From: Natrialba sp. SSL1
GTDB lineage: Archaea > Halobacteriota > Halobacteria > Halobacteriales > Natrialbaceae
Length of the DNA stretch: 64,000 bases
Direction: 5' to 3'
Assembly (NCBI RefSeq): GCF_001861355.1
Contig: NZ_MASN01000018.1
Location: 124,001-188,000 of the forward strand
The position numbers were made by a program, and so were the translations under genes. The notes beneath the pieces were generated by a model. That model was not told where the DNA came from and made no database searches. It saw nothing but the letters and a program-made list of their open reading frames with translations. Shown in pieces: positions 1-64,000 of the stretch. Numbering within the stretch: position 1 is the stretch's first letter; each line of letters starts with the position of its first letter.

Positions 1-1053
1 AATCTCGAAGTTCAGCGCGTGGTGGCCGCCGAACGGGTCGTTCATGTACTTCGCGCGGGGCATCACCTTCATCACGGCCCACTGGATTTTGTCGAGCTGC
101 CGGCCGGGTGCCTCCTCCAGGGTCGCGTTGACGGCCTTCCGCGGGTCCTCCCAGGTGTCGCCGGGAATCGAGACGCCGTCCAGGTCCTGAATCTCGCGCA
201 GCGCCTCGGACCACTCGTCCGGACTTGGCTGCGGGTGAACGCGGTACATCGCCTCGACGCCGCGGTCCCACATCAGCGTGTGCGTGACGGCCTTGTTGGC
301 CTTGAGCATACACTCCTCGATGATCGTGTGGGCGCGGTCGCGGCTCGGGTTCAGGACGAGCGAGCCGTCTTCCTTGCGCTGTTCGTGCATCCGGTCTGCG
401 ACTTCGTGGACGAGTTTGTTCTCCTCGTGCAGCGGCGCGTCGGGATCGTCGAGTCGGCTCTCGGCCTGCGAGTACGTCAGGCGCTCGTCGGACTCGATGA
501 CCGACTTGTAGATCTCGATGTTCTCGTAGCCGAGGTGCTCCTTGTCCAGGTGCATCTCGACGGTGTGGGCAAAGCGCTCCTCGTTCGGCACGAGCGAGCA
601 AACCGACTCCGCCAGGATCGGCGGCAGCATGTGGATCGTATAGCCCGGCAGATAGACCGTGTTACTGCGCTCGACGGCCTCGTCCCACATCGCCGTCTCC
701 GGGTTGACGTAGTGGGTCACGTCGGCGATGTGCACCCAGAGGACGTACTCGTCCTCGCGCTCTTCGATCGAAAGCGCGTCGTCGAAGTCTTGGGCATCGA
801 TCGGGTCCGTCGTCCAGGTCGTCAGGTCTCGCAGATCTTTTCGGTCGTCGATCCCCTCTGAGATCTCCGATTGGACGTTCTCCGTTCGTGCTTCGGCCTC
901 CTCGAGTACCGCCTCGGGGAACTCGTCCCGAATCTCGAACTTCTCGAAGAGGTCGTCGCGTTTGTTCTCGAGATGGCGAGCGAGGTCCTCCGAGATCTGG
1001 ACGGGACCCTGCCCTTCGGCCGTACCGGCTTCGGCCTGTGCGTCGTCGCTCAT
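1..1053 (-). CDS. RNB-domain exoribonuclease (RNase R/II family), C-terminus outside window
   Basis: A minus-strand frame opens with ATG at 1053 and runs without a stop off the left edge, giving 351 visible residues. Around residues 85-95 it has TDPIDAQDFDDALSI, the aspartate cluster that binds the catalytic metals in RNase II/R enzymes, followed by WVHIADVTHYV, a second conserved RNB block. Such enzymes degrade RNA from the 3' end in the cytoplasm. The N-terminus (MSDDAQAEAG) is short and acidic with no recognisable cold-shock domain, as is common for archaeal members, so it is not a full bacterial RNase R. The missing C-terminus may carry an S1-like domain; that cannot be judged here. The next gene on the left is not visible. 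Confidence 0.85.
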   Translation of the reverse strand, partial: MSDDAQAEAGTAEGQGPVQISEDLARHLENKRDDLFEKFEIRDEFPEAVLEEAEARTENVQSEISEGIDDRKDLRDLTTWTTDPIDAQDFDDALSIEEREDEYVLWVHIADVTHYVNPETAMWDEAVERSNTVYLPGYTIHMLPPILAESVCSLVPNEERFAHTVEMHLDKEHLGYENIEIYKSVIESDERLTYSQAESRLDDPDAPLHEENKLVHEVADRMHEQRKEDGSLVLNPSRDRAHTIIEECMLKANKAVTHTLMWDRGVEAMYRVHPQPSPDEWSEALREIQDLDGVSIPGDTWEDPRKAVNATLEEAPGRQLDKIQWAVMKVMPRAKYMNDPFGGHHALNFEI

Positions 1054-1161
1054 GGCGAGGGGTACGGACGAGAGGGTGAAAGTCGTGTCGGGATCGGGTT
1101 TGGTAGCGAAAGGATGTCGGTATGCCTGCGTATCTGCCACGAGACTCCCTCTTAGACGGTT

Positions 1162-2379
1162 TCAGACGGCCTGTTCTTGGCCGTCTCGACCGCCTTTCCC
1201 CTCCTGGTTGTTCTGCTCATCTCGGCCGTCTCGACCGTCTCGTCCACCCTGTTCGTTCCGTCCACCTCGCTCGTGCGTCGTCGCCACCGGCAGCGTAAAG
1301 GTAAACGTCGCGCCCTCACCCGGTTTAGATTCGACCCAGATACGCCCGTCGTGTCGTTCGACGATACGCTTACACAACGCGAGACCGATCCCCGTTCCGG
1401 AGCGCTCTTCGTGACTATGCAAACGCTGGAACACCTCGAAAATCCGCTCCTGGTCCTCTGCCCTGATACCGATTCCACTGTCATGAATCGAGAGCTGCCA
1501 CTCCGAGTCCGTTCGTTCTGCCGTAATCCTGATCTCCGGGCGCTCTTGCCCGCTGTACTCGATCGCGTTCGAAAGTAAGTTCTGGAACAACTGACGCAAC
1601 TGATCGGCATCGCCCGCCACCGTCGGCAACGACTCCGACTCGATCTGAGCGTCGTGCTCGTCGATCTTCACCTGCAGATCCTGTCTCACGTCCGCGAGCA
1701 CGTCATCCAACTCCGTCGGCGTCAGCGGATCACCCTCCGTGTCGATCCGGGAGTACTCGAGTAGCGCGTCGATCATGCTGCGCATTCGATCCGCGCCGTC
1801 GATGGCGAACGCGAGGAACTCCTCGCCGTCCTCGTCGAACTCGTTGCCGTAGCGCCGTTCGATGAGTTGGAGGTAACTCGAGACCATCCGCAGCGGCTCC
1901 TGGAGGTCGTGGGAGGCGGCGTAGGCGAACTGCTCGAGCGACTGGTTGGACGCTTCGAGCTGTGAGATGTAGTGGAGGAGGTCTTTCGACTGTTCGCGGC
2001 GAACGAGCAGCGAGTTGAGTCGGCGAAAGAGCAGCGTGCGGTCCATCGGCGCGTCGATGATGTCGTCGATGAGGGAGGGTGTTTCGCGCTCGTCGACATC
2101 TGGAAGCGTAATCTGGGGATTGCTGTCGGCCCGACGGATGAGGACGACAGGACAGAAGACGGGGTCGCTTTCGGCGACGCGGTCTTCGAGGGCGGCGTGG
2201 TAGTCCGGGAACGAGTGGTCGTCGACGAGATAGAGGTCGGCCTGTCCGATAGATTGTGTGGTCCTGACCTCGTAGTGGTCCTCGAGGAGTTTGCGGATCG
2301 CCGCGCGGTTTCCCGCCTCGTTGATGAGCAACTGTATCGTGTCGGTCTGGGATCCGGCTGTGGATGTGTTCGAACTCAT
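1162..2379 (-). CDS. Sensor histidine kinase with receiver-like N-terminus
   Basis: This 405-residue protein has a degenerate receiver-like N-terminal domain (about residues 15-125), a short coiled coil, then a HisKA dimerisation domain with the phospho-acceptor histidine in ASHDLQEPLR (H157). An HATPase_c domain follows, with an N-box (NLLSNAIEY), G1 box (DSGIGI) and G2 box (GTGIGLAL). There are no transmembrane helices, so it should be cytosolic. The last ~40 residues are a low-complexity Gly/Arg/Asp/Gln tail encoded by short repeats. It lies 151 bp downstream of a KaiC-like gene on the same strand. Haloarchaeal KaiC-like proteins are often next to such kinases, so they may act in one signalling route; that is an inference. 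No cognate response regulator is adjacent. Confidence 0.88.
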   Translation of the reverse strand: MSSNTSTAGSQTDTIQLLINEAGNRAAIRKLLEDHYEVRTTQSIGQADLYLVDDHSFPDYHAALEDRVAESDPVFCPVVLIRRADSNPQITLPDVDERETPSLIDDIIDAPMDRTLLFRRLNSLLVRREQSKDLLHYISQLEASNQSLEQFAYAASHDLQEPLRMVSSYLQLIERRYGNEFDEDGEEFLAFAIDGADRMRSMIDALLEYSRIDTEGDPLTPTELDDVLADVRQDLQVKIDEHDAQIESESLPTVAGDADQLRQLFQNLLSNAIEYSGQERPEIRITAERTDSEWQLSIHDSGIGIRAEDQERIFEVFQRLHSHEERSGTGIGLALCKRIVERHDGRIWVESKPGEGATFTFTLPVATTHERGGRNEQGGRDGRDGRDEQNNQEGKGGRDGQEQAV

Positions 2380-2530
2380 GTGTGGCCTGTGTGATCTGCG
2401 TCAGTGACTCCCGCTGTCCTTGGTGTGCGTATGCGTATGGTCGTGTATGCTTGGTGAATCCGTGTGTGCGTGTGGTGAGCCGTGTAGAACCCACCCCTCT
2501 CTCGGCTCGGTACGATTCCCTGACGGTGGC

Positions 2531-4003
2531 TCATTTGTATCGGCTTACGTCAGCCGCCCCGCCCGACCGCGGCGTTCCCTGCAGAATACCGTAGAGGCCG
2601 GTTAGTGGTTCGCCGACGCGGATACCGCTACTTTCGATTTCGAACTCTCTCAGGTTGTGCTCGAAGCTACCCGAGCGTTTCTTCAGGACGCCGACGACCT
2701 TCCGCAGGCTGCCGTCCATCTCCACGTAACTCAGGAACATGAGATTGTCCGCGACGTAGCTCAGATTATTACTCGTCGCGTTCGAGATGCCGGTAATCTC
2801 CGAAATTTCGTTCGTGATGAGAACCGTCACGCCCCGGTTCTTGAGGTAGCGGGTAAGCGCGTGAAGCTTTCGGACGAGCATGTCCTCGTTGCCCTGAATC
2901 GAGGTCGTGTAGCCGTCGAGTCCGTCGATCATCACGATATCCGTCTCCCGCTCGTCGACCTCCTGTTTGACCATGTGCGCGAACTCCTCGCCCGAAAGCG
3001 ACCGCGGCTCGATTTCGGTAATCGACAGCGTGTCCTCCTCGCGCATCGACGTGACCGGCATTCCGATCGCCTCGGAACGATGCTCGTAGGTCTCCATATC
3101 CTCCTCGAAGAGGTATACCGCCGATTTCAGCCCGTTTTTCGCCGCCTGTGCGAGAAACTGCGTCCCCGTCGAGGTCTTACCCGCTCCCGTCGGACCGCTG
3201 ATGAACGTCACCGTACGCTTATCGAAGCCGCCGCCGACAAGTTCGTCCAGTCCCTCGATACCGAACTCGAGTTGAATCGATTCGAACGGGTGCTCGTGGC
3301 GCTCGGGGACCAGTTGCGGGAAGATTTCGAGGCCGTTGCCGCGGATCTCCATCCCGTGGTCGCCCTCGCGCTGGCCGAGCGCGCGGTGTTTAGCGACCTT
3401 GATTCGGCGGCCGCCGTCGCCGCGGGTGAGTTCGATGATGCCGTCGCTGAGCGACCGAATTTCGGTGTCGTACTCCTGGTCGGTAGAGGGCGTCGCGGTC
3501 GTGACGACGGTGATCTCGCGCTGTTTGAGAAAGCGCATAAACGCGAGGATGCGCTTTCGGAACTGGTAATCGTTCGCCTCGACGTACCGTAGCTGGGTGA
3601 TAGGGTCGACGACGACCCGGTCGGGGTCGATCTCCCGGATCGCCTCGTGGATATCCTGCGTGTATCGATCCTGTTCGATATCGCTCGGGTCGACCAGATC
3701 GTAGGAGTAGTCTTCGGTGAAGAAATCCGAGTCCGGCCCGAGATCGAGAAATTCCGCGTCCGTAACGTCAATGCCGACCGCATTGCCGTTCGCGATGATC
3801 TCCTCTTTGGACTCCTCGCCGTGAATGAACAGCACCGTCTCGTCGTCGTCCAGTCCTTCCTCGAGGAAGTGCATCCCGAGCAGCGTCTTCCCGGTGCCGG
3901 GCTGGCCGTGAACGAGATACATTCGCCCCGGAACGAACCCGCCATGTAGAATATCGTCGAGGCCATCGACCCCGCTACTCACCGGGGACGTTCGATGTTC
4001 CAT
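2531..4003 (-). CDS. Dual-domain KaiC-like RecA-superfamily ATPase
   Basis: The 490-residue protein is a tandem duplication of the KaiC ATPase domain. The first Walker A is GQPGTGKT (33-40) and the second GPTGAGKT (270-277). Each is followed by a paired-glutamate catalytic motif (HGEES, E63-E64; YLFEED, E300-E301). Length and layout match cyanobacterial KaiC, but no KaiA or KaiB gene is in the window. In the second domain the segment NNLSYVADNLMFL lines up with the KaiC autophosphorylation region: the serine is kept (S415) while the following threonine is tyrosine (Y416). The ATG at 4003 is supported by a TATA-like element 27-35 bases upstream. A histidine kinase follows. The role is probably regulatory rather than a proven clock. 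Confidence 0.92.
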   Translation of the reverse strand: MEHRTSPVSSGVDGLDDILHGGFVPGRMYLVHGQPGTGKTLLGMHFLEEGLDDDETVLFIHGEESKEEIIANGNAVGIDVTDAEFLDLGPDSDFFTEDYSYDLVDPSDIEQDRYTQDIHEAIREIDPDRVVVDPITQLRYVEANDYQFRKRILAFMRFLKQREITVVTTATPSTDQEYDTEIRSLSDGIIELTRGDGGRRIKVAKHRALGQREGDHGMEIRGNGLEIFPQLVPERHEHPFESIQLEFGIEGLDELVGGGFDKRTVTFISGPTGAGKTSTGTQFLAQAAKNGLKSAVYLFEEDMETYEHRSEAIGMPVTSMREEDTLSITEIEPRSLSGEEFAHMVKQEVDERETDIVMIDGLDGYTTSIQGNEDMLVRKLHALTRYLKNRGVTVLITNEISEITGISNATSNNLSYVADNLMFLSYVEMDGSLRKVVGVLKKRSGSFEHNLREFEIESSGIRVGEPLTGLYGILQGTPRSGGAADVSRYK

Positions 4004-4029
4004 GTAGGGTTTGAAAGCACTTGAGTGCC

Positions 4030-4038
4030 ATTAAGTAA
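4030..4038 (-). promoter_or_regulatory. TATA-like box of the KaiC-like gene
   Basis: Read on the minus strand this is TTACTTAAT, centred about 30 bases before the ATG at 4003. The spacing fits a leaderless haloarchaeal transcript and supports the chosen start. Confidence 0.5.
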
Positions 4039-4156
4039 TCGCTTGCGGGTGGGGAAAGAACCCACAGGATACGATAGCGTCACCCCGCCGCCACCTGCCG
4101 TTTTGGGTGAGATCGATCACCACAGATCGACGACCAGTCAATCGAAACCGCGGCGA

Positions 4157-4981
4157 TTACAGCTCGTACGTTTCGCCGTCGAGCGCCAGCGGCTCCGCAA
4201 ACGCATCTTCCGCCGGGTAAAAGTGTGCGACGTGAACCAGCCGCGTTTGCTCGGCACCGAGATCGTCCGCGAGCGCGAGTGCACCCTCGCGCGTCATGTG
4301 TTTGGTTCCGAAGGTCCGCGCTACTCCCTCGCCGTCCTCGTGTCTCCCCCCGATCGGGTGTGCATCACAGAGTTCCGCGGGAACGATCGCATCCGCCAGC
4401 AGCAGGTCGGGATCGGCAAGCACCTCGCGTGAGGCCTGCGGAATCGCATAGCTCGTATCGCCCGACAGCGACAGCTTCGCCCCGGTCTCGGGATCCTCGA
4501 TGGCGAGCCCGTAACAGACGAGCGGCGGATGGTCGACCGGAACGAGCGTCACGTCGAATCCACAGATTCGCGTGGACTCGAGTGGCGTCGTCGGCTGGAC
4601 GGTGACGGCGTCGAGGTAGTCGTAGTCGCCGGCGACGGTTTCGGCGACGCTTTCGCCGGTCGCGGGATCGGTTTCGTCGGCGGCGTAGACGTCGAGCGAG
4701 TCGAAGACGCGAAAGACGTTGCCGAGGCCGTCGAGGTGGTCGAAGTGGATGTGGGAGACGATGGCAGCGTCGGGGAGTGGAACCGACTCGCGCAGGAACT
4801 GGTACCGGAAGTCGGGGCTGAAGTCGACGAGCAGGGACTCGCCGGTGCGGTCGTTCTCGACGTGGACCGAGAAGCGCGTGCGTTCGATATCGCGCTCGCG
4901 GGCGGTTTCGCAGGTGTCACACTCACAGCCGACGGTGGGTGTGCCGGTCGTATCGCCGGTTCCGAGCAGCGTTACGCGCAC
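4157..4981 (-). CDS. MBL-fold metallohydrolase, PhnP-like
   Basis: The protein begins RVTLLGTGDTTGTPTVGC, typical of the PhnP-like branch of the metallo-beta-lactamase fold, and has the metal-binding motif HIHFDHLDG. A Cys cluster GCECDTC near residues 18-24 resembles the structural zinc site of PhnP. Later metal ligands are visible in VPVDHPP, LSGDTSY and VHVAHFYP. PhnP enzymes hydrolyse cyclic phosphodiesters; the substrate here is unknown. The start is the GTG at 4981, where family members begin; an in-frame GTG at 5011 would add ten residues with no family match. It is convergent with nothing and lies between the KaiC-like gene and a small nucleotidyltransferase-like gene, all on the minus strand. 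Confidence 0.85.
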   Translation of the reverse strand: MRVTLLGTGDTTGTPTVGCECDTCETARERDIERTRFSVHVENDRTGESLLVDFSPDFRYQFLRESVPLPDAAIVSHIHFDHLDGLGNVFRVFDSLDVYAADETDPATGESVAETVAGDYDYLDAVTVQPTTPLESTRICGFDVTLVPVDHPPLVCYGLAIEDPETGAKLSLSGDTSYAIPQASREVLADPDLLLADAIVPAELCDAHPIGGRHEDGEGVARTFGTKHMTREGALALADDLGAEQTRLVHVAHFYPAEDAFAEPLALDGETYEL

Positions 4982-5056
4982 GGAGTGGTCACCGAGATTG
5001 GAGTGAAACACCTCGCTCCGGACCGTCCCTGCTCACGGCCGCACGGTCGCCCTCGT

Positions 5057-5503
5057 TCAGACATACGTCTGCCCTTCTGCCAGCGCCTGCTGGATCAACG
5101 GGTGATTCGGTTGCGAGTCGAACCGCTTCGCTGGGATGACGTACACCGAGACGACTGTGCCGTGCTCGATGCCGATCGATTCGCCGAGCGACTCGAGTTG
5201 GCGTTCGATTTCGTCGTCGAGTGCGTCGTCCGCCAGGCCGACCAGGAACTCCAGCGAGGCGTGAATGGGGCGGTCGTTCTGGACGGCATCGCCGAACGCG
5301 ACGAGACGTTCGATCACGTCGCCGTGCTGGGTCTGTGCCTGGCGGGCGAACGCTGCTGCGGGATCGGGAGGAGAACCGGAGTTGGAACCGGCACCGACGC
5401 TCGAAACACGATCCGAGCCGGAACGCGTGACTTGGTTCCGATCGCGACTGCTCCGACCGTCCGCATCGCGGTCCCTGTCCCCGGGTCGTGGCCCATCAGT
5501 CAT
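5057..5503 (-). CDS. Degenerate nucleotidyltransferase (MNT-like) domain protein
   Basis: This is a 148-residue protein whose first ~60 residues are polar and low-complexity. The rest follows the pattern of small haloarchaeal nucleotidyltransferases: a helix then ERLVAFGDAV where catalytic members have a GS motif, LEFLVGLADDAL where they have DxDLLV, then VVSVYVIPAKRF and a closing HPLIQQALAEGQTYV. The catalytic Gly-Ser and Asp-x-Asp residues are absent, so nucleotidyl transfer is unlikely; a binding or regulatory role is an inference. The ATG at 5503 is preferred over 5524 because a TATA-like TTTATG (rc of 5527-5532) lies 24-29 bases upstream. No HEPN partner is visible. Confidence 0.7.
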   Translation of the reverse strand: MTDGPRPGDRDRDADGRSSRDRNQVTRSGSDRVSSVGAGSNSGSPPDPAAAFARQAQTQHGDVIERLVAFGDAVQNDRPIHASLEFLVGLADDALDDEIERQLESLGESIGIEHGTVVSVYVIPAKRFDSQPNHPLIQQALAEGQTYV

Positions 5504-5758
5504 TGCTAGGTCGTTTATCGCCATCGCATAAAGGGTATGCTGATCACCGACACCATGGATCAGGTGTGGTTGATCAAGCGTGGACCTCGGGACCGTGCCA
5601 CTGTCGAAGGGATGTCAGTCACTGGCCGATCAGAAGTTCCATAGCCCTCGACAGGATAATTGGACAAGCAGCCACAGAATGTCACCGATGTGCCGATGAT
5701 GTACTTTCTCCTCCATACAGTGAGAATGATTTTATGAAATGTGCTTCTTTGTCCGATT

Positions 5759-6022
5759 ATGGGAGAAAACGGCACAGCAGTTCCGCGGCTCAACGGCTAT
5801 GGAAAGCTGACCGTCGGGAGCCTCGTAGTCGGTGTCGCGGCGCTGCTGCTTGGCGACTCAGCCTCGCTTGCCGTCTGGTTCGTCGGTCTCGCTGTCGTCT
5901 TTCTGGCCGTCGCGATGTATCGGAATCCGGCCGACGAGCAGGACCGATACCACGGTGACGATACTGGCTCCGGTTCCGAGCGGATCCGTGCAAAAGAAGC
6001 GGTCGACGAGTTCGAGTTGTAA
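5759..6022 (+). CDS. Small two-TM membrane protein
   Basis: An 87-residue protein starting MGENGTAVPRLNGYGKLTVG, with two closely spaced hydrophobic segments (about residues 17-32 and 36-52) and a charged acidic C-terminus ending AVDEFEL. I do not recognise a named family, but short two-helix proteins of this layout are common in haloarchaea. An upstream in-frame GTG at 5741 would add six residues; the ATG is preferred. It is divergent from the preceding gene and convergent with the AAA ATPase. Confidence 0.6.
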   Translation: MGENGTAVPRLNGYGKLTVGSLVVGVAALLLGDSASLAVWFVGLAVVFLAVAMYRNPADEQDRYHGDDTGSGSERIRAKEAVDEFEL

Positions 6023-6099
6023 TGACCGAGCGGTGGTGTCGGCCGTCGAGTCGATTTTGAGTCCGATGCCGACGCGGACTACGGTACGGTCTCGTACAG

Positions 6100-7527
6100 T
6101 CAGTGGTCGTGGCTGTGATCGTGGTCATGGTCGTGGTCGTGACCATGTCCACCATCGCTCGCTGCCCCCTCGATATCGCCACCCGCGACGAGCGCGTCGT
6201 GGTCGCCCTCGATCATATCCATATTCTTCAGGGTATCCCGCTCTTCGAACTCCTCGACAGCATTGAGCAGGTCTTCTTGCGTGAGGGTGGTTCGATCCTC
6301 AGTGAGCGCCTCGAGTACCGCCTCGCGAAGCACCATTCGAAGATCGCTGCCGGTTAGCCCTTCCGTGGCCTCGGCGATGAGTTGTGGATCGAACTCCTCG
6401 ATATCCATCGTACGGGTGATGACCTGCAGAATGTCTGCGCGCATCCCGTAGTCCGGCTTCGGGAAGTTGATGATCTCGTCGAAGCGCCGCCAGGCGGCGT
6501 CGTCTAACTGGTCGGGGTGGTTCGTCGCGCCGATCAGCAACACGTCGTCGTCGATCAGCGAGATGTTGTCGACGGCCTTGAGCAAGGTGTTGACCGCGCG
6601 CTTTAACGCCGCGTGCTCGTCGCTGCGACGAGTCTTGGCGACGAAGTCGAACTCGTCGATAAACAGAATACACGGCGAGAGACGTTTTGCGACCTCGAAC
6701 GTCTTGTCCACGTTCTTTGCCGTCTCACCGAGGTACTGCGAGGTGATCATCGAGAGTTTGACCTCGACGAACGGGAGATCCATGTCCCGTGCGAGCGCCT
6801 GTGCGGTCGAGGTTTTCCCGGTTCCCGGTGGGCCGACGAACAGTAGTTTCCCGATCTCGCGCAGGCCGATCTCCGCGAGGTAGTCGCGGTGTTCGATTGC
6901 CTTCGAAATCTTGTCGATTTCGGCCTCCTGATCGCCCGTTAACACCAGATCGTCGAGCGTGATGTCGACCTCCTCGGGCGCGCGAACGTCGACGAGGTCG
7001 AGCATCTCCTCGTCTTCCTCGGTATCAAAGTACTCCTCGAGAAGGCTGTCGATCCAGACGCGGTCGGCCTGGATCGGTCGGTTGCGCTCGCGGGCCTCCT
7101 CGTGGCTCACGTCGCCGTCGATGGCGTCGTGGTCCGCGAAGTGCTTTGCGAGCGTGGGGTTCTCGTGGAGGCGGTCGGCATCGACACGCTCTGCAAACCA
7201 GGATTCGGCCATCTCCTGTTGTGTCAGTGAGAGCGAGCCGGAGAACTCGTCGCGATCGGTGAACATCAGTTCGGAGACGGCGTCCCACGGCCGGTCGACG
7301 CCGGTTGCCTCGCGCGCGGTACTGTTGGTTGCCGAAAGCGGGCGGCTGATACCGGTGTGACGATGCCGGTTCGGTTCATCCTCCTCATCCTCCTCGTTGT
7401 CGACACCGCCGGTCCAGAAAACCCGGCGGAACGACGGCGGGAGGTCGTTCTCGTCAAGCGTCCTGTCGTCCGAGTACACGCTCGTCGTGAGCAGGAACTC
7501 CACGACATCGAGCGCTGCATCACTCAT
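6100..7527 (-). CDS. AAA+ ATPase with His/Asp-rich C-terminal tail
   Basis: A 475-residue protein. Residues 1-180 are an acidic N-terminal region specific to haloarchaeal relatives. A single AAA module follows with Walker A GPPGTGKT (232-239), Walker B ILFIDEFD (287-294), sensor 1 in IGATNHPDQ (N336) and an arginine finger pair in WRRFD. It is closest to the FtsH/Cdc48/proteasome-activating branch, but no protease domain is attached. The C-terminus, from about residue 459, is a run of alternating His and Asp/Gly (GHGHDHDHDHDHSHDH), a plausible metal-binding tail. ATG 7527 is chosen because TTAAGA lies 25-30 bases upstream; a longer frame to 7764 has no support. The substrate is unknown. Confidence 0.88.
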   Translation of the reverse strand: MSDAALDVVEFLLTTSVYSDDRTLDENDLPPSFRRVFWTGGVDNEEDEEDEPNRHRHTGISRPLSATNSTAREATGVDRPWDAVSELMFTDRDEFSGSLSLTQQEMAESWFAERVDADRLHENPTLAKHFADHDAIDGDVSHEEARERNRPIQADRVWIDSLLEEYFDTEEDEEMLDLVDVRAPEEVDITLDDLVLTGDQEAEIDKISKAIEHRDYLAEIGLREIGKLLFVGPPGTGKTSTAQALARDMDLPFVEVKLSMITSQYLGETAKNVDKTFEVAKRLSPCILFIDEFDFVAKTRRSDEHAALKRAVNTLLKAVDNISLIDDDVLLIGATNHPDQLDDAAWRRFDEIINFPKPDYGMRADILQVITRTMDIEEFDPQLIAEATEGLTGSDLRMVLREAVLEALTEDRTTLTQEDLLNAVEEFEERDTLKNMDMIEGDHDALVAGGDIEGAASDGGHGHDHDHDHDHSHDH

Positions 7528-7551
7528 TCGGTCATCGTACTCACCACACGG

Positions 7552-7557
7552 TCTTAA
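7552..7557 (-). promoter_or_regulatory. TATA-like box of the AAA ATPase gene
   Basis: The minus strand reads TTAAGA 25-30 bases before the ATG at 7527, the expected place for a leaderless transcript. Confidence 0.4.
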
Positions 7558-7663
7558 CAGCGTCGTCACGTCCATCGTGTGTGAGTGACTCCCGACATCG
7601 TCACCCCCAGTCGGACGTCGACTCTCGTTATCACGGCTGTACTGGAACAGCGCCGGCGGACAA

Positions 7664-7725
7664 CGGAGACAAGGATAGGACGGATACCAGGATAGGACGG
7701 AGACAAGGAGACAAGGAGACAACTG
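7664..7725. repeat. Short direct repeats upstream of a stress-protein gene
   Basis: The stretch holds AGGATAGGACGGA twice, 19 bases apart, followed by GAGACAAG-type units of period 8. It lies in the divergent gap between the AAA ATPase and the 7770 universal stress protein gene. No open frame of interest crosses it. Confidence 0.6.
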
Positions 7726-7769
7726 GCGACGGCACAACGATTTTCGTCCCCCGGTGCACACCACTCCGT

Positions 7770-8138
7770 ATGAACGTACTCGTGGGACTCGGCGGGAGCG
7801 ACGAATCGATCAAAACGCTCCGCCAAACCATCGATCGCACGCAGGACGTCGGCGACGACCTCACCATCGCCGTCCTCGAAAAACCCGAATCGAAACGCAG
7901 CCAGGACGAAATGTACGAGGAAGCCACCGACCTGCTCTCCGAGGCCGGCGTCGACGCCGATCTCGTCCGACTCGAGGGCGACCCCGGCAGCGCGCTCGTC
8001 GACCACGCCGAGCAAGGCGAGTTCGACCAGTTGGTCATCGGCGGCGGCACGCTCAGCCCGATGGGGAAGATTCAGCTTGGCCCGATCACCGAGTTCGTCC
8101 TGCTCAACGCCCCAACGACCGTCAAGCTGGTGCGATAA
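7770..8138 (+). CDS. Universal stress protein (UspA family)
   Basis: A 122-residue single Usp domain starting MNVLVGLGGSDES, with the beta1 strand and the alpha/beta fold ending in GKIQLGPITEFVLLNAPTTV, which matches the usual G-x2-G-x9-G-(S/T) ATP-binding loop only loosely. It may therefore be a weak nucleotide binder. Two bases separate its stop from the next gene (GNAT), so the two are probably co-transcribed. Usp proteins are cytosolic and modulate stress survival; no specific partner is indicated. Confidence 0.85.
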   Translation: MNVLVGLGGSDESIKTLRQTIDRTQDVGDDLTIAVLEKPESKRSQDEMYEEATDLLSEAGVDADLVRLEGDPGSALVDHAEQGEFDQLVIGGGTLSPMGKIQLGPITEFVLLNAPTTVKLVR

Positions 8139-8140
8139 CG

Positions 8141-8746
8141 ATGGGGCGCGCGCGACTCTACCCCGACGAGCCGTCGGGACCGTTCCCGTCGCCGCCGTCG
8201 ACTATCGAGGACCGCGAGGGCCGCGACATCGAGATTCGAGCACCCGGCGAACTGACGACCGACCTCGACGCCGTCGTCGAGATGTACGACCAGTTCGACC
8301 CAACCGACCGCGCCCAAGGGATCCCACCGACTGGCGAGGACCGGATTCGAAACTGGCTCGAGACGATCGCCGACGAGAGCGTCAACGTGATCGCACATCA
8401 CAAACCGGATGGTGATATCGATGTCGACAGCAGCGCTGACAGCGACGGCGAGGTCATCGCCCATGCAATGCTCGTCCCCGACGCCGACGACCCCGCGGCA
8501 ATCGAGGACAACGGCGACATCGAGTGGGAACTCGCCATCTTCGTCCTCCAGGACTACCAGCAGGCAGGGATCGGCACCCACCTGCTCAAACACCTGCTCG
8601 GCCACGCCAGCGATGTCGGTATCGAACGCGTCTGGCTCACCGTCGAGCGCTGGAACAACCCCGCAATCGCACTCTACGAACGCGTCGGCTTCGAAGCCTC
8701 CGGCACCGAGAGCTTCGAACAGGAGATGTCGATCCGACTCGAATAA
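8141..8746 (+). CDS. GNAT-family N-acetyltransferase
   Basis: The 201-residue protein has a GNAT core from about residue 28. The acetyl-CoA loop is seen in VLQDYQQAGIGTHLLKHLL (Q/R-x2-G-x-G/A), and the conserved ERWNNPAIALYERVGF closes the fold. The N-terminus is short and proline-rich. Its ATG follows the Usp stop by two bases, indicating an operon. Haloarchaea often pair Usp and GNAT genes, which would fit protein acetylation in stress control, but the acceptor is not identifiable from sequence. Confidence 0.88.
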   Translation: MGRARLYPDEPSGPFPSPPSTIEDREGRDIEIRAPGELTTDLDAVVEMYDQFDPTDRAQGIPPTGEDRIRNWLETIADESVNVIAHHKPDGDIDVDSSADSDGEVIAHAMLVPDADDPAAIEDNGDIEWELAIFVLQDYQQAGIGTHLLKHLLGHASDVGIERVWLTVERWNNPAIALYERVGFEASGTESFEQEMSIRLE

Positions 8747-8782
8747 CCCCTTCGAACAGACCCCTCGTTGTAGCCATACCAA

Positions 8783-9250
8783 TCAGACGGACAGCACCGG
8801 CTGACTCGCATAGGACAGCACGTACTCGGCAACCTTCTCGAGTACCTCCGCCGACGCGGCGTCGGTAACGGGCTCGCGCGGGAGGACGATGAAATCGGCA
8901 TCGACGTCGTCTGCGGTGTCGAGGACGACGTTGCCAGGGTGGCGCGTCTTGCGGGTCTGGGAGAAGCCGTCGTCAATCGAAGTCGACAGCGCGACGCCTC
9001 GTTGGTCGGCGATCCGACCGATGTCTTCGAGAAAGCCCTGAGAGTTCTCGGCGACGGCGGCTTCGTCGACGGTGCCGACATCCATCCCGCGGACGACGCC
9101 GTGGCCGAGCACGTAGAGGACGTGGACCGACGCGTCATAGCGGTCTGCGATCGCGACGGCGTACTCGACGGCGGTCGCGGACTCATCGCTTCCGTCGACG
9201 GGGGCGAGAACGGTATCGACGGTCACCGGCTCGCTGTCGTCCATGGACAT
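8783..9250 (-). CDS. Universal stress protein (UspA family)
   Basis: A 155-residue Usp domain with an N-terminal strand TVLAPVDGSDESATAVEYAV and a C-terminal strand ASQPVLSV. The ATP-loop Gly residues are weak (FIVLPREPVTDAASAEVLEK), so it belongs to the non-ATP-binding type. It starts with ATG 9250 (MSMDD); upstream sequence is a repeat tract. It is convergent with the 7770-8746 operon and lies downstream of the amino-acid permease, from which it is separated by heptamer repeats. Confidence 0.82.
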   Translation of the reverse strand: MSMDDSEPVTVDTVLAPVDGSDESATAVEYAVAIADRYDASVHVLYVLGHGVVRGMDVGTVDEAAVAENSQGFLEDIGRIADQRGVALSTSIDDGFSQTRKTRHPGNVVLDTADDVDADFIVLPREPVTDAASAEVLEKVAEYVLSYASQPVLSV

Positions 9251-9322
9251 ATGGAGAGGATGTGCGCGCAGTCGGCAAAAACCCTCGGACGAGAACCAGT
9301 GTGGTAGATGGTCGAAGGAGGA

Positions 9323-9364
9323 AGTTGGTAGTTGGTAGTTGGCAGTTGGTAGTTGGCAGTTGGC
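9323..9364. repeat. Intergenic heptamer tandem repeat (AGTTGGT/C x6)
   Basis: Six consecutive 7-base units alternate between AGTTGGT and AGTTGGC, followed by decayed copies (CAGTTAG, CAGTTGA) to about 9400. The tract lies between the stop of the permease gene and the start of the Usp gene, both on the minus strand. The period-7 structure is shared with the tracts at 22164 and 25333 although the unit differs. Confidence 0.9.
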
Positions 9365-9417
9365 AGTTAGAAGCAAACAGTTAGCAGCGAACAGTTGAAA
9401 ACCGACTACCGACCTCG

Positions 9418-10827
9418 TCAATCGTCCTGCAACTGTTCGATCTTCTCGAGTGCGGCCCGCTCGTGTTCCTCGGAATGGCCCTCAGAAACGAGGTAAAAGG
9501 CGAGTCCGAGCGCACACCACAGCAACACGATCAGCCACTCGTAGGGCCACAGCAGAGCGGATTGACCGCCTGGCAGGTAGAGGTAGACGAAGAATACCGT
9601 CAGGGCGAGGCCGAGGAAACCGATGGCTTTCCCGCCCGGCACCTTGTACGGTCGATCCATGTCGGGCTCCCGATAGCGCAGGACGAGGAAGGAAATGGCG
9701 ACGAGCAGCCACGCGACGACGATGCCGAGCCCGCCGGCGTTGACGATCCAGTCGAGCATCTGTTCGCCGAACAGCGGTGCGAAGACGGAGAGGCCGCCGA
9801 TGAAGAGGATCGCATTACTCGGCGTGTTGTACTCGGGGTGGATTTTTGCGAACTGTTCGGGGAGCATGCCGCTCTCTGCGAGCGCGAAGAGCGCGCGGCT
9901 GCCGCCGATGATGAAGGCGTTCCAGCTGGTGAGGATGCCGGCGATGCCGGCCAGCGCCATGAGTTGGCCGATGGTCTGGCTGTCGAACAGCGCGGCCATC
10001 GCGTCGGCGGCCGGCAGCGGGCTGTCGACGAGTTCAGCGCCGGAGAGACCGCGGCTTGCACCCCAGATAACGGCGATATAGAACAGTGTCGCCATCCCGA
10101 CGGCAGCGAGGACGAGCAAGCCGAGCGAACGCGGCTCGACATCGGCCTCCTCGGCCGACTGTGGGATCACGTCGAAGCCGACGAACATGAACGGCGTCTG
10201 AAGGATCACGGCGAAGATGCCGGCGGTGCCGGCGGTGAACGCGGGATCAGGCGAAGGAGAGCCGTAGCCGATTGCACCGGCGATGAGGACGGCACCCGCG
10301 AACGCGATCACGATGGTCATGATGATCTGGAACTGCGCTGCCGGCCGGATGCCAACGTAGTTCAGTGCCGTGACGAAGACGGTGCCGAGGATGCCGACGA
10401 GGACCCACGTCCCGTAGACGGGTTCACCGGCGACCGACCAGAGTTCGACCGCGTTGAAGTTCGGTATCAGGAACGCCATCGCCGAAGGGAGCGCAACGGC
10501 TTCGAACGCGGCGACAGTAACGTAGCCGAAGATAATCGCCCACGTACAGATAAACGCCCCAATCGGCCCTAGCGCCCGTAAACTGTAGACGTGTTCGCCG
10601 CCCACGATCGGCATCGCAGAGGCGAGTTCGCCGTAGAGGATCGCGACGACACCGACCATGAACCCGCCGATAATAAAGGCGAGAATCGCGCCGAGGGGGC
10701 CGCCTTCGTTGATCCACGTCCCGGAGAGGATGATCCATCCCCAGCCGATCATCGCGCCGAACGCAAGCACTAACGTATCTCGTTTTGAGAGTGTGCGAAC
10801 GAGTCCACTCTCGGTTGTCTCTGACAT
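9418..10827 (-). CDS. APC-superfamily amino-acid permease
   Basis: A 469-residue integral membrane protein with about 12 predicted helices. The first helix has GAMIGWGWIILSG, the glycine-rich unwound motif of APC transporters, and helix 6 has VIPQSAEEADVEPRSLG, which resembles the conserved motif of amino-acid/polyamine carriers. The C-terminus is a soluble acidic tail (EEHERAALEKIEQLQDD). The likely role is uptake of an amino acid or related solute using an ion gradient. ATG 10827 (MSETTESG) is chosen; 10833 is two residues longer. It is divergent from an Lrp/AsnC-type regulator, and a perfect 12-bp palindrome lies just before its start. Confidence 0.9.
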   Translation of the reverse strand: MSETTESGLVRTLSKRDTLVLAFGAMIGWGWIILSGTWINEGGPLGAILAFIIGGFMVGVVAILYGELASAMPIVGGEHVYSLRALGPIGAFICTWAIIFGYVTVAAFEAVALPSAMAFLIPNFNAVELWSVAGEPVYGTWVLVGILGTVFVTALNYVGIRPAAQFQIIMTIVIAFAGAVLIAGAIGYGSPSPDPAFTAGTAGIFAVILQTPFMFVGFDVIPQSAEEADVEPRSLGLLVLAAVGMATLFYIAVIWGASRGLSGAELVDSPLPAADAMAALFDSQTIGQLMALAGIAGILTSWNAFIIGGSRALFALAESGMLPEQFAKIHPEYNTPSNAILFIGGLSVFAPLFGEQMLDWIVNAGGLGIVVAWLLVAISFLVLRYREPDMDRPYKVPGGKAIGFLGLALTVFFVYLYLPGGQSALLWPYEWLIVLLWCALGLAFYLVSEGHSEEHERAALEKIEQLQDD

Positions 10828-10838
10828 ACACATTCGCA

Positions 10839-10850
10839 AACCAATTGGTT
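10839..10850. promoter_or_regulatory. Perfect palindrome between promoter and permease start
   Basis: AACCAATTGGTT is a perfect 12-bp palindrome, nearly extended by GCAA/TTGC on the flanks. It sits between a TATA-like TTTTATGC (rc of about 10853-10860) and the permease ATG. It is a candidate operator, possibly for the divergent Lrp-type regulator. Confidence 0.5.
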
Positions 10851-10872
10851 GCATAAAACACCATCGTTACCA

Positions 10873-11161
10873 CGGATATTGGACATAGATCGTGTTTCTA
10901 ACACTCAATGGGATAATAGACAATAAATCACAATCCTTCGAAGATCGTGCCACTGATTCGACCGCTCACGAACCCGTTCGAACCGTGTTCAATTGAGAAA
11001 CAGTTACAGCAGTTCGGACGCCAGCATAGAGACACACCGACGCACTGTCCCGAACTGAGTCACGGATTCGGTCCGCTGTCGGGCCCACTCGATTCCGACC
11101 AGTTCTGACCCGAACCGACTCGACGTGACTCGAGTACGGACGTGCACGGCGAGTGATCACA
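10873..11161. other. Divergent intergenic region, no gene seen
   Basis: The gap between the permease and the Lrp-type regulator starts AT-rich (TTGGACATAG to about 10940, including TAATAGACAATAAATC) and then returns to normal GC. No credible coding frame is seen in it. Its AT-rich part probably holds the regulator's promoter elements. Confidence 0.5.
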
Positions 11162-11725
11162 ATGAGCGATGACATGGGACGCGACACAGCCGACCTCGAC
11201 GAAAAGGACATTCAAATTCTCAAAGCGGTCGCCGCGAAGGGCGTCACCAGCCCCGATAAGATCCACCAGGAGACCGGCATCCCCAAATCCACGGTTCACT
11301 ACCGCCTGGATCAGCTACAGGATGCGGGGGTACTCGAGAACGACCGTTACGATATGAACCTCGAGAAACTGGGGCTGTCGATCACCCTCATCTCGGAGGT
11401 GTGGGCGGAGTTCGACGAGGGGTACCACCAGACCGTGGGCGAGAAGCTCACCGCGATCGAGGGCGTCAATCAGGTGCACTTCACGATGGGCGAGACCGAT
11501 TTCGTCGTCATCGCACACGTACCGAACCGGCAGATGGTCGAATCGCTGGTTGCAGACTACGAAGCGATCGACGAGATTCGGCGCACGAGCTCGAAGTTCG
11601 TCATCACGACGCTCAAGAACGAACCGTTGCCGGTCAACGATTTCGAGTACGAGACGCTCGTCCGCGCGTTGACGGATGCTGAGGTTGCGGTCGAGGGGCA
11701 AGGCGAAGACGGAGGCGAGGACTGA
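11162..11725 (+). CDS. Lrp/AsnC-family transcriptional regulator
   Basis: The 187-residue protein starts MSDDMGRDTADLDEKDIQIL. An N-terminal winged helix-turn-helix (residues ~15-65: DKIHQETGIPKSTVHYRLDQL) is followed by a RAM/AsnC-type effector domain (EGVNQVHFTMGETDFVVIAHV). The C-terminus is acidic (EGQGEDGGED). Lrp proteins bind palindromic sites as oligomers and respond to amino acids. It is divergent from an amino-acid permease, so local control of that gene is a reasonable inference. ATG 11162 is preferred over the GTG nine bases upstream. Confidence 0.9.
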   Translation: MSDDMGRDTADLDEKDIQILKAVAAKGVTSPDKIHQETGIPKSTVHYRLDQLQDAGVLENDRYDMNLEKLGLSITLISEVWAEFDEGYHQTVGEKLTAIEGVNQVHFTMGETDFVVIAHVPNRQMVESLVADYEAIDEIRRTSSKFVITTLKNEPLPVNDFEYETLVRALTDAEVAVEGQGEDGGED

Positions 11726-11800
11726 GACGGAGACGGAGGCGACAGCGGAGACAGACACAGACACAGATACGAAGACGGACACAGAGACGACGACCCCCAG
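11726..11800. repeat. Short-period GACGGA/GACACA repeat tract
   Basis: The tract after the Lrp stop repeats GACGGAG, GACACA and related hexamers. It continues the repeat that encodes the regulator's acidic C-terminus. It holds no separate gene. Confidence 0.6.
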
Positions 11801-11828
11801 CCCCATCGACAGCCACCCGCCGTGAGGC

Positions 11829-11834
11829 TTTATA
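11829..11834 (+). promoter_or_regulatory. TATA-like box of the 11859 Usp gene
   Basis: TTTATA lies 25-30 bases before the ATG at 11859, the spacing expected for a leaderless transcript. Confidence 0.6.
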
Positions 11835-11858
11835 GCGACGGCCACCCAATCGTCACCC

Positions 11859-12320
11859 ATGTTCGACACGGTCGTCGTCGCCACGGACGGCTCCGACAGC
11901 GTCAGCCGCGCCATCGACGTCGCACTCGATCTGGCCGACCGATTCGACGCCGAGGTCCACGCCCTTTCGGTCGTCGACGCCAGCGAGGTCGACGCCTCAC
12001 CCCAACAGCTCCGCGAGGAACTGCGCACCGCACTCGAGACGACCGCCGACGCCGCAGTCGCCACGGTCGAAGATCGGACGGATCGCGAGATTACGACCGC
12101 GGCGCGCGAAGGGCGTCCTGCCGCCGAAATCTGTGAGTACGCCCGCGAGGTCGATGCCGACCTCGTCGCGACGGGCACCCGCGGCCGCCACGGCGAGAAC
12201 CGCCTGCTGCTCGGCAGTGTCGCCGAGCGCATCGTCCGCACCTCGCCCGTCCCGGTGCTGACTGTGCGCCAACTCGAGTCGATGGCCGACAACGTGGACG
12301 AGACGGCTGCCGTGGCCTAA
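11859..12320 (+). CDS. Universal stress protein, ATP-binding type
   Basis: A 153-residue classic Usp domain, MFDTVVVATDGSDSVSRA at the start. It has the full nucleotide loop GTRGRHGENRLLLGSVAERIVRTSPVPVL, here split as GTRGRHG followed by LGSVAERIV, which fits G-x2-G-x9-G-S. This makes it the best candidate ATP binder among the three Usp proteins in the window. A clear TATA box precedes it, so it is probably transcribed alone. Confidence 0.9.
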   Translation: MFDTVVVATDGSDSVSRAIDVALDLADRFDAEVHALSVVDASEVDASPQQLREELRTALETTADAAVATVEDRTDREITTAAREGRPAAEICEYAREVDADLVATGTRGRHGENRLLLGSVAERIVRTSPVPVLTVRQLESMADNVDETAAVA

Positions 12321-12679
12321 CAGCGGCTAGTGGCGAGTGATTGTCAGAATCTATCCATAAGTGACTCAGGTAGTTCAATCACTGCAGGTGCTTATTGACC
12401 GCTGCACATCCTCCCGGTCAACGTATCTCTTCGGAGCGTCGTGCTGAATACAGAGCGCGAATGGCCGGCGAGTTAGAGCGTGACCAACGCGGAGGATCGA
12501 ACGCTCAGGACAGAGGAAGCAGAGAACGACCTCGGGAATCTTGTCCGTGGTTCCACTGTTTGAATCGAGACGCACGAGTACCGTTCAGGTTAGCACGATA
12601 AGGCGTCCGGGAACAGCGGCATCGTGAACACAATCTGAGTAGCCGTACCCCTTTGCCGCTGGAAGTTGATAGTACACTA
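12321..12679. other. Intergenic region without a convincing gene
   Basis: About 360 bases between the Usp gene and the HTH_10 regulator. Short open frames exist on both strands (for example 12395-12601 plus and 12375-12575 minus), but neither has a recognisable domain or haloarchaeal acidic composition. No RNA structure is evident. The AT-rich part near 12340-12395 may hold promoter or terminator signals. Confidence 0.5.
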
Positions 12680-13336
12680 ATGGCTACTGAGGCGACGTTC
12701 ACGGTACCGTCTGACCAGTTCCCGTTGGGGACGGTGTTCGACCAACTCCCGGACGTGACAGTAGAACTTGAGCGGATTATCCCTGCACGGGACGTGGTGG
12801 TCCCGTACTTCTGGGTGCGAGGAACCGAAGTCAATGACATCGAGAACGCGTTCACCGAACACTCGGGCGTGACAGATATTCGACTCGTTGACTCCGTCGA
12901 AGACGAATATCTGTTACGCGTCGAGTGGACGCTGGACTACGAAGACGTGCTCACCATATTGGCGGAGACGGAGATACCGCTCATCGAAGCCACTGGCACG
13001 AACCAGCAGTGGACGTTCGAGATTCGCGGCGACGACCGGAGCGACATCGCAACCTTTCAACGGCGCTGTCGAGAGCTCGGTATCCCGATCACGCTGACAG
13101 AGTTGCACGCGCTCACACCAATCGAGACGGGCACCGAGGAGGCGCTCACCGACACCCAACAAGAGGCGCTGGTGCTCGCCTACGAGCGTGGCTATTTCGA
13201 GTCCCCCCGCGAAGTCACGCTGGAAGAACTCGGTGAGGAACTCGGCATCTCACAGCAGGCCGTCGGCTCCCGTCTCTGGGGTGGAATTAGGCACGTCCTT
13301 GGGAGCACGCTCTCCGCCGTCGAAGTCCGTTCCTGA
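12680..13336 (+). CDS. HTH_10 (bacterio-opsin activator-like) transcriptional regulator
   Basis: The 218-residue protein has an N-terminal haloarchaeal sensor-like domain (MATEATFTVPSDQFPLGTVF) and a C-terminal HTH_10 domain, LTDTQQEALVLAYERGYFES followed by PREVTLEELGEELGISQQAV. This layout is that of the bacterio-opsin activator (Bat) C-terminal family, which has many members in each haloarchaeon. An in-frame GTG/ATG nine codons upstream is possible, but ATG 12680 gives the usual start. Targets are unknown. It precedes a DUF7344 gene by 71 bases on the same strand. Confidence 0.9.
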   Translation: MATEATFTVPSDQFPLGTVFDQLPDVTVELERIIPARDVVVPYFWVRGTEVNDIENAFTEHSGVTDIRLVDSVEDEYLLRVEWTLDYEDVLTILAETEIPLIEATGTNQQWTFEIRGDDRSDIATFQRRCRELGIPITLTELHALTPIETGTEEALTDTQQEALVLAYERGYFESPREVTLEELGEELGISQQAVGSRLWGGIRHVLGSTLSAVEVRS

Positions 13337-13407
13337 TCGGACATATAAAAACGGTTTGTACAGGAAAAAGTCAGCGTGATTGCCGCCGATAGTCTGCACT
13401 AAAGACA

Positions 13408-13767
13408 ATGAGTCAGGATTCCATCGCCTTCGATTCGATACTACACCTGTGCCAAGACCAGCATCGCCGGATCGTACTTGCGGTACTCGCAGCAGAACAG
13501 CGGTCGTTGACACTAAACGACCTCACACAAACCGTCCTCAAATACAATCATCATAGCCAACTTACAGAGGTCTCTAAGGACGTTCTCGCAGAGATTCGCC
13601 TCTCACTCTATCACGTCCACATCCCAAAGTTGGCCTCGGAAGGGCTCGTTTCCTACGATACCGATCGACAACTCGTGGAACCGACCGAGCAGTTCGAACA
13701 GGTACAGCCGACCGTGTCCACGATCCTCGATGCCGACCCCACGCTCGAAGTGCCACTCGAACTGTAG
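13408..13767 (+). CDS. DUF7344 winged-helix protein
   Basis: This 119-residue protein carries the haloarchaeal DUF7344 winged-helix pattern: CQDQHRRIVLAVLA then LTLNDLTQTVL, a spacer, and SLYHVHIPKLASEGLVSYD, in which HIPKL and GLVxYD form the wing. There is no other domain. It is probably a small DNA-binding regulator; its target is unknown. It follows an HTH_10 regulator on the same strand and has its own ATG with no evident ribosome-binding site. Confidence 0.85.
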   Translation: MSQDSIAFDSILHLCQDQHRRIVLAVLAAEQRSLTLNDLTQTVLKYNHHSQLTEVSKDVLAEIRLSLYHVHIPKLASEGLVSYDTDRQLVEPTEQFEQVQPTVSTILDADPTLEVPLEL

Positions 13768-14126
13768 CACCGATCACCCGCTATCCATCCTCGTTCAGCA
13801 CCAGATCCTTCCTTGAGAGAATGACGGTAACGGACAATACGCACGTGTAATGAGTGACTTGTTTACCACTTCCGTTGCGAAACTAACGAAGTCGTCAATA
13901 CTCTATATTCAGTAGGTGGCTTTTGACATCTGACGGAGAAATTGATCGTCTCTCCGTTACCTGTCCGACCTATACTGAACGCGGGTTTCGTAAATTACAC
14001 TGAAACAAAGAACCGGCTTGTCAATACGCGACTCGAATCTACTAGACGAGAGCCGACTACAGCACAGCATCGACCACAGCCACCCAAGACCGGCGGTTAC
14101 TTCCCGCCCGCTCACCCAGTACCGGT
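13768..14126. other. Intergenic region, AT-rich in the middle, no gene seen
   Basis: About 360 bases ahead of the DHH gene. The part from roughly 13850 to 13930 is AT-rich (for example CAATACTCTATATTCAG). No coding frame with family resemblance and no RNA gene is recognisable. Confidence 0.5.
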
Positions 14127-15407
14127 ATGTTCGACGAACTCATCGACAGCGGCGAGCTCCCGATCGCTCGCAAGTCTGTCCTCCCGGGCACCGGCTTCTT
14201 TCTCCCGGACGAACTCGAGGAGGACTTCGAAGACGAACAAACCCAGGCAGCACTCGAGGGCGCGGATGTCGCCGTCATCGCCGACGCCGACGCGGACGGC
14301 CTCGCCTGCGTCGCACTGATTCGCGAGGCGTACGACGACGTGCAGGTTGTGCCGGAGCCGGACGACGACACGGACACCGAAGACGCCGAGGGAACCGAAG
14401 AAACCGAAGAAACCGAAGAAACCGAAGAAACCGAAGCAATCGCCGCCGGCGACAACGGCGACGACCCACTCGAGGAGCCCGAGCCGACACCCCACTCCGT
14501 CGCGCTCGTCCCCGCCAGCCCGCACAACGTCGAGGACGCCCTCGCCCGCGTCGCCGAATTCGGCGACGACGGCATCGATCTCTTCGTCTGTGACCTCTGT
14601 CCCGATCGCTACGAGTACGTCGAGGACGAACTCGACGCCGCGCTCGACACCGCCGACAGCGTCGCCTGGTACGACCACCACCAGTGGGGCGACGACGTCG
14701 CTGACGCGGTTCGCGACGCCGGTGTCGAACTCGTCGTCGGCGACTCCGACGAAGAGTGCAGCGCCGACGTCGTCTACCGGTCACTCGAGTACGAGTTCGA
14801 TTCGATGTACGAAGAACTCGCAGCGGTCACCCGGGATCACGACCTCTGGCTGCGCGAGGATCCACGCAGCGACGATCTAGCGGATTACGCCTACTGGACG
14901 GATCCGGCGGAGTACGTCGAGGTCGTCCGCGAGTACGGCGTCGACCTGCCGGCGTGGGCCGAGGAGTTCATCGCCGAGCGCCGGATCGAGAAGGAGCAGT
15001 TGATCGACCAAGCGATCGGTCGCGCGGAGTTCCGCGAGATCGGCGACTATACGGTGGGGATCACCTACGGCCGGTGTTCGCAGAACGAGGTGGCAGAGGC
15101 GATGCGCGAGGACGGTGCCGACGCCTCGGTGATCGTCAAGCCCGCGGGCTCGGCGTCGATTCGCGGGACGGACGAGTTCGACCGCTGCCACGAGGTTGCG
15201 GGAAAGGTAAACGGCGGCGGGCATCCGAAGGCGGCGGGCTGTAAGCCCGATATCTACAACGATATGCTCGACTACGCGAATCACTGGACCTCCCGCGGTG
15301 CGGTGACGAAGCAGGTGATTCTCACTGCGTTCCGGGACGTAGTGGAATCCGCAGCGGAGGAAGCTGAAGCCGAAGAAAGCGATACCGACGCAAGCAGCGA
15401 CGCCTGA
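14127..15407 (+). CDS. DHH-family phosphoesterase (RecJ-like)
   Basis: The 426-residue protein has the DHH motifs IADADADGLA (53-58) and YDHHQWG (DHH 183-185) and a C-terminal DHHA1-type GGGHPKAAG substrate loop. Archaeal relatives act as single-strand nucleases or phosphoesterases on short nucleic acids or cyclic dinucleotides; the substrate here is not predictable. Between motifs I and III an acidic insert (about residues 79-120) contains the run EETEETEETEETE, encoded by a 9-bp tandem repeat. The C-terminus is also acidic (EEAEAEESDTDASSDA). The repeat insert lies away from the catalytic motifs and should be a flexible loop. Confidence 0.9.
   Translation: MFDELIDSGELPIARKSVLPGTGFFLPDELEEDFEDEQTQAALEGADVAVIADADADGLACVALIREAYDDVQVVPEPDDDTDTEDAEGTEETEETEETEETEAIAAGDNGDDPLEEPEPTPHSVALVPASPHNVEDALARVAEFGDDGIDLFVCDLCPDRYEYVEDELDAALDTADSVAWYDHHQWGDDVADAVRDAGVELVVGDSDEECSADVVYRSLEYEFDSMYEELAAVTRDHDLWLREDPRSDDLADYAYWTDPAEYVEVVREYGVDLPAWAEEFIAERRIEKEQLIDQAIGRAEFREIGDYTVGITYGRCSQNEVAEAMREDGADASVIVKPAGSASIRGTDEFDRCHEVAGKVNGGGHPKAAGCKPDIYNDMLDYANHWTSRGAVTKQVILTAFRDVVESAAEEAEAEESDTDASSDA
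14393..14436 (+). repeat. In-frame 9-bp tandem repeat (AACCGAAGA) inside the DHH gene
   Basis: Four exact AACCGAAGA units plus a partial fifth, in frame, encode (EET)n. Such a tract can change copy number without frameshift. Confidence 0.9.
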
Positions 15408-15457
15408 GACGGGTTTCGTTCGATCTGTCGCGCAACTGTGTGAGAACCGCTGAAAGA

Positions 15458-16162
15458 CTACTCCTGGGAGAGCACGTACCGCAACACCAGCTGCAGCACG
15501 TGGACGAAGACACCGGCCACGGCGATGTAGACGCCGATCGTCTGCAGCGTCGCCGAGGCGTCTCTGTTATCTCTGACCTGCCAAATTTCGTAGCCGAGAC
15601 GGAGCAGGAAGCCGAGGAAGATCAGCACGAAGCCGACGAGGAGCAGCGCTGGCAGGACGAACGAGCCGACGAGGATCACAAGGACGCCGCCGATGAACGA
15701 GAAGTTCGCGAATCGTCCCCAGTGCTCGAACGTCGCGCTCCGCGCGTAGACGTAGCCGGAGATCAGCGCCGTCATCACGGCGACGACGACCGCCGTCAGG
15801 GCCAGAATCTCGACCTGCAAGACCTGCGGTGCCCGCGAGAGGACGCCGGCTCCGAAGATCCCGAACGCGAGTTGCAGGATGAGCATCCCGACGAACGCGA
15901 TTCCCATGTCGCCGCCTTTGACGCCCCGTTCGGCGACGAGTTCGCCGCCCATAATCGCCGCACCGTAGATGATCACGCCGAGAATCGGCGCGACTCCGAA
16001 CAGGTAGTTGTTGATCTCCGCGAGCTGTGGAATCTGTGCGAAGACGTACATCAGGACGACGTTGATGCCCATCAATACGCTCGCACCACCGATGACGCGC
16101 GCCTCGCGACTCGAGAGCCCGAAGCCGCGCTCTGTCTCCTGCGGTGTCTCGAAGGAACTCAT
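15458..16162 (-). CDS. Seven-TM membrane protein, Bax inhibitor-1-like
   Basis: A 234-residue hydrophobic protein with about seven predicted helices after a short polar N-terminus (MSSFETPQETERGFGLSSRE). Helices include GGASVLMGINVVLMYVF, LGVIIYGAAIMGGELV and LALTAVVVAVMTALISGYVY. The layout and loops (ATFEHWGRFAN, VRDNRDASATLQTIGVYI) recall haloarchaeal proteins in the BI-1/YccA superfamily, but the assignment is from overall pattern only. It is convergent with the DHH gene and divergent from the Mrr-type nuclease gene. Confidence 0.6.
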   Translation of the reverse strand: MSSFETPQETERGFGLSSREARVIGGASVLMGINVVLMYVFAQIPQLAEINNYLFGVAPILGVIIYGAAIMGGELVAERGVKGGDMGIAFVGMLILQLAFGIFGAGVLSRAPQVLQVEILALTAVVVAVMTALISGYVYARSATFEHWGRFANFSFIGGVLVILVGSFVLPALLLVGFVLIFLGFLLRLGYEIWQVRDNRDASATLQTIGVYIAVAGVFVHVLQLVLRYVLSQE

Positions 16163-16296
16163 TGGGCGGTGCTACCGCAGCAGGGCTGAAAAGCGTGGTC
16201 CTTGCTGTCGGGCGATTATGACAGTGACACAAACCCTTTCGTGACCGTCACGACCGAAAGACTGTCGGTAGCGCCACAACAAGCGCCAGTATTCGG

Positions 16297-17664
16297 ATGG
16301 CACTACTGGACGAACTCTCGGGCTACGAGTTCGAGGATCTGATGGTGGACGTCTTTCGTCACCTCGGCTACGAGAACGTCCGCCAGTCGGCGCGCACGGC
16401 CGACGAGGGACGCGATATTCTGATGGAGGAGGTCGTCGCCGGCCGGCGGCGCGCGGTCGTCGTAGAGTGCAAGCACACGGACACGGTTAGCCGCCCCGTC
16501 GTCCAGAAACTCCACTCGGCAGTGGCGACGTACGACTACGACGGCCCGAAGCGCGGGATGGTCGCGACGACCGGTCGGTTTACCGGGCCGGCCCGCGAGT
16601 ACGCCGACGAACTCGGCACCACCACCGACGGCGGCGTCGAACTCGTCGACGGCACCGACCTCCGCGAGATCGGCGAGGAAATCGGGATGGACCTCTACAA
16701 CGGCCGCATCGAGATCCTCTGTGAGGAGGCGCTCGCGCCAACTCACCCGACCGCCGGCCGCGACGCACCCGTCTTCGAGACGTTCCGCGACGTCAGAAAC
16801 ATCGACCCCGAAACGATTCCGACGCCCGAGACGAGCGTCGCGTTCGAGCCCATGGTCACCGTGAGTGCCAACACGAGCGCGACCTTCGAAACCTCCGTCG
16901 GCGTCATCCATAGCCTAGACGAGACGACTGATCTGGTGCTCCACGCCGGCGGCGACGAACCCCGCGTCGCACGCGGCGAGCGCCGCGACCTGGTCACCGA
17001 CCGAACCGCACCGCGGGTTTCCCTCGAGGAGCGGGAGACTGAACTCGAGCGCACGTTCGATGGACTCGAGTACACTCGCTTCGGCCGGACCGAAACGGCG
17101 TACAAGGAGTGGGCGATCGACCGGCTTCGCCAGGCCCATACGGCGACGGTTCATTACACGGGTGACAACAACGTCGACTACGAGAAGACGTGTACGCCGA
17201 ATCAGTCTGACGTGTCGGTACACTCGATCGACCCGGTCTACTTGCCGCGCGTTCGCTCGCGGCTCGCACTCGGCGAGTACGAGTACCGCTACGTTTACGA
17301 TGCGGCCGGCTCGTCGCGGGCAGTGGTTCGAAACGAGTTCCGCGAGTGTGTCCACTGCGAGACCGGCGGCGTTGACGGCTCGTACACCTACTGCGATAAC
17401 TGCGGGAGCATCAACTGTGAGGCACATACGAAGACGGAGCGACTCGAGGACGAGCCGGTCTGTACCGGCTGTGCAGTTACCGAACGGTTCGTGTTGAAGA
17501 CGAAGTACTTCTACGACGAGGAGAACCGGGAGGCGTTCCGCGCGGAATACGAGGAGATGGCGCTGCACGAGAAGGCGATGGAGAACGTGCCGCTTGCCGT
17601 CGGGAGCGTTCTTGCGCTGCTGTTCACGCTGTTCGTCGTTGCGAGTTCGGCTGGCGTGTTGTAG
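16297..17664 (+). CDS. Membrane-anchored Mrr-type nuclease with zinc ribbons
   Basis: The 455-residue protein opens with a restriction endonuclease-like domain. LSGYEFEDLMVDVFRHLGY is the usual N-terminal helix, and the PD-(D/E)xK residues appear as D40 (DEGRDILME) and E57-x-K59 (VVVECKH). A middle beta-rich region (~170-345) has no recognised family. Residues ~350-395 contain Cys pairs (CVHCETGG, CDNCGS, CEAH, CTGC) that should bind zinc. The final ~25 residues form a transmembrane helix (VPLAVGSVLALLFTLFVV). Mrr-type domains cut modified or foreign DNA; a membrane-tethered version is unusual. No methylase is nearby, so it is not a classical restriction-modification pair. Confidence 0.8.
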   Translation: MALLDELSGYEFEDLMVDVFRHLGYENVRQSARTADEGRDILMEEVVAGRRRAVVVECKHTDTVSRPVVQKLHSAVATYDYDGPKRGMVATTGRFTGPAREYADELGTTTDGGVELVDGTDLREIGEEIGMDLYNGRIEILCEEALAPTHPTAGRDAPVFETFRDVRNIDPETIPTPETSVAFEPMVTVSANTSATFETSVGVIHSLDETTDLVLHAGGDEPRVARGERRDLVTDRTAPRVSLEERETELERTFDGLEYTRFGRTETAYKEWAIDRLRQAHTATVHYTGDNNVDYEKTCTPNQSDVSVHSIDPVYLPRVRSRLALGEYEYRYVYDAAGSSRAVVRNEFRECVHCETGGVDGSYTYCDNCGSINCEAHTKTERLEDEPVCTGCAVTERFVLKTKYFYDEENREAFRAEYEEMALHEKAMENVPLAVGSVLALLFTLFVVASSAGVL

Positions 17665-17778
17665 TATCCAGTTTCGCTGCGGTGGCTCTCAGCCGCAGGT
17701 GTCCACTGATTATTCGACGTGCGCGGCCATCCGTCGACGACTCGACGTGCTCAGACGTCCATCGACGGCTCGAGGTGC

Positions 17779-19023
17779 TCAGTCGTTCGTCGACCATGGC
17801 TCACCGAGTGCCGGTGCACTCGCGTCGAACCCGTCCGCCCGCAACTCGTCTGCGAAGGCGACACACCGGTCGCCGTGGTTCACGAGAACCGTGCTGTCGC
17901 GGTACGACTCGAGGAACGAGCGCAGCCCCTCTCGGTCCGCATGCGCGGAGAAGTCGTACTGCTCGACCTGCGCACTGACCGGCATCATTCGGCCGTCGAG
18001 TTCGGCGCTGCCGGTGTCGAGCAGGTCACGGCCGGGCGTGCCCTCGACCTGATAGCCCGTCATCGCGATTTTATTCACCGGATGCGAGCGGATTTCGGGG
18101 ATGTAGGTCATCGCCGGCCCGCCGTGGAGCATCCCGCTGGTTGTGATGATGACGGTATTCTGTTCGGCGATCCGTTTTCTCTGACCATCGCGGCCGTCGA
18201 CAAATCGGGCGTTGCCCTTCGCACGCCGGACCAATTCGGGGTCGCGCAAGAAGTCGCGATTCCCCGCCTGCAAGAATCGTTCCGCGACGCGGGTTCCCAG
18301 TCCGTCAACGTAGCACTCGAGATCGTGCTGTTCGCAGATGCACATGATTTCCTGAGTGCGCCCGATAGCGAACGCCGGGACGACGACGGTGCCACCCTCC
18401 CAGAGCGTGGTTTGGACGCTCTCGACGAATTCGGCTTCAATCTCACTTCGTGGGCGGCGACTCGTCTCCGAGTAGGTGCTCTCGCAGACGACGATGTCGG
18501 CGTCGGGGCGAGCCGTCGTTCCCGAGAGCAGTTGCTGGTTTTCCGTGTGGAAGTCGCCGGTGTAGAGCAGGCGTGTCTCGCCGTCGTCGATCAGGACGTG
18601 GGCGCTGCCAGGGATGTGCCCGGCGTCGTAAAAGGTGACCTCGTAGCCCGCCGCGTCGAACGTCTCGCGGTAGCCGTGGGTTTCGGAGACCTGCGTGAGC
18701 CGAGCGAGTTCGGCCTCCGTAAACGGGCAGTCGTAGGTCCCGCCGTGGAGTTTGAGGGTATCCCTCGCCAGGAGCATCGTGAGGTCGTACGTCGGCGGCG
18801 TCCAGTGGACTGGCGGGCGGGCATCACCGGCGAGCAGCGCCGGAATCGAGCCGACGTGGTCGAGGTGGCCGTGGCTGACAACGACCGCCTCGGGGTCGAC
18901 GTCACCGATCGGGAACGCGGGTGGGTTCCCCGAGTCCATCCCGAAATCCACCAGGAGTGTGTCGTCGACGACCAGCGCGCTGCGACCGATCTCGCGCGCG
19001 CCGCCGACGAACTCGAGTTCCAT
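17779..19023 (-). CDS. MBL/beta-CASP ribonuclease (CPSF/RNase J-like)
   Basis: A 414-residue protein with the MBL motif SHGHLDHVGS, a second ligand motif AGHIPGSAH, motif 4 YTGDFHTE and the beta-CASP motifs VPAFAIGRTQE, GMLHGGPA and QYDFSAHADREGL. This is the archaeal CPSF/RNase J-related group that processes or degrades RNA. It lacks the N-terminal KH domains of aCPSF1, matching aCPSF2-type proteins in length. It is the last gene of the minus-strand cluster that begins near 22098, 52 bases after the TM2-like protein. The start is ATG 19023. Confidence 0.9.
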   Translation of the reverse strand: MELEFVGGAREIGRSALVVDDTLLVDFGMDSGNPPAFPIGDVDPEAVVVSHGHLDHVGSIPALLAGDARPPVHWTPPTYDLTMLLARDTLKLHGGTYDCPFTEAELARLTQVSETHGYRETFDAAGYEVTFYDAGHIPGSAHVLIDDGETRLLYTGDFHTENQQLLSGTTARPDADIVVCESTYSETSRRPRSEIEAEFVESVQTTLWEGGTVVVPAFAIGRTQEIMCICEQHDLECYVDGLGTRVAERFLQAGNRDFLRDPELVRRAKGNARFVDGRDGQRKRIAEQNTVIITTSGMLHGGPAMTYIPEIRSHPVNKIAMTGYQVEGTPGRDLLDTGSAELDGRMMPVSAQVEQYDFSAHADREGLRSFLESYRDSTVLVNHGDRCVAFADELRADGFDASAPALGEPWSTND

Positions 19024-19075
19024 CGGCTCGTGGTCGGGACTGGCGGGGTTTTCCTCTGTCGATTCGCTGGTGGCG

Positions 19076-19510
19076 CTACTTGGGTACGCCGTTGACGCCG
19101 TTCGATGGTTCAGAACGGGTTGCGAGCCCGAGCAGGTAGAGATCCAGAAGACAGATGATGAGTACTGCCAGTGGGACCGCGACGTCGGCGTAGTTCACGG
19201 CGTCGAACTGCAGCGCCGTGATGACGAACGGTTCGCTGAGATCGAACGCACCCGAGAGTGTGCGCGCGCTCAGGAACGCGAGTGCAAGCACGTAGAGGCC
19301 GAACCAGCTCGCACCGCGTTTCCACTGCCCCAGATACCAGTGACCGAGTCCGGCGACGAACACAGAGAGCGGATAGGCGGGCCATCGCGGGCGCGAAAGG
19401 GCCGTCTCGGGTCCGGAGTCAGACGCCGATTCTGCGTGTGGGGCTGCTCCTGGCTCTGTCTCGGACACCGACGGTGGCGTGGACTCGTTTTCGGACTCAG
19501 TATCAGTCAT
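19076..19510 (-). CDS. TM2-like small membrane protein
   Basis: The 144-residue protein has an acidic low-complexity N-terminus (MTDTESENESTPPSVSETEP), then AYPLSVFVAGLGHWYLGQWK, which resembles the TM2-domain start, a helix pair and a third helix before the C-terminus. It overlaps the upstream prenyl-synthase-like gene by 8 bases, so translation is probably coupled. An upstream frame extends to 19852 without a stop but only as antisense of nothing recognisable. The function is unknown; TM2 proteins are small bitopic or polytopic membrane proteins. Confidence 0.7.
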   Translation of the reverse strand: MTDTESENESTPPSVSETEPGAAPHAESASDSGPETALSRPRWPAYPLSVFVAGLGHWYLGQWKRGASWFGLYVLALAFLSARTLSGAFDLSEPFVITALQFDAVNYADVAVPLAVLIICLLDLYLLGLATRSEPSNGVNGVPK

Positions 19511-20924
19511 CGTCTGTGTGGTCTGTTCCGGGCACACCGGATGGGATCGGGGCTGACGTCCCATCGCCGACCGGGACGCGTGTCGCCTGCTCGAGTGCAG
19601 CACGAACCACATCCTGCTCGGAGTGGGCATCGCCCGTGTCATCGTCGAGCGCCGAGAGTGCAGCACGCGCCGCTTCGAGTGCGTCGTCGCGGCGCTGTGC
19701 GTGTGGATGTGTTCGATCGGACCCGCGGTCGTGAGTCCGGTCAGATTCTCCCTCGACGCGGTCGACAGACAGCGACGGCAACCGGTAGTGTCGGTACACG
19801 TCGGCTGGAGCAACTGCATCGGGGTCCGTAAACGAGAGTGTGAGGCCGCCATCGCTCGGCGACAGCGTCCGGTCCTGCTCTCGGGACGCCGTCCAGCCCG
19901 AGGCTAGTACAGCGACAGCGTCCGCGACAGGGGATGGATCGTCAGCGGTCGCGTCACCGGCTGGTTCGGTGCCGATATCGGCGTCACTATCGGTGCTGTC
20001 AGTGCTACTGCCATTATCAGCACTATCAGCACTAGTAGCACTATCAGCATCAGTACCGACACCAGCACTAGCGGCAGCGCCAGCACCAGCAACACCAACA
20101 GCAGCCGCCACAAGCCCAACCGTCAACGAACCACTGTAGGACCGCAATGCAGCGCTCGTCGCATCGGACGCACCCGCAGCGACGGCCCCGAGTTCGGCTG
20201 CCGTCTCGGAGAGCGTAACGAGTGGATTCGGCCGACTGACACCGTCGTCACCGATACTGGTCGCCGAAGCAATAGTCGCAGCCGCCGACTGGTTCGACGA
20301 CGATCGGATCGAACCCGACTCCGTCCCTGACTCGCCCGCCGTGCGAGCACGACCCCCCGTCCGACCCCGCGAAACAGCAAGGAGCTGGTGTGAGAGCCGC
20401 GTCGATGCACTCGTCAGCAGCCGGTACAACTCGAGTGCTCGCTGGTCTGAGAGCGGTGCCTCAGCAACAGCGGCGTACGCGCCTGCGTGGAGGAAGTCGC
20501 TGGCGAGGATAGCGGCGTCACGCGCCCGCGGGTTCGTGTTGGGATAGCGGTCAGTGAGGAGCAGATCGAGACGGAGTCGGACGTAGGCCTCGAAGTAGGA
20601 AACTGCGGTTTCGACCGGTCTCAAAATCCGTTCGAGGTCGGGTGAACGAGATGCGGTCGTGTTCTCGGTGCTCGGGTTCGAATCCGTACCCGAGTCCGGG
20701 TCTGGGTCCGGGACCGTACCCGAATACGAGTGCGCTCCAGAGTCGGCCCCGCTCTCACGGTGTACTCGAGTGAGTTCGGCGGCGGCTCGACAGAGCGTGA
20801 CTGGGAGTGACTGTGCCTGTGGCAGCACTGCATCGCGTACGATCGTCTGCATCGGTGGGGAGCGGCCAGCGAAGGAGTCGGCGGCCATCGTCGTCGGTTC
20901 GTCGGTGGAGGTGTATTCGCTCAT
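19503..20924 (-). CDS. Polyprenyl-synthase-like protein lacking catalytic motifs
   Basis: A 473-residue protein. The segment RLRLDLLLTDRYPNTNPRAR followed by ILASDFLHAGAYAAVAEAPL resembles the middle of the trans-isoprenyl diphosphate synthase fold (GDYLxAxAF), and STRLSHQLLA continues the helix pattern. The two Asp-rich DDxxD motifs needed for catalysis are not visible. The remainder is long, Ser/Thr/Asp-rich and partly repeat-encoded (about residues 270-320). It is likely a non-catalytic relative. It lies between a TetR gene (33 bases upstream) and the TM2-like gene (8-base overlap). The family call is tentative. Confidence 0.55.
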   Translation of the reverse strand: MSEYTSTDEPTTMAADSFAGRSPPMQTIVRDAVLPQAQSLPVTLCRAAAELTRVHRESGADSGAHSYSGTVPDPDPDSGTDSNPSTENTTASRSPDLERILRPVETAVSYFEAYVRLRLDLLLTDRYPNTNPRARDAAILASDFLHAGAYAAVAEAPLSDQRALELYRLLTSASTRLSHQLLAVSRGRTGGRARTAGESGTESGSIRSSSNQSAAATIASATSIGDDGVSRPNPLVTLSETAAELGAVAAGASDATSAALRSYSGSLTVGLVAAAVGVAGAGAAASAGVGTDADSATSADSADNGSSTDSTDSDADIGTEPAGDATADDPSPVADAVAVLASGWTASREQDRTLSPSDGGLTLSFTDPDAVAPADVYRHYRLPSLSVDRVEGESDRTHDRGSDRTHPHAQRRDDALEAARAALSALDDDTGDAHSEQDVVRAALEQATRVPVGDGTSAPIPSGVPGTDHTDDD

Positions 20925-20957
20925 AGCTGGACTGAAACGCTACCGTGTCTGGTGTGG

Positions 20958-21767
20958 TTATGTGGTGTCGCCGTCGCCGCTGCCGTCGGTGTCGGTGTCG
21001 CTGTCGCTGTCGGCGTTGGCGTTGGCGGCGGTGCCGTTGGTGTCGTCGGTACCCCTGGTATCGCCAGCGTTGGCAGCAGTGTCACTGCTGGGGGCGGTCT
21101 CAGGGTCGTCGTTCGAATGTCCGCGACGGCTCCGTTCGGAAGAATCGTTCTGTACGCTGCGGTCCGGAAATTCGACGTCGTCCGCCAGAATATCGTCGAA
21201 GATGCGATCGACGGCAGCGGACCGGACCTGATCGACGTAACTGTCGCGGTCGAGCGTAAGCTGTCGAATCCGTGCCCCATCGAGGGTGGCCATCAGCAAC
21301 GTCGCCATCTCCTCGGTATCGTGGTCGACGAACTGGCCCGCTTCGATGCCGTCTTGCAGGATTTCTTCGAAGAGGTTCCGCAGGTAATCGTCGCTCTTCC
21401 GAAGGTTTTCGCGATACGGCTCGTGGTAGGGTGCCTGGGTTCGGAGTTCGAGCATCGCCGTATGGAACGACTGGCGCTCGTCGTGGTCGTTCGACGAGCC
21501 ATAGAGGAACCAGTCGACGATGGTTGCGAGCCGGTCGACCGGCGAAAGCGACGCCGTCTCGACCGCGCGCTCGTCGAACCAGTCGACCAGATACTCGACG
21601 AACTCGGCAACGAGCTCCTCTTTCGAGTCGTAGTGATAGAACAGGAGCGACTTGCTCTTGTCCGTCCGGTCGGCGATAGACTGTGCCGTAAGCTCGCTAT
21701 ACCCGTGCTCGCACAGCGCCTCGTAGGTGGCGCGCATGATTTCCTCGCGAACGTCGGAGTCGGTCAC
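20958..21767 (-). CDS. TetR-family transcriptional regulator
   Basis: The protein starts with GTG 21767 (TDSDVREEIMRATYEALCEH) and has the TetR HTH: LTAQSIADRTDKSKSLLFYHY followed by DSKEELVAEFVEYLVDWF. The ligand domain runs to about residue 200. The last ~65 residues are a repetitive acidic Ser/Thr/Asn/Asp tail (NADSDSDTDTDGSGDGD) encoded by hexamer repeats. A much longer frame upstream is not used because it overlaps a separate gene at 21820-22098 in another frame. It heads a cluster with the prenyl-synthase-like gene 33 bases downstream and may regulate it. Confidence 0.85.
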   Translation of the reverse strand: MTDSDVREEIMRATYEALCEHGYSELTAQSIADRTDKSKSLLFYHYDSKEELVAEFVEYLVDWFDERAVETASLSPVDRLATIVDWFLYGSSNDHDERQSFHTAMLELRTQAPYHEPYRENLRKSDDYLRNLFEEILQDGIEAGQFVDHDTEEMATLLMATLDGARIRQLTLDRDSYVDQVRSAAVDRIFDDILADDVEFPDRSVQNDSSERSRRGHSNDDPETAPSSDTAANAGDTRGTDDTNGTAANANADSDSDTDTDGSGDGDTT

Positions 21768-21819
21768 TACTGACTCTTTGGTCAGGAGCCCATAAAAGTC
21801 GTTTCGTTCGCCGTAGCTG

Positions 21820-22098
21820 TCACGTCCTGTACGCTTGAACCCCGAATCGGGCGTATCCGCCAAACGCGAGTTCGAGCGAGCCGATCCACCAGTTCCACCG
21901 GTCGGCGACCGAGCCGTCCGGCGCGTCAGCCAGTTCGTCGACGACAACTGCAGGGGTGAGTGTGACGGCAGTGTCGCGTTCGTACTGGCCCGAATCGGCG
22001 AGATCGGCCGCCTGCCGGACGACGACCCGACGTTCGGCGACGTCGCCGGAGTACTCCGTGGCCAGCAGATCGTCGAGTCGATCCCGATCGAGTCCCAT
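21820..22098 (-). CDS. Small conserved haloarchaeal protein
   Basis: A 92-residue protein starting [20 protein letters not shown]. The C-terminal half ([20 protein letters not shown]) has a Trp-rich pattern that I recognise from short haloarchaeal hypothetical proteins, but no function is known. It ends 52 bases before the TetR start on the same strand. The composition is acidic, and the start ATG is immediately preceded by AT-rich sequence. Confidence rests on composition and the WNWWIGSLE pattern. Confidence 0.65.
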
Positions 22099-22163
22099 AT
22101 CGGTACGTCGGGCGCGAGGATCCTAACGGTATCCCGGTTGGCGGAACGATCATCGATCGCCAC

Positions 22164-22212
22164 CGATCACCGATCACCTATCATGGATCACGGATCACCA
22201 ATCACCGATCAC
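22164..22212. repeat. Intergenic heptamer tandem repeat (CGATCAC x7)
   Basis: Seven contiguous 7-base units of the form (C/G)(G/T/A)ATCA(C/T) fill the space between the 22098 start and the S6e gene. Several GATC sites are created. No frame runs through it on either gene. Confidence 0.95.
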
Positions 22213-22292
22213 CGGACCGGTCGGCTCCAGCCCGCTCCCAGAGCGGCCTGTGTTTCGATGTGTTTTTGAGCGCCGACCGTTTTTTCCCGTGC

Positions 22293-22697
22293 ATGGTAAG
22301 TTTCACTGTTGTCGTTGGCGACCCCGAATCCGGGTCGTCCTACCAGCTCGAAGCGGCGGAACAGGACGCAAACCGATTCCTCGGCAAGGAGATCGGCGAG
22401 GAAGTCGACGGCAGCGCCGTCGGCCTCGACGGCTACACGCTCGAGATCACGGGTGGCTCCGACGACGCCGGCCGCCCGCTCAACGGCGACGTTGCAGGTG
22501 CGAACCTGACCGAAGTCCTGATGGAAGGCCGCCAGACCGGCTACAGACCCGAGCGCGAGGGCGAACGCCGCCGAATCACCGTCCGTGGACGCGAACTCTC
22601 CGATGCTGTCGCACAGGTCAACGCCTCGATCGTCGACCGCGGCAGCACTGACGTTGACGACCTCCTCGGCGAGGGCGAAGACGGAGACGACGAGTAA
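22293..22697 (+). CDS. rps6e: 30S ribosomal protein S6e
   Basis: A 134-residue protein with the archaeal S6e pattern: [20 protein letters not shown], then [40 protein letters not shown] and [18 protein letters not shown]. It binds 16S rRNA in the small subunit. The ATG at 22293 ([10 protein letters not shown]) matches the family start; an upstream ATG at 22260 would add eleven residues. The C-terminus is more acidic than in non-halophiles. It is followed 25 bases later by a DUF7112 gene. Confidence 0.96.
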
Positions 22698-22722
22698 TCC
22701 GATAGCGCGAGTTCAGTTCTTT

Positions 22723-23157
22723 ATGGCAGATAGAATCGCGAGCGATCATCCGTCAGTGCAGACGGTTCGTTCCACGTGTTCGGAGACAGCGACTGGTGTA
22801 CAGCTTGCAATCCCGGCCGACGACCGCGAGGCGTTCACGACCGACGACATCGTTCGGGTCGTCCTCGACGGCGACGAGTGCTTCGCACAGGTCGAGCGCG
22901 CACTCGTCGGTGACGAACTGACGATTCCCGGCGTCTACGAAACACCTGACCTCGCGCGCGATCCGAGCGGCGGGACGGATCGCCTGGAAGCGTGGGTCGA
23001 CGACCACGCCATCGCAAACGAGGGGTCAGTTCTGATCGACGTCGTCGAACCCGACTTCCTCTACGGACTCCGTGAACCGGGATCGACCGTCTACTACGAC
23101 GCCCACGAACCACCGAGCGATAGTCTCTCCTCGATTGCGAAGGATCTCGACGAGTAA
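22723..23157 (+). CDS. DUF7112 family protein
   Basis: A 144-residue protein starting MADRIASDHPSVQTVRSTCS. The pattern DDIVRVVLDGDECFAQVERA and the closing YYDAHEPPSDSLSSIAKDLD match the haloarchaeal DUF7112 family, whose function is unknown. It is probably cytosolic. It follows S6e closely on the same strand and may be co-transcribed. The start is the ATG that begins the conserved block. Confidence 0.8.
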   Translation: MADRIASDHPSVQTVRSTCSETATGVQLAIPADDREAFTTDDIVRVVLDGDECFAQVERALVGDELTIPGVYETPDLARDPSGGTDRLEAWVDDHAIANEGSVLIDVVEPDFLYGLREPGSTVYYDAHEPPSDSLSSIAKDLDE

Positions 23158-23239
23158 GCAACGACGTCCCAACGCGGATTGTTCTCGAGTGCGGTGCGTG
23201 ACGAAACCGAACAAACCGACAGCGAGCAGCGAATCGCGG

Positions 23240-23803
23240 TCAGTACCGCGAGAGAAACACCGCAAGCAGGAGTCCGAACGCGAGATGCTCGAGCATCGTC
23301 TGTTCGATCGTCGTTTGAACGGCGGTTTCGTCTGCCGTCGAGTACTCCTTGGTTCGTACCTTGGTGTGCATCGAGAGATAGCCACTCTCCTCGAGTGCGT
23401 GGAGCGCGGGATACACCGTTCCCGGGCTCAGGTCCGTCCCGAAGTGCTGTGACAGATCCGTCAGGAGCTCGTCGCCGTGCGAGCCGTCGTGGAGCGCGAT
23501 CAGGACGAGTAGGATTTCGTCGAGGTTGTGTTTGACGAGTTCATCGCTGAATTCGACCTCGGGAACGGGCAGTTCGGCCAGTGCCTGGGCCAGGAGTTCG
23601 TCGAGTTCGGAGTCGACGCTATCGATATCCTCGGTTTGCTGTCCGACCCCCGGGTTTTGGCCGCGCTCCCCCGAGGCGGCGCTCGCCCTGTCGGCGTTCT
23701 CAGTTCCGTCAGTATGCACCGGTTGTCCGCTAGACAGTTCGGTCGGAGCCGTTTTCGAGAGCGCCTCGAAGAGTATATCAATTTTCTGTGACGTATCTCG
23801 CAT
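23240..23803 (-). CDS. PadR-family regulator with hydrophobic C-terminus
   Basis: The 187-residue protein has a polar N-terminal extension (~85 residues), then a PadR winged helix: LDEILLVLIALHDGSHGDEL, followed by LSPGTVYPALHALEESGYLS. The C-terminus (EQTMLEHLAFGLLLAVFLSRY region) ends in a short hydrophobic helix that could associate with the membrane. PadR proteins are usually autoregulated. A perfect inverted repeat, ACCACA with a 6-base gap and TGTGGT, lies 9-26 bases before its ATG. Confidence 0.82.
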   Translation of the reverse strand: MRDTSQKIDILFEALSKTAPTELSSGQPVHTDGTENADRASAASGERGQNPGVGQQTEDIDSVDSELDELLAQALAELPVPEVEFSDELVKHNLDEILLVLIALHDGSHGDELLTDLSQHFGTDLSPGTVYPALHALEESGYLSMHTKVRTKEYSTADETAVQTTIEQTMLEHLAFGLLLAVFLSRY

Positions 23804-23811
23804 TCACGATC

Positions 23812-23829
23812 ACCACATCCCAGTGTGGT
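23812..23829. promoter_or_regulatory. Inverted repeat before the PadR gene
   Basis: ACCACA (23812-23817) and TGTGGT (23824-23829) form a perfect 6-6-6 inverted repeat just upstream of the minus-strand start. It is a candidate autoregulatory operator. Confidence 0.45.
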
Positions 23830-24342
23830 ATTCGCCTGATCTCGGCCGTGGACGGCCGGGGGCGGACCACACTACTCACATCGAGTGAACGTCTGAACCT
23901 ACCAGTGTATAAACGGCAGGGTGTCAACCATACAGAACGTAGATAAATCAACGGTCGTGAAGTGACATAATAACTGTTCGTTCGGCAGAGATCGATCTTT
24001 TGTCGAAGTGGAATCAATATCTCGACTTATATCCAATATATTCCATCTAAAGCGTTCGTATGCCCACCATAGGGCGATAATAGAATACATAGATAAGCAT
24101 TGTGGCCGATTGGCGCTGAAAACTCGAGTATTGTGGCCGCAAATAGCTCGGGCGCGGACGACAGGTGAGCGCAACACCAGCCCATCCATCACGCATGGTT
24201 CAAGGGTGGCGATCCAGCAGCCACACAGCCACGACGGACACTCGTGTATGGAAATCGATACGACGCGACAGCTGTCGGTCCGCGACCGTGGTGTCAGCCG
24301 ACGAACAGCGGCCTTTTCCACGTCGAGCGCCAATCGCCGGCC
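23830..24342. other. AT-rich divergent intergenic region
   Basis: About 510 bases separate the PadR gene from the next plus-strand gene. The part from about 23930 to 24130 is markedly AT-rich (for example CTTATATCCAATATATTCC). Short open frames on both strands lack the acidic composition of local genes, and I recognise no gene or structured RNA. A decayed mobile element is possible but nothing identifies it. Confidence 0.5.
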
Positions 24343-24834
24343 ATGAGTACCCCACGCGAGGAGTTCCTGGCCGGCGACCGGCCCGACGATGTCGCGTTGT
24401 TTCTCGCCGAATCGTACGTTTCAGACGAGCGTCTCGAGTCCTTCGGCGAGTCAGTCGAGGGTGGCGTCCTGATCATTGTCGACGGCGAACGCGGTCGAAA
24501 CGCGTTCGAGGCGGCGACCGGCAGCCAGGCGATGGAGTTCGCTCAGTCCGCGATGGGACTCGAGGGACTCATCGACGGTGACCTCGCCGGCGGACGGTGT
24601 CCGGAACGTCCTGCCGGTGAGACACCCGGCGACGACGATGACGAGGCAGACGACGAAGCTCACACCCAGAACGGGACCGACCACACGATTCAGTACGTCT
24701 TCGCCTTCGCCGAGGAGCAGAACGAAGATGTCGGCGGCATCTACGCCGAGGGAGACGTCGTCCACGCGTACGCACAGTGTTCGTGTGGAACCGCCTTCTC
24801 CGACCGCTGGAACGTCCAGCCGATCGACTCCTAA
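24343..24834 (+). CDS. DUF5807 family protein
   Basis: The 163-residue protein starts MSTPREEFLAGDRPDDVALF, with the conserved ESFGESVEGGVLIIVDGERG and the closing VVHAYAQCSCGTAFSDRWNV. This matches haloarchaeal proteins of DUF5807, function unknown. The two cysteines in CSCG could bind metal. An acidic insert (DDDDEADDEAH) lies in the middle. It is followed 51 bases later by another small conserved gene on the same strand. Confidence 0.8.
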   Translation: MSTPREEFLAGDRPDDVALFLAESYVSDERLESFGESVEGGVLIIVDGERGRNAFEAATGSQAMEFAQSAMGLEGLIDGDLAGGRCPERPAGETPGDDDDEADDEAHTQNGTDHTIQYVFAFAEEQNEDVGGIYAEGDVVHAYAQCSCGTAFSDRWNVQPIDS

Positions 24835-24885
24835 CTGGGCATCTGCGCGCAGAAACGTCTTTGAGGTGCCAGCCATGCATCCGCT

Positions 24886-25311
24886 ATGCCACCCAACTCC
24901 GACGGCCGAGACCACCCACCCGACGCACACCTCGACCTCTCGGACACAGAACTCGACGCGCTGCACGATCTCCAACTCGGGATCGAACACGTTCACCGCG
25001 CCTACGGCACGCTACTCGAGTTCCACCATCAACTGGGCCACGCGATGGATCGCGTGAGCGACGCCGAATATGAACTGCGTGAGGCCGGTCATGAAGAGTG
25101 GGCGGACACGATTCGCGACGAGCACCTTCCGGCGGGTGCGATCAGCGATCAGTGGACCTACGAACTCGTCGAGGAGTTCTCTGCGGAGTTCGTCACGGAG
25201 ATAGACGAGTTCGAGACGGCGGTACGAGACGACCTGGCTGACGGTGTCGGCCACGTTCGCGAGCGCCGCCAACAGCGTCGGATTCGTGAGCGGGCGGTTG
25301 ACGATTCTTGA
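24886..25311 (+). CDS. Conserved helical haloarchaeal protein
   Basis: A 141-residue mostly helical protein: LDLSDTELDALHDLQLGIEH, then HRAYGTLLEFHHQLGHAMDR and DAEYELREAGHEEWADTIRD. The His-rich helix is notable but no metal site is certain. I recognise the overall pattern as a haloarchaeal conserved hypothetical; no function is known. The C-terminus is basic and Arg-rich (RERRQQRRIRERAVDDS). It probably forms an operon with the preceding DUF5807 gene. Confidence 0.72.
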   Translation: MPPNSDGRDHPPDAHLDLSDTELDALHDLQLGIEHVHRAYGTLLEFHHQLGHAMDRVSDAEYELREAGHEEWADTIRDEHLPAGAISDQWTYELVEEFSAEFVTEIDEFETAVRDDLADGVGHVRERRQQRRIRERAVDDS

Positions 25312-25332
25312 GGCTTGCGTCTTGCGTCTCAC

Positions 25333-25360
25333 TTCGGGATTCGGGATTCGGGATTCGGGA
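25333..25360. repeat. Intergenic heptamer tandem repeat (TTCGGGA x4)
   Basis: Four exact 7-base units follow the stop of the 24886 gene. A C-rich stretch follows (CCCTTACCCGCCCCTACCCC). No structure or gene is associated. Confidence 0.95.
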
Positions 25361-25475
25361 TCCCTTACCCGCCCCTACCCCGGCCTCTTCACTTCACGTT
25401 CACCCTGCCTTCAACCGCTCCCGGCCACTGCGAGGGTGAGGAAGAATTTTCGACACCCCGGTCGTATCATCGGCT

Positions 25476-26606
25476 ATGACCGAACGGTACGACGTCATCG
25501 TCCTCGGCGTCGGCGGCATGGGAAGTGCAGCCGTCTCTCACCTCGCCGACCGCGGCGTCGACGTCCTCGGCCTCGAGCGCTACGACGTCCCGCACGGCTA
25601 CGGCTCCTCCCACGGCATCACCCGCATCTTCCGACTCGCGTACTACGAACACCCCGCCTACGTCCCGCTGCTCAAGCGCGCCGACGAACTCTGGACGGCA
25701 CTCGAGGACACCCACGATCAGCAGCTACTGCACCGCACCGGATCGATCGACGCCGGTCCGCAGGACAGTTCGCTCGTCGAGGGATCGAAACGCTCCTGTG
25801 CGGAACACGACCTCGATCACGAGGTGTGCTCGAGTAGCGAACTCACAGAACGGTATCCGGGTTACCAGCTTCCGGAAGGGTACGAAGCAGTCTACCAGCC
25901 CGAAGGTGGCTTTCTGGTTCCCGAGGAGTGTATCGTCGCACACGTAAATCGAGCCCATCAGCATGGGGCAACGATCCGCGCCCGCGAGCGGGTTGTCGAG
26001 TGGCAACCAACGGACGACGACGGCGTCCGCGTCGAGACCGACTACGGCGTCTACGAGGCCGACAGGCTCGTCGTCACCGCCGGTGCGTGGGCTGCGAGAT
26101 TCGTCGACGAACTCGAGGGCGTTGCGGTCCCCGAACGACAGGTTCTCGCCTGGCTCCAGCCCGAGGAGCCTGCACGCTTCGAACCCGACGCGTTCCCCGT
26201 CTGGAACCTGCAGGTCCCCGAGGGACGGTACTACGGCTTCCCGGTCCACGGCGTCCCGGGGTTCAAATTCGGCCGGTACAACCACCGCGAGGAGACCGTC
26301 GATCCCGAGGCGTTCGAGCGCGAGCCGACACAGGCTGACGAACGCCTGCTGCGTGAGTTCGCCGAGCAGTATTTCCCCGACGGCGCGGGACCGACGATGC
26401 GACTCGAAACCTGCCTGTTCACGAATACGCCGGACGACCACTTCGTGATCGACACCCTGCCAGACCGGCCGCAGGTCTCCGTCGCGGCCGGCTTCTCGGG
26501 TCACGGCTTCAAGTTCGCCAGCGTAATCGGCGAGATTATGGCCGACCTGGCACTCGAGGGCGAGACCGAGCACGACATCGAGATGTTTTCGCTGGACCGG
26601 TTCTGA
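25476..26606 (+). CDS. Sarcosine oxidase / N-methyltryptophan oxidase-like FAD enzyme
   Basis: The 376-residue protein starts with an FAD-binding Rossmann motif, DVIVLGVGGMGSAAVSHLAD (G-x-G-x2-G), followed by GYGSSHGITRIFRLAYYEHP, which is typical of the monomeric sarcosine oxidase/SolA family. The end GFSGHGFKFASVIGEIMADL is the second FAD contact. In the family a Cys (here in LRLETCLFTNTPD, seen as ETCLFTNTPDD) covalently binds the flavin. The reaction is oxidation of an N-methyl or secondary amine; the exact substrate is unknown. It stands alone, with no visible operon partner. Confidence 0.9.
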   Translation: MTERYDVIVLGVGGMGSAAVSHLADRGVDVLGLERYDVPHGYGSSHGITRIFRLAYYEHPAYVPLLKRADELWTALEDTHDQQLLHRTGSIDAGPQDSSLVEGSKRSCAEHDLDHEVCSSSELTERYPGYQLPEGYEAVYQPEGGFLVPEECIVAHVNRAHQHGATIRARERVVEWQPTDDDGVRVETDYGVYEADRLVVTAGAWAARFVDELEGVAVPERQVLAWLQPEEPARFEPDAFPVWNLQVPEGRYYGFPVHGVPGFKFGRYNHREETVDPEAFEREPTQADERLLREFAEQYFPDGAGPTMRLETCLFTNTPDDHFVIDTLPDRPQVSVAAGFSGHGFKFASVIGEIMADLALEGETEHDIEMFSLDRF

Positions 26607-26696
26607 GTGGCGTGGCCTCGCTGGATCGCTTCTGAGTAGCGTGGCGGGACTCGAGTTCCGATTGCCAAATCGCTCCCGGTCCCGATTTCGACGAGC

Positions 26697-28229
26697 CTAC
26701 TGCGTCGTCGACGACGGGTTGGCGTCCTGAGTAGTCGGCTCGGTGTCCGTTTCAGCATCCGATTCTGATTCCGATGCCACCGTATCGCGTCCGTTCTCTT
26801 CCCCGATCCACTCGAGTGTGTCTTCGTCCTCGCTATCGTCGCTACCTCCGCACTCGCTTTCACCCTCGTCTTGCGTTTGCGTGTGGTCTCGTTCCTGGGA
26901 GGCCTGGTCCTGTTCCCGGTTCTGCGTCCGCTCCCGCCCTCGGTCACCGTCCACAGCCGGCACTCCAGCACTCGGCGGCTCGAACACGTACACCACATCC
27001 GTCCCCCGAACCAGATACCGCGCCGTCCGCTCGTCGAACACCAGCGGCGACTCGAGATCGAGCGCCAACTCGGCCAGCGCCGCCAGCGACTGAACCGATG
27101 CCGTCGGCTCCGTGACCGCCGATTCGGGTAGCACCACCCGCGTCGTCATCGGATCGAACTCCGCGCGCGCATCGAGGTACTCGAGTCGCGTCCGATCGGC
27201 GGGCGTCAGTTCTGGGAACCGACGCGAGGCAAGGGCGGTCCCCCCAAGACCTGCGAGTCCGAACACGACCAGCAGCGGGCCGCCGAGAGCCTGCGTCGGA
27301 CTCGGGTCAACGGGCACGGTGACCGCTTCGTGTTCGTCGTGGCGCTCGGTGTAGGCATCGCCCGCGGCGTCGGTCTCGAACTGGTAGGTCGATCCGTCCG
27401 TTGCCACCGAAATCGGGACCTGATAGTGGTCGACGACGACCTGGGAGGTGCCGTCGAACGTCCCCTCGATTTCGCGCTCGAACGCGAGGACGAGTTCGGC
27501 TTCACCGGGCGTTGCACCGACCTCATCGCGGATGGACTCGAGTGTGGTCTGTGCGTCGGTGACGTTCAACTCGAACGAAGCGGTGACATCGTCGTCGGAG
27601 CCGACGTCCGATTCGGAGACGCTCGTGAGCTGTTCGCGTTCGGTCCAGTAGACAGTGCTATCGCCAGTCGCACTGGGTTCGCCGCTCTGTTGACTTTCGC
27701 CAGTGGTCTCCTGATAGACTAAATCGACGGTTACCGTCACAGCGACATCGTCTGCGGTCGTTTCCGGTGCGAGGTCGTAGCCTGCGGTAACTGCCCCCGT
27801 TGCGGTCGGCGTTACGGCGGTGTAGTAGAGAGGCTCGTCGGTGAGTTCCGTGCCTTCGTCGTGAACCGTCGTCGGTTCCGTGACGACTGCTGCGTGGCTG
27901 ACGTCGCCGGTTGCCGTCCAATCGGTGACGACCTGCTGTTCGGTCTCGGTGCCGGGTGCGGCGTACGCGCCGTAGCTCACCCAGATTCCCACGCCGAGCA
28001 CCGCGACGGCGAGGAGATAGAGCACAACCCGGTACTCCCAGAGCAGGGCCCGAAGCCGGAGTCTGCGATGGGCTTCGTCGCCAGGTTCGGCCGTGTTTTG
28101 GCTGTGGTTGCTGCCGCCACCGTCGCTGTCGCCGCCCCCGTCCCCATCGCCGTCACCCCGACGGACGCCATCACGGTCGTGTTCATCCCCCGATACTCTC
28201 CCGGACGTCGAGTCATCCGATGTGTGCAT
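26697..28229 (-). CDS. DUF5305-like membrane protein
   Basis: The 510-residue protein has an acidic/Gly-rich N-terminus, a first TM helix (VVLYLLAVAVLGVGIWVSYG, ~residues 70-90), a beta-rich outer domain (~95-310), a second TM helix (ALGGPLLVVFGLAGLGGTAL) and a cytosolic C-terminal part ending in a repeat-rich acidic tail. This matches the DUF5305 layout. It begins two bases after the stop of the signal peptidase gene, so the two should be co-translated. DUF5305 genes commonly accompany archaeal SipW-like signal peptidases; a role in anchoring or assembling exported surface proteins is inferred. Confidence 0.85.
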   Translation of the reverse strand: MHTSDDSTSGRVSGDEHDRDGVRRGDGDGDGGGDSDGGGSNHSQNTAEPGDEAHRRLRLRALLWEYRVVLYLLAVAVLGVGIWVSYGAYAAPGTETEQQVVTDWTATGDVSHAAVVTEPTTVHDEGTELTDEPLYYTAVTPTATGAVTAGYDLAPETTADDVAVTVTVDLVYQETTGESQQSGEPSATGDSTVYWTEREQLTSVSESDVGSDDDVTASFELNVTDAQTTLESIRDEVGATPGEAELVLAFEREIEGTFDGTSQVVVDHYQVPISVATDGSTYQFETDAAGDAYTERHDEHEAVTVPVDPSPTQALGGPLLVVFGLAGLGGTALASRRFPELTPADRTRLEYLDARAEFDPMTTRVVLPESAVTEPTASVQSLAALAELALDLESPLVFDERTARYLVRGTDVVYVFEPPSAGVPAVDGDRGRERTQNREQDQASQERDHTQTQDEGESECGGSDDSEDEDTLEWIGEENGRDTVASESESDAETDTEPTTQDANPSSTTQ

Positions 28230-28231
28230 TG

Positions 28232-29422
28232 TCAGTACAACCTCCGAACGAACGCGTGTATTCGCGACCGCCGCGACCGCTGTGATCCCCGTGATCGACG
28301 CAGTCGGCCGTGATTCGAACCCTGCTGTGGCGTCTCCGATCCAAGCAGTAGTCGACCGAGTCCGTAAGTTCCGCCGCCGCCGACGGCGAGAATCGCCCCG
28401 AACGGAACCCAGGGATGAATGTCGTAGAGCGCGTCGAGAACCGGTGCCGGCAACAGGTGCAGATACCGGTACTCCGTCACGTACGCAGGATAGTACCCCG
28501 TCTCCTCGGGTGCCGTAATCGTGACCGCAACCTCACTCGTCGATTGCGGGGCTACCGTTTCCCGACTCGCGTCGAGTGTCGCGTGTTCGCTCCCCGACTC
28601 CACGTACGAGACGACCGGTACGTAGCCGGTGTTCGGAACCTGATAGGCCAGTTCATCTGACGTTCCTCGTTCGACGACGAGTGGCTGCTCCGAATCGAAA
28701 TCCGCACTCACGACATCGTAGGTGTGCGTTCCGCCAGGAACGACCATCGCGGCCGCCGCACCGACGACGACAAGCACGGCAAACCCGGCACAGAGTTGGC
28801 GCTGCGTGAGGCCGGTACTCGAGTCCGATCCGGTGACCCGTGAGTCGAACGTCTGTTGGCTGCGCTCGCGAACCGTCTCGACTGCGTAGAGCGTGATCGA
28901 GAGTGCAAGGATGAGGAGCGCGAGTCCCGAACTCCCGAGAAGTGACCGGACACCGAGTGTCGTCCCGAGCCAGGTCTGGGCGCGGTCAAGCGCCGACCCC
29001 GCGGCCATAATGGCAGTTCCAAGCGACGGAATCGTCACCGGTTCACCGCCGAGTTCCCACACGGAGGCGACGATCTGTCCGTCCTGAACGGGCGGCTCGC
29101 CGTTGTCCTGGTCGGTAAAGGGGTTCGCGTCCCCCTGGGTCGTGTACCCGTGGTCGGTCTCCCCGACGATCCGGTGTGTCGTGAGTTCGCCGCCCTCGAT
29201 TTCTTGTGCTTCGAAGACGACAACGTCGCCGGGTTCGGGGCTGCCGGTGAGTGCCGCAGGGACGGCGACGAAGCCGTCGCCGGTGTCGATCGTTGGCTCC
29301 ATACTACCGGTTTCGACGAAGCCGAGCAGGACCGGTTGACCGAGTAGTTGACCGGCAACGAGGGCGATGAGCGCAACTGCGATACCCCCCTGTACCGCGA
29401 GTTCGACAGCCCCCTTGCTCAT
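28232..29422 (-). CDS. Signal peptidase I, archaeal Ser/His (SipW-like) type, with outer domain
   Basis: The 396-residue membrane protein has an N-terminal TM helix, then the S26B catalytic serine in VETGSMEPTI (S40), the histidine in TTHRIVGET (H83) in place of the bacterial lysine, and an acidic motif GDANPFTDQDN. This is the ER/archaeal/SipW type. After a second TM helix (~155-175), residues ~185-355 contain a third helix and a beta-rich extracellular region (TSEVAVTITAPEETGYYPAY). A final TM helix and basic C-terminus close it. Ordinary archaeal signal peptidases are much shorter, so this is a fusion. It should cleave the neighbouring secreted proteins. Confidence 0.92.
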   Translation of the reverse strand: MSKGAVELAVQGGIAVALIALVAGQLLGQPVLLGFVETGSMEPTIDTGDGFVAVPAALTGSPEPGDVVVFEAQEIEGGELTTHRIVGETDHGYTTQGDANPFTDQDNGEPPVQDGQIVASVWELGGEPVTIPSLGTAIMAAGSALDRAQTWLGTTLGVRSLLGSSGLALLILALSITLYAVETVRERSQQTFDSRVTGSDSSTGLTQRQLCAGFAVLVVVGAAAAMVVPGGTHTYDVVSADFDSEQPLVVERGTSDELAYQVPNTGYVPVVSYVESGSEHATLDASRETVAPQSTSEVAVTITAPEETGYYPAYVTEYRYLHLLPAPVLDALYDIHPWVPFGAILAVGGGGTYGLGRLLLGSETPQQGSNHGRLRRSRGSQRSRRSRIHAFVRRLY

Positions 29423-29555
29423 TGTCTGTACGCTACCGCCAACGTGGCTATATATTGAACTTTTGGCCTCGGGCGAATGTTCTGCCTGGTACCAATTTCT
29501 CGGTGGGCCGTCACAGACACCCCTCTCAACCCCGTGCCTGAACGGATTCCCCGTC

Positions 29556-31253
29556 TCATGTGAGCCGGAACCGGAGTACACCGATCGTGAGGACGATTAC
29601 AACCACGGTAGCGGCGATCCCGCCCGGCCCAGTGCCGAAAACGGACGGAACCGAGTCGGTGACGATCGCTCCCGCCGTTCCATCGTCGTCACCACTACCG
29701 GATATACCAGCGTTCCTCTCCGAGGACCTACTCTCACCGCCGTCAGCACTGGAGCCACCGGGAGCGTCACCGAGGAACTGTCCCGTCGCCTGGACGGTCC
29801 CCTCCGCAACGAGGAACGAACTCGAAGACGGCGTGTACGCGTATGAGAGCTCAATCGTCTCCGCCGACACCGACTCCTCGTCCGTCGCATCACTGCTGGT
29901 CACACTCGAGTCCAACTCCGAACTGAGGTCGAACGACACGTCGGTCGACTCGTTCGGGGCGACCGTCAGTGTCCGCTCGGTGACGTGCTCGCCGTCGACG
30001 ACGAGATCGAGCGCCACGGCTGCTTCCTCGTCCACGTCGTTTTCGATCGTCGTACTGACGACCGTCGTCTCACCCCCGCTCGCCGCCGTCTCCTCGACGG
30101 TGAGCGGTTCGACGCGCAACAACGGCGCGTCGACACCGATTGCGGTCATCACCGGCTCGCCACGGATGACACCGACGAGTTCCTCGTCGTGATCACTCTC
30201 CGGCTGCACGCTATCGACGAACTCGAGTTCGCGTTCCTGCCACGCCGTCCCGTCGTGCTGGTAGGCCGTCAGCGACGCAGCGTCGAGCCCCATCGTTTCG
30301 AGCCACGTCTGGTCGATGACGACCGTCTGAGCGATCCCCTGCGGTTTCACGTCCTCCGCAGCCAGCCCGCTAACGGTGTAGCTCCCGACCGGAACCGAGC
30401 CGGTTTCCTCGTGCAGGTCACCGACGGATCGGAACGGCGACTTGGTGCTCTCAGCGTCGGCAGTGGCGGCGTCCGATGCAAGAACCTCGAACGCAATCTC
30501 ATCGCCGCGCTCCGCTTCGTCCGCGAACGCAATCGCCATCGACTCGAGTACCGCCTCATCACCGACCGGAAGCGACTGTAGCGGAATCCGTTCGGGCTTG
30601 CAGGTCTGGACGTCCGTTACGGAGACCGCCCGCTCACTCGGTGACGGCGAGTCAACGGCAACCGACGCTGGCTGACAGGTGGTGCCAGCCGGCGGAGATG
30701 GTGTTGGTGTGCCCGAGTCATCCGACCCGTCCGCATCATCGGGACCCACCGCGTTCACCTCGACGGCTCCATCGAGCACGTCGCCAGCAGTATATCCCGT
30801 CGCATCGAGCGTCAATCCCACCGCAATGGACTCGTTCGACTCGAGAATCACGCCCTCGTCTTCGCTCCCGATCGGCCCCGAAGCGGAATGGTACTCGAGT
30901 TCGGGAAGATCACTCTCGAGCCAGATCAGTGCCTCTTCGGTGCCGGTGTACGTAACCGTGAACACGTTCTGGATGTCGCTTACTGTGCCAGGTGGGACAC
31001 CATCGTGGTCGTCGATTTCACCGGTGAGTTCGATCGCGAACGTTTCATTTTCGACCGAAGCGTAGACACTGTTTGGCCCATCAGAGGGTTCGAGGACGAT
31101 GTCGTCGAGAACTTCGTCCTGTTCGTAATCTGAGCCTGGGCCGAGACTGCTGACAGCGTCAGTCGACAGGGGAACGGCACCAGTGCCGACGGCAGAAGCG
31201 ACGAACAGAACGGCGACGAGTGCGGTGAGTTGGACGGTTCGGGATCGGCTCAT
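29556..31253 (-). CDS. Large secreted or surface-anchored protein
   Basis: The 565-residue protein has an N-terminal signal sequence (VQLTALVAVLFVASAVGTGA), a domain related to the small secreted proteins of the locus (SVYASVENETFAIELTGEID; ESNESIAVGLTLDATGYTAG), a Pro/Thr linker, a central region resembling PGF-pre-PGF surface proteins (VVIDQTWLETMGLDAASLTA), a beta-sandwich (EETAASGGETTVVSTTIEND), a Ser/Gly stalk and a C-terminal TM helix (GIAATVVVIVLTIGVLRFRL). It lies between the signal peptidase and a small hypothetical gene. The product is probably a wall-anchored component of the exported structure. Confidence 0.78.
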   Translation of the reverse strand: MSRSRTVQLTALVAVLFVASAVGTGAVPLSTDAVSSLGPGSDYEQDEVLDDIVLEPSDGPNSVYASVENETFAIELTGEIDDHDGVPPGTVSDIQNVFTVTYTGTEEALIWLESDLPELEYHSASGPIGSEDEGVILESNESIAVGLTLDATGYTAGDVLDGAVEVNAVGPDDADGSDDSGTPTPSPPAGTTCQPASVAVDSPSPSERAVSVTDVQTCKPERIPLQSLPVGDEAVLESMAIAFADEAERGDEIAFEVLASDAATADAESTKSPFRSVGDLHEETGSVPVGSYTVSGLAAEDVKPQGIAQTVVIDQTWLETMGLDAASLTAYQHDGTAWQERELEFVDSVQPESDHDEELVGVIRGEPVMTAIGVDAPLLRVEPLTVEETAASGGETTVVSTTIENDVDEEAAVALDLVVDGEHVTERTLTVAPNESTDVSFDLSSELDSSVTSSDATDEESVSAETIELSYAYTPSSSSFLVAEGTVQATGQFLGDAPGGSSADGGESRSSERNAGISGSGDDDGTAGAIVTDSVPSVFGTGPGGIAATVVVIVLTIGVLRFRLT

Positions 31254-31325
31254 TATTGGATTCCGGTGGGTGGTCTTTGCAGTGGGGTTTCGTCTCGGGC
31301 GCTGCTCGTGTGCTGTTGTTAGTGG

Positions 31326-31763
31326 TCAGTTTTCGTTGTGTCCGCCAAATTCGGTAGATTCGTCAGATTCAGAGGACTCGTCAGATCCGTTGGGGTCGTT
31401 CGGAGAGCCAGCAGTGCGAGCTGTCGAGCGCACCCACAGCTTGACCTCCGAAACGAGTACGTGGTCTTGCTGATAGCCGTCGATGTCGTAATCGACGGTG
31501 ATGTAGGTGATTTCGCGTTCCTCGACGACATACGTCGCCTCTGTCGACTCCTCACAATAGCTAACGGCGTTCGTTTCAAAGTCGCCCTCCGCTTTCGCTT
31601 CGACGAACGAGACGCGATCCCCAGGGTCGGGGATCACGATCGACGATGCATCGTAGATTGCGTCGATGAGTTCGTCACTTTCGGCCTCGTAGACGTAGAG
31701 TGAGGTTTGATCAGTGTTCGGTCCTGCTGTTGGGCTGCGTACGTGTTCGTGTGTAGATGTCAT
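31326..31763 (-). CDS. Small protein of unknown function in the SipW-like locus
   Basis: The 145-residue protein has no signal peptide or TM segment. Its core is YDASSIVIPDPGDRVSFVEA followed by YVVEEREITYITVDYDIDGY and HVLVSEVKLWVRS, a mixed alpha/beta pattern common to haloarchaeal small cytosolic proteins, but I do not know the family. The C-terminus is Ser/Asp/Glu-rich and repeat-like (GSDESSESDESTEFGG). It is 72 bases upstream of the large surface protein on the same strand. Its presence inside the cluster is notable. Confidence 0.62.
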   Translation of the reverse strand: MTSTHEHVRSPTAGPNTDQTSLYVYEAESDELIDAIYDASSIVIPDPGDRVSFVEAKAEGDFETNAVSYCEESTEATYVVEEREITYITVDYDIDGYQQDHVLVSEVKLWVRSTARTAGSPNDPNGSDESSESDESTEFGGHNEN

Positions 31764-32150
31764 TCTGAGACGTGTCGGGTGTTCGTCGTGGAAGGCAACA
31801 GCTCAGTTGCGGAGACGTCTCTCGTTGTTGATCGAACGATAGCTACGTCATCCATAGCGTACCGAAGCATTCGTAACAGGCTCACAAAAGATATCTTGGT
31901 CAGACAACCATTGTAATACAAGAATTGACCGCGAGAACGGCAAGACTCAACACCAAACTGCCCGATCTGTTCAACTGTATTGACAGCATTGACCGATCTA
32001 AATCACGGCTGGCGGTAACACACATTAGTAAAATGGTACATTGAAGCACAGTACTGCGAAATGCTACTGGTTGAGTACTGTAAAAACCATCTGGAAATAA
32101 CCCTTCGAAAGATCTTCAACCAAAATCAACAGCAGTGGTTATTACAGCGG
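31764..32150. other. AT-rich intergenic region with ATTACAAT box
   Basis: About 390 bases with no credible gene. It includes the 8-mer at 31910-31917 that recurs before two other genes of this locus, and AT-rich stretches (for example around 32030-32110). It probably contains the promoter of the 31763-26697 block and the terminator of the upstream block. Confidence 0.5.
31910..31917 (-). promoter_or_regulatory. ATTACAAT box (copy 1)
   Basis: On the minus strand ATTACAAT, 147 bases before the ATG at 31763. Identical 8-mers are at 33401 and 34289. Confidence 0.4.
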
Positions 32151-32711
32151 TCAGTCTACTCTGGTTGCCTTAATAGTGACGCCAGTTTCGTAGGTCCCTC
32201 CTGAACTCAGTCCGTGTGTATCGATCTCAATGCCAGCAGCGATACTCTCGCCTGGTTCAAGTTCAGGAGATGTCTCACGTAGTAGCGGCTTCAGTCCATC
32301 TTCGTTGCGATCGGACTCGACACAGAAGACGCCAATGTCTGGACCGGCTGCATCGGGTTCATCCGCTACGTCAGTGAGTGTTACTGTTCCTGTCCCTTCG
32401 TTACCAATTTCGAAAAGGCCTTCAGAGTCCTGTTCAACATCGCGTGCATACTGGACCGTAGCATCAACGTTTACTTTCTTATCATCATCACCTGGGAAGC
32501 TGAACTCTATCGTTCCGGTCGGGCGGTGAGCGCCGCTAGAGCGTTGGGGTACGCCTAGCGGTTCAAGTCTGAGAAGACCGTCCAGGTCACTAGTTACAGA
32601 AACATTGACGCCACGCTGGGCAGTGGAGTTACTGAACGCACCTGATCCAATACCTAAGGTACCAGCACTAGCCAAACCCACAAATCCAGCAAAGAATTGT
32701 CGTCTTTTCAT
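32151..32711 (-). CDS. Small secreted protein with SipW-type signal peptide (A)
   Basis: A 186-residue protein, MKRRQFFAGFVGLASAGTLG then GSGAFSNSTAQR, a hallmark (GxGAFSxxxAxR) shared with its two neighbours and typical of SipW-dependent or DUF1102-like archaeal signal peptides. The mature part is beta-rich and acidic (VNVSVTSDLDGLLRLEPLGV; SPELEPGESIAAGIEIDTHG), fitting a TasA/camelysin-like Ig fold. It lies 40 bases after the stop of protein B on the same strand and is probably co-transcribed. Export followed by assembly on the surface is inferred. Confidence 0.85.
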   Translation of the reverse strand: MKRRQFFAGFVGLASAGTLGIGSGAFSNSTAQRGVNVSVTSDLDGLLRLEPLGVPQRSSGAHRPTGTIEFSFPGDDDKKVNVDATVQYARDVEQDSEGLFEIGNEGTGTVTLTDVADEPDAAGPDIGVFCVESDRNEDGLKPLLRETSPELEPGESIAAGIEIDTHGLSSGGTYETGVTIKATRVD

Positions 32712-32751
32712 TGTATCACTTGGTTCTGCCCCGAGGCGATGGTGTTACTAT

Positions 32752-33273
32752 TTACCCACCGAGGTTGAACGTAATCGTCTCAGGCACAGCCTCGTCAATA
32801 GGCTGGTCAGCATCCTCACCAAATCCGCCACCTGGTCCATCAGGGCTCCAAAACCCGAACCCAATCGAAATGGATTCACCAGAGTCCAGGTACGGTCTCC
32901 CAGAGTCCCCGTCGAACACCTCGCCATTAACTAGAATGTGGAGACCATTATCTACGTCATCGTCCCATTCATCCTCGTTAAATCGGTCGAGATGCACATC
33001 TTCTTGTCCATTGTTGTGGATTTCGAAGACCTCGTTAAACGTGAAGTCTGCTTCGTCGTTGAGGTCGTCAAAGGTGACCTCGAGCAAGCCATCGTCATTG
33101 TAGTCCGCGTAGTCAGAGGTCGCTTCAAGCCGCATAACAGCAGCGTTGTCACCAGTGGTTTCAACAGTCACTGACCGCTGAGCTGTTGCATTCGAAAACG
33201 CACCCGTGCCCATCGCCGCAGCTGCTCCTGATGCCAGTGCTCCCATTCCGATTACGAATTTGCGTCGTTGCAT
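32752..33273 (-). CDS. Small secreted protein with SipW-type signal peptide (B)
   Basis: A 173-residue protein, MQRRKFVIGMGALASGAAAA then GTGAFSNATAQR. The mature region begins SVTVETTGDNAAVMRLEATS and ends with SGESISIGFGFWSPDGPGGG, a pattern like the other family members. The start ATG at 33273 is preferred over an upstream in-frame codon because it begins the basic signal peptide. The leader shares GAATCCAA just before the ATG with the surface-protein gene at 31253. It is upstream of protein A in the same orientation. Confidence 0.85.
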   Translation of the reverse strand: MQRRKFVIGMGALASGAAAAMGTGAFSNATAQRSVTVETTGDNAAVMRLEATSDYADYNDDGLLEVTFDDLNDEADFTFNEVFEIHNNGQEDVHLDRFNEDEWDDDVDNGLHILVNGEVFDGDSGRPYLDSGESISIGFGFWSPDGPGGGFGEDADQPIDEAVPETITFNLGG

Positions 33274-33551
33274 TGTTGGATTCTCCGTGTGTTGTCGCCT
33301 GCACGTCGCCACCGGCGGACACCGCGCCCACCCCGACACCGGTCGTCACCGCCGCAATCCCCATCGAGGGATCACAGATCACCCATCTCGAGCACCGGGT
33401 ATTGTAATATATTCGTGGACCAAATTATGGGAAAAATTGAGTCCGGTCAACGGTGCCGAGAGAACAGACCCGGAGCAGTATCAGACGAGTTGAAGCAACA
33501 CCGACACAGTAAACAGCGTATAGACCCGCGTCAACCGGTCACATCTCGCCG
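33274..33551. other. Intergenic region with ATTACAAT box
   Basis: The gap between proteins B and C is about 280 bases. An AT-rich patch at 33400-33415 contains the second ATTACAAT copy. A short frame on the minus strand (to 33382) is not acidic and has no family match. Confidence 0.5.
33401..33408 (-). promoter_or_regulatory. ATTACAAT box (copy 2)
   Basis: Minus strand ATATTACAAT, 128 bases before the ATG at 33273. Confidence 0.4.
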
Positions 33552-34151
33552 TCAAAACTCGTGTACGTCGAACGGGTTCGCAGCCGCTACAAACACCACC
33601 TGATCGAGAAGCGTCCCCGATCCACCGTCTTCGAGGACCGTCGTATCTAGAACGATATCCACGCGCGCCGACTCCCCCGGACCGAACGACGCGGCTCGAA
33701 TCGGAGCAGTCAGATCACTTTGTCCACCATCCGGCCAACGTTCCGTGGGAACGAACTGAATAGCGTCTTCCGGGAGCGTTTCGGTTACGTCCTTGCCATC
33801 CGCAAAGAGACGAGCACTGACTGCGCCGCGGTCGCGCGGTCCCGAGGCGTTTGATCCCTGATACCGAAGTGTAAACGCTTCCGCGAGTCGTGTTACAGCG
33901 TTCTGGTTCACACCTTCACCGGCCGTGACACTCCCATCGAGCCGCACGCGAAACTGACCTGTCTCGTCCTGATCGACGAAATCGGTCGAGTTCTCGGTCG
34001 CATCCAGTGCGAGATAGGCCGCCGAATCGTCTGCAACCGTTACGGAAACCGAGCGGCTCGCTTCGACACTCGAGAACGCACCCGTTCCGAGTATCGTACC
34101 TGTTCCTGCGGTGAGGGCTCCTACTCCGAGTATGACTGTGCGTCGTTTCAT
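33552..34151 (-). CDS. Small secreted protein with SipW-type signal peptide (C)
   Basis: A 199-residue protein, MKRRTVILGVGALTAGTGTI then GTGAFSSVEASR. The mature part starts VSVTVADDSAAYLALDATEN and contains ARVDIVLDTTVLEDGGSG, again beta-rich. ATG 34151 is chosen over an upstream frame to 34190 because the basic n-region begins there. The signature VTVADDSAAYLAL closely matches B (VTVETTGDNAAVMRL), so A-C are paralogues. It is the first gene of the minus-strand part of the locus and is divergent from the 34729 regulator. Confidence 0.85.
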   Translation of the reverse strand: MKRRTVILGVGALTAGTGTILGTGAFSSVEASRSVSVTVADDSAAYLALDATENSTDFVDQDETGQFRVRLDGSVTAGEGVNQNAVTRLAEAFTLRYQGSNASGPRDRGAVSARLFADGKDVTETLPEDAIQFVPTERWPDGGQSDLTAPIRAASFGPGESARVDIVLDTTVLEDGGSGTLLDQVVFVAAANPFDVHEF

Positions 34152-34288
34152 TGGTCGAGTTGGTCGAGTTGGTCGTATTTTGGTCGGCATTCCCGGGCGA
34201 AGCGATGAACACCCGCTCCGGAAGCAGGTTCGAATTGGACGACAGCGCTTCGATGCGGGACTCGTTTCTGTGGTAGTTTGGCTTAGTT

Positions 34289-34296
34289 ATTGTAAT
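34289..34296 (-). promoter_or_regulatory. ATTACAAT box (copy 3)
   Basis: Minus strand CCAATTACAATAAC, 138 bases before the ATG at 34151. Confidence 0.4.
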
Positions 34297-34710
34297 TGGT
34301 TAATATACTACACTCCACGAACCAGAGAGCAGGTTCAGGCTGTGCCAGAACGGGATTTGGACCGGTCATCGACGAAAGTGGGACGGAGAGTGAGGAGGGC
34401 GTCGACACTGGACTGCGCACGAACGCTGCTAGATGACGGACACCCGCAGACACAGCCGGGGTTGGTCCCGTATTAGCGAAGTTGACCGTCATTCAGGCTC
34501 GACCAGAGCATGAACACCCGCTAGATATGTGCTGTTGACTCCGCGCCAGCCAGGTATCACTACGGTTGACGAACGATACGCTGACTCATGCGCCACATTC
34601 ACTTACAGATACCACCCCAAAATCACGTTCTATAACCCGTCTATTGTCTGTTTTCTCCCACAGGCCGGATTGGTAATAGCCACATTCACTTCAGAAACCC
34701 TGAACGATAG

Positions 34711-34724
34711 ATAGATTTATCTAT
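34711..34724. promoter_or_regulatory. Palindrome/TATA element before the DUF7344 regulator
   Basis: ATAGAT-TT-ATCTAT is a perfect inverted repeat containing a TATA-like TTTATCTAT. It ends four bases before ATG 34729 and is about 27 bases before ATG 34747, where the spacing would suit a leaderless start. Confidence 0.5.
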
Positions 34725-34728
34725 AGAA

Positions 34729-35367
34729 ATGTTGACCCACCAACTGATGCGGGGGACCGGAATTGACTACACAACGGACGTACACGTCTCACAATCGAGT
34801 CAGGATGGGCTCACCGAGGACGAACTCTTCGAGTTGCTGTCGAACCGGCGACGGCGACACATTCTCCACACGCTCATTACCGAAACCGAGCAGGTCGATA
34901 TCGGGACGCTCTCACAGGAGATCGCCGCCGAGGAAGACGAGCTCGCGTTCGACGAAGTATCGAGTAGCGACCGAAAGCGCGTCTACACTGCACTCCAGCA
35001 ATCACACCTGCCGAAGATGGACAACGCGGGCGTACTCGAGTTCAACCGTGATCGCGGCACCGTCGAAGCGACGCCCGCGCTCGAGGACGTCGAAATTTAC
35101 ATGGATGTCGTCCGAGGGCGCGAGCTTCCGTGGAGTGACTACTATATTGGACTGACGGCGGTCATCGCCGTCGTTCTCGGCGGTGCGGCGCTTGGGCTCC
35201 CACCGTTTAGCTTCCTGACGATGACAGCGTGGGTCGCGTTCGTCATCGTCGCACTCGGTGTCTCGTCGATTTCACACCGGTATTACGCGCGCAAGAACCG
35301 CCTTGGAATCGGGTCATCACCACCGGGGAGTACCGAACTCGAGTATGACGAGTCTGCGTCCAAGTAA
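34729..35367 (+). CDS. Membrane-anchored DUF7344 regulator
   Basis: The 212-residue protein has a DUF7344 winged helix (DELFELLSNRRRRHILHTLI; then TALQQSHLPKMDNAGVLEFN) at residues ~25-110 and two C-terminal TM helices (YYIGLTAVIAVVLGGAALGL and MTAWVAFVIVALGVSSI). It should tether a DNA-binding domain to the membrane. It is divergent from the three secreted proteins and is a plausible regulator of the locus. The palindrome ahead of it suggests autoregulation. ATG 34747 (MRGTGIDYTT) is an alternative start, supported by the position of the TATA-like element. Confidence 0.85.
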   Translation: MLTHQLMRGTGIDYTTDVHVSQSSQDGLTEDELFELLSNRRRRHILHTLITETEQVDIGTLSQEIAAEEDELAFDEVSSSDRKRVYTALQQSHLPKMDNAGVLEFNRDRGTVEATPALEDVEIYMDVVRGRELPWSDYYIGLTAVIAVVLGGAALGLPPFSFLTMTAWVAFVIVALGVSSISHRYYARKNRLGIGSSPPGSTELEYDESASK

Positions 35368-35500
35368 CGACCGGGAAGTGCAGGGCAGTCGGTTCGACGG
35401 AGCGAGACACCAGAACGAGGCCTATGAGAGACAGCACAGAGACGACCGGAACGACAGAGATGGGGCGAGACGACAGCCAGCACGGTATTGTCGAACCTGA

Positions 35501-35698
35501 ATGGATTCGCGGATCAAGCTGGGTAAACGTGACAAGCGGGATAAACGGGACAAACAGCACAAACGAGACGAGCGAGAGAAGCAGCACAAACGAGCCAAGC
35601 GACAGAAGCAGCACAAACGGAACAAACGAGACAAGCGTCACAAGCGGGGAGTGGCAATGAACAGAACCGAGACACACAGCAGACAGACAACCCAATGA
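35501..35698 (+). CDS. Repeat-encoded, very basic small ORF (uncertain)
   Basis: The 65-residue frame is almost entirely Lys/Arg/Asp/Gln/His repeats (KRDKRDKRDKQHKRDE). Its TGA overlaps the ATG of the next gene as ATGA, suggesting translational coupling. The composition is the opposite of the acidic haloarchaeal proteome, and a second frame over the same DNA encodes repeated Asn-x-Ser/Thr sequons (NGTNSTNETS). It may be a real peptide, a leader, or just a tandem repeat. I make no functional claim. Confidence 0.35.
   Translation: MDSRIKLGKRDKRDKRDKQHKRDEREKQHKRAKRQKQHKRNKRDKRHKRGVAMNRTETHSRQTTQ
35519..35649 (+). repeat. Imperfect ~9-15-bp tandem repeat (ACAAACGAGACAAGC-like)
   Basis: The stretch is built from units like GGGACAAAC, CAGCACAAACGA and GACAAGCG. 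All three frames are open across much of it. It separates the DUF7344 regulator from the 35695 gene. Confidence 0.85.
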
Positions 35699-36870
35699 AA
35701 CGGACACGGCGTGGCGCGCTTGCACTGATCGCCGGCTCGAGTAGCCTGCTTGCGGTCGAAACGCTCGGGTACTCGAGTGGCAGTGTCGATCGGTCGCTCA
35801 ATGTCGATGTTGTCGACGACGAGCGGGCGTATCTGGGGCTCGATGAGGAAAGTCCGAACGACGGGCAGTTGTTCGACAGTTCGCGGCTGGCACCGGCGGT
35901 GTTCGACATTGCGAATCAGTTTCCGGTGCCGATCGAGGTTTCGGTTGCACTCGAGGCCGGTGACGGGAGTGAGAAAGCGACGAAAAGCGAGCGTGCGGAC
36001 GAGGACGCGAGCAGAGACGGAACCGAGAACCACCAGCACGACAATACCAGACCCGACCTCCGAGTCGGCACCCTCAACGGAGACGGTTACGTCATACCGG
36101 GAGTCCACGCGTCACTCGCTCCAGGAGCCCAACAGTCCAGACTCGCCATCGATCTGAACCCCTGTGGCATCAGTCGCGGCGAGCTCGCCACCGAGCGGTC
36201 CGGAACGCTCCTCATTACCGCCAAGAACAGTGCCACCGACGCAGAGGACTCGGAAGTGATAGCGACAGTAGCCAGATCGTTCGTACTCGAGTCGAATCTG
36301 CTCGCACGGATCAGCGTGCCGTGGTCAGATGCAGTTGCGGTGGTTAGAGAGCACCACGACGCGGAGCTGGTGATCGAAGTCGTCGACTGTCCAAGCGGAG
36401 AAACGAGAGCTCGTCTCGAGAGTGGCCTACGATTGCCGGGGATTCTTCGACTGGTTCCGGAAGTCGATGGAGCGTCGAGTTCACGACGAGCGGAGCAAGA
36501 GCACCACGAGATCGGTGTCGATTCGACCGACGAAATCGAGGCAACGGTTGAACGGTCGATGTCGAACGAGCCCGGGAATGGGGGTGGACCGGGAGAGAGC
36601 CCCGGAAGTGGTCCTGAAAACGGTTCAGGTGAGACACCCGGAAACGGCGCAGGAGATGGGGCGGGGAACGGACCGCCGAGTACATCCGATCACGGAGACG
36701 GCGACGACACCGAATCTGCCGAAGACAACGAAACCGACGACGAAACGACACAACAGCGTCCGGGTAGCGAGCCGTACGTCGAACTTGCGCCCGACTCACT
36801 CACTCCGGACGAGGAGAGTGCTGACGTTCCAACCGAAACGATTCGGATCCCGTTCCCGACGACTGACTGA
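35695..36870 (+). CDS. Secreted protein with divergent signal peptide and repeat-rich stalk
   Basis: The 391-residue protein has a basic n-region and hydrophobic core (MKRTRRGALALIAGSSSLLA), then SSGSVDRSLNVDVVDDERAY, which parallels the mature start of proteins A-C (x-R-x-V-x-V-x-x-D-x-x-A-x-L). A beta-rich region follows to ~residue 270, then a Gly/Pro/Ser/Asp-rich region (~280-350, GPGESPGSGPENGSGETPGN) and a C-terminal strand-like segment. No sorting motif or TM helix is visible at the end. It belongs with the locus and begins by the ATGA overlap with the repeat ORF. Confidence 0.75.
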   Translation: MKRTRRGALALIAGSSSLLAVETLGYSSGSVDRSLNVDVVDDERAYLGLDEESPNDGQLFDSSRLAPAVFDIANQFPVPIEVSVALEAGDGSEKATKSERADEDASRDGTENHQHDNTRPDLRVGTLNGDGYVIPGVHASLAPGAQQSRLAIDLNPCGISRGELATERSGTLLITAKNSATDAEDSEVIATVARSFVLESNLLARISVPWSDAVAVVREHHDAELVIEVVDCPSGETRARLESGLRLPGILRLVPEVDGASSSRRAEQEHHEIGVDSTDEIEATVERSMSNEPGNGGGPGESPGSGPENGSGETPGNGAGDGAGNGPPSTSDHGDGDDTESAEDNETDDETTQQRPGSEPYVELAPDSLTPDEESADVPTETIRIPFPTTD

Positions 36871-36975
36871 CCACGACACCGCCACTTCGAACGCAGCTTT
36901 CAGGCTCAATTTTCACGTTCAGCGTTCAACGTCCCGCTTTCGGAAGGGCTGTTCAGAGTTGGTGGACAGTCACAC

Positions 36976-37896
36976 TCAGTGGCGGGCCAGAATCCCATCG
37001 GCGAACCGCTCCAGTCCGCGCTCTGCATCCTCGTTTTCGACCGAGACGATCGCGTGGTCGAGACCCAGCGCGTCGAGTCGTGCGAAATAGTCCTGGAACC
37101 ACTCCATTCCGGCCCGGTACCCCAGATGGAGCGGCTCCGGCTCCGCCTCAGGGTCGTCGGCGAATTCGACGCGAACCGCGATGGCGAAGGGTTTCTCGCC
37201 GGCGGCCTCGCGCCACTGTGCGAGGTAGCTCTCGAGTGTCGGCTCCGGCAGGTGGTAGAACAGCCAGCCGTCACCGTGGTCGGCGATCCAGGCGTCGGAC
37301 TGGCGTGCGTTGCCGGTCGGCAACAGCGGAATCGTCTCCGTCGTCGGCGTCGGAACGAGATCGAGGTCGCCCTTGAGGTGGCCCCACTGGCCATCGCGTT
37401 CGACGAAGTCTTCGCGCCAGAGCGTGCGGACGGTTTCGACGGCCTCGCGGAACAGTGCACCGCGTTCCTCGCGGTCGACGCCGAACGCCTCATACTCGGG
37501 GTCGCGGTCGCCGGAGGCCACACCGAGGACGAGTCGGCCGTCCGAGAGCTGGTCCACCGTGGCGGCGGCTTTCGCGACGTGAATCGGGTGCCGAAGCGGA
37601 AGAACGACACTCGAGGTGCCGAGTGCGATTTCGTCCGTGTGGGCCGCGACGTGTGAGAGCCACGGCCAGGTGTCGAACGTCTGGCCGGCATCGCCGAACT
37701 TCGGCCAGTACGTCGGAACGTCGCGCGCCCAGAGGCCGTCGAAGCCGAGTGTCTCGGCTCGCTGTGCGAGTTGTATCTCGGCTCCAACGTCGGGCATCGA
37801 CCAGTTCGTACCCGTTATGGGGAAGCCGACACCGAACGTCAGTCCGTCACCGCCGAACAGTCGCCGGTATCCAGCGTTTTCGTGTCCAGTCGGCAT
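36976..37896 (-). CDS. LLM-class (luciferase-like) F420/FMN oxidoreductase
   Basis: A 306-residue TIM-barrel flavin enzyme of the luciferase-like family. Visible blocks are TFGVGFPITGTNWSMPDVGA, AQRAETLGFDGLWARDVPTY, ALGTSSVVLPLRHPIHVAKA, DQLSDGRLVLGVASGDRDPE and the late LLPTGNARQSDAWIADHGDG. In archaea these enzymes usually use F420. The substrate is unknown. The start is ATG 37896. It is convergent with the 35695 gene and lies beside the M42 peptidase gene on the same strand, with 79 bases between. Confidence 0.9.
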   Translation of the reverse strand: MPTGHENAGYRRLFGGDGLTFGVGFPITGTNWSMPDVGAEIQLAQRAETLGFDGLWARDVPTYWPKFGDAGQTFDTWPWLSHVAAHTDEIALGTSSVVLPLRHPIHVAKAAATVDQLSDGRLVLGVASGDRDPEYEAFGVDREERGALFREAVETVRTLWREDFVERDGQWGHLKGDLDLVPTPTTETIPLLPTGNARQSDAWIADHGDGWLFYHLPEPTLESYLAQWREAAGEKPFAIAVRVEFADDPEAEPEPLHLGYRAGMEWFQDYFARLDALGLDHAIVSVENEDAERGLERFADGILARH

Positions 37897-37975
37897 TCGA
37901 CCGAGCTATCGGGGCCGAGCGGATGACAGTATCGGTCTGAGCGCGTGAGATGTCGATCACCGACCGACAGCCCGC

Positions 37976-39046
37976 TCAGAGATCGACTTCGAACGGCGCA
38001 AACTCGTCCGCACGGCTCGCGAACGCACCAAGCAGCGTCGCAATCTCCTCGAGATCGTCCGTATCGATCAGCTCAACCGGCGTGTGCATGTACCGGTTCG
38101 GCACGCTGACCACCTGCGAGGGAATCGCCCCTGCCGCAGTGAAGAAACTGTCCGCGTCCGTCCCGGTTCCCCGTCCGAGCGCTTCGACCTGCAACTCGAG
38201 TTCACGCTCGTCTGCGATCGATCGTAGCGCGTCGAAGACGGCTGGATGGTTCGTGCTGCCGCGACCGAGGGCCGGGCCACCGCCGAGTTCCATCTGGCTC
38301 GTCTTCGTGCTCGGCGCGGAGGGGTAGTCGACCGCGTGGCCGACGTCGACGACGAGGACGGCGTCGGGTTCGAGGTCGAAGCCGACCATCTGTGCGCCCT
38401 TCCGACCGACTTCCTCCTGAACCGTGGAGACGGCGTAGACGGTCGCGTCGGTGCCGGTTTCGACGGCCTGCCGGAAGCCTTCGGCTGCCGCCCACGTCCC
38501 GACGCGGTTGTCGAGGCCGCGGCCGGCGAGGCGCGTCTCCGAGAGCCACGACACTGTCGAGGAGAACGTGATCGGATCGCCGATTTCGATGCGTTCGCGC
38601 GCTGCCTCCTCGCTTTCGGCACCGATGTCGATCCAGAGATCTTCGATGTCGGCCTCCGACTCGTCCTCGCGAAGGTGAATCGCGTTCTGTCCGATTACAC
38701 CCTCGACGGACCCACCGTCGGCGTGGATCGTGACGTGTTGGCCCTGCGAGACCGACGGATCAGTCCCCCCGACGCGGCCCGGCCTAACGAAGCCGTTGTC
38801 ATCGATCGACTTGACGAGGAAGCCGATTTCGTCGACGTGGCCGGTCAGCGCGATTTCGGGTGCGTCAGCGTCGTCGGCACTGGCCCCCTCGTGTACCGCA
38901 ACCGCGTTCCCGTAGGCGTCCGTGCGAACCTCGTCTGCGAACTGGCTGACGTAGTCGATCCAGACGCGCTGGCCGCGCGTTTCGTAGCCTGATGGCGAGG
39001 GCGTCTCGAGTAGGTCCGTGAGAAAGGTACGCGAATCGTCGTGCAT
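37976..39046 (-). CDS. M42-family aminopeptidase / glucanase-like
   Basis: The 356-residue protein has the M42/M18-type metallopeptidase pattern: TPSPSGYETRGQRVW, ALTGHVDEIGFLVKSIDDNG with the first metal ligand His, RGLDNRVGTWAAAEGFRQAV with the bridging Asp, VSTVQEEVGRKGAQMVGFDL with the catalytic Glu pair, VVDVGHAVDYP and the closing VPNRYMHTPVELID. Such enzymes form large tetrahedral assemblies and trim peptides. ATG 39046 is preferred to a longer frame at 39118. Confidence 0.92.
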   Translation of the reverse strand: MHDDSRTFLTDLLETPSPSGYETRGQRVWIDYVSQFADEVRTDAYGNAVAVHEGASADDADAPEIALTGHVDEIGFLVKSIDDNGFVRPGRVGGTDPSVSQGQHVTIHADGGSVEGVIGQNAIHLREDESEADIEDLWIDIGAESEEAARERIEIGDPITFSSTVSWLSETRLAGRGLDNRVGTWAAAEGFRQAVETGTDATVYAVSTVQEEVGRKGAQMVGFDLEPDAVLVVDVGHAVDYPSAPSTKTSQMELGGGPALGRGSTNHPAVFDALRSIADERELELQVEALGRGTGTDADSFFTAAGAIPSQVVSVPNRYMHTPVELIDTDDLEEIATLLGAFASRADEFAPFEVDL

Positions 39047-39238
39047 AGTGCTCGGTTGGGAGCGTTGTACTTTACGTCCCGTGGTTTCCGTGTCGGAACG
39101 ACTGGCTGGTCTCGCCACTGGGAGACGAGTGGAGAGACTGTGGAGTCAACGGTTCTCGGTCGTCGCGCAAAAATGGAGACTAGTTGTCGAACGGTCGAGC
39201 CGGGGACTGATACGTGACCAGTGACGAGCGGTCAGCGA

Positions 39239-41209
39239 TCAGTCGTCAGCCGGCGTCGCGCCGCTTGCGCCCTCTGCCTGCTCGCGCGTCCAGGCGAGCT
39301 TGCCACCGGCGGCGAGGATGTCGCGCTCACGCTCGGAGGCGTCGAGGGTTGCGGTGAACTCGTCGTCGCCAACGCGGACGGTGAACTCTTCCTGGCCGCT
39401 CGTGACGGCCTCGTAGACGTCGTCGACGATTTCGACGTCGTCGCCCTGGTCGATCGACTCGTAGGTGTCCTCGTCGATCGTCAGCGGGACGATACCGAAG
39501 TTGAAGAGGTTCGCGCGGTGGATCCGGGCGAAGCTCTGTGCGAGGACGGCCTCGATGCCGAGGTACATCGGACAGAGGGCTGCGTGTTCACGCGAGGAGC
39601 CCTGTCCGTAGTTCTCGCCGGCGACGAGGAAGCCGCCGTCGGCGTCGAGTGCGCGCTCGGCGAAGGTGTCGTCGACGCGCGAGAGCGTGAACTCCGAGAG
39701 CTTGGGGACGTTCGACCGGTACATCAGGATGTCCTGCGTCGCAGGGATGATGTGGTCGGTCGTGATGTTGTCCTCCATCTTGAGGAGTGCTTCACCCTCG
39801 ACATCGCTGCTAAGCTGGTCGCGGATCGGCACGTCGCCGATGTTCGGACCTTTGATGAGTTCGTCGTCGACCGCTTCGTCGGGTGCGATGAGGTCCGTCT
39901 TGGAGCCGTCGTACTCTTCGGGGAGTTCGACACCTGGGGCCTCGAGATCTTCTTCTTCCTCCTCGAGGTCGCGTGGGTCGATGATCTCGCCCTTGATCGC
40001 CGCGGCGGCGGCGACCTCCGGCGAACAGAGGTAGACGTTGTCGTCTTCGATACCCGAGCGGCCCTCGAAGTTGCGGTTGAACGTCCGCAGCGAGACGGAG
40101 TCGCTCGCTGGCACGTGGCCGATACCGATACAGGCTCCGCAAGTTGCCTCGGAGAAGTTGACGCCGGCGGCCATCATCTCCGCGACCCAGCCCTCACGGG
40201 CGAGCATCTCGGAGGCCTGCTTCGAACCGGGTGCAACGATCGTTTCGGTCTCCATCGAGGTCTCGCGACCCTCGAGCATCTTGGCGACGGGGAGGATGTC
40301 CTCGTAGCCGCCGTTCGTACAGGAGCCGACGATGACCTGTTCGACGTCCTCGCCAGCGACTTCGCTGACTGGGACGACGTTGTCAGGCATGGACGGCTGT
40401 GCGATGAGCGGTTCGAGGTCCGAGAGGTCGACGACGATCTCGTCGTCGTACTCTGCGTCCTCGTCCGGCTGGATCTCGACGTACTCGTCGCCACGACCGA
40501 CGCGCTCGAGGTAGTCCTCGGTCTGGTGGTCGGTTGGGAAGATCGACGTCGTCGCGCCGAGTTCCGTCCCCATGTTCGTGATCGTCATCCGCTCGGGTGC
40601 GGTGAGCGTCTCGACACCGGGGCCGGTGTATTCGAGAATCTTGCCGACGCCACCCTTTACGGAGAGACGGCGGAGCATCTCGAGGATGACGTCCTTCGCC
40701 GTTGCCCACTCGGGGAGTTCGCCCTCGAGGCGGACGTTGACGATTTCCGGCATCTCGATGTAGTACGGTGCGCCACCCATCGCGACGGTGACGTCGATCC
40801 CGCCGGCACCGATGGCGAGTTCGCCGAGGCCGCCGGGGGTCGGGGTGTGGCTGTCCGAGCCGAGCAGCGTCTTGCCGGGCGCTGCGAAGTTTTCGCGGTG
40901 AACGTTGTGACAGATACCGTTGCCGGGGCGAGAGAAGTGAGCGCCATATGTACCGGCCGCAGAACGGAGGAAACGGTGATCGTCAGTGTTCTTGAAGTCG
41001 AACTGGTATGTCTGGTGGTCGCAATACTGGGCTGCAATTTCGGTCTGGACTTCGTCCAGTCCCATCGCTTCGAACTGGAGCCAGACCATCGTCCCAGTGG
41101 TGTCCTGGGTAAGTACCTGGTCGATCTCGATCCCGATCTCCTCGCCGGTCTCGAGTTCGCCCTCGACGAGGTGATCGTCAAGAATCTTTTCGGTGAGAGT
41201 CTGTCCCAT
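39239..41209 (-). CDS. acn: Aconitate hydratase (TCA cycle)
   Basis: The 656-residue enzyme has the iron-sulfur aconitase motifs: LLGSDSHTPTPGGLGELAIG, VGSCTNGGYEDI with the first Fe-S cysteine, and EATCGACIGIGH with the other two. The small swivel domain is at the C-terminus (NYGQGSSREHAALCPMYLGI). It converts citrate to isocitrate in the cytosol. It is the shorter archaeal form rather than the ~900-residue AcnA. An acidic insert (EEEEEDLEAPG) lies near residue 440. ATG 41209 is supported by a TTTATC box 28-33 bases upstream. Confidence 0.96.
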   Translation of the reverse strand: MGQTLTEKILDDHLVEGELETGEEIGIEIDQVLTQDTTGTMVWLQFEAMGLDEVQTEIAAQYCDHQTYQFDFKNTDDHRFLRSAAGTYGAHFSRPGNGICHNVHRENFAAPGKTLLGSDSHTPTPGGLGELAIGAGGIDVTVAMGGAPYYIEMPEIVNVRLEGELPEWATAKDVILEMLRRLSVKGGVGKILEYTGPGVETLTAPERMTITNMGTELGATTSIFPTDHQTEDYLERVGRGDEYVEIQPDEDAEYDDEIVVDLSDLEPLIAQPSMPDNVVPVSEVAGEDVEQVIVGSCTNGGYEDILPVAKMLEGRETSMETETIVAPGSKQASEMLAREGWVAEMMAAGVNFSEATCGACIGIGHVPASDSVSLRTFNRNFEGRSGIEDDNVYLCSPEVAAAAAIKGEIIDPRDLEEEEEDLEAPGVELPEEYDGSKTDLIAPDEAVDDELIKGPNIGDVPIRDQLSSDVEGEALLKMEDNITTDHIIPATQDILMYRSNVPKLSEFTLSRVDDTFAERALDADGGFLVAGENYGQGSSREHAALCPMYLGIEAVLAQSFARIHRANLFNFGIVPLTIDEDTYESIDQGDDVEIVDDVYEAVTSGQEEFTVRVGDDEFTATLDASERERDILAAGGKLAWTREQAEGASGATPADD

Positions 41210-41236
41210 AGCACCCAAATCTCGGGTGGCCGGCAT

Positions 41237-41242
41237 GATAAA
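41237..41242 (-). promoter_or_regulatory. TATA-like box of the aconitase gene
   Basis: Minus strand TTTATC 28-33 bases before ATG 41209. Confidence 0.55.
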
Positions 41243-41513
41243 TCCAGCGTGTTCTTTCCAGATAAACCATGGCAATTGCGCCCACATGCATTGTTTTCAC
41301 GCAACTTTTGCAGTTCACCGACGTTCGTCACGGCTGGCGTACACAAGTGTGTGATACCGCCACCCACCGACCACAGTTCAACAGTCACCGCCCAGCCCGA
41401 TTTGACCACTGCTACCAGTACCCAGGAAGCGAGCGGACACCGTGTGAACAGGACCCGAGTCGACCCGAAAGGATACGTTTTTCTCGATACCAGCATCTCT
41501 CCGGCATACGATC

Positions 41514-41996
41514 ATGTTTCGCTCCGGAGCCTTCGTCGCAGACCACGTGACACCCACCGAAGACAGCCAGATCCAGCCAAACGGTGTCGATCTCACCCTC
41601 GATCTCGTCTTCGAGCAACTCGAGCCCGGTCGCATCGGTCGCGACGGCAAGCAGATCGGTGACCGCGTCGCCCGACCACTCGAGGAACTCGAGCAGCGCG
41701 ATCCGGATACGTACTACCTCCCGAAGGGTGCGTACGTCGCGCGGTACAACGAGCGCATCGCGATTCCGGAGGGCCACATCGGTTTCGTCTACCCGCGTTC
41801 GTCCCTGATGCGCAACTCCTGTATGCTCAACACGGCGGTCTGGGACGCCGGCTACGAGGGACGCGGCGAGGGGCTCTTGCAGGTTCACCACGATGTCGAG
41901 ATCGAACGCGACGCTCGCATCGCCCAGTTGGTGTTCGCAGAGGCGAACCACGAAGACGTCTACGACGGCAGCTATCAGGGAGAAAACATAGAGTAA
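41514..41996 (+). CDS. dUTPase / dCTP deaminase-family protein
   Basis: The 160-residue protein has the dCTP deaminase/dUTPase fold: QIQPNGVDLTLDLVFEQLEP, then YLPKGAYVARYNERIAIPEG, FVYPRSSLMRNSCML and TAVWDAGYEGRGEGLLQVHH. In the family PRSSLMR binds the triphosphate and DAGYEGR positions the uracil/cytosine ring. Archaeal members may deaminate dCTP, hydrolyse dUTP or do both; sequence alone does not decide. Its role is to keep uracil out of DNA and supply dUMP for thymidylate synthesis. It is divergent from aconitase. Confidence 0.9.
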   Translation: MFRSGAFVADHVTPTEDSQIQPNGVDLTLDLVFEQLEPGRIGRDGKQIGDRVARPLEELEQRDPDTYYLPKGAYVARYNERIAIPEGHIGFVYPRSSLMRNSCMLNTAVWDAGYEGRGEGLLQVHHDVEIERDARIAQLVFAEANHEDVYDGSYQGENIE

Positions 41997-42159
41997 AACA
42001 GGAACACTCTCTGTCCGACACCACGGACGAGCACCCGGTGAACGACTGTCTCAACGCTAAAAGCAACGATTCTGCTATTGGGTAGGCGTGGTGGGAGTGA
42101 GCGAACGCACCGCGTTCGTAATCTACGTCGCATCCGTGAGGTGAGTAAAGCGAACCGAA

Positions 42160-42182
42160 CGGGCGCGACGGGATTGTGAACC
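42160..42182. repeat. Partial copy of the tRNA-Arg 3' end (possible att remnant)
   Basis: The 16 bases CGGGCGCGACGGGATT repeat the acceptor and T-arm of the tRNA-Arg gene (42262-42277) in the same orientation 102 bases away; the next bases match TGAACC after a one-base insertion. A third T-arm-like fragment is inverted at 42208-42229. No integrase is seen in the window. Confidence 0.6.
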
Positions 42183-42261
42183 ACGGTCGGAGCAGAGCTC
42201 CTCCCTGATTCAAATCCCGCTCGGTTCGCTATTCGTGTTCGCTGTCGCTCACACAGAATAG

Positions 42262-42334
42262 CGGGCGCGACGGGATTTGAACCCGCGACATCTTGGTCCG
42301 GAACCAAAAACTCTGTCCACTGAGCTACGCGCCC
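42262..42334 (-). tRNA. tRNA-Arg (anticodon CCG)
   Basis: A full cloverleaf reads on the minus strand: a 7-bp acceptor stem GGGCGCG/CGCGCCC, D arm GCTC...GAGT, anticodon stem TTTGG/CCAAG around a loop TTCCGGA with anticodon CCG, T arm GCGGG-TTCAAAT-CCCGT and discriminator G. It decodes the arginine codon CGG. The 3' CCA is not encoded. There is no intron. The gene is 73 nt. Confidence 0.95.
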
Positions 42335-42467
42335 TTCCCTGTTTGTAGGGCACCCATCAGCAAAATGATTCCCGTTCCGGACAATCGCAGATCGCAGGTC
42401 AGCGGTCGCAAGCGATCGACACAGCACCCGCTCACGAGTCTGACAGACACCAGACGCACACTTGAAC

Positions 42468-42794
42468 TTAAATCGTTGGCTCAGTGTTGACTATGCCACC
42501 CGAACCGTCGGCGGCAGTGCTGTCCTTGCCAAGCGAAATCTCGACAGTCTCAGCCGTCGTCTCGTCCGTCGCTTCGACCGTCACCTGTCGACCGTGGTAG
42601 GTGAACTCGAGTCGGTCAAGGCCGGGACTCGACTCACAGAGCGAATCGAGCACGTCGGGATCGATGACGTTGTAGAGTGGCTCGAGTTCGATCGGATCTG
42701 TACCGTCAACGCGGGCGATCAGGTCGACGACGGCCATACTTGGGCGTTGATCTGCAACTGCGACGGAGACTGACTGCGCGCTGTGCGAGTTCAT
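42468..42794 (-). CDS. HalOD1 output-domain protein
   Basis: The 108-residue protein matches the halobacterial output domain 1: MAVVDLIARVDGTDPIELEP followed by LYNVIDPDVLDSLCES and VEATDETTAETVEI. HalOD1 domains are frequent in haloarchaeal signalling proteins; alone they are small proteins of unknown role. A TATA-like TTTACC lies about 30 bases upstream on the minus strand. Confidence 0.88.
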   Translation of the reverse strand: MNSHSAQSVSVAVADQRPSMAVVDLIARVDGTDPIELEPLYNVIDPDVLDSLCESSPGLDRLEFTYHGRQVTVEATDETTAETVEISLGKDSTAADGSGGIVNTEPTI

Positions 42795-43121
42795 AACTAA
42801 TGCTGTGGGTACCAGTGGTAAAGAAAATGACCCAATATTGCAGCCACAGTAGTCACGAGAGAATGAGTGTCAGGTGAGAGACCACGAGTCGCCGCGGATC
42901 TCCTGAGACTCCGGTTGTGGGTAGATAGCGGCGACGGTGGCATAATCCTTCCGGTGTTCTCTGCAGCGCCCAGAGGCAGTTTGAGCGGACAGAGAATCCC
43001 GGTGTCGGGAACGACGGTCGGAACAACCCACTGATGGGGTATTTTTGAACGGTGGTGAGCAGCCCAGGTATGCCGTCCAGATGAGGAGATAGACGAAACG
43101 ACGAAGAGACGGTGAGCCCGC
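42795..43121. other. Intergenic region, no gene seen
   Basis: About 330 bases between the HalOD1 gene and the 6-phosphogluconate dehydrogenase gene. A minus-strand frame continues from the dehydrogenase's other frame but is only a shadow. No RNA gene is recognised. Confidence 0.5.
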
Positions 43122-44021
43122 TCAGTCGCGGCGCTGAACCTCGTGGCGACCGAAACCGTAGCGAAGCCTGTTCGCGAGGCGGCGCGAGAATCGGCCGTCG
43201 TCGGCCCGCGAGCCGAACCGCTCGGAGAGGGCAGTGTAGATCAGCGGCAGCGGTACCTCCTGCTCGAGTGCTTCCTGTACCGTCCAGGTTCCCGTGGAGC
43301 CGCCCTCGACGCGGTCGGCGACGTCGCCGAGGTCGCTTCCCTCCTCGCGGAACGCCTCTTCGCAGAGTTCGAGGAGCCACGAGCGGATCACCGCGCCGTT
43401 GTTCCAGACCGAGGCGACGCTCTCGAGATCGAGGTCGTACCGGCCCTCGTGGAGCAGTTCGAATCCCTCGCCGTAGGTCTGCATGAGCGCGTACTCGACG
43501 CCGTTGTGGATCATCTTCACGTAGTGGCCGGAGCCCGCGGGACCCATTCGTTCGTGGCCGTCGGGGCCGGTCGCGACGGCGTCGAAGACGGGCGTAAGTT
43601 CCTCGTAGGCCCAGGTCGGTCCACCGACCATGAGCGAAAAGCCGAGTTCCGCACCGGCGGGTCCGCCGGAGGTGCCACAGTCGAGGTACGCCGCGGAGCA
43701 AGCCTCCGCACGGCGAACGGAGTCCTCGAAGTAGGAGTTCCCGCCGTCCACTACCACGTCGTCGTCCGAAAGATGGGGATCGAGGTCATCGAGCGTCGCG
43801 TCGACCGCCTCCCCGGCAGGAACCATCAGCCAGATGCGTTTCTCGTTGCCGAGTCGGTCTGCGAGGTCCGCGACCGAGTCCGCCGGTTCGGCGCCGGCAT
43901 CGGCAGCCGTTGCGACCGCTTCGGGGCTGAGGTCGAAGGCGACGACATCGTGGCCCGCATCGAGGACACGGTCGACGACGATCTGTCCCATACGTCCGAG
44001 TCCGATAACGCCCAGTTGCAT
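43122..44021 (-). CDS. gnd: 6-phosphogluconate dehydrogenase (short type)
   Basis: The 299-residue enzyme starts with a nucleotide-binding motif GVIGLGRMGQIVVDRVLD. It has GGNSYFEDSVRRAEACSAAY, LDCGTSGGPAGAELGFSLMV with the substrate residues, and KMIHNGVEYALMQTYGEGF with the catalytic Lys-x2-His-Asn-Gly. It oxidatively decarboxylates 6-phosphogluconate to ribulose 5-phosphate. At ~300 residues it is the short NAD-type form, not the ~470-residue bacterial one. Haloarchaea use such an enzyme in the oxidative pentose phosphate pathway. The start is ATG 44021. Confidence 0.95.
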   Translation of the reverse strand: MQLGVIGLGRMGQIVVDRVLDAGHDVVAFDLSPEAVATAADAGAEPADSVADLADRLGNEKRIWLMVPAGEAVDATLDDLDPHLSDDDVVVDGGNSYFEDSVRRAEACSAAYLDCGTSGGPAGAELGFSLMVGGPTWAYEELTPVFDAVATGPDGHERMGPAGSGHYVKMIHNGVEYALMQTYGEGFELLHEGRYDLDLESVASVWNNGAVIRSWLLELCEEAFREEGSDLGDVADRVEGGSTGTWTVQEALEQEVPLPLIYTALSERFGSRADDGRFSRRLANRLRYGFGRHEVQRRD

Positions 44022-44259
44022 AGCGGTCGGTCCGCGGCGGAGCGAGGTAGTGGTTGTGATTTTGCGGCCCGATCGCTCGTGTCGCGATGTGTCGCGATGT
44101 GTTGCGATGCTGGCCGGCTGTCGTCAACTGCAACAGAAGAGAGCGAAAAGCAGGTTCTGCAGATCGCGGTCTGAGACCGGGTACCGTCAGTGGCACTGCC
44201 AGTGTCGTTGCCGATGGGTTCGTACTAGCGAGTGGACTCGAGTACCCCTGAAACTGGAT

Positions 44260-44697
44260 CTACTGCAGCGGTTCTTCGAGGTGAGCCCAGCCAATTGCAT
44301 CGAGGACGACGATGCGGTCGTCGTACTGGACGTAGACGCCGTTGTACTCGGTGCCGGTTCCCTCGTAGTAGGGGAGCGATTCGCGGACGGCGTCGACGAT
44401 CGACCAGGCGCCGTCGCGCTCTAGGGTGACGTGTTCCCACTCCTCGTGGGCGTCGTGGCGGACTGCGCGCGCGAGCGCTCGTCGGGCACCGGGGATGTCG
44501 TCGAGTCGGCGAGAAGAGATATCGACGACGGTCGCACCGGCGGGGACCGACGAGGGGTGGACGATACGCGCGCCGAGGTTCGCCTTGGATCGGGCGGCGG
44601 AGTCCGCAGAGCGACTCGAACTGAGTACGTACCCGGCAACGGCTGCTGTTCCGACCGCGAGAACAGAGAGTGCCATACCTTTCCCCCTGAACATCAT
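44260..44697 (-). CDS. Conserved haloarchaeal protein with N-terminal TM anchor
   Basis: The 145-residue protein has an N-terminal hydrophobic segment (MALSVLAVGTAAVAGYVLSS) and a soluble remainder with RLDDIPGARRALARAVRHDA and SLPYYEGTGTEYNGVYVQYD, a pattern I know from haloarchaeal hypothetical proteins but not by function. Two adjacent ATG codons (44697, 44694) are possible starts. It may be a single-span membrane protein with a cytosolic or outer domain; the topology is unclear. No operon partner is close. Confidence 0.7.
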   Translation of the reverse strand: MMFRGKGMALSVLAVGTAAVAGYVLSSSRSADSAARSKANLGARIVHPSSVPAGATVVDISSRRLDDIPGARRALARAVRHDAHEEWEHVTLERDGAWSIVDAVRESLPYYEGTGTEYNGVYVQYDDRIVVLDAIGWAHLEEPLQ

Positions 44698-44823
44698 GAG
44701 AGTACCTTACAGTAACTGACTAAGTATCTTTCGCAAGAATGTTGGTTGCTCCCAGCAATACGATACAAAAAAGACGGCTTGCAGGATCCAGGAAACGAAC
44801 GAGTCGGAATGAAAGGAGACAGC

Positions 44824-45294
44824 CTACAGCGGCAGCGACATCGCGAAGTTCGTCGTAATCGCGCCGGCGACGACGAGCAGTGCGATGGCGACGACGGCAG
44901 CGAGTCGATACAGACCGAGCGCGTTCGCCGCCGGTTCCCGGAGTTTCTTCCCGTTGAGGCCACTTTCGAGTCGCTTCGAGCCGATCTCGACCAGCGCCGC
45001 GAGGACCAACCAGAGGCCGACCATCGCGAGGACGAGTTGGCCGTCGATCGACCCGAACAGGCTCTCGGACGTGTATCGTTCGGCTGCCAGGTGACTGCCC
45101 GTGAGCAACAGGACGAGTGCGCTCACGCGCGAGATTGTCGTCAGCTTACTCGAGATGACTTCGAGCGGTGCCGTCGAGTTGAACTCACCGTCGCGGGCGA
45201 GGGGCAACACGACGAACGCCACGTAGAAGACGCTTCCCGCCCAGATCGCGGCGAAGACGAGATGCAGCGTCTGTGTAACGAACGTCTCGACCAT
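44824..45294 (-). CDS. CopD-like four-TM membrane protein
   Basis: A 156-residue protein with four predicted helices. It starts LHLVFAAIWAGSVFYVAFVV, with the conserved His and W of the CopD/YgjV-like domain. VISSKLTTISRVSALVLLLT is the second block and GSHLAAERY has another His. CopD domains are implicated in copper uptake or haem-linked redox in other organisms; here the function is not known. It stands alone on the minus strand. Confidence 0.8.
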   Translation of the reverse strand: MVETFVTQTLHLVFAAIWAGSVFYVAFVVLPLARDGEFNSTAPLEVISSKLTTISRVSALVLLLTGSHLAAERYTSESLFGSIDGQLVLAMVGLWLVLAALVEIGSKRLESGLNGKKLREPAANALGLYRLAAVVAIALLVVAGAITTNFAMSLPL

Positions 45295-45413
45295 GTCACT
45301 GTCTTGGAGACTGATGGTATCAGCGTTCCGACTCGGGAGCGGTGATGTGAGTCGGTCACATCACAACCGATCGACTTGGTGAGCGACGACGGGTGTGTCG
45401 CTGCAATCGCGAG

Positions 45414-45974
45414 CTACTCGAGCCACTCCCACTCGGCGGTCCAGTGGATCAGCCGGCGGCGAAGGAGCGCGTAGAGGAGTGAAACGGCGAGACCGCCGAG
45501 AATCGCCGCGGCGACCCAGCCGTCGAAGACGAGCAGTGCTGGAACGGCGAGGGTGGTGGCGAGCACCGCGTCTTCGGGTGCGCCGTCGTAGCGAATCCAC
45601 CGTCGGGGACGAATCCAGCGCCCGCGGACGTGGTCGTAGACGGCTCGCTCCGTGCGGTTTTGCCAGGGGTCCATCTCGGGGCCACCGCCGAGTGCGTCGC
45701 TGGCGGCGTGAAGCCAGGCTGCGGCAACGAACGCGGCGAGACTGGCGGTTACAGCACTGGGTGAAAGCGCCACAATTGCAATCGCACCGAGGACAGCAGC
45801 CACGCCGGCAACCGGGAAGTGAAACGTCCGCCGGTGGGTAAACGGCAGGTCGAGATCCGGAGCGATTCCGCCAGCGATCGCGCCGACTGCGAGCGGTCCA
45901 GACAGCTCCGGGGAGAGATACGCGACCGGAGCGACGAGTGCGAGGCCAGCGAAGACGTGGGTCGTCGCCATCAT
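45414..45974 (-). CDS. DUF457/YdjM-like membrane metal-dependent hydrolase
   Basis: The 186-residue protein starts MATTHVFAGLALVAPVAYLS and continues GGIAPDLDLPFTHRRTFHFP, the His/Asp pattern (TH, PDLD, HR..FH) of the LexA-binding inner membrane/YdjM metal-dependent hydrolase family. Later, AAWLHAASDALGGGPEMDPW supplies further His/Asp residues. About four TM helices are predicted. The activity is unverified in the family. Two adjacent start codons (45974, 45971) exist. Confidence 0.85.
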   Translation of the reverse strand: MMATTHVFAGLALVAPVAYLSPELSGPLAVGAIAGGIAPDLDLPFTHRRTFHFPVAGVAAVLGAIAIVALSPSAVTASLAAFVAAAWLHAASDALGGGPEMDPWQNRTERAVYDHVRGRWIRPRRWIRYDGAPEDAVLATTLAVPALLVFDGWVAAAILGGLAVSLLYALLRRRLIHWTAEWEWLE

Positions 45975-46111
45975 CGGAGGGGATCACCGGCCATACTCGA
46001 CGTTCGGTGTAGAGATCTAAAAGCACTCGTTCGCCGGCAGTTCGGCCTGCAGGGGACGCTCGCGTGAACGTAACGTTGGAGGGAGAACAGAGTATTGCCG
46101 GAGTGTCGCCG

Positions 46112-47359
46112 TCAAACGGGGTTACAAAGCGCCCACACGTCCTCTGTCGGCTCGAGTCGGTGCGGTTCTGCACCCCGACTCGTCAGAATCCCCGTGTGGT
46201 ACAACATCGCCTTGAGCTGGAACACCGTCGGTGCGTGGTAGACCTCGCCGTCCGTCAGTGCCTCACACCGGAGGGATCCACCCTCGGTCAACACCCGCCG
46301 CCGCACGGCCTCGTCGCCGCGGACGAACAACTCGACGGTGAACGTCGGGTGCAACTCGTGGCAGTGCGTGACCAAATCGACGAGCGACGGATCGGTGTTC
46401 CAGTCGTCGTGCATCGTTTGCAACTCGCCGACGAGCAGTTCGGTCGCGGGGTACTGGAAGACGACCCGGCGAGCCAGTTGTCCCCACGCTGGCGCGAGAT
46501 CGACGAACCGTTTTTGCGAGCGGTACCACTCCTGAAACGCCGCGAGTGCCGCCTCGACCGACCCGCAGTGGGCCTTCGCAAATCGGACGACTTCCTCACC
46601 GAGCGACGTGAGCGCGACGCGCTCGCGGTCCTCGATCAGGCCGAGGAACGCCGCCCCACGTCTGGCGTCGTCAACGGCACTGACCACATCGTACTCGGCG
46701 AGGAGCGTCGCCGTGTCGCCATCAGCGTAGTGTGCCAGCGGATAGCCGAGGTAGTTCTTCGGATGATTCAGGCCGAACGACCTGTCCGCGACGCCCTGCG
46801 CGCTCGCCTGGAATCGCAGCGCCGACGCTTCGGTCGTCGTTCGGTTGCCTACCAGCCGGGGGCGCTCGAGTACCGCGACATCACCGCCCACCTTCACGCC
46901 GAGAACGCCGACGTTCAGCTCCCGGGCGAGCGTCCGGTCAGTGTTCGTAATCGCCGTCGCCGGTGCCGCGATGTACGCCGCGTTCGCCTCGTGGAGGCGG
47001 TCGTAGGCCTGCATGATGGCGCGCTCGGTGTCGACGCCGTTGCTCGTACCCGTGCTCGTGTGCCCCTTGGCCTCGACGGCGACCAGCGGCGGCTCCTCGC
47101 CGAGGCGGTCGACCGCGAGCAGGTCGGACTCGAGTACCTGTACGCCGACGAGGTCGGGAAATCCACCGCCGATTTCGACGTGGTTGAACGGGGCCAGACA
47201 GTCGCGGACGGCAGGATCGATGGGGTGGCCGGGGAGCCACTCTTCCTGGGAGAACTGCGTGTCGGCGACGACGTAGGATTGGTCGTCTGTGGGGAAGAGT
47301 CGTCGCTTGGTGTGGGCGAGGACCTGTGGTTCCGAGAGCGGTCGGGCCGCGCTGCTCAT
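46112..47359 (-). CDS. Haloarchaeal protein, possible PD-(D/E)xK nuclease fold
   Basis: The 415-residue protein contains VEIGGGFPDLVGVQVLESDL and PPLVAVEAKGHTSTG, in which the D and the E-x-K could be a PD-(D/E)xK active site; then ERAIMQAYDRLHEANAAYIA as a following helix. The C-terminal ~200 residues are helical (VEAALAAFQEWYRSQKRFVD; LVGELQTMHDDWNTDPSLVD) and may be a DNA-recognition or regulatory part. I do not recognise a named family. ATG 47359 begins the acidic conserved sequence. No partner gene suggests defence, so the role is unknown. Confidence 0.7.
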   Translation of the reverse strand: MSSAARPLSEPQVLAHTKRRLFPTDDQSYVVADTQFSQEEWLPGHPIDPAVRDCLAPFNHVEIGGGFPDLVGVQVLESDLLAVDRLGEEPPLVAVEAKGHTSTGTSNGVDTERAIMQAYDRLHEANAAYIAAPATAITNTDRTLARELNVGVLGVKVGGDVAVLERPRLVGNRTTTEASALRFQASAQGVADRSFGLNHPKNYLGYPLAHYADGDTATLLAEYDVVSAVDDARRGAAFLGLIEDRERVALTSLGEEVVRFAKAHCGSVEAALAAFQEWYRSQKRFVDLAPAWGQLARRVVFQYPATELLVGELQTMHDDWNTDPSLVDLVTHCHELHPTFTVELFVRGDEAVRRRVLTEGGSLRCEALTDGEVYHAPTVFQLKAMLYHTGILTSRGAEPHRLEPTEDVWALCNPV

Positions 47360-47517
47360 GGCGCTGCATTGGTGACGGGAAGCAATAATGTTCTGGCGGC
47401 GGCCGAGGGGTGGTGGCAATGACTAGCCACGGCGAGACGGAAACGAGACGGACGAGAACGGCTATCGGCACCGATTAGACACAGTACTGGTTAGTAACTG
47501 GCCGACGAGTATTACGC

Positions 47518-47913
47518 ATGGAGACACCGACACTCGTCTACGACGACGATTGCGGGTTTTGCACTTGGTGGGCGGACTACCTTACGTCACGGTCATCGAT
47601 CCCACTCGTGGGATTCAGTGATCTCGATCAGACGCCCGAGCTACGAGCGGCGTTGCCGGAGCAGTACGAGGACTGTTCGCACCTGGTTACCGAAGACGGC
47701 GTTCACTCCTGTGGCGAATCGATCGAACAAGCGTTTTTGCGCGCCGATATCGGCGGCCCGGTTCACGACCTCGTCCGGTTCGTTCACCACTTCGAGGAGT
47801 ACCAGCAGGTGCGAGACCACGGCTACGAGTGGGTTGCAAACAACCGGGATCTACTCGGGAACTACTTCTCGAAGACGCCGCCGGCCCGGGTGGACGGACA
47901 GGAGGGAGAGTGA
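47518..47913 (+). CDS. DUF393 (DCC) thiol-disulfide family protein
   Basis: The 131-residue protein opens with TLVYDDDCGFCTWWADYLTS, the DCC-family motif (DxxCxxC) thought to be a thioredoxin-like redox site. GFSDLDQTPELRAALPEQY follows, then SCGESIEQAFLRADI. Its substrate is unknown. The C-terminus is repetitive and acidic (GQEGE). It is divergent from the 46112-47359 gene. Confidence 0.88.
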   Translation: METPTLVYDDDCGFCTWWADYLTSRSSIPLVGFSDLDQTPELRAALPEQYEDCSHLVTEDGVHSCGESIEQAFLRADIGGPVHDLVRFVHHFEEYQQVRDHGYEWVANNRDLLGNYFSKTPPARVDGQEGE

Positions 47914-48043
47914 TGAGCACGATGAGTGACGAGCACAGCGTACGCAGCGACGACTAACGGGTGACAGATGACGCGCCGGTGCTGCCTGCTGTGCTCCACC
48001 GCCCAGCGAAGGATATTCGACGGCGTGGTGTCTGCACTCACCC

Positions 48044-48793
48044 ATGACCGACGCACTCTATCTCGAGGACTCCGAACAGACGCAGTTCGTGGCGACTGTC
48101 GACCGTATCGCCGACGACCGCGTCGTGCTCGACCAAACGGCGTTCTACCCCGAAGGCGGCGGCCAGCCAGCCGATACCGGCAGCCTCAGACTCGAGGACG
48201 GTGACGAATCGTGGTCCGTCACCGACGTTCAAAAGAGGGATACCATCTACCACCACCTCGAACTCGAGAACGACACGGAACCGCCGGCTCCAGGCACAAC
48301 AGTCGTCGGCGAACTCGACGCCGACCGTCGCCGTGCACACAACCGCTACCACACCGCCCAACATCTGCTCTCTGCCGTCCTTCTCGAGGAGTTCGACGCC
48401 CAGACGACGGGTAACCAGCTGTACGCCGACCGCGCGCGCCTCGACTGTGCATACGAGCGATTCGAGGACGCCGACCTCGAACGACTCGAGCGGCGGCTGA
48501 ACGACCTCGTCGACGACGAACTCACAGTCACGTGGAACACCCTCGACCGCGAGGACGCCGAAGCGCGCCTCGACCCAGACCGAACGCGACTCCACCTCTT
48601 GCCGGAGTCGATCACCGAGGTACGGATCGTCCAGATCGGAGCCAACGACAACGTCATTGACCGTACTGCCTGCGCTGGTACGCACGTCGAGAACACGGGC
48701 GAGATCGGCCATATTGAGGTGACCGGGCGCGAAACGCGCGGTCCCGACGAGGAACGGGTTCGGTTCCAACTCAGTGCCGATCCGAGACAGTAA
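48044..48793 (+). CDS. alaX: Alanyl-tRNA editing protein AlaX
   Basis: The 249-residue protein has the editing-domain motifs of AlaRS/AlaX: QTAFYPEGGGQPADTGSLRL, RYHTAQHLLSAVLLEE (HxxxH zinc ligands) and RTACAGTHVENTGEIG (CxxxH). It hydrolyses Ser- or Gly-mischarged tRNA-Ala in the cytosol. The length is in the AlaX-L range. It is followed 33 bases later by the cupin gene on the same strand, probably independent. Confidence 0.93.
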   Translation: MTDALYLEDSEQTQFVATVDRIADDRVVLDQTAFYPEGGGQPADTGSLRLEDGDESWSVTDVQKRDTIYHHLELENDTEPPAPGTTVVGELDADRRRAHNRYHTAQHLLSAVLLEEFDAQTTGNQLYADRARLDCAYERFEDADLERLERRLNDLVDDELTVTWNTLDREDAEARLDPDRTRLHLLPESITEVRIVQIGANDNVIDRTACAGTHVENTGEIGHIEVTGRETRGPDEERVRFQLSADPRQ

Positions 48794-48826
48794 CAATTTC
48801 TTGGCAGTCGGTCACGAACAGCGCGC

Positions 48827-49414
48827 ATGGAACACATCTCGATCGACGATATCGAGTCAGCACCGTACGACGACCTCCACACCGGCCGGCGCGACCTCGC
48901 GACCGCACTCGGCACCGACCACCTCGCTATCACACACTACGTACTCGAGTCCGGCGAGCGATTCAGCGGATCGGTCCACGCGCACATGGATCAGGAGGAA
49001 GTGTTCGTTGTACTCGAGGGGGAGGTGACGTTCGAGGTTGCACGAGTGGGTGGAGAGCAGGACGAGCAGAACGAGCAGAACGGGTTGGACGAGCACGATA
49101 AATACGATAGGCAGGACGTGAAAGACGGGCAGAACGGAAGGGAACTCACCGTCGCCGAACGGGAAGCAATTCGCTTTGCACCCGGCGAGTTCCAGTCCGG
49201 GCGAAACGATGGCGACGAGCGAGTCGTCGCGCTCGCACTCGGGGCACCGCGGGACAGCGACGACGTTCGAATTACACGGATTCCGGTGCTCGACGACAGG
49301 GATGTCTCGTGTCCGGACTGCGACCACGACCACCTGCGAATTGGACGCGAGGCCGAGGCCGAACTGGTCTGTCCGGAGTGTGGCACGGGGGTCGAAATTG
49401 AGGATCACGATTGA
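48827..49414 (+). CDS. Cupin-domain protein with C-terminal zinc ribbon
   Basis: The 195-residue protein has cupin strands with metal ligands in SGSVHAHMDQEEVFVVLEGE (HxH...E) and a second motif FAPGEFQSGRNDGDERVVAL. A polar low-complexity insert (about residues 68-108, DEQNEQNGLDEHDKYDRQD) separates the two halves of the barrel and is repeat-encoded. The C-terminus is a zinc ribbon: CPDCDHDHLRIG and CPECGTGVEI. The reaction is unknown; a metal-binding or regulatory cupin is likely. Confidence 0.85.
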   Translation: MEHISIDDIESAPYDDLHTGRRDLATALGTDHLAITHYVLESGERFSGSVHAHMDQEEVFVVLEGEVTFEVARVGGEQDEQNEQNGLDEHDKYDRQDVKDGQNGRELTVAEREAIRFAPGEFQSGRNDGDERVVALALGAPRDSDDVRITRIPVLDDRDVSCPDCDHDHLRIGREAEAELVCPECGTGVEIEDHD

Positions 49415-49532
49415 AGACTGGGGTTCGACGGAATCGGTTGCTATGCGCGTCCGGTAGCTGACCAGGCGTGTTCGGTAGCCGACCAGCAACGGCCTCTGGC
49501 CGCCATCTACGGCCGCGGCGTATCGTCCCACT

Positions 49533-50756
49533 CTACGGCCGCAGCGCCCACCCCGCCAGCACGACGACCAGTCCGCCCGCCGCGAGCAGCCCGAATCCGG
49601 GGACGAACGAGCCAGTCGCATCCCGGAGCGCGCCGATCAGGACCGGCCCGAAGAAGCCGCCAATCTCGCCGACCGCGAAGATGAAGCCGACCGCGGTTCC
49701 GGTCAGTCTGGCACCGATGCCCTCGAGTTCGGGTGGGATCGCACGGACCAGCGGCGAGACGCCGCCGGTGCCGATACCGGCGACGACGATGCCGAGAACC
49801 GCCAGCGCGCCGGTGGTGCCCGCGATGAGGAGCCCGACGCCGGCGAAAGCGGCCGTTCCACACGTCATCAGCGCCTGTCGCCGCGCGTCGAATCGGTCCG
49901 CCAGTTCGGGAACCGCGAGGACGCCGCCGACGTAGGCGACGACGAACAGACTCGTCGCCTGGCCCGCGCGACCGGCCGACAGCCCGCGGGACTCCAGCAA
50001 CGTCGGAAGCCAGCCCTGCATGCCGTGGTTGAGCAGGAGGTACATCGCGCCGAGCACGACGACGAGCTGGAGCTGGCGGTGGGTGAGGACGAGCCGGAGG
50101 TCAGTGTGGACGGACTCGAGTGAGAACGAGTCGTCGGTGCCGCGCTGGGCGTCGTTCGTGCGCCCGTCAAGTCGGGTACGGAGCGCAACCAGGAGCCAGA
50201 GGACGCCGTAGAGGACTGAAACAATACCACTCCAGAGGAACAGCGCGCGCCAGCCGCCGAGAGCGGGCCCGAGGATGGGACGGCCGACGGCGAAGACGAA
50301 CGCGGAGCCGGCAGAGGCACCGACGAGGTAGATCGAAGAGGGACGACCGGTTTTACCGGGCGGAAAGAGGACGCCGACGAGTTTCGGGAGGCCGAAGGTG
50401 ATCGCGGTCGCGCCGACCCCGAGCAGGAGCGTCCAGGCGAGCAGCGAGGGGAAGCCGGTGGCGACGCTGCGGCCGATCTGGGCGACGCCGTAGCAGAGGA
50501 CGCCGGCCGCGAGGCTGCGACCGGGTCCGATGCGGTCGACGGCGAGCCCCGAAAACAGCGCAAGCGGGATGTAGGTAAGCGGGACGGCACCGGCGAGGAG
50601 GCCAGCCTGCGTGCTCGTGAGGCCCAGTTCGCCGATGATCGTCGGGAGGTACGCCGGGAGGGAGAACCAGACGAACATCAGACAGGTGTAGCTCCCGGTG
50701 GCGAGGAAGACGAGCCAGTAGGCGCGGCGCGTGTCGACGGCGGTACTCGCCGTCAT
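49533..50756 (-). CDS. MFS transporter (CynX/NimT-like)
   Basis: A 407-residue protein with 12 predicted helices. The N-half has GLAVDRIGPGRSLAAGVLCY, the typical MFS loop 2-3 motif (D-x3-G-x-R/K). LTSTQAGLLAGAVPLTYIPL is helix 2. A polar central loop (~190-215, TRLDGRTNDAQRGTDDSF) separates the halves. The group includes nitrate/cyanate/nitroimidazole-type carriers; the substrate is unknown. ATG 50756 begins the protein; the longer frame upstream has no family match. It is 194 bases after the P-type ATPase stop. Confidence 0.9.
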   Translation of the reverse strand: MTASTAVDTRRAYWLVFLATGSYTCLMFVWFSLPAYLPTIIGELGLTSTQAGLLAGAVPLTYIPLALFSGLAVDRIGPGRSLAAGVLCYGVAQIGRSVATGFPSLLAWTLLLGVGATAITFGLPKLVGVLFPPGKTGRPSSIYLVGASAGSAFVFAVGRPILGPALGGWRALFLWSGIVSVLYGVLWLLVALRTRLDGRTNDAQRGTDDSFSLESVHTDLRLVLTHRQLQLVVVLGAMYLLLNHGMQGWLPTLLESRGLSAGRAGQATSLFVVAYVGGVLAVPELADRFDARRQALMTCGTAAFAGVGLLIAGTTGALAVLGIVVAGIGTGGVSPLVRAIPPELEGIGARLTGTAVGFIFAVGEIGGFFGPVLIGALRDATGSFVPGFGLLAAGGLVVVLAGWALRP

Positions 50757-50950
50757 CGCGATCGGTCGCGCAAGTGGCGACACGCACGGTGTATTGGCGA
50801 CAACATCGACGCTGTTCCTCGGACGTGAGCGGGATGCGACCCGACGGCCCGAGTAGTTTGCCCTCGCGGTGGAATCCGCCGGCTCGCGGGGAGACTCCCG
50901 CGTCGCTGTGTCCGTCAATACGGTCGTGTGGACGTCAGTATCGCCGAGTA

Positions 50951-53671
50951 CTACGCCGAGAGCAACGGCCGCCACGAGTTCGCCGCGATGATCCCCGCAG
51001 TCCCCACGACGCCAACCGTCGTGAACAGCGGATTCAACACACCGGCGACTGCGAGCGGAATCACGAGCGCATTGTAGCCGAACGCGAGTATCAGATTCTG
51101 GTACACCCGACGACGGGCAGTCTGGGCGAGGGCGAACGCCCGCTCGACGCCCGCGAGGTCGTCGTCGACGATAGCGAGGTCGGCCGCGTCGGCGGCCAGC
51201 GCCGTCCCGCTGCCGAGCGAGATGCCGAGGTCGCACGCGGCGAGCGCCGGCGCGTCGTTCGTCCCGTCACCGACCATCGCGACGCGGTTTTCCTCGCAGA
51301 GCCGGCGAATAGCGGCGGTCTTGCCATCCGGCGGGACACCTGCGAAGACGTGGCTCACGTCCGCGTGGGCCGCGAACGACGACGCCGCGTTCCCCTCGTC
51401 GCCGGTGAGAACGACGACCTCGATACCGTTCGCTGCGAGCGCCGTGATCGTCTCGTCCCACTCTGCTCGTGCCTCGTCGCCGATGACGATGATCCCCTCC
51501 GCACAACCGTCACGTCCGACGAGCACCGGCAACCGGCCCGCTGATCGGGCCGACGCTGCGCGACGCTCGAGTGAGTCGGAACAGTCCCACCCGCGGGCCG
51601 CGAACAGATCAGGGTGACCGACGAGTACACGGTTCCCGTCGACGAGCCCGGAAACGCCGCGGTCGTGTGTGGCGAACTCGTCAACGTACTCGTCGGCAGA
51701 ATTGTCCGTAGCCGTCTCGGAACTCGTGGTCACGCCACCGTCGGCGTCGTCGGTGTCGTTGGTGTCGTCGGTATTCGATGACGCGGTCCCGCCGTCAGAG
51801 CGGGCCGATTCCGACCCCGCAAAGGCATCCGCGATCGCTTGTGCCGCCGGATGTGCAGCGCGGTACTCGAGTACCCCCGCGGCCTGCAACAACTCGGGCG
51901 GCGCGTCGGCCTCGAGGACGGACATCTCGCCGGTGGTGAGGGTGCCGGTCTTGTCGAAGACGACGACGTCGATGCTGCGGAGGCGTTCGAAGACGGTTTC
52001 GTCGAAGACGATGATGCCGTGGGCCATCGCCTCGCGGATGCTTGCGGCGACGGAGCAGGGGGTGGCGAAGCCGAGTGCCCACGGGCTGGCGACGATGATC
52101 GTCAGGAGTGTCGCCAGTGTGGCGGTCGTGTAGCTGGCACCCTGTGCAATGGTTGCGACGGCGACCGCTCCGGCGACGACGAGGACGAACGGGAGTGCGA
52201 GCGCGGCGAGGTCGTCCGCGCGGCGCTGGAGGCCGTGGGTCGCACTCTGGAGATTCCAGACGACCTGCGTGAGTCTGTCGATGCTGCTGGTTGGGTGTTC
52301 GCCGACGGCGACGACGGCGGCGTTGTCCAGCACGACGGAGCCGCCGACGACCTCCTCGCCGGCCGTCTTCGTGACGGGCAGCGATTCACCGGTGACGACC
52401 GCCTCGTCGACTCGACAGGTGCCCGTCGTGAGCGTGCCGTCGACGGGGATGCGCTCGCCCGCCCGGACGAGGACCCGATCACCGCCAGAGAGATCCTCGA
52501 CGGGGGCGGAACGGGTGTCGGCCGCGTCGTCATCGGCGGGCGATGCGCTCGTCTCGTGGCCCTGGTCTCCCTGGCTGGGGTCGTACAGCCGCGCCGTCGA
52601 TACCTGCGAAATCGTGAGCGCAGTGAGGCGGTCCATCGCCTGGCGCTTCCCCATCGCCTCGGCGAAGAACGCGGCCATGACCAGCGCAGCGACGAGCACC
52701 GTGAGATCGTAGTAGATGTCGTTCCGGCCGGCGAAGATGGCGATGGTACCATAACAGAACGCGGCACCGATGGTGAGCGCGGCGAGCAGGTGCGTACTCG
52801 CTCGGCGGCGTCGAAGACTGATGTAGGCCCCGCGTAACAGGGGCATCCCGGCGAGGTAGAGCACGGCACCGGTGACAGTGAAAAACAGCGGCAGGATCAG
52901 CGTCCCGTCGAACCGTTGGAAGGCCTCCTCGTAGAGTGCGAGGAAGCCCCAGTCGACGACGCCGGCGAGATACGTCGGATACAGCACCGCGACGTAGGGC
53001 ACGAGCAGGAACGAACCGAAGACGACGCCGACGATGTACCGAATCTCGAGCATGTCGTCCGAGCGGCGCTTTCGGATGCCCGTCATTTCGCGCGAGCGCT
53101 GGGTGCCGCCGGTCGACTCGGGGACGGTACTGGTACTGGTACTGGTATTAGTGGCGGACTCTGCATCCGTCTCGGACTGTGACCCCGTCGTTGCCGTTTC
53201 TTTGGTCCTCCCCGTTGCCTCCTCGCGACGATAGGCCGTGTAGCCGGTTCGCGTCAGGACCGACTCGAGTTCGACCGCAGAAACCCGATCGGGGTCGTGA
53301 TCGACGCGGACGGTTTCGGTGACGTAGCTCGCAGTGGCCTCGTGAACGCCGGGTGTGGATTCAGCGACGTACTCGAGATAGGATTCACAGAGAGCGGCGT
53401 GCATGCCGTCGATTCGGTAGAAGGTTTGAGCGTGGTCGCTGCCGGAGTTGGGTCTGGTATCTATCTCTCCGCCCGTTTCCGCACCGGTAGCCGGCACTCC
53501 GAGTGCAACCGCCACAGTTCGACAGCCGGGAGAACAAAACGACTCCGTGTGCCGGGTAGGGCGACTGGAACCGCTAGCGCTTGCCGCCTCGGAGACGTGT
53601 TCCCGGTCGTCCCCGAGCGTGGCTCCACACAGCGAGCAGTGGTCGCTTCCGGGTCGCCGGTCAGACTCCAC
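50951..53671 (-). CDS. P1B-type metal ATPase, FixI/CcoI-like, with SPW instead of CPC
   Basis: The 906-residue ATPase has an N-terminal Cys-rich domain (CSLCG, C12/C15; SFCSPGC, C46/C50) as in FixI/CcoI ATPases, then an HMA-like domain in which GMHAALC keeps only the second Cys. Eight helices, the actuator (VVTGESLP), the P-domain (VFDKTGTLT) and VGDGTNDAPAL follow. The conserved intramembrane CPC of copper pumps is SPW (IVASPWALGFATP), and a Cys follows at ATPC. Metal specificity is therefore open. GTG 53671 is preferred because TTATTT is 23-28 bases upstream; TTG 53695 is the alternative. Confidence 0.9.
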   Translation of the reverse strand: MESDRRPGSDHCSLCGATLGDDREHVSEAASASGSSRPTRHTESFCSPGCRTVAVALGVPATGAETGGEIDTRPNSGSDHAQTFYRIDGMHAALCESYLEYVAESTPGVHEATASYVTETVRVDHDPDRVSAVELESVLTRTGYTAYRREEATGRTKETATTGSQSETDAESATNTSTSTSTVPESTGGTQRSREMTGIRKRRSDDMLEIRYIVGVVFGSFLLVPYVAVLYPTYLAGVVDWGFLALYEEAFQRFDGTLILPLFFTVTGAVLYLAGMPLLRGAYISLRRRRASTHLLAALTIGAAFCYGTIAIFAGRNDIYYDLTVLVAALVMAAFFAEAMGKRQAMDRLTALTISQVSTARLYDPSQGDQGHETSASPADDDAADTRSAPVEDLSGGDRVLVRAGERIPVDGTLTTGTCRVDEAVVTGESLPVTKTAGEEVVGGSVVLDNAAVVAVGEHPTSSIDRLTQVVWNLQSATHGLQRRADDLAALALPFVLVVAGAVAVATIAQGASYTTATLATLLTIIVASPWALGFATPCSVAASIREAMAHGIIVFDETVFERLRSIDVVVFDKTGTLTTGEMSVLEADAPPELLQAAGVLEYRAAHPAAQAIADAFAGSESARSDGGTASSNTDDTNDTDDADGGVTTSSETATDNSADEYVDEFATHDRGVSGLVDGNRVLVGHPDLFAARGWDCSDSLERRAASARSAGRLPVLVGRDGCAEGIIVIGDEARAEWDETITALAANGIEVVVLTGDEGNAASSFAAHADVSHVFAGVPPDGKTAAIRRLCEENRVAMVGDGTNDAPALAACDLGISLGSGTALAADAADLAIVDDDLAGVERAFALAQTARRRVYQNLILAFGYNALVIPLAVAGVLNPLFTTVGVVGTAGIIAANSWRPLLSA

Positions 53672-53885
53672 AGCGAGTGTCGTCCGCCGAGTCAAATAAC
53701 GGTACGTACGCCCACGACGTGTGATAGGTTCGGCACTAGACGCAGATCCGGCACTGGGCGCGTGATCGATTCAGAACCTGGCGTGCACTCAATTCAGTCC
53801 GGGCTGGTCCCAGGTCGGATTTCGAGTGTGATTCTCCGCCCAACGTCGACCCTGATTTTTACCAGTAACCGCACACTGCACAAGA

Positions 53886-55478
53886 CTACCGCAGCGACTG
53901 TGCTGCGTTCAGTAGGTCCCGAACGAACGGTTTGGGGTCGGTCCGGCTGAGGTAATCGAACCGCGGTTCCGCAACGATAGACCGGCAAACATCCCACAGC
54001 GCCGTCGAAAATCGCGGCTTCTCCACCAGCGGCACGTCCGCCGTCAGGATCGAATGGAGGTGCAACAGCTCCCCCCGGAGGAGGTGGCCACCGATCCCCA
54101 CCTCGTAGCTGTGGTCGATCCGCTCGTCCTCACCCGTCGCAAGCAGCCAGTAGTAGTACGGAAAGTCCGCCCCCGTCTGCACCGTAAACGGCAGCGACGA
54201 CCAGAACCGCGGGTTAATCTCCATCAGCTTGAACTCACCCGTCTCCTCGTCGCGCAGGAACTCCACCATCGCCAGGCCGTGCCACTCGAGTGCATCGAGC
54301 AGCGTTCGCCCTGCCTCTTCGAGTGCGGGAATCCGAACCGACTCGCGGTAGGAACTCGGGCCGCCGGCGTAGCTGTAGCCCCGTCGCTGGCGGTGCTGGA
54401 AGGTCGCGACTGGCTCGCCGCGGTCGTACAGCGCAAAGAAGGCGTACTCGTCGCTCGTCGGGACGTACTCCTGCACGATCGGGGTGTGGCGCATCTCGGC
54501 GTGGAGGGACTCGAGTGTCGATGCCGTGGTGTCGGCGGTGGCTGTGGTGTCGCCGGTATTGGTGGCAGGAGCGGTGTCGGCGGTGGCTGTGGTGTCGGCA
54601 GTATCGCTCGTGTCTCTGGTATCGGTAGCGTCGCCATCGCGGTCACCATCATCGCCTGCCAACGGCGAGGGAGACGCTGCACTGGTCCCGCCGTCGGTAT
54701 CGAGGTGATCGTGCGAGTAGTCTGTCGTGCCGGCTGCTGTATGCGTGGAACTGGTCGGTGTCGCGGTCAGCGTGTTGGCACGAACGTCGCCAGCGAAGTC
54801 GGCCGTCGAGGATCCAGTGGCGCTATCGTCGCCCGGTAGCGGAGAGTCGGTCGAACCGTTCTCGGGAGTAGGCGTCCCGCTCGCCGGTGCGACCTCGATC
54901 CGCTCGTCGTCGGCGTGATCGAACTCGAGATAGCGAGTCGACGGCGGTGCGAGGCAGGTTTTGGGACCGTATCGGTCGACGTACTCGGCCGTAAGGATCG
55001 AATACCGCGGTTTGACGATCCACTGTCGGTCCGGGTCGGGAACCTCGGTGCACAGCGTCGTTTCAGGAATAGACACGCCCGCCTCCGCCGCAGTGTCGAA
55101 GAGTTCGATGCGATCCTGAACGCGCGCGAGCGTCTGCAGGTCGGGCCAGGGCGTTCCGATGTGGTCGGCGAATTCGTCCCGGTACGCTGCAAGAACGTAG
55201 ATGTCCGGCTCGCGCACGGGAACAATCGTTTGTACGTCGGGACGCTTCGCGAGCGACAGCAGCGCGTCCCTATACGCGAGCAGGTTCTCGTGTGGCGACG
55301 GCACGACGACTGCCTCGTCGCAGTAACGCGATCGGAACGACGGGGTCCGCTCGTCGCTCGAGACGACAATAGTCCGGATTCCCCGTCGCGCGAACGAGCG
55401 AAGACACGCGAGCGAGCTCGGCGCGGTGATCCCCGGCACGACGACTGACTTGCGCCCACCCCAGACGTTCGATTCCAT
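53886..55478 (-). CDS. ATP-grasp carboxylate-amine ligase-like protein
   Basis: The 530-residue protein has an N-terminal Rossmann-like domain (VVVPGITAPSSLACLRSFAR; RIRTIVVSSDE-type strand), an ATP-grasp core (QWIVKPRYSILTAEY; MVEFLRDEETGEFKLMEINP with the metal-binding E-x-N) and a C-terminal helical segment. A Ser/Thr/Asp-rich insert of ~130 residues (~190-325, with DTSDTADTTATADTAPATN) splits the core before HTPIVQEYVPTSDEYAFFAL. Such proteins form amide or ester-like bonds with small substrates. It is 28 bases after the GNAT gene, so the two form an operon, probably for modifying a surface polymer or metabolite. Confidence 0.85.
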   Translation of the reverse strand: MESNVWGGRKSVVVPGITAPSSLACLRSFARRGIRTIVVSSDERTPSFRSRYCDEAVVVPSPHENLLAYRDALLSLAKRPDVQTIVPVREPDIYVLAAYRDEFADHIGTPWPDLQTLARVQDRIELFDTAAEAGVSIPETTLCTEVPDPDRQWIVKPRYSILTAEYVDRYGPKTCLAPPSTRYLEFDHADDERIEVAPASGTPTPENGSTDSPLPGDDSATGSSTADFAGDVRANTLTATPTSSTHTAAGTTDYSHDHLDTDGGTSAASPSPLAGDDGDRDGDATDTRDTSDTADTTATADTAPATNTGDTTATADTTASTLESLHAEMRHTPIVQEYVPTSDEYAFFALYDRGEPVATFQHRQRRGYSYAGGPSSYRESVRIPALEEAGRTLLDALEWHGLAMVEFLRDEETGEFKLMEINPRFWSSLPFTVQTGADFPYYYWLLATGEDERIDHSYEVGIGGHLLRGELLHLHSILTADVPLVEKPRFSTALWDVCRSIVAEPRFDYLSRTDPKPFVRDLLNAAQSLR

Positions 55479-55506
55479 AGCGAGCGGTCCACAGCGGGGA
55501 GAAATG

Positions 55507-56868
55507 TTATGTTGTGTCTAAATCGAGCCGCGAGAAACACCAGTCGCCTGCCGAACACGTTTCGATCCCGCCCGCTGCGTTCACACCAGCACGAGCAGCA
55601 TCATCATGATCATCATCCACGAGATCACGTACCAACAACGTCCGACAGGCCGGCTGCAGGATCGTCGAGAGCGGAAACCGCGTATCCGGATAGAACCGGT
55701 ACCGAAGCGGCTTCGGCAGCGTCTCACCGAACGCCGTCACGAACGCCCGCTCTCGCGCATCGGCCAGCGCCCGCACGAGGAGGGACTCGAGTGCATCGCT
55801 CTCAGCCTCGAGGTCGCGCGGCACCGTCTCGACGAACTCGATGGACTCACCGGCGGCGGTGCTGTTGGGGGCGGTGACGAGTGCGGCAACCGGTTCGTCA
55901 CCGCGTGTGGCGACGTACGTTGGATAGGACTGGGTTGGTCGATCGAAACGCCATCGGTAGAACGTCTCGCTCCGGTCGGTGTGGTAGCCGTCGGGGATCG
56001 AACGCTGATAGATGGCTGCGAGGACTGCGGCCGGTGGCCGGTCGTGGCGCTCGATGGTGAGTTCGGTGTCGGTCGTCGCGAGCAGGCGGTCGCCAGCACG
56101 GTGGACGGTCGGCACTGCAGCCGTGACCGACTGGGCGACGCGGTCGGCCGCGCGAACGCTGCGGTCGTCGGCCACTGAACCGGCGTCCGTAGTGTTGGCT
56201 GTCGCTGTCGGCGACGGGGCGTCAGTTCTGGGCAGTGAGTCCGGCGATTTCGCCGGGTGTGGTGTCGAAAGTCGTGTCGAACCGTCTGCTATATTCGACC
56301 CGGCCGAGTCCGCTGTTACAACCGATTCGGCCGAGTCCGTCGGCTCCGTCCTTGCTGTCTCGCCCGTTACCGCTCGCAGCACAGTACTGGGATCCTGGGG
56401 TCGATAGTACATCGGCACCGTTCCTACGTCCCGCCAGCCGTGGTTGATGTTTCCCTGCTTCGAGTGCTCGTTTGGAAAGTTAAAACAGAACGCCGGGTTC
56501 TGCGCCTGGCCAGTGTAGCGCTCAAGTGCCAGTTCGTTCATTCGGCCGAACAGTCCCTGTCGCCGGTGGTCGGAACGGACCATCGTGTCGCAGGGCTGGA
56601 ACGCTCGGAAGACGGTTTCCCCGTTGCGGATCGGTTGCGCGAAGAACGACCGCGCGCCGACGAGTTCGCCGTCCCGCTCGGCGACGATAATCGGCACGTG
56701 GTCGACGAATGGATTTCGCTCGAATTTCCAGCGGAACCAGTCGGTTCCGCGTTTCCGGTCGAAGACCGCTTCGTAGAGGGAGAGGAAGGCGCTCCGATCG
56801 CTCGGTCGAAACGGCCGGACCGTGTACGACGCCTGCGGACGCGGTCGAGTCGAGCGGAACTGGTTCAT
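55507..56868 (-). CDS. GNAT/FemAB-like N-acyltransferase
   Basis: The 453-residue protein has a GNAT-like N-terminal half: YTVRPFRPSDRSAFLSLYEA, then VDHVPIIVAERDGELVGARS and DTMVRSDHRRQGLFGRMNEL with the acetyl-CoA loop (HRRQGLFG). HSKQGNINHGWRDVGTVP follows. A Ser/Thr-rich linker (~180-250) leads to a second half with YRWRFDRPTQSYPTYVATRG and ALVTAPNSTAAGESIEFVET, another acyltransferase-like fold. ATG 56868 (MNQFRSTRPR) is preferred to GTG 56919. It precedes the ATP-grasp gene by 28 bases. Confidence 0.85.
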   Translation of the reverse strand: MNQFRSTRPRPQASYTVRPFRPSDRSAFLSLYEAVFDRKRGTDWFRWKFERNPFVDHVPIIVAERDGELVGARSFFAQPIRNGETVFRAFQPCDTMVRSDHRRQGLFGRMNELALERYTGQAQNPAFCFNFPNEHSKQGNINHGWRDVGTVPMYYRPQDPSTVLRAVTGETARTEPTDSAESVVTADSAGSNIADGSTRLSTPHPAKSPDSLPRTDAPSPTATANTTDAGSVADDRSVRAADRVAQSVTAAVPTVHRAGDRLLATTDTELTIERHDRPPAAVLAAIYQRSIPDGYHTDRSETFYRWRFDRPTQSYPTYVATRGDEPVAALVTAPNSTAAGESIEFVETVPRDLEAESDALESLLVRALADARERAFVTAFGETLPKPLRYRFYPDTRFPLSTILQPACRTLLVRDLVDDDHDDAARAGVNAAGGIETCSAGDWCFSRLDLDTT

Positions 56869-57101
56869 GGGGAGTGTCGATACCGACGGTGGAGTGGTCG
56901 CTTCGTCATTTCCTGTCACGTCTCGTCTCGCCCCCCGCGTTCACGTCGGTACGACAACAGTCCCTTCAGTCGCGTTGAAAAAAGCGGTTGAGCCTGAATA
57001 CGCAGCGCGTACCATCCAGCTAACCAGTTCGTTCGTGCCACCCTGTTGCGATTTCGACTCTGAACGTCTACGAACGTGGCTGTTGTACCCTGGCCATATT
57101 G

Positions 57102-58739
57102 TCACTCGTTACCATCCTCTGGATGATCGTACCGTCCCTGTTGGATAATCGTTCCAGCGGTACCCACTGCGATACAGCGACCCGAACCGATGGAGACGGC
57201 GTGTAGGGCGTCTATATCGTCGCTTTCGAACAACCCAGAGTCGTCATCAATCGGCGACCACGAGGCTGGCGACGGACGCTCGAAGAGCGTGCCGTCGTCG
57301 CTGCAGGCCACTGTCCGGTTGCCGGTTCGAGCAATTCCGGTCAGCGCTGTCGATGCCACTCGCTCCGGTGTCCAGTTCGTGCCGTCATAGCGGTGGACGA
57401 CGCCATCGTCGGCACTGAGCAGGACCGACGACGGTGGTCCGTCGCCAGGGCGTCCATCATCTGTTTCCATCACGGCTCGCACCGCAACGTCAGTCAGCGT
57501 CCCGTCCGCACCCTCGATTCCGATCCGGTCGAACGACTGGCCTCCATCAGTCGTTTCGAAGACCCCGTCGTTCGTATCGCAGCAATAGCCGGTCGTGGCG
57601 TCGGCCAACGCGACACCGCTCAGACTCGAGCCGCTGCCGGGAGAGACCGGTTCGTCCCACGTCACGTTACCGTCGCGGTACTGTCCACGAACGACGGTTC
57701 CCGAGCCGTCGGCGAGCAGGACCGTCTCCTCGCCCGTCGAGCCGCCGACTGCGAGCCCGAGCCAGTTATTCGTGATATCTCGCGGTGCCGTATGGTCGGT
57801 GTGGCGACCCGTCTCCGTCTCGAGCCGCCCCACCGTGCCGCTGTCGCCAGCGATCCAGACCGCGTCGCCGTCGTCGGTCGCGTCGACACCGACGAGATCG
57901 TTGCCGGCGGCACCGGGGCCGTCCTCGAGAACGGTCGTCCACTCGTCGGCCTCGGCGAGCACGACGCCGCCGTCGCCGACCGCGTAGCCTCGACCAGTGT
58001 CGGTGACGACCACGTCGTGCAGTGTCGCCGTTGTCGGGACCGACGGGAGCAGCCACTGCTCTGGTTCGGCCGGACTGTCGGCGTCGTCAGTAGGTTCGTC
58101 GTCGTCAGCAGGTTCGGTGTCATCAGCAGGTTCGGTGTCATCAGCAGGTTCGGTGTCATCAGCAGGTTCGTCATCAACAGGTTCGTCGTCGTCGCCAGTG
58201 GTTTCGTCGTCGTCAGCAGGTTCGGCTCCGTTGGCAGCGGCCGCAGCGTGAGCGTCACCCATTGCATCAGACGCAGCGTTCCCCTCGGAGACGGAGTCGG
58301 CTCCCGCCTCTGCCTCAACCGTTCTATCCTGTGCTTTCTCCGGTGTCCGCTCTGGTTCGTCGGACTGCTCGTCACCGTGTCGGTCGGCCGGCTGCGGTCG
58401 ACCGTTGTGTGTCGTCGACAGCGGCGGTGACGCCGACGAATCCGTCACATCCTGTTCCGTTGCTGGTTCAGCCGTAGTCTGCGAACGATCCGCGTGCCTC
58501 GAGATGAGGTCCAGTTCATCGGGCCGTCTGCGCCAGCGGATATAGAGAACGATCGGCGGGAGGAGATACGAGGCGAGCGCGAGAGCGGCGAACCAGCGGT
58601 GAACGAACGTGAGCGTCCCGAAGGCAGTGAGACCGACCGTCGCGACGGTGTGAATCCACGTCTTCGTGTAGTTTCGGAAGAAGGTCCCAAAGCCGCGCTG
58701 TTCCGCTTCCGTATCGGCACCGTGTTCGTTCGCAGCCAT
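57102..58739 (-). CDS. Membrane protein with Ycf48/BNR-like beta-propeller
   Basis: The 545-residue protein has a soluble N-terminus, two TM helices at about residues 33-70 (VATVGLTAFGTLTFVHRWFA; LALASYLLPPIVLYIRW), a long acidic linker with an 18-bp repeat (DDTEPADDTEPADDTEP), then a C-terminal propeller of Ycf48-like repeats (VVTDTGRGYAVGDGGVVLAE; DGVFETTDGGQSFDRIGIEG). Such propellers are usually binding platforms. Its role is unknown; it neighbours surface-modification genes. ATG 58739 is the start. Confidence 0.8.
   Translation of the reverse strand: MAANEHGADTEAEQRGFGTFFRNYTKTWIHTVATVGLTAFGTLTFVHRWFAALALASYLLPPIVLYIRWRRRPDELDLISRHADRSQTTAEPATEQDVTDSSASPPLSTTHNGRPQPADRHGDEQSDEPERTPEKAQDRTVEAEAGADSVSEGNAASDAMGDAHAAAAANGAEPADDDETTGDDDEPVDDEPADDTEPADDTEPADDTEPADDDEPTDDADSPAEPEQWLLPSVPTTATLHDVVVTDTGRGYAVGDGGVVLAEADEWTTVLEDGPGAAGNDLVGVDATDDGDAVWIAGDSGTVGRLETETGRHTDHTAPRDITNNWLGLAVGGSTGEETVLLADGSGTVVRGQYRDGNVTWDEPVSPGSGSSLSGVALADATTGYCCDTNDGVFETTDGGQSFDRIGIEGADGTLTDVAVRAVMETDDGRPGDGPPSSVLLSADDGVVHRYDGTNWTPERVASTALTGIARTGNRTVACSDDGTLFERPSPASWSPIDDDSGLFESDDIDALHAVSIGSGRCIAVGTAGTIIQQGRYDHPEDGNE
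58109..58180 (-). repeat. In-frame 18-bp tandem repeat inside the propeller gene
   Basis: Three exact copies of CAGGTTCGGTGTCATCAG and one degenerate copy encode (P-A-D-D-T-E)n in the acidic linker. Copy-number change would keep the frame. Confidence 0.92.
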
Positions 58740-58985
58740 CTCACGAGTCGTCCGATACCAGTTGGTGACCGGTGTAGGTGCTGTGGATGCGATTCGGTCG
58801 GCCGGGCGCGCAAACAGTCACAACCGACGATTCCAGCGCGAGCGGCAAAACGGCGTTGCAGGCACAGCGAGTGGACTCGAGTTACTTGGACTCGAGTCGA
58901 GGGGAGAAGCGGTCACCAAGTCGGGATCGGACAGCGTGTGGGACGTCGTCCGGAACCAGCAGTTAACACAGAGCCAGCCACCCGC

Positions 58986-60602
58986 TTACAGATAGCCGAG
59001 ATCGGCCAGTCGCTCTTTCGTCCCCTCACGCATCGCGACCTCGTCCGTCGAATCGGGTTCGGACTCGGTCAGCGGATCGAAGCGCTCCTCGAGTTGGTCC
59101 TGGAGCGTGCTGACGGTATCGGGTTCTGCCTGGACGAGATTCGACTGTTCGTTCGGGTCGGTCGGGATGTGGTGGAGACGTTCGAACCCGTCGTCACCGC
59201 GGACGTACTTGTATTCGTGCGTCCGAATCGCGCGGAGGCGACGATCGAACTCGCGGACGCGGTCCGGAATGTCGCCAAAGCGGGCTTCGAGGCGGTCGAT
59301 CGACGGCTGTGGGGCGACGTACTCGGCAAAGACAGCATCTCTCGGCTCGTCCTCCGACGCGGGATGGAGCGAGCGGCCGTTCGCCTGTTCGCGTAGCTCA
59401 GGGTCGGAAATACCGACGGCGTCGAGGAGTGTGAGTGGGAGGTCGAGCAACTGGACGAGGTCGTCGCGGTGGGTTCCTGTCGGGTTGTCGGCTCCAGTTC
59501 CGGACTCGAGATCAGCGTCAGTGAACGGCCCCCCGTGACAGACCAGCGGCACGTTGATCAGCGTATCGTACAGGTTGTACTGGTGGCCGAAGAAATCGTG
59601 TTCGCCGATGTGCTCGCCGTGATCACCACAGACCACGAAGAGCGTGTCCTCCCATTCGCCGTGGGACTCGAGTACCTCGCGGAGGCGACCGACCTGTGCG
59701 TCGGCGTAGGCGAGTTCGGCGCGGTAGAGGCCACGAAGGAGTTCGAACTCACGCTCGGTGATCTCGTAGTCCGCACAGTCGTAGGCGCGGGGATCTTGCC
59801 TGATCGCGGTCGCCTCCTCGTAAGTCGCGTCTTCGGGGAGGAAACGCTCGACGTACTCCCGCGGCGGGTCGTACTCGACGTGGGGTTCGATGAAGTTACA
59901 GAAGAGGAAAAACGGCTGGTCGTCGTCGCGGTTGCCGAGCCAGCCGTCGACCCAGTCCGCAGAGCGGGCGGCACCGTCGTCACCCGACGGCTGCAGGAGT
60001 TCGCTGTAGAGGATGTTCGCCGCGTTGACGACGGGATTGCCGTCGAACAGTCGATTGCGCGTCGCCTGAATCTTTTCGCGGAGGTCTTCGCCGCGGACGA
60101 CGGCCCCCATGTCGGCGTCGGACTGGATGTACTGCCAGCCCTTCCGGAGGTCGTCGAAGCCGCGATCGAAGCCGAACTCCTCGGTGATCCAGGTGTTGTT
60201 CGAGATGCCGACGGTCTCGTAGCCGGCGTCGTCGAACGCCTCCGGGAGCGTTCGAAGTTCCGGATCGAGGAAGGTGTGGCCGCCGTGCGTGCCGTGTTCG
60301 GAGGCGTAGAGCCCGGTGAACATCGAGGTGTGAGAGGGAAGCGTCCACGGGGCCGTCGCGAACGCGTTCTCGAAGACGGTGCCGGTTTCGGCGAGCCGGC
60401 ACAGCGTCGGGGTTGGTTGAGCCGGATCGTGGGTCTCGGCCGGTTCATCTTCGGCAGGGGGCTGTGCCCTTGCGTTCGCGGTCGGCCACTCGCCGACACT
60501 CGTCGCACGAGCCGTGTCGAGAACGACGAGAACCACGTTCCGGGCTGTCGAATGTGACTCCGATTCACGTCCGTTAGCTGCAGTCGCTGAGTCCTCCGCC
60601 AT
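58986..60602 (-). CDS. Sulfatase-superfamily enzyme with Thr in place of Cys
   Basis: The 538-residue protein starts with a low-complexity region, then NVVLVVLDTARATSVGEW and APWTLPSHTSMFTGLYASEH. In classical sulfatases the aligned motif is C/S-x-P-x-R; here it is T-x-P-S-H, as in LtaS-type phosphotransferases and some archaeal members. Metal ligands are visible in CGDHGEHIGEHDFFGHQ. It may be a phosphoglycerol transferase or phosphodiesterase rather than a sulfatase. ATG 60602 is chosen over the TTG at 60611. It is divergent from a second, Cys-type sulfatase. Confidence 0.82.
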   Translation of the reverse strand: MAEDSATAANGRESESHSTARNVVLVVLDTARATSVGEWPTANARAQPPAEDEPAETHDPAQPTPTLCRLAETGTVFENAFATAPWTLPSHTSMFTGLYASEHGTHGGHTFLDPELRTLPEAFDDAGYETVGISNNTWITEEFGFDRGFDDLRKGWQYIQSDADMGAVVRGEDLREKIQATRNRLFDGNPVVNAANILYSELLQPSGDDGAARSADWVDGWLGNRDDDQPFFLFCNFIEPHVEYDPPREYVERFLPEDATYEEATAIRQDPRAYDCADYEITEREFELLRGLYRAELAYADAQVGRLREVLESHGEWEDTLFVVCGDHGEHIGEHDFFGHQYNLYDTLINVPLVCHGGPFTDADLESGTGADNPTGTHRDDLVQLLDLPLTLLDAVGISDPELREQANGRSLHPASEDEPRDAVFAEYVAPQPSIDRLEARFGDIPDRVREFDRRLRAIRTHEYKYVRGDDGFERLHHIPTDPNEQSNLVQAEPDTVSTLQDQLEERFDPLTESEPDSTDEVAMREGTKERLADLGYL

Positions 60603-60779
60603 GGTTGGCAATGCTCCGCCACACGCGGGGAAGGCTACCAGCCCGGAACGTGCAGGTGATTAACGATATCGTGATGCCACAGCCGACGTATCGCGCCCGG
60701 CGAAGTTAGGCTGTAGGCGACACTCACGGACTGTGTCGCGTCCGAACGCTTACTCAGCCACTCGATGTATCCCACCCGT

Positions 60780-62204
60780 ATGACTAGCGACCGCCCGAAC
60801 ATCGTTCTCGTCCATTGCCACGACCTCGGGACGTATCTGGGCTGTTACGGCGCAGACGTGGAGACTCCCCACATCGACAGTCTCGCCACCGACGGCGTCC
60901 GTTTCGACCGCCACTTCGTCACCGCTCCGCAGTGCTCGCCGAGTCGGGCGAGCCTGTTCACCGGCCGTCACCCCCACCAGAACGGCATGCTCGGCCTCGC
61001 TCACGGCGACTGGAAGCTCGGACCGGACGAGCGGGTCCTCCCAGATCTGCTCGGCGACGCCGGCTACGAGACCCATCTCTTCGGTCTCCAGCACATCACC
61101 GAGTACCCCGACCAACTCGGCTACGACTACATTCACACCGAACAGCCCCTGACCGCCGAGACGTCGCCGGCCGTCCACGAAACCGCCCGCGCGAACGACG
61201 TCGCAGACGAGTTTGCGTCCGTACTCGAGTCCAATCAGCCCGACGAATCCCACGACCCGTTCTTCGCCTCGATCGGCTTCTTCGAACTCCACCGTGTCGA
61301 GGAAAACGGCGGCTTCGGTTTCGAGGCCGACCGGTACGACGCACCGGATCCCGAGGACGTGGCCCCACTCGAGTTCCTCCCGGACGAGCCCGGCATCCGA
61401 TCGGATATCGCCGAGATCAACGGGATGCTGGGTGCGTTGGACGAGGCGATGGGGACGGTACTCGACGCACTCGAGGAGGTGGGCGTCACAGACGAGACGC
61501 TGGTCGTCTTTACGACCGAGCACGGGCTGGCGATGCCGCGAGCGAAGGGCTGTTGCTTCGATCCGGGGATCGAAGGCGCACTGCTCATGCGCTATCCGGC
61601 GCGGATCGAAGGTGAGCGGACGGTCGACGACCTCATCAGTAACGTCGACGTGTTCGCGACGCTCCTCGAGCTTGCCGACGCGCCGATGCCGGAGACGGAT
61701 CTTGCTGGGAGGGCGTTTACGTCGCTGTTGGTCGGTGGTGGGGGTGGCTGGGATGACGAAGGCGACTACGAGCCCCGCGACCGCATATTCGCCGGCATGA
61801 CCTGGCACGACCGATACAATCCGATGCGGGCGATCCGAACGGAGCGCTGGAAGTACGTCCGCAACTTCTGGCACCTCCCCGACATCTACATGACGACGGA
61901 TATCTACTGCAGCGCCGCCGGCCGCGAGATGCACGAACAGTTCTACGGCGACCAGCGCGCCTACGAAGAACTGTACGATCTCGAAGCAGATCCGCTCGAA
62001 CAGGAGAACCTCGTACTGGAGGACACACCCGACAGAGTGGAGACTCCCGACCAGAACGGGAATCAAGCCGTCGCCGCTGTTCGGGAGCGACTCCGGGCGC
62101 AACTCGTCGACTGGATGTCCGAGACGAACGATCCGCTACTCGACGGCCCAGTCGTCCCCAGCGACTGGGAGAAAATCCACCCGCAGATGGGCGACGACCG
62201 CTAG
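60780..62204 (+). CDS. Cys-type sulfatase
   Basis: The 474-residue enzyme has RPNIVLVHCHDLGTYLGCYG, then the full sulfatase signature CSPSRASLFTGRHPHQNGML. Its Cys is the one converted to formylglycine in active enzymes. Metal and substrate residues are in VFTTEHGLAMPRAKGCCFD. It removes sulfate esters, perhaps from surface glycans. A formylglycine-generating enzyme is not visible in the window. The start is ATG 60780, six residues shorter than the longest frame. Confidence 0.92.
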   Translation: MTSDRPNIVLVHCHDLGTYLGCYGADVETPHIDSLATDGVRFDRHFVTAPQCSPSRASLFTGRHPHQNGMLGLAHGDWKLGPDERVLPDLLGDAGYETHLFGLQHITEYPDQLGYDYIHTEQPLTAETSPAVHETARANDVADEFASVLESNQPDESHDPFFASIGFFELHRVEENGGFGFEADRYDAPDPEDVAPLEFLPDEPGIRSDIAEINGMLGALDEAMGTVLDALEEVGVTDETLVVFTTEHGLAMPRAKGCCFDPGIEGALLMRYPARIEGERTVDDLISNVDVFATLLELADAPMPETDLAGRAFTSLLVGGGGGWDDEGDYEPRDRIFAGMTWHDRYNPMRAIRTERWKYVRNFWHLPDIYMTTDIYCSAAGREMHEQFYGDQRAYEELYDLEADPLEQENLVLEDTPDRVETPDQNGNQAVAAVRERLRAQLVDWMSETNDPLLDGPVVPSDWEKIHPQMGDDR

Positions 62205-62217
62205 CGCGACACCCGGG

Positions 62218-62625
62218 TTACTCGAGTACCGACTCGTCGGTTTGTTGTTCGCACTCGAGTCGCTGGCAGCCAACGACCAGCGAGTCAGGCAACTCAGCCG
62301 CTGTCTCGTGAAGTGCGGTGAAGACGACTGCCACTTCGTCGAAGCGGTCCCCCCGGATCGCACGCAGCGGGTCAGTCTCCCACTCGACGAACCCGAGATC
62401 GTCGAGCAGCGGCAAGTGGTTGTGTACCAGCTGTTGTCGGAGCGTCGTCGAGTCCATCGGTACGTTCGGATTGCTCGCTGCCGCCGGCAACGCAACCGAC
62501 TGGTCGGGTTCGCGGTCCATCAAGGAAATGATGATCTGCCGCCTCGGGTCCGCCGATGTCGCCGTGAACACCTGGTCCCACCGCTTGATAACACGCTTCC
62601 CGTTGTCAAACCGTACCACCGTCAT
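62218..62625 (-). CDS. Small winged-helix protein
   Basis: The 135-residue protein resembles small haloarchaeal winged-helix regulators: DQVFTATSADPRRQIIISLM, then LRQQLVHNHLPLLDDLGFVE (HLPLLDDLGFVEWE as the wing). It is related to the DUF7344/ArsR-like type. Its start ATG is preceded by a TTTTATATC box 22-31 bases upstream and an inverted repeat at the start codon (CATAC...GTATG). It may be autoregulated. Targets are unknown. Confidence 0.75.
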   Translation of the reverse strand: MTVVRFDNGKRVIKRWDQVFTATSADPRRQIIISLMDREPDQSVALPAAASNPNVPMDSTTLRQQLVHNHLPLLDDLGFVEWETDPLRAIRGDRFDEVAVVFTALHETAAELPDSLVVGCQRLECEQQTDESVLE

Positions 62626-62646
62626 ACCACAGTATGGTAACTACAT

Positions 62647-62656
62647 CGATATAAAA
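62647..62656 (-). promoter_or_regulatory. TATA-like box of the 62625 winged-helix gene
   Basis: Minus strand TTTTATATCG, 22-31 bases before the ATG. Confidence 0.55.
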
Positions 62657-62764
62657 CGTGTGCCAATGATAACCAATCCCGAGCCGTTGTGGGGATCAAT
62701 CTATTACGAAACGAAATACGACGTAGACAAACCTCCCAGGATAACGATGGTTCCGGTAGCGGAG

Positions 62765-63700
62765 CTAGCCTAGCAGGGACTCGAGTCCAGCACCGAGAAC
62801 CGACCGAAACCGTGCCGTGTCGACGGCGGTCGCGACGTGGCCGTTCGGTGCGCGGTCGGTGACGCCGCGTGCGTCACAGACGAGTGCGCCACGCGCGAGG
62901 TCGCTGTCGGTCCCGACGCGCATGGCACAGGGTTCGGTCTCCAGAATGCCGTCGTCGAGCAGCCAGGCGACGACGAGTGCGTCGTGGATCGCAGCCGACT
63001 CGATGTCGTAGCGCGCCAGTTGCTCCTCGTCGTAGTAGGTGAGCCACTGACGGATGGTCTCCTCGAGTCGCCCGTCCCACGAGAGCGCCGGGAGGCGATC
63101 CGGTGGGAAGGTTGCGCCTCTGGTGACGTCTAGCCCGACGATGGTCGGCGAGAGGTCTCGTACGACGCGGTGGGCTGCGTGGGGATCAGAGTGGAAGTTC
63201 GCCTCGGCGAGCGGGGTTACGTTTCCCTGCCCGAAGGCGGCCCCGCCCATGACGACGAGCTCGTCGAGCAGATCCGGCAGGTCAGGTTCCAGCGCGAGCG
63301 CGAGGGCGACGTTCGTTAGCGGCGCGATGGCGACGAGCGTGAGGTCACCAGCGTGCTCGCGGGCCTGTTCGACGATGAACTGTGCGGCAGGGGCGTCGAC
63401 GGGCTCCGTTGCAGCGGTTGGCTCCGGCAGGTCTCCGAGAATGCCGCCGGGGCCGTGGATGTGCTCGGCCGTCTCGAGATCGACCGTCAGCGGACAGGTC
63501 GCGCCCTTCGCGACGGGAACCTCCGTCCGGTCGACGAGTTCGAGAATCGACCGGGCGTTCGCGGTCGTGTCGTCGACGGTGGTGTTTCCGTGCGCGGTCG
63601 AGAGCCCGACGACCTCGAGGTCGTCGCTGGCAAGCGCCAGCGTGATGGCGACGGCGTCGTCACAACCGGGGTCCGTATCGAACAACACTGGACGGCTCAT
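62765..63700 (-). CDS. Inosine/uridine-preferring nucleoside hydrolase family
   Basis: The 311-residue enzyme begins VLFDTDPGCDDAVAITLALA, the DTDPGxDD calcium site of nucleoside hydrolases, and has LTLVAIAPLTNVALALALEP and VVMGGAAFGQGNVTPLAEAN with the second half of the site. It should hydrolyse ribonucleosides (base salvage); the base preference cannot be read. ATG 63700 begins the conserved sequence; the longer frame to 63799 is not used. Its promoter carries a perfect 14-bp palindrome. Confidence 0.92.
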   Translation of the reverse strand: MSRPVLFDTDPGCDDAVAITLALASDDLEVVGLSTAHGNTTVDDTTANARSILELVDRTEVPVAKGATCPLTVDLETAEHIHGPGGILGDLPEPTAATEPVDAPAAQFIVEQAREHAGDLTLVAIAPLTNVALALALEPDLPDLLDELVVMGGAAFGQGNVTPLAEANFHSDPHAAHRVVRDLSPTIVGLDVTRGATFPPDRLPALSWDGRLEETIRQWLTYYDEEQLARYDIESAAIHDALVVAWLLDDGILETEPCAMRVGTDSDLARGALVCDARGVTDRAPNGHVATAVDTARFRSVLGAGLESLLG

Positions 63701-63710
63701 ACCGACACTG

Positions 63711-63724
63711 ACGCTCGCGAGCGT
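63711..63724. promoter_or_regulatory. Perfect 14-bp palindrome in the nucleoside hydrolase promoter
   Basis: ACGCTCGCGAGCGT is self-complementary. It sits between the hydrolase ATG at 63700 and a TATA-like TTTTATAC (rc of 63723-63730), where a repressor could act. Confidence 0.55.
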
Positions 63725-63730
63725 ATAAAA
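63723..63730 (-). promoter_or_regulatory. TATA-like box of the nucleoside hydrolase gene
   Basis: Minus strand TTTTATAC, 23-30 bases before the ATG at 63700. Confidence 0.6.
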
Positions 63731-63821
63731 CGCGGGTCCGAAACGCCCCTCAACCGCTGACCGGTGGCGTCGACATTCGACGGGGCTAACCCGCTGCACT
63801 CACTTTCTCGAGTCACCACCG

Positions 63822-64000
63822 ATGCGCGCGTTCCGACTCGCCTACGACGGCACCGACTACTACGGCTTCCAGCGCCAGCCTGACGTGCCAACCGTCGAGG
63901 GCGCGATGTTCGACGCCCTGCGCGCGCTCGACGTTCTCGCCCCCGACGCGGACAAACCCGCCGGCTACGCCGCCGCCGGCCGCACCGACGCTGGCGTCTC
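63822..64000 (+). CDS. truA: tRNA pseudouridine synthase TruA (C-terminus outside window)
   Basis: The visible 59 residues are MRAFRLAYDGTDYYGFQRQP, a TruA-type start, leading to AAAGRTDAGV, whose Asp is the catalytic aspartate. TruA modifies U38-40 of the anticodon stem. The gene is cut by the right edge and is divergent from the nucleoside hydrolase. Only the start can be judged. Confidence 0.9.
   Translation, partial: MRAFRLAYDGTDYYGFQRQPDVPTVEGAMFDALRALDVLAPDADKPAGYAAAGRTDAGV

Follow-up and report, generated by a model that had tools for sequence, protein, structure and literature searches.

Archaeal bundling pili are filaments of the donor-strand type. Haloarchaea also form Tat-exported surface filaments, termed tafi, which have TafA as their core subunit and which, according to the account in PMC12687288, were first described in 2025 (Galeva et al. 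2025, iScience 28:111793; doi 10.1016/j.isci.2025.111793). In Bacillus, the biofilm-fibre protein TasA is cut by an archaeal-like signal peptidase, as summarized in PMC10269814, and its assembly proceeds by donor-strand exchange (PMC9674648).

We analysed a stretch of 64,000 nucleotides (the window) from contig C18 (124001-188000) of a Natrialba genome of 4.58 Mb and compared its gene kinds with those of canonical tafi clusters (L088-L092). Positions 26697-36870 hold a surface-filament locus of nine genes, all of them intact, which very probably represents a divergent locus of the tafi type. Seven gene kinds are clustered there (pilins, TafC, TafF, DUF7344, DUF5305 and signal peptidase). In the canonical cluster L088, which comes from another family, TafA, TafC, TafE and TafF scored 251, 568, 225 and 582 bits against the NCBIfam Taf models (NF052520-NF052523), all above the curated cut-offs, and these genes adjoin DUF5305, DUF7344 and signal peptidase genes of the same types as those in the window. 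In the NCBIfam scan, the window proteins stayed below every Taf cut-off (best scores: TafE, 69.5 of 155 bits; TafA, 43 of 190; TafC, 35.3 of 410), and the large surface protein of the locus, Surf565, gave no match to the TafF model. We therefore do not file the window proteins as orthologues of TafA, TafE, TafC or TafF.

The locus shares with tafi clusters the pilins beginning RR...GxGAF, the TafC-like and TafF-like proteins, DUF7344, DUF5305 and a Ser/His peptidase with a C-terminal extension. It differs from them, apart from the lower scores, in its three tandem pilins, an additional gene for a 145 aa protein, the order and strands of its genes and a replaced pilin cassette. Judged by cluster order, DUF7344, the peptidase and DUF5305 may correspond to TafB, TafD and TafG, respectively. 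All ORFs listed in an earlier note on this DNA are present where that note places them, and the gene order, whose conservation across haloarchaea it had proposed as a check, is found again in N. hulunbeirensis and in a number of further genomes. Searches for bacterial-type promoters and Rfam families gave nothing above chance.

The dedicated signal peptidase (28232..29422, minus strand, ATG at 29422) has 396 aa including the C-terminal extension. Its residues S40 and H83, read in the earlier note as the Ser/His pair, were invariant in an alignment of 19 homologues. It matched the archaeal model TIGR02228 with 50.6 bits (E=1.9e-13), just short of the cut-off of 51.85, as well as SEC11A (E=2.8e-4), and we assign it to the archaeal/ER-type Ser/His class with its SEC11-like context. 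Two bases past its stop codon begins the gene of a DUF5305 membrane protein (26697..28229, minus strand, 510 aa; Pfam PF17231, E=1.2e-42), as had been noticed before. This protein has hydrophobic segments at residues 68-86 and 315-333 and a homologue in L088 (E=1.2e-35); it is the counterpart of the canonical taf DUF5305 gene product and likely an assembly or anchoring protein.

Upstream of the peptidase lies Surf565 (29556..31253, minus strand, 565 aa), which has a signal peptide, an N-terminal TafF-like domain and a C-terminal anchor. Its hydrophobic segments at residues 9-27 and 546-564 agree with the earlier description of a large, C-terminally anchored surface protein. The profile comparison by hhalign related Surf565 to the TafF family with 91% probability, for the N-terminal domain only; through an intermediate family the link was 99% (Surf565 to intermediate, 99.3%) and 97%. 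On the opposite strand are a DUF7344 winged-helix-like regulator (34729..35367; Pfam PF24035, E=1e-26), divergent from pilin C, and a TafC-like secreted protein (35695..36870, 391 aa) with an RR signal and an acidic low-complexity C-terminal part. The former has a homologue in the canonical cluster (E=4.7e-38) and one predicted transmembrane segment (residues 139-157), in line with the membrane anchor attributed to it previously; the latter matched TafC over residues 2-89 only (E=6.7e-9). The repeat ORF of the earlier note falls between these two genes. Tandem Repeats Finder (TRF) showed it to be a minisatellite of 9/18/27 bp units (35515-35648), which has a different length in N. hulunbeirensis and is missing from the third Natrialba species with a full locus, and we therefore rejected the ORF as a gene.

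Three paralogous secreted proteins, already recognized as such, occupy the centre of the locus on the minus strand: pilin A (32151..32711, 186 aa, TafE/TafA-like), pilin B (32752..33273, 173 aa from the ATG at 33273, TafE-like) and pilin C (33552..34154, 199-200 aa, TafE-like and conserved between species). They matched the TafE model with E=9.4e-7, 1.6e-18 and 2.9e-19, respectively, and the TafA model less well, in all cases below cut-off. For pilin C the TafE match persisted after removal of the signal peptide (E=6.4e-8). The common start of the three proteins runs from twin arginines to GxGAFS; their RR motifs (KRRQFF, QRRKFV and KRRTVI) are found at N-termini with no strongly hydrophobic segment, and we infer that the pilins are exported by the Tat pathway. 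These Tat-type signal peptides had escaped the earlier note, and they point to tafi as the right comparison.

The AlphaFold model of mature pilin C, built from an alignment of 68 relatives, had a pLDDT of 83. In a Foldseek search its best PDB match was the Tafi pilus of Natrinema sp. J7-2 (9p0a; E=4.5e-5, probability 1.00), with a modest TM-score of 0.53, an rmsd of 8.4 A and a sequence identity of only 18% between the aligned structures. The Pyrobaculum bundling pili (7ueg) followed with E=2.2e-4 and probability 1.00, and the Sulfolobus thread (7pnb) ranked eighth (E=4.4e-3, probability 0.99). The comparison with archaeal bundling pili suggested in the earlier note supports a pilin of the bundling-pilus type as far as the predicted fold is concerned. 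The Pyrobaculum pili resemble pilin C in fold but belong to another phylum, and the PDB sequence search gave no match to them. With 9p0a the likeness extends to sequence: pilins B and C matched its chain (E=2.3e-11 and 9.2e-13) including the signal peptide and the likely mature start, although single pilins did so chiefly in the N-terminal half. A literature search found no publication on 9p0a.

The 9p0a entry also bears on the site of cleavage. Searched against the PDB, the pilin profile matched the 9p0a chain with E=9.7e-18 from FSSVEADR at residue 28 onwards. The structure contains 188 residues of a 215 aa chain, and if the missing 27 are N-terminal, it starts with F28 directly after GTGA. 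Together, these observations make GxGA|FS the most likely signal-peptide cleavage site, with Phe as mature residue 1. Residues 1-20 of the pilin C model have no strand and contain its least confident part, as expected for a donor strand.

The earlier note had labelled the locus SipW/TasA-like. Its surface fibre and dedicated peptidase are supported; a true SipW/TasA-type biofilm-fibre operon, shared with or transferred from Bacillus, is in our judgement highly improbable. Both systems have a dedicated Ser/His signal peptidase beside the fibre subunits, mature TasA too begins with Phe (F28), and its processing and donor-strand assembly were introduced above. The peptidase even matches the SipW model NF046067 (E=1.5e-8), but its 34.5 bits fall far short of the cut-off of 190, and TIGR02228, the archaeal model, gives the stronger match. 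No TasA, TapA or camelysin model from Pfam or NCBIfam matched any window protein up to E=10, the subunits show no detectable homology, and TasA was absent among the best 50 structure matches of pilin C. The gene partners are haloarchaeal and the signal peptides carry RR motifs; the Bacillus TasA system is not known to have a Tat-type signal. On model scores and structure ranking we rejected descent from TasA/SipW in favour of the tafi type, and descent from camelysin is not supported either.

Loci with a pilin-like gene beside DUF5305 occur in most genomes of the host's family, and multiple copies per genome are frequent. Among the matches listed for 119 family genomes, 121 of 150 TafE-like hits lay at most 8 kb from one of the listed DUF5305 genes, where 0.9 were expected, so that the layout far exceeds chance. 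TafE-like genes were found in 107 and DUF5305 in 109 of the 119 genomes, and the ten without DUF5305 also had no TafE-like gene (Fisher p=6e-13, uncorrected for phylogeny). Pilin C gave no match in a plasmid collection. The Natrialba genome under study has a second complete taf-type locus (C4:3178-9683) with the same gene kinds in the same order; it has just one pilin, which is of the more common TafE-like type (112 bits), and lacks a 145 aa gene. Three further loci (L074, L121 and L075) have four to five TafE-like pilins of up to 573 aa adjoining DUF5305 and peptidase genes; between L074 and L121, the pilins are 100% and the peptidases 97% identical. A lone RR...GTGAFS pilin of 282 aa was seen at L072:6185-7030, and no further taf gene turned up in its vicinity.

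Given the second locus, the one in the window might be silent or a relic, and the C4 copy might make the real filament. Decay does occur in the genus: in N. chahannaoensis the locus is half-decayed, and three Natrialba species have no filament genes. However, all nine genes are intact both in the window and in N. hulunbeirensis, between which the peptidase and pilin C are 96% and DUF7344 97% identical, the last with a dN/dS of 0.11. We regard a relic as improbable and retain the reading of an intact tafi-type locus. In N. chahannaoensis, the peptidase and DUF5305 genes are missing, the 145 aa gene lies in two frames and the surface protein is truncated at the junction with the flanking oxidase gene.

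Between the window and N. hulunbeirensis, DUF5305, Surf565, the TafC-like protein and the 145 aa protein are 86, 81, 84 and 78% identical, respectively. The signal peptide of pilin B is identical in 25 of 25 residues, whereas mature pilin A is only 31-35% identical between Natrialba species and mature pilin B approximately 34% (the two are at ~34-35% with N. hulunbeirensis). In the DNA, the 97% identity with N. hulunbeirensis ends at position 33200; from there to ~31820 it is ~45%. The variable, low-G+C cassette thus delimited (31820..33199) comprises mature pilin B, pilin A and intergenic DNA; its upper break sits ~10 bp or less from the cleavage site of pilin B, and its lower end lies directly upstream of the 145 aa gene. 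Pilins A and B have a GC3 of 0.42-0.55 (A, 0.42) versus 0.72-0.80 in most conserved neighbours, with pilin C (0.57) and the 145 aa gene (0.63) in between. The third Natrialba species with a full locus differs in pilins A/B from both the window and N. hulunbeirensis.

These differences could also have arisen by rapid divergence driven by positive selection instead of replacement of a cassette. In all three species the A/B genes occupy the same positions and belong to one pilin family, and no close donor sequence for the cassette was found among 125 family genomes (best matches, 28-46% identity). Against this, the DNA identity falls from 97 to ~45% over 30 bp at the junction of signal peptide and mature pilin B, the GC3 of A and B departs from that of the conserved neighbours, and in most other close pairs the pilins are still 78-100% identical. 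We consider divergence alone rather unlikely and favour cassette replacement. A second lineage (L064/L065) has peptidases at 92% and pilins at 38% identity, with a dip in the TafC gene as well, which shows an independent replacement of pilins. Replacement is not a general rule: among eleven other groups, pilin identity is 78-100% in ten and 60% in one, and most close pairs in other genera retain their pilins. Silent pilin cassettes of the gonococcal type were not found in the same genome, whose pilins are the three of the window and the one at C4. The 145 aa gene occurs in both replacement lineages; as few groups were available and the comparison was post hoc, this is only a hint that the gene is tied to pilin replacement.

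The 145 aa gene (31326..31763, minus strand) is a lineage-specific addition to the locus. It encodes an acidic, probably cytosolic protein of no known family, with no match in Pfam, NCBIfam or the PDB and no predicted signal or transmembrane segment. Its low-confidence model (pLDDT 65, five strands) had no PDB structure match below E=0.2, so the fold gives the protein no function. The earlier statement that it has no counterpart holds in that it is absent from canonical clusters. The gene was found in ~12 genomes, all of the host's family, including N. hulunbeirensis, N. chahannaoensis, N. taiwanensis, N. aegyptia and N. asiatica. A metagenome-assembled genome (L068) has the gene without other locus genes. 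A remote relative (E about 1e-11) at L109:6668-7045 lies near genes resembling a phage integrase and a large P-loop NTPase, and no taf gene turned up in its surroundings.

Of the locus genes, N. taiwanensis, N. aegyptia and N. asiatica have kept the 145 aa gene and DUF7344 alone, still enclosed by the same flanks. In the window, these flanks read as one gene for an FAD oxidase-like protein (25476-26606) and one for an LLM-type oxidoreductase-like protein (36976-37896). No remnants of other locus genes were seen in these three, and the locus-type peptidase had no match in their genomes; among nine other genomes lacking TafE, two gave weak peptidase matches (E=1e-6 and 6e-12). The dN/dS values among the three species (0.14-0.16 for the 145 aa gene, 0.08-0.27 for DUF7344) indicate purifying selection and hence that both genes are maintained. 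The locus has these flanks also in the more distant genomes L064, L065 and L066, which makes loss of the filament genes in the three Natrialba species the simpler reading.

The proposal that the locus makes a surface fibre gains support from the dedicated peptidase, the gene order and the pilin of bundling-pilus type. We propose that pilins A, B and C would fold in the cytoplasm, leave it via Tat and be cleaved by the locus signal peptidase at GxGA|FS. The freed N-terminus would then complete the sheet of the next subunit by donor-strand complementation. Surf565, through its C-terminal membrane anchor, and DUF5305 may hold the filament and aid its assembly, the TafC-like protein may be an accessory, perhaps at the tip, and DUF7344 may control expression. 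Mature B and the whole of A would form a cassette swapped by recombination between close relatives, altering the filament surface; the export signal, the conserved and adaptor-like pilin C and the machinery would stay constant during the swap.

As a tafi-type locus it is ordinary in kind; unusual are its divergence, the pilin replacement and the retained cytosolic pair. The replacement, the restriction of the 145 aa gene to one family and the pair kept in three species go beyond the earlier note. Tentatively, and with some doubt, we suggest that the cassette, bounded by the conserved signal peptide and the 145 aa gene, is a surface-variation system, and that the 145 aa protein and DUF7344 form a control unit of their own, which would outlast the loss of the filament genes and then act on other genes. 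The sharp swap at the export-signal boundary suggests diversifying pressure on the filament surface, which may come from viruses, partner recognition or surface binding. With the pair retained, the three species offer a natural deletion experiment on the regulator.
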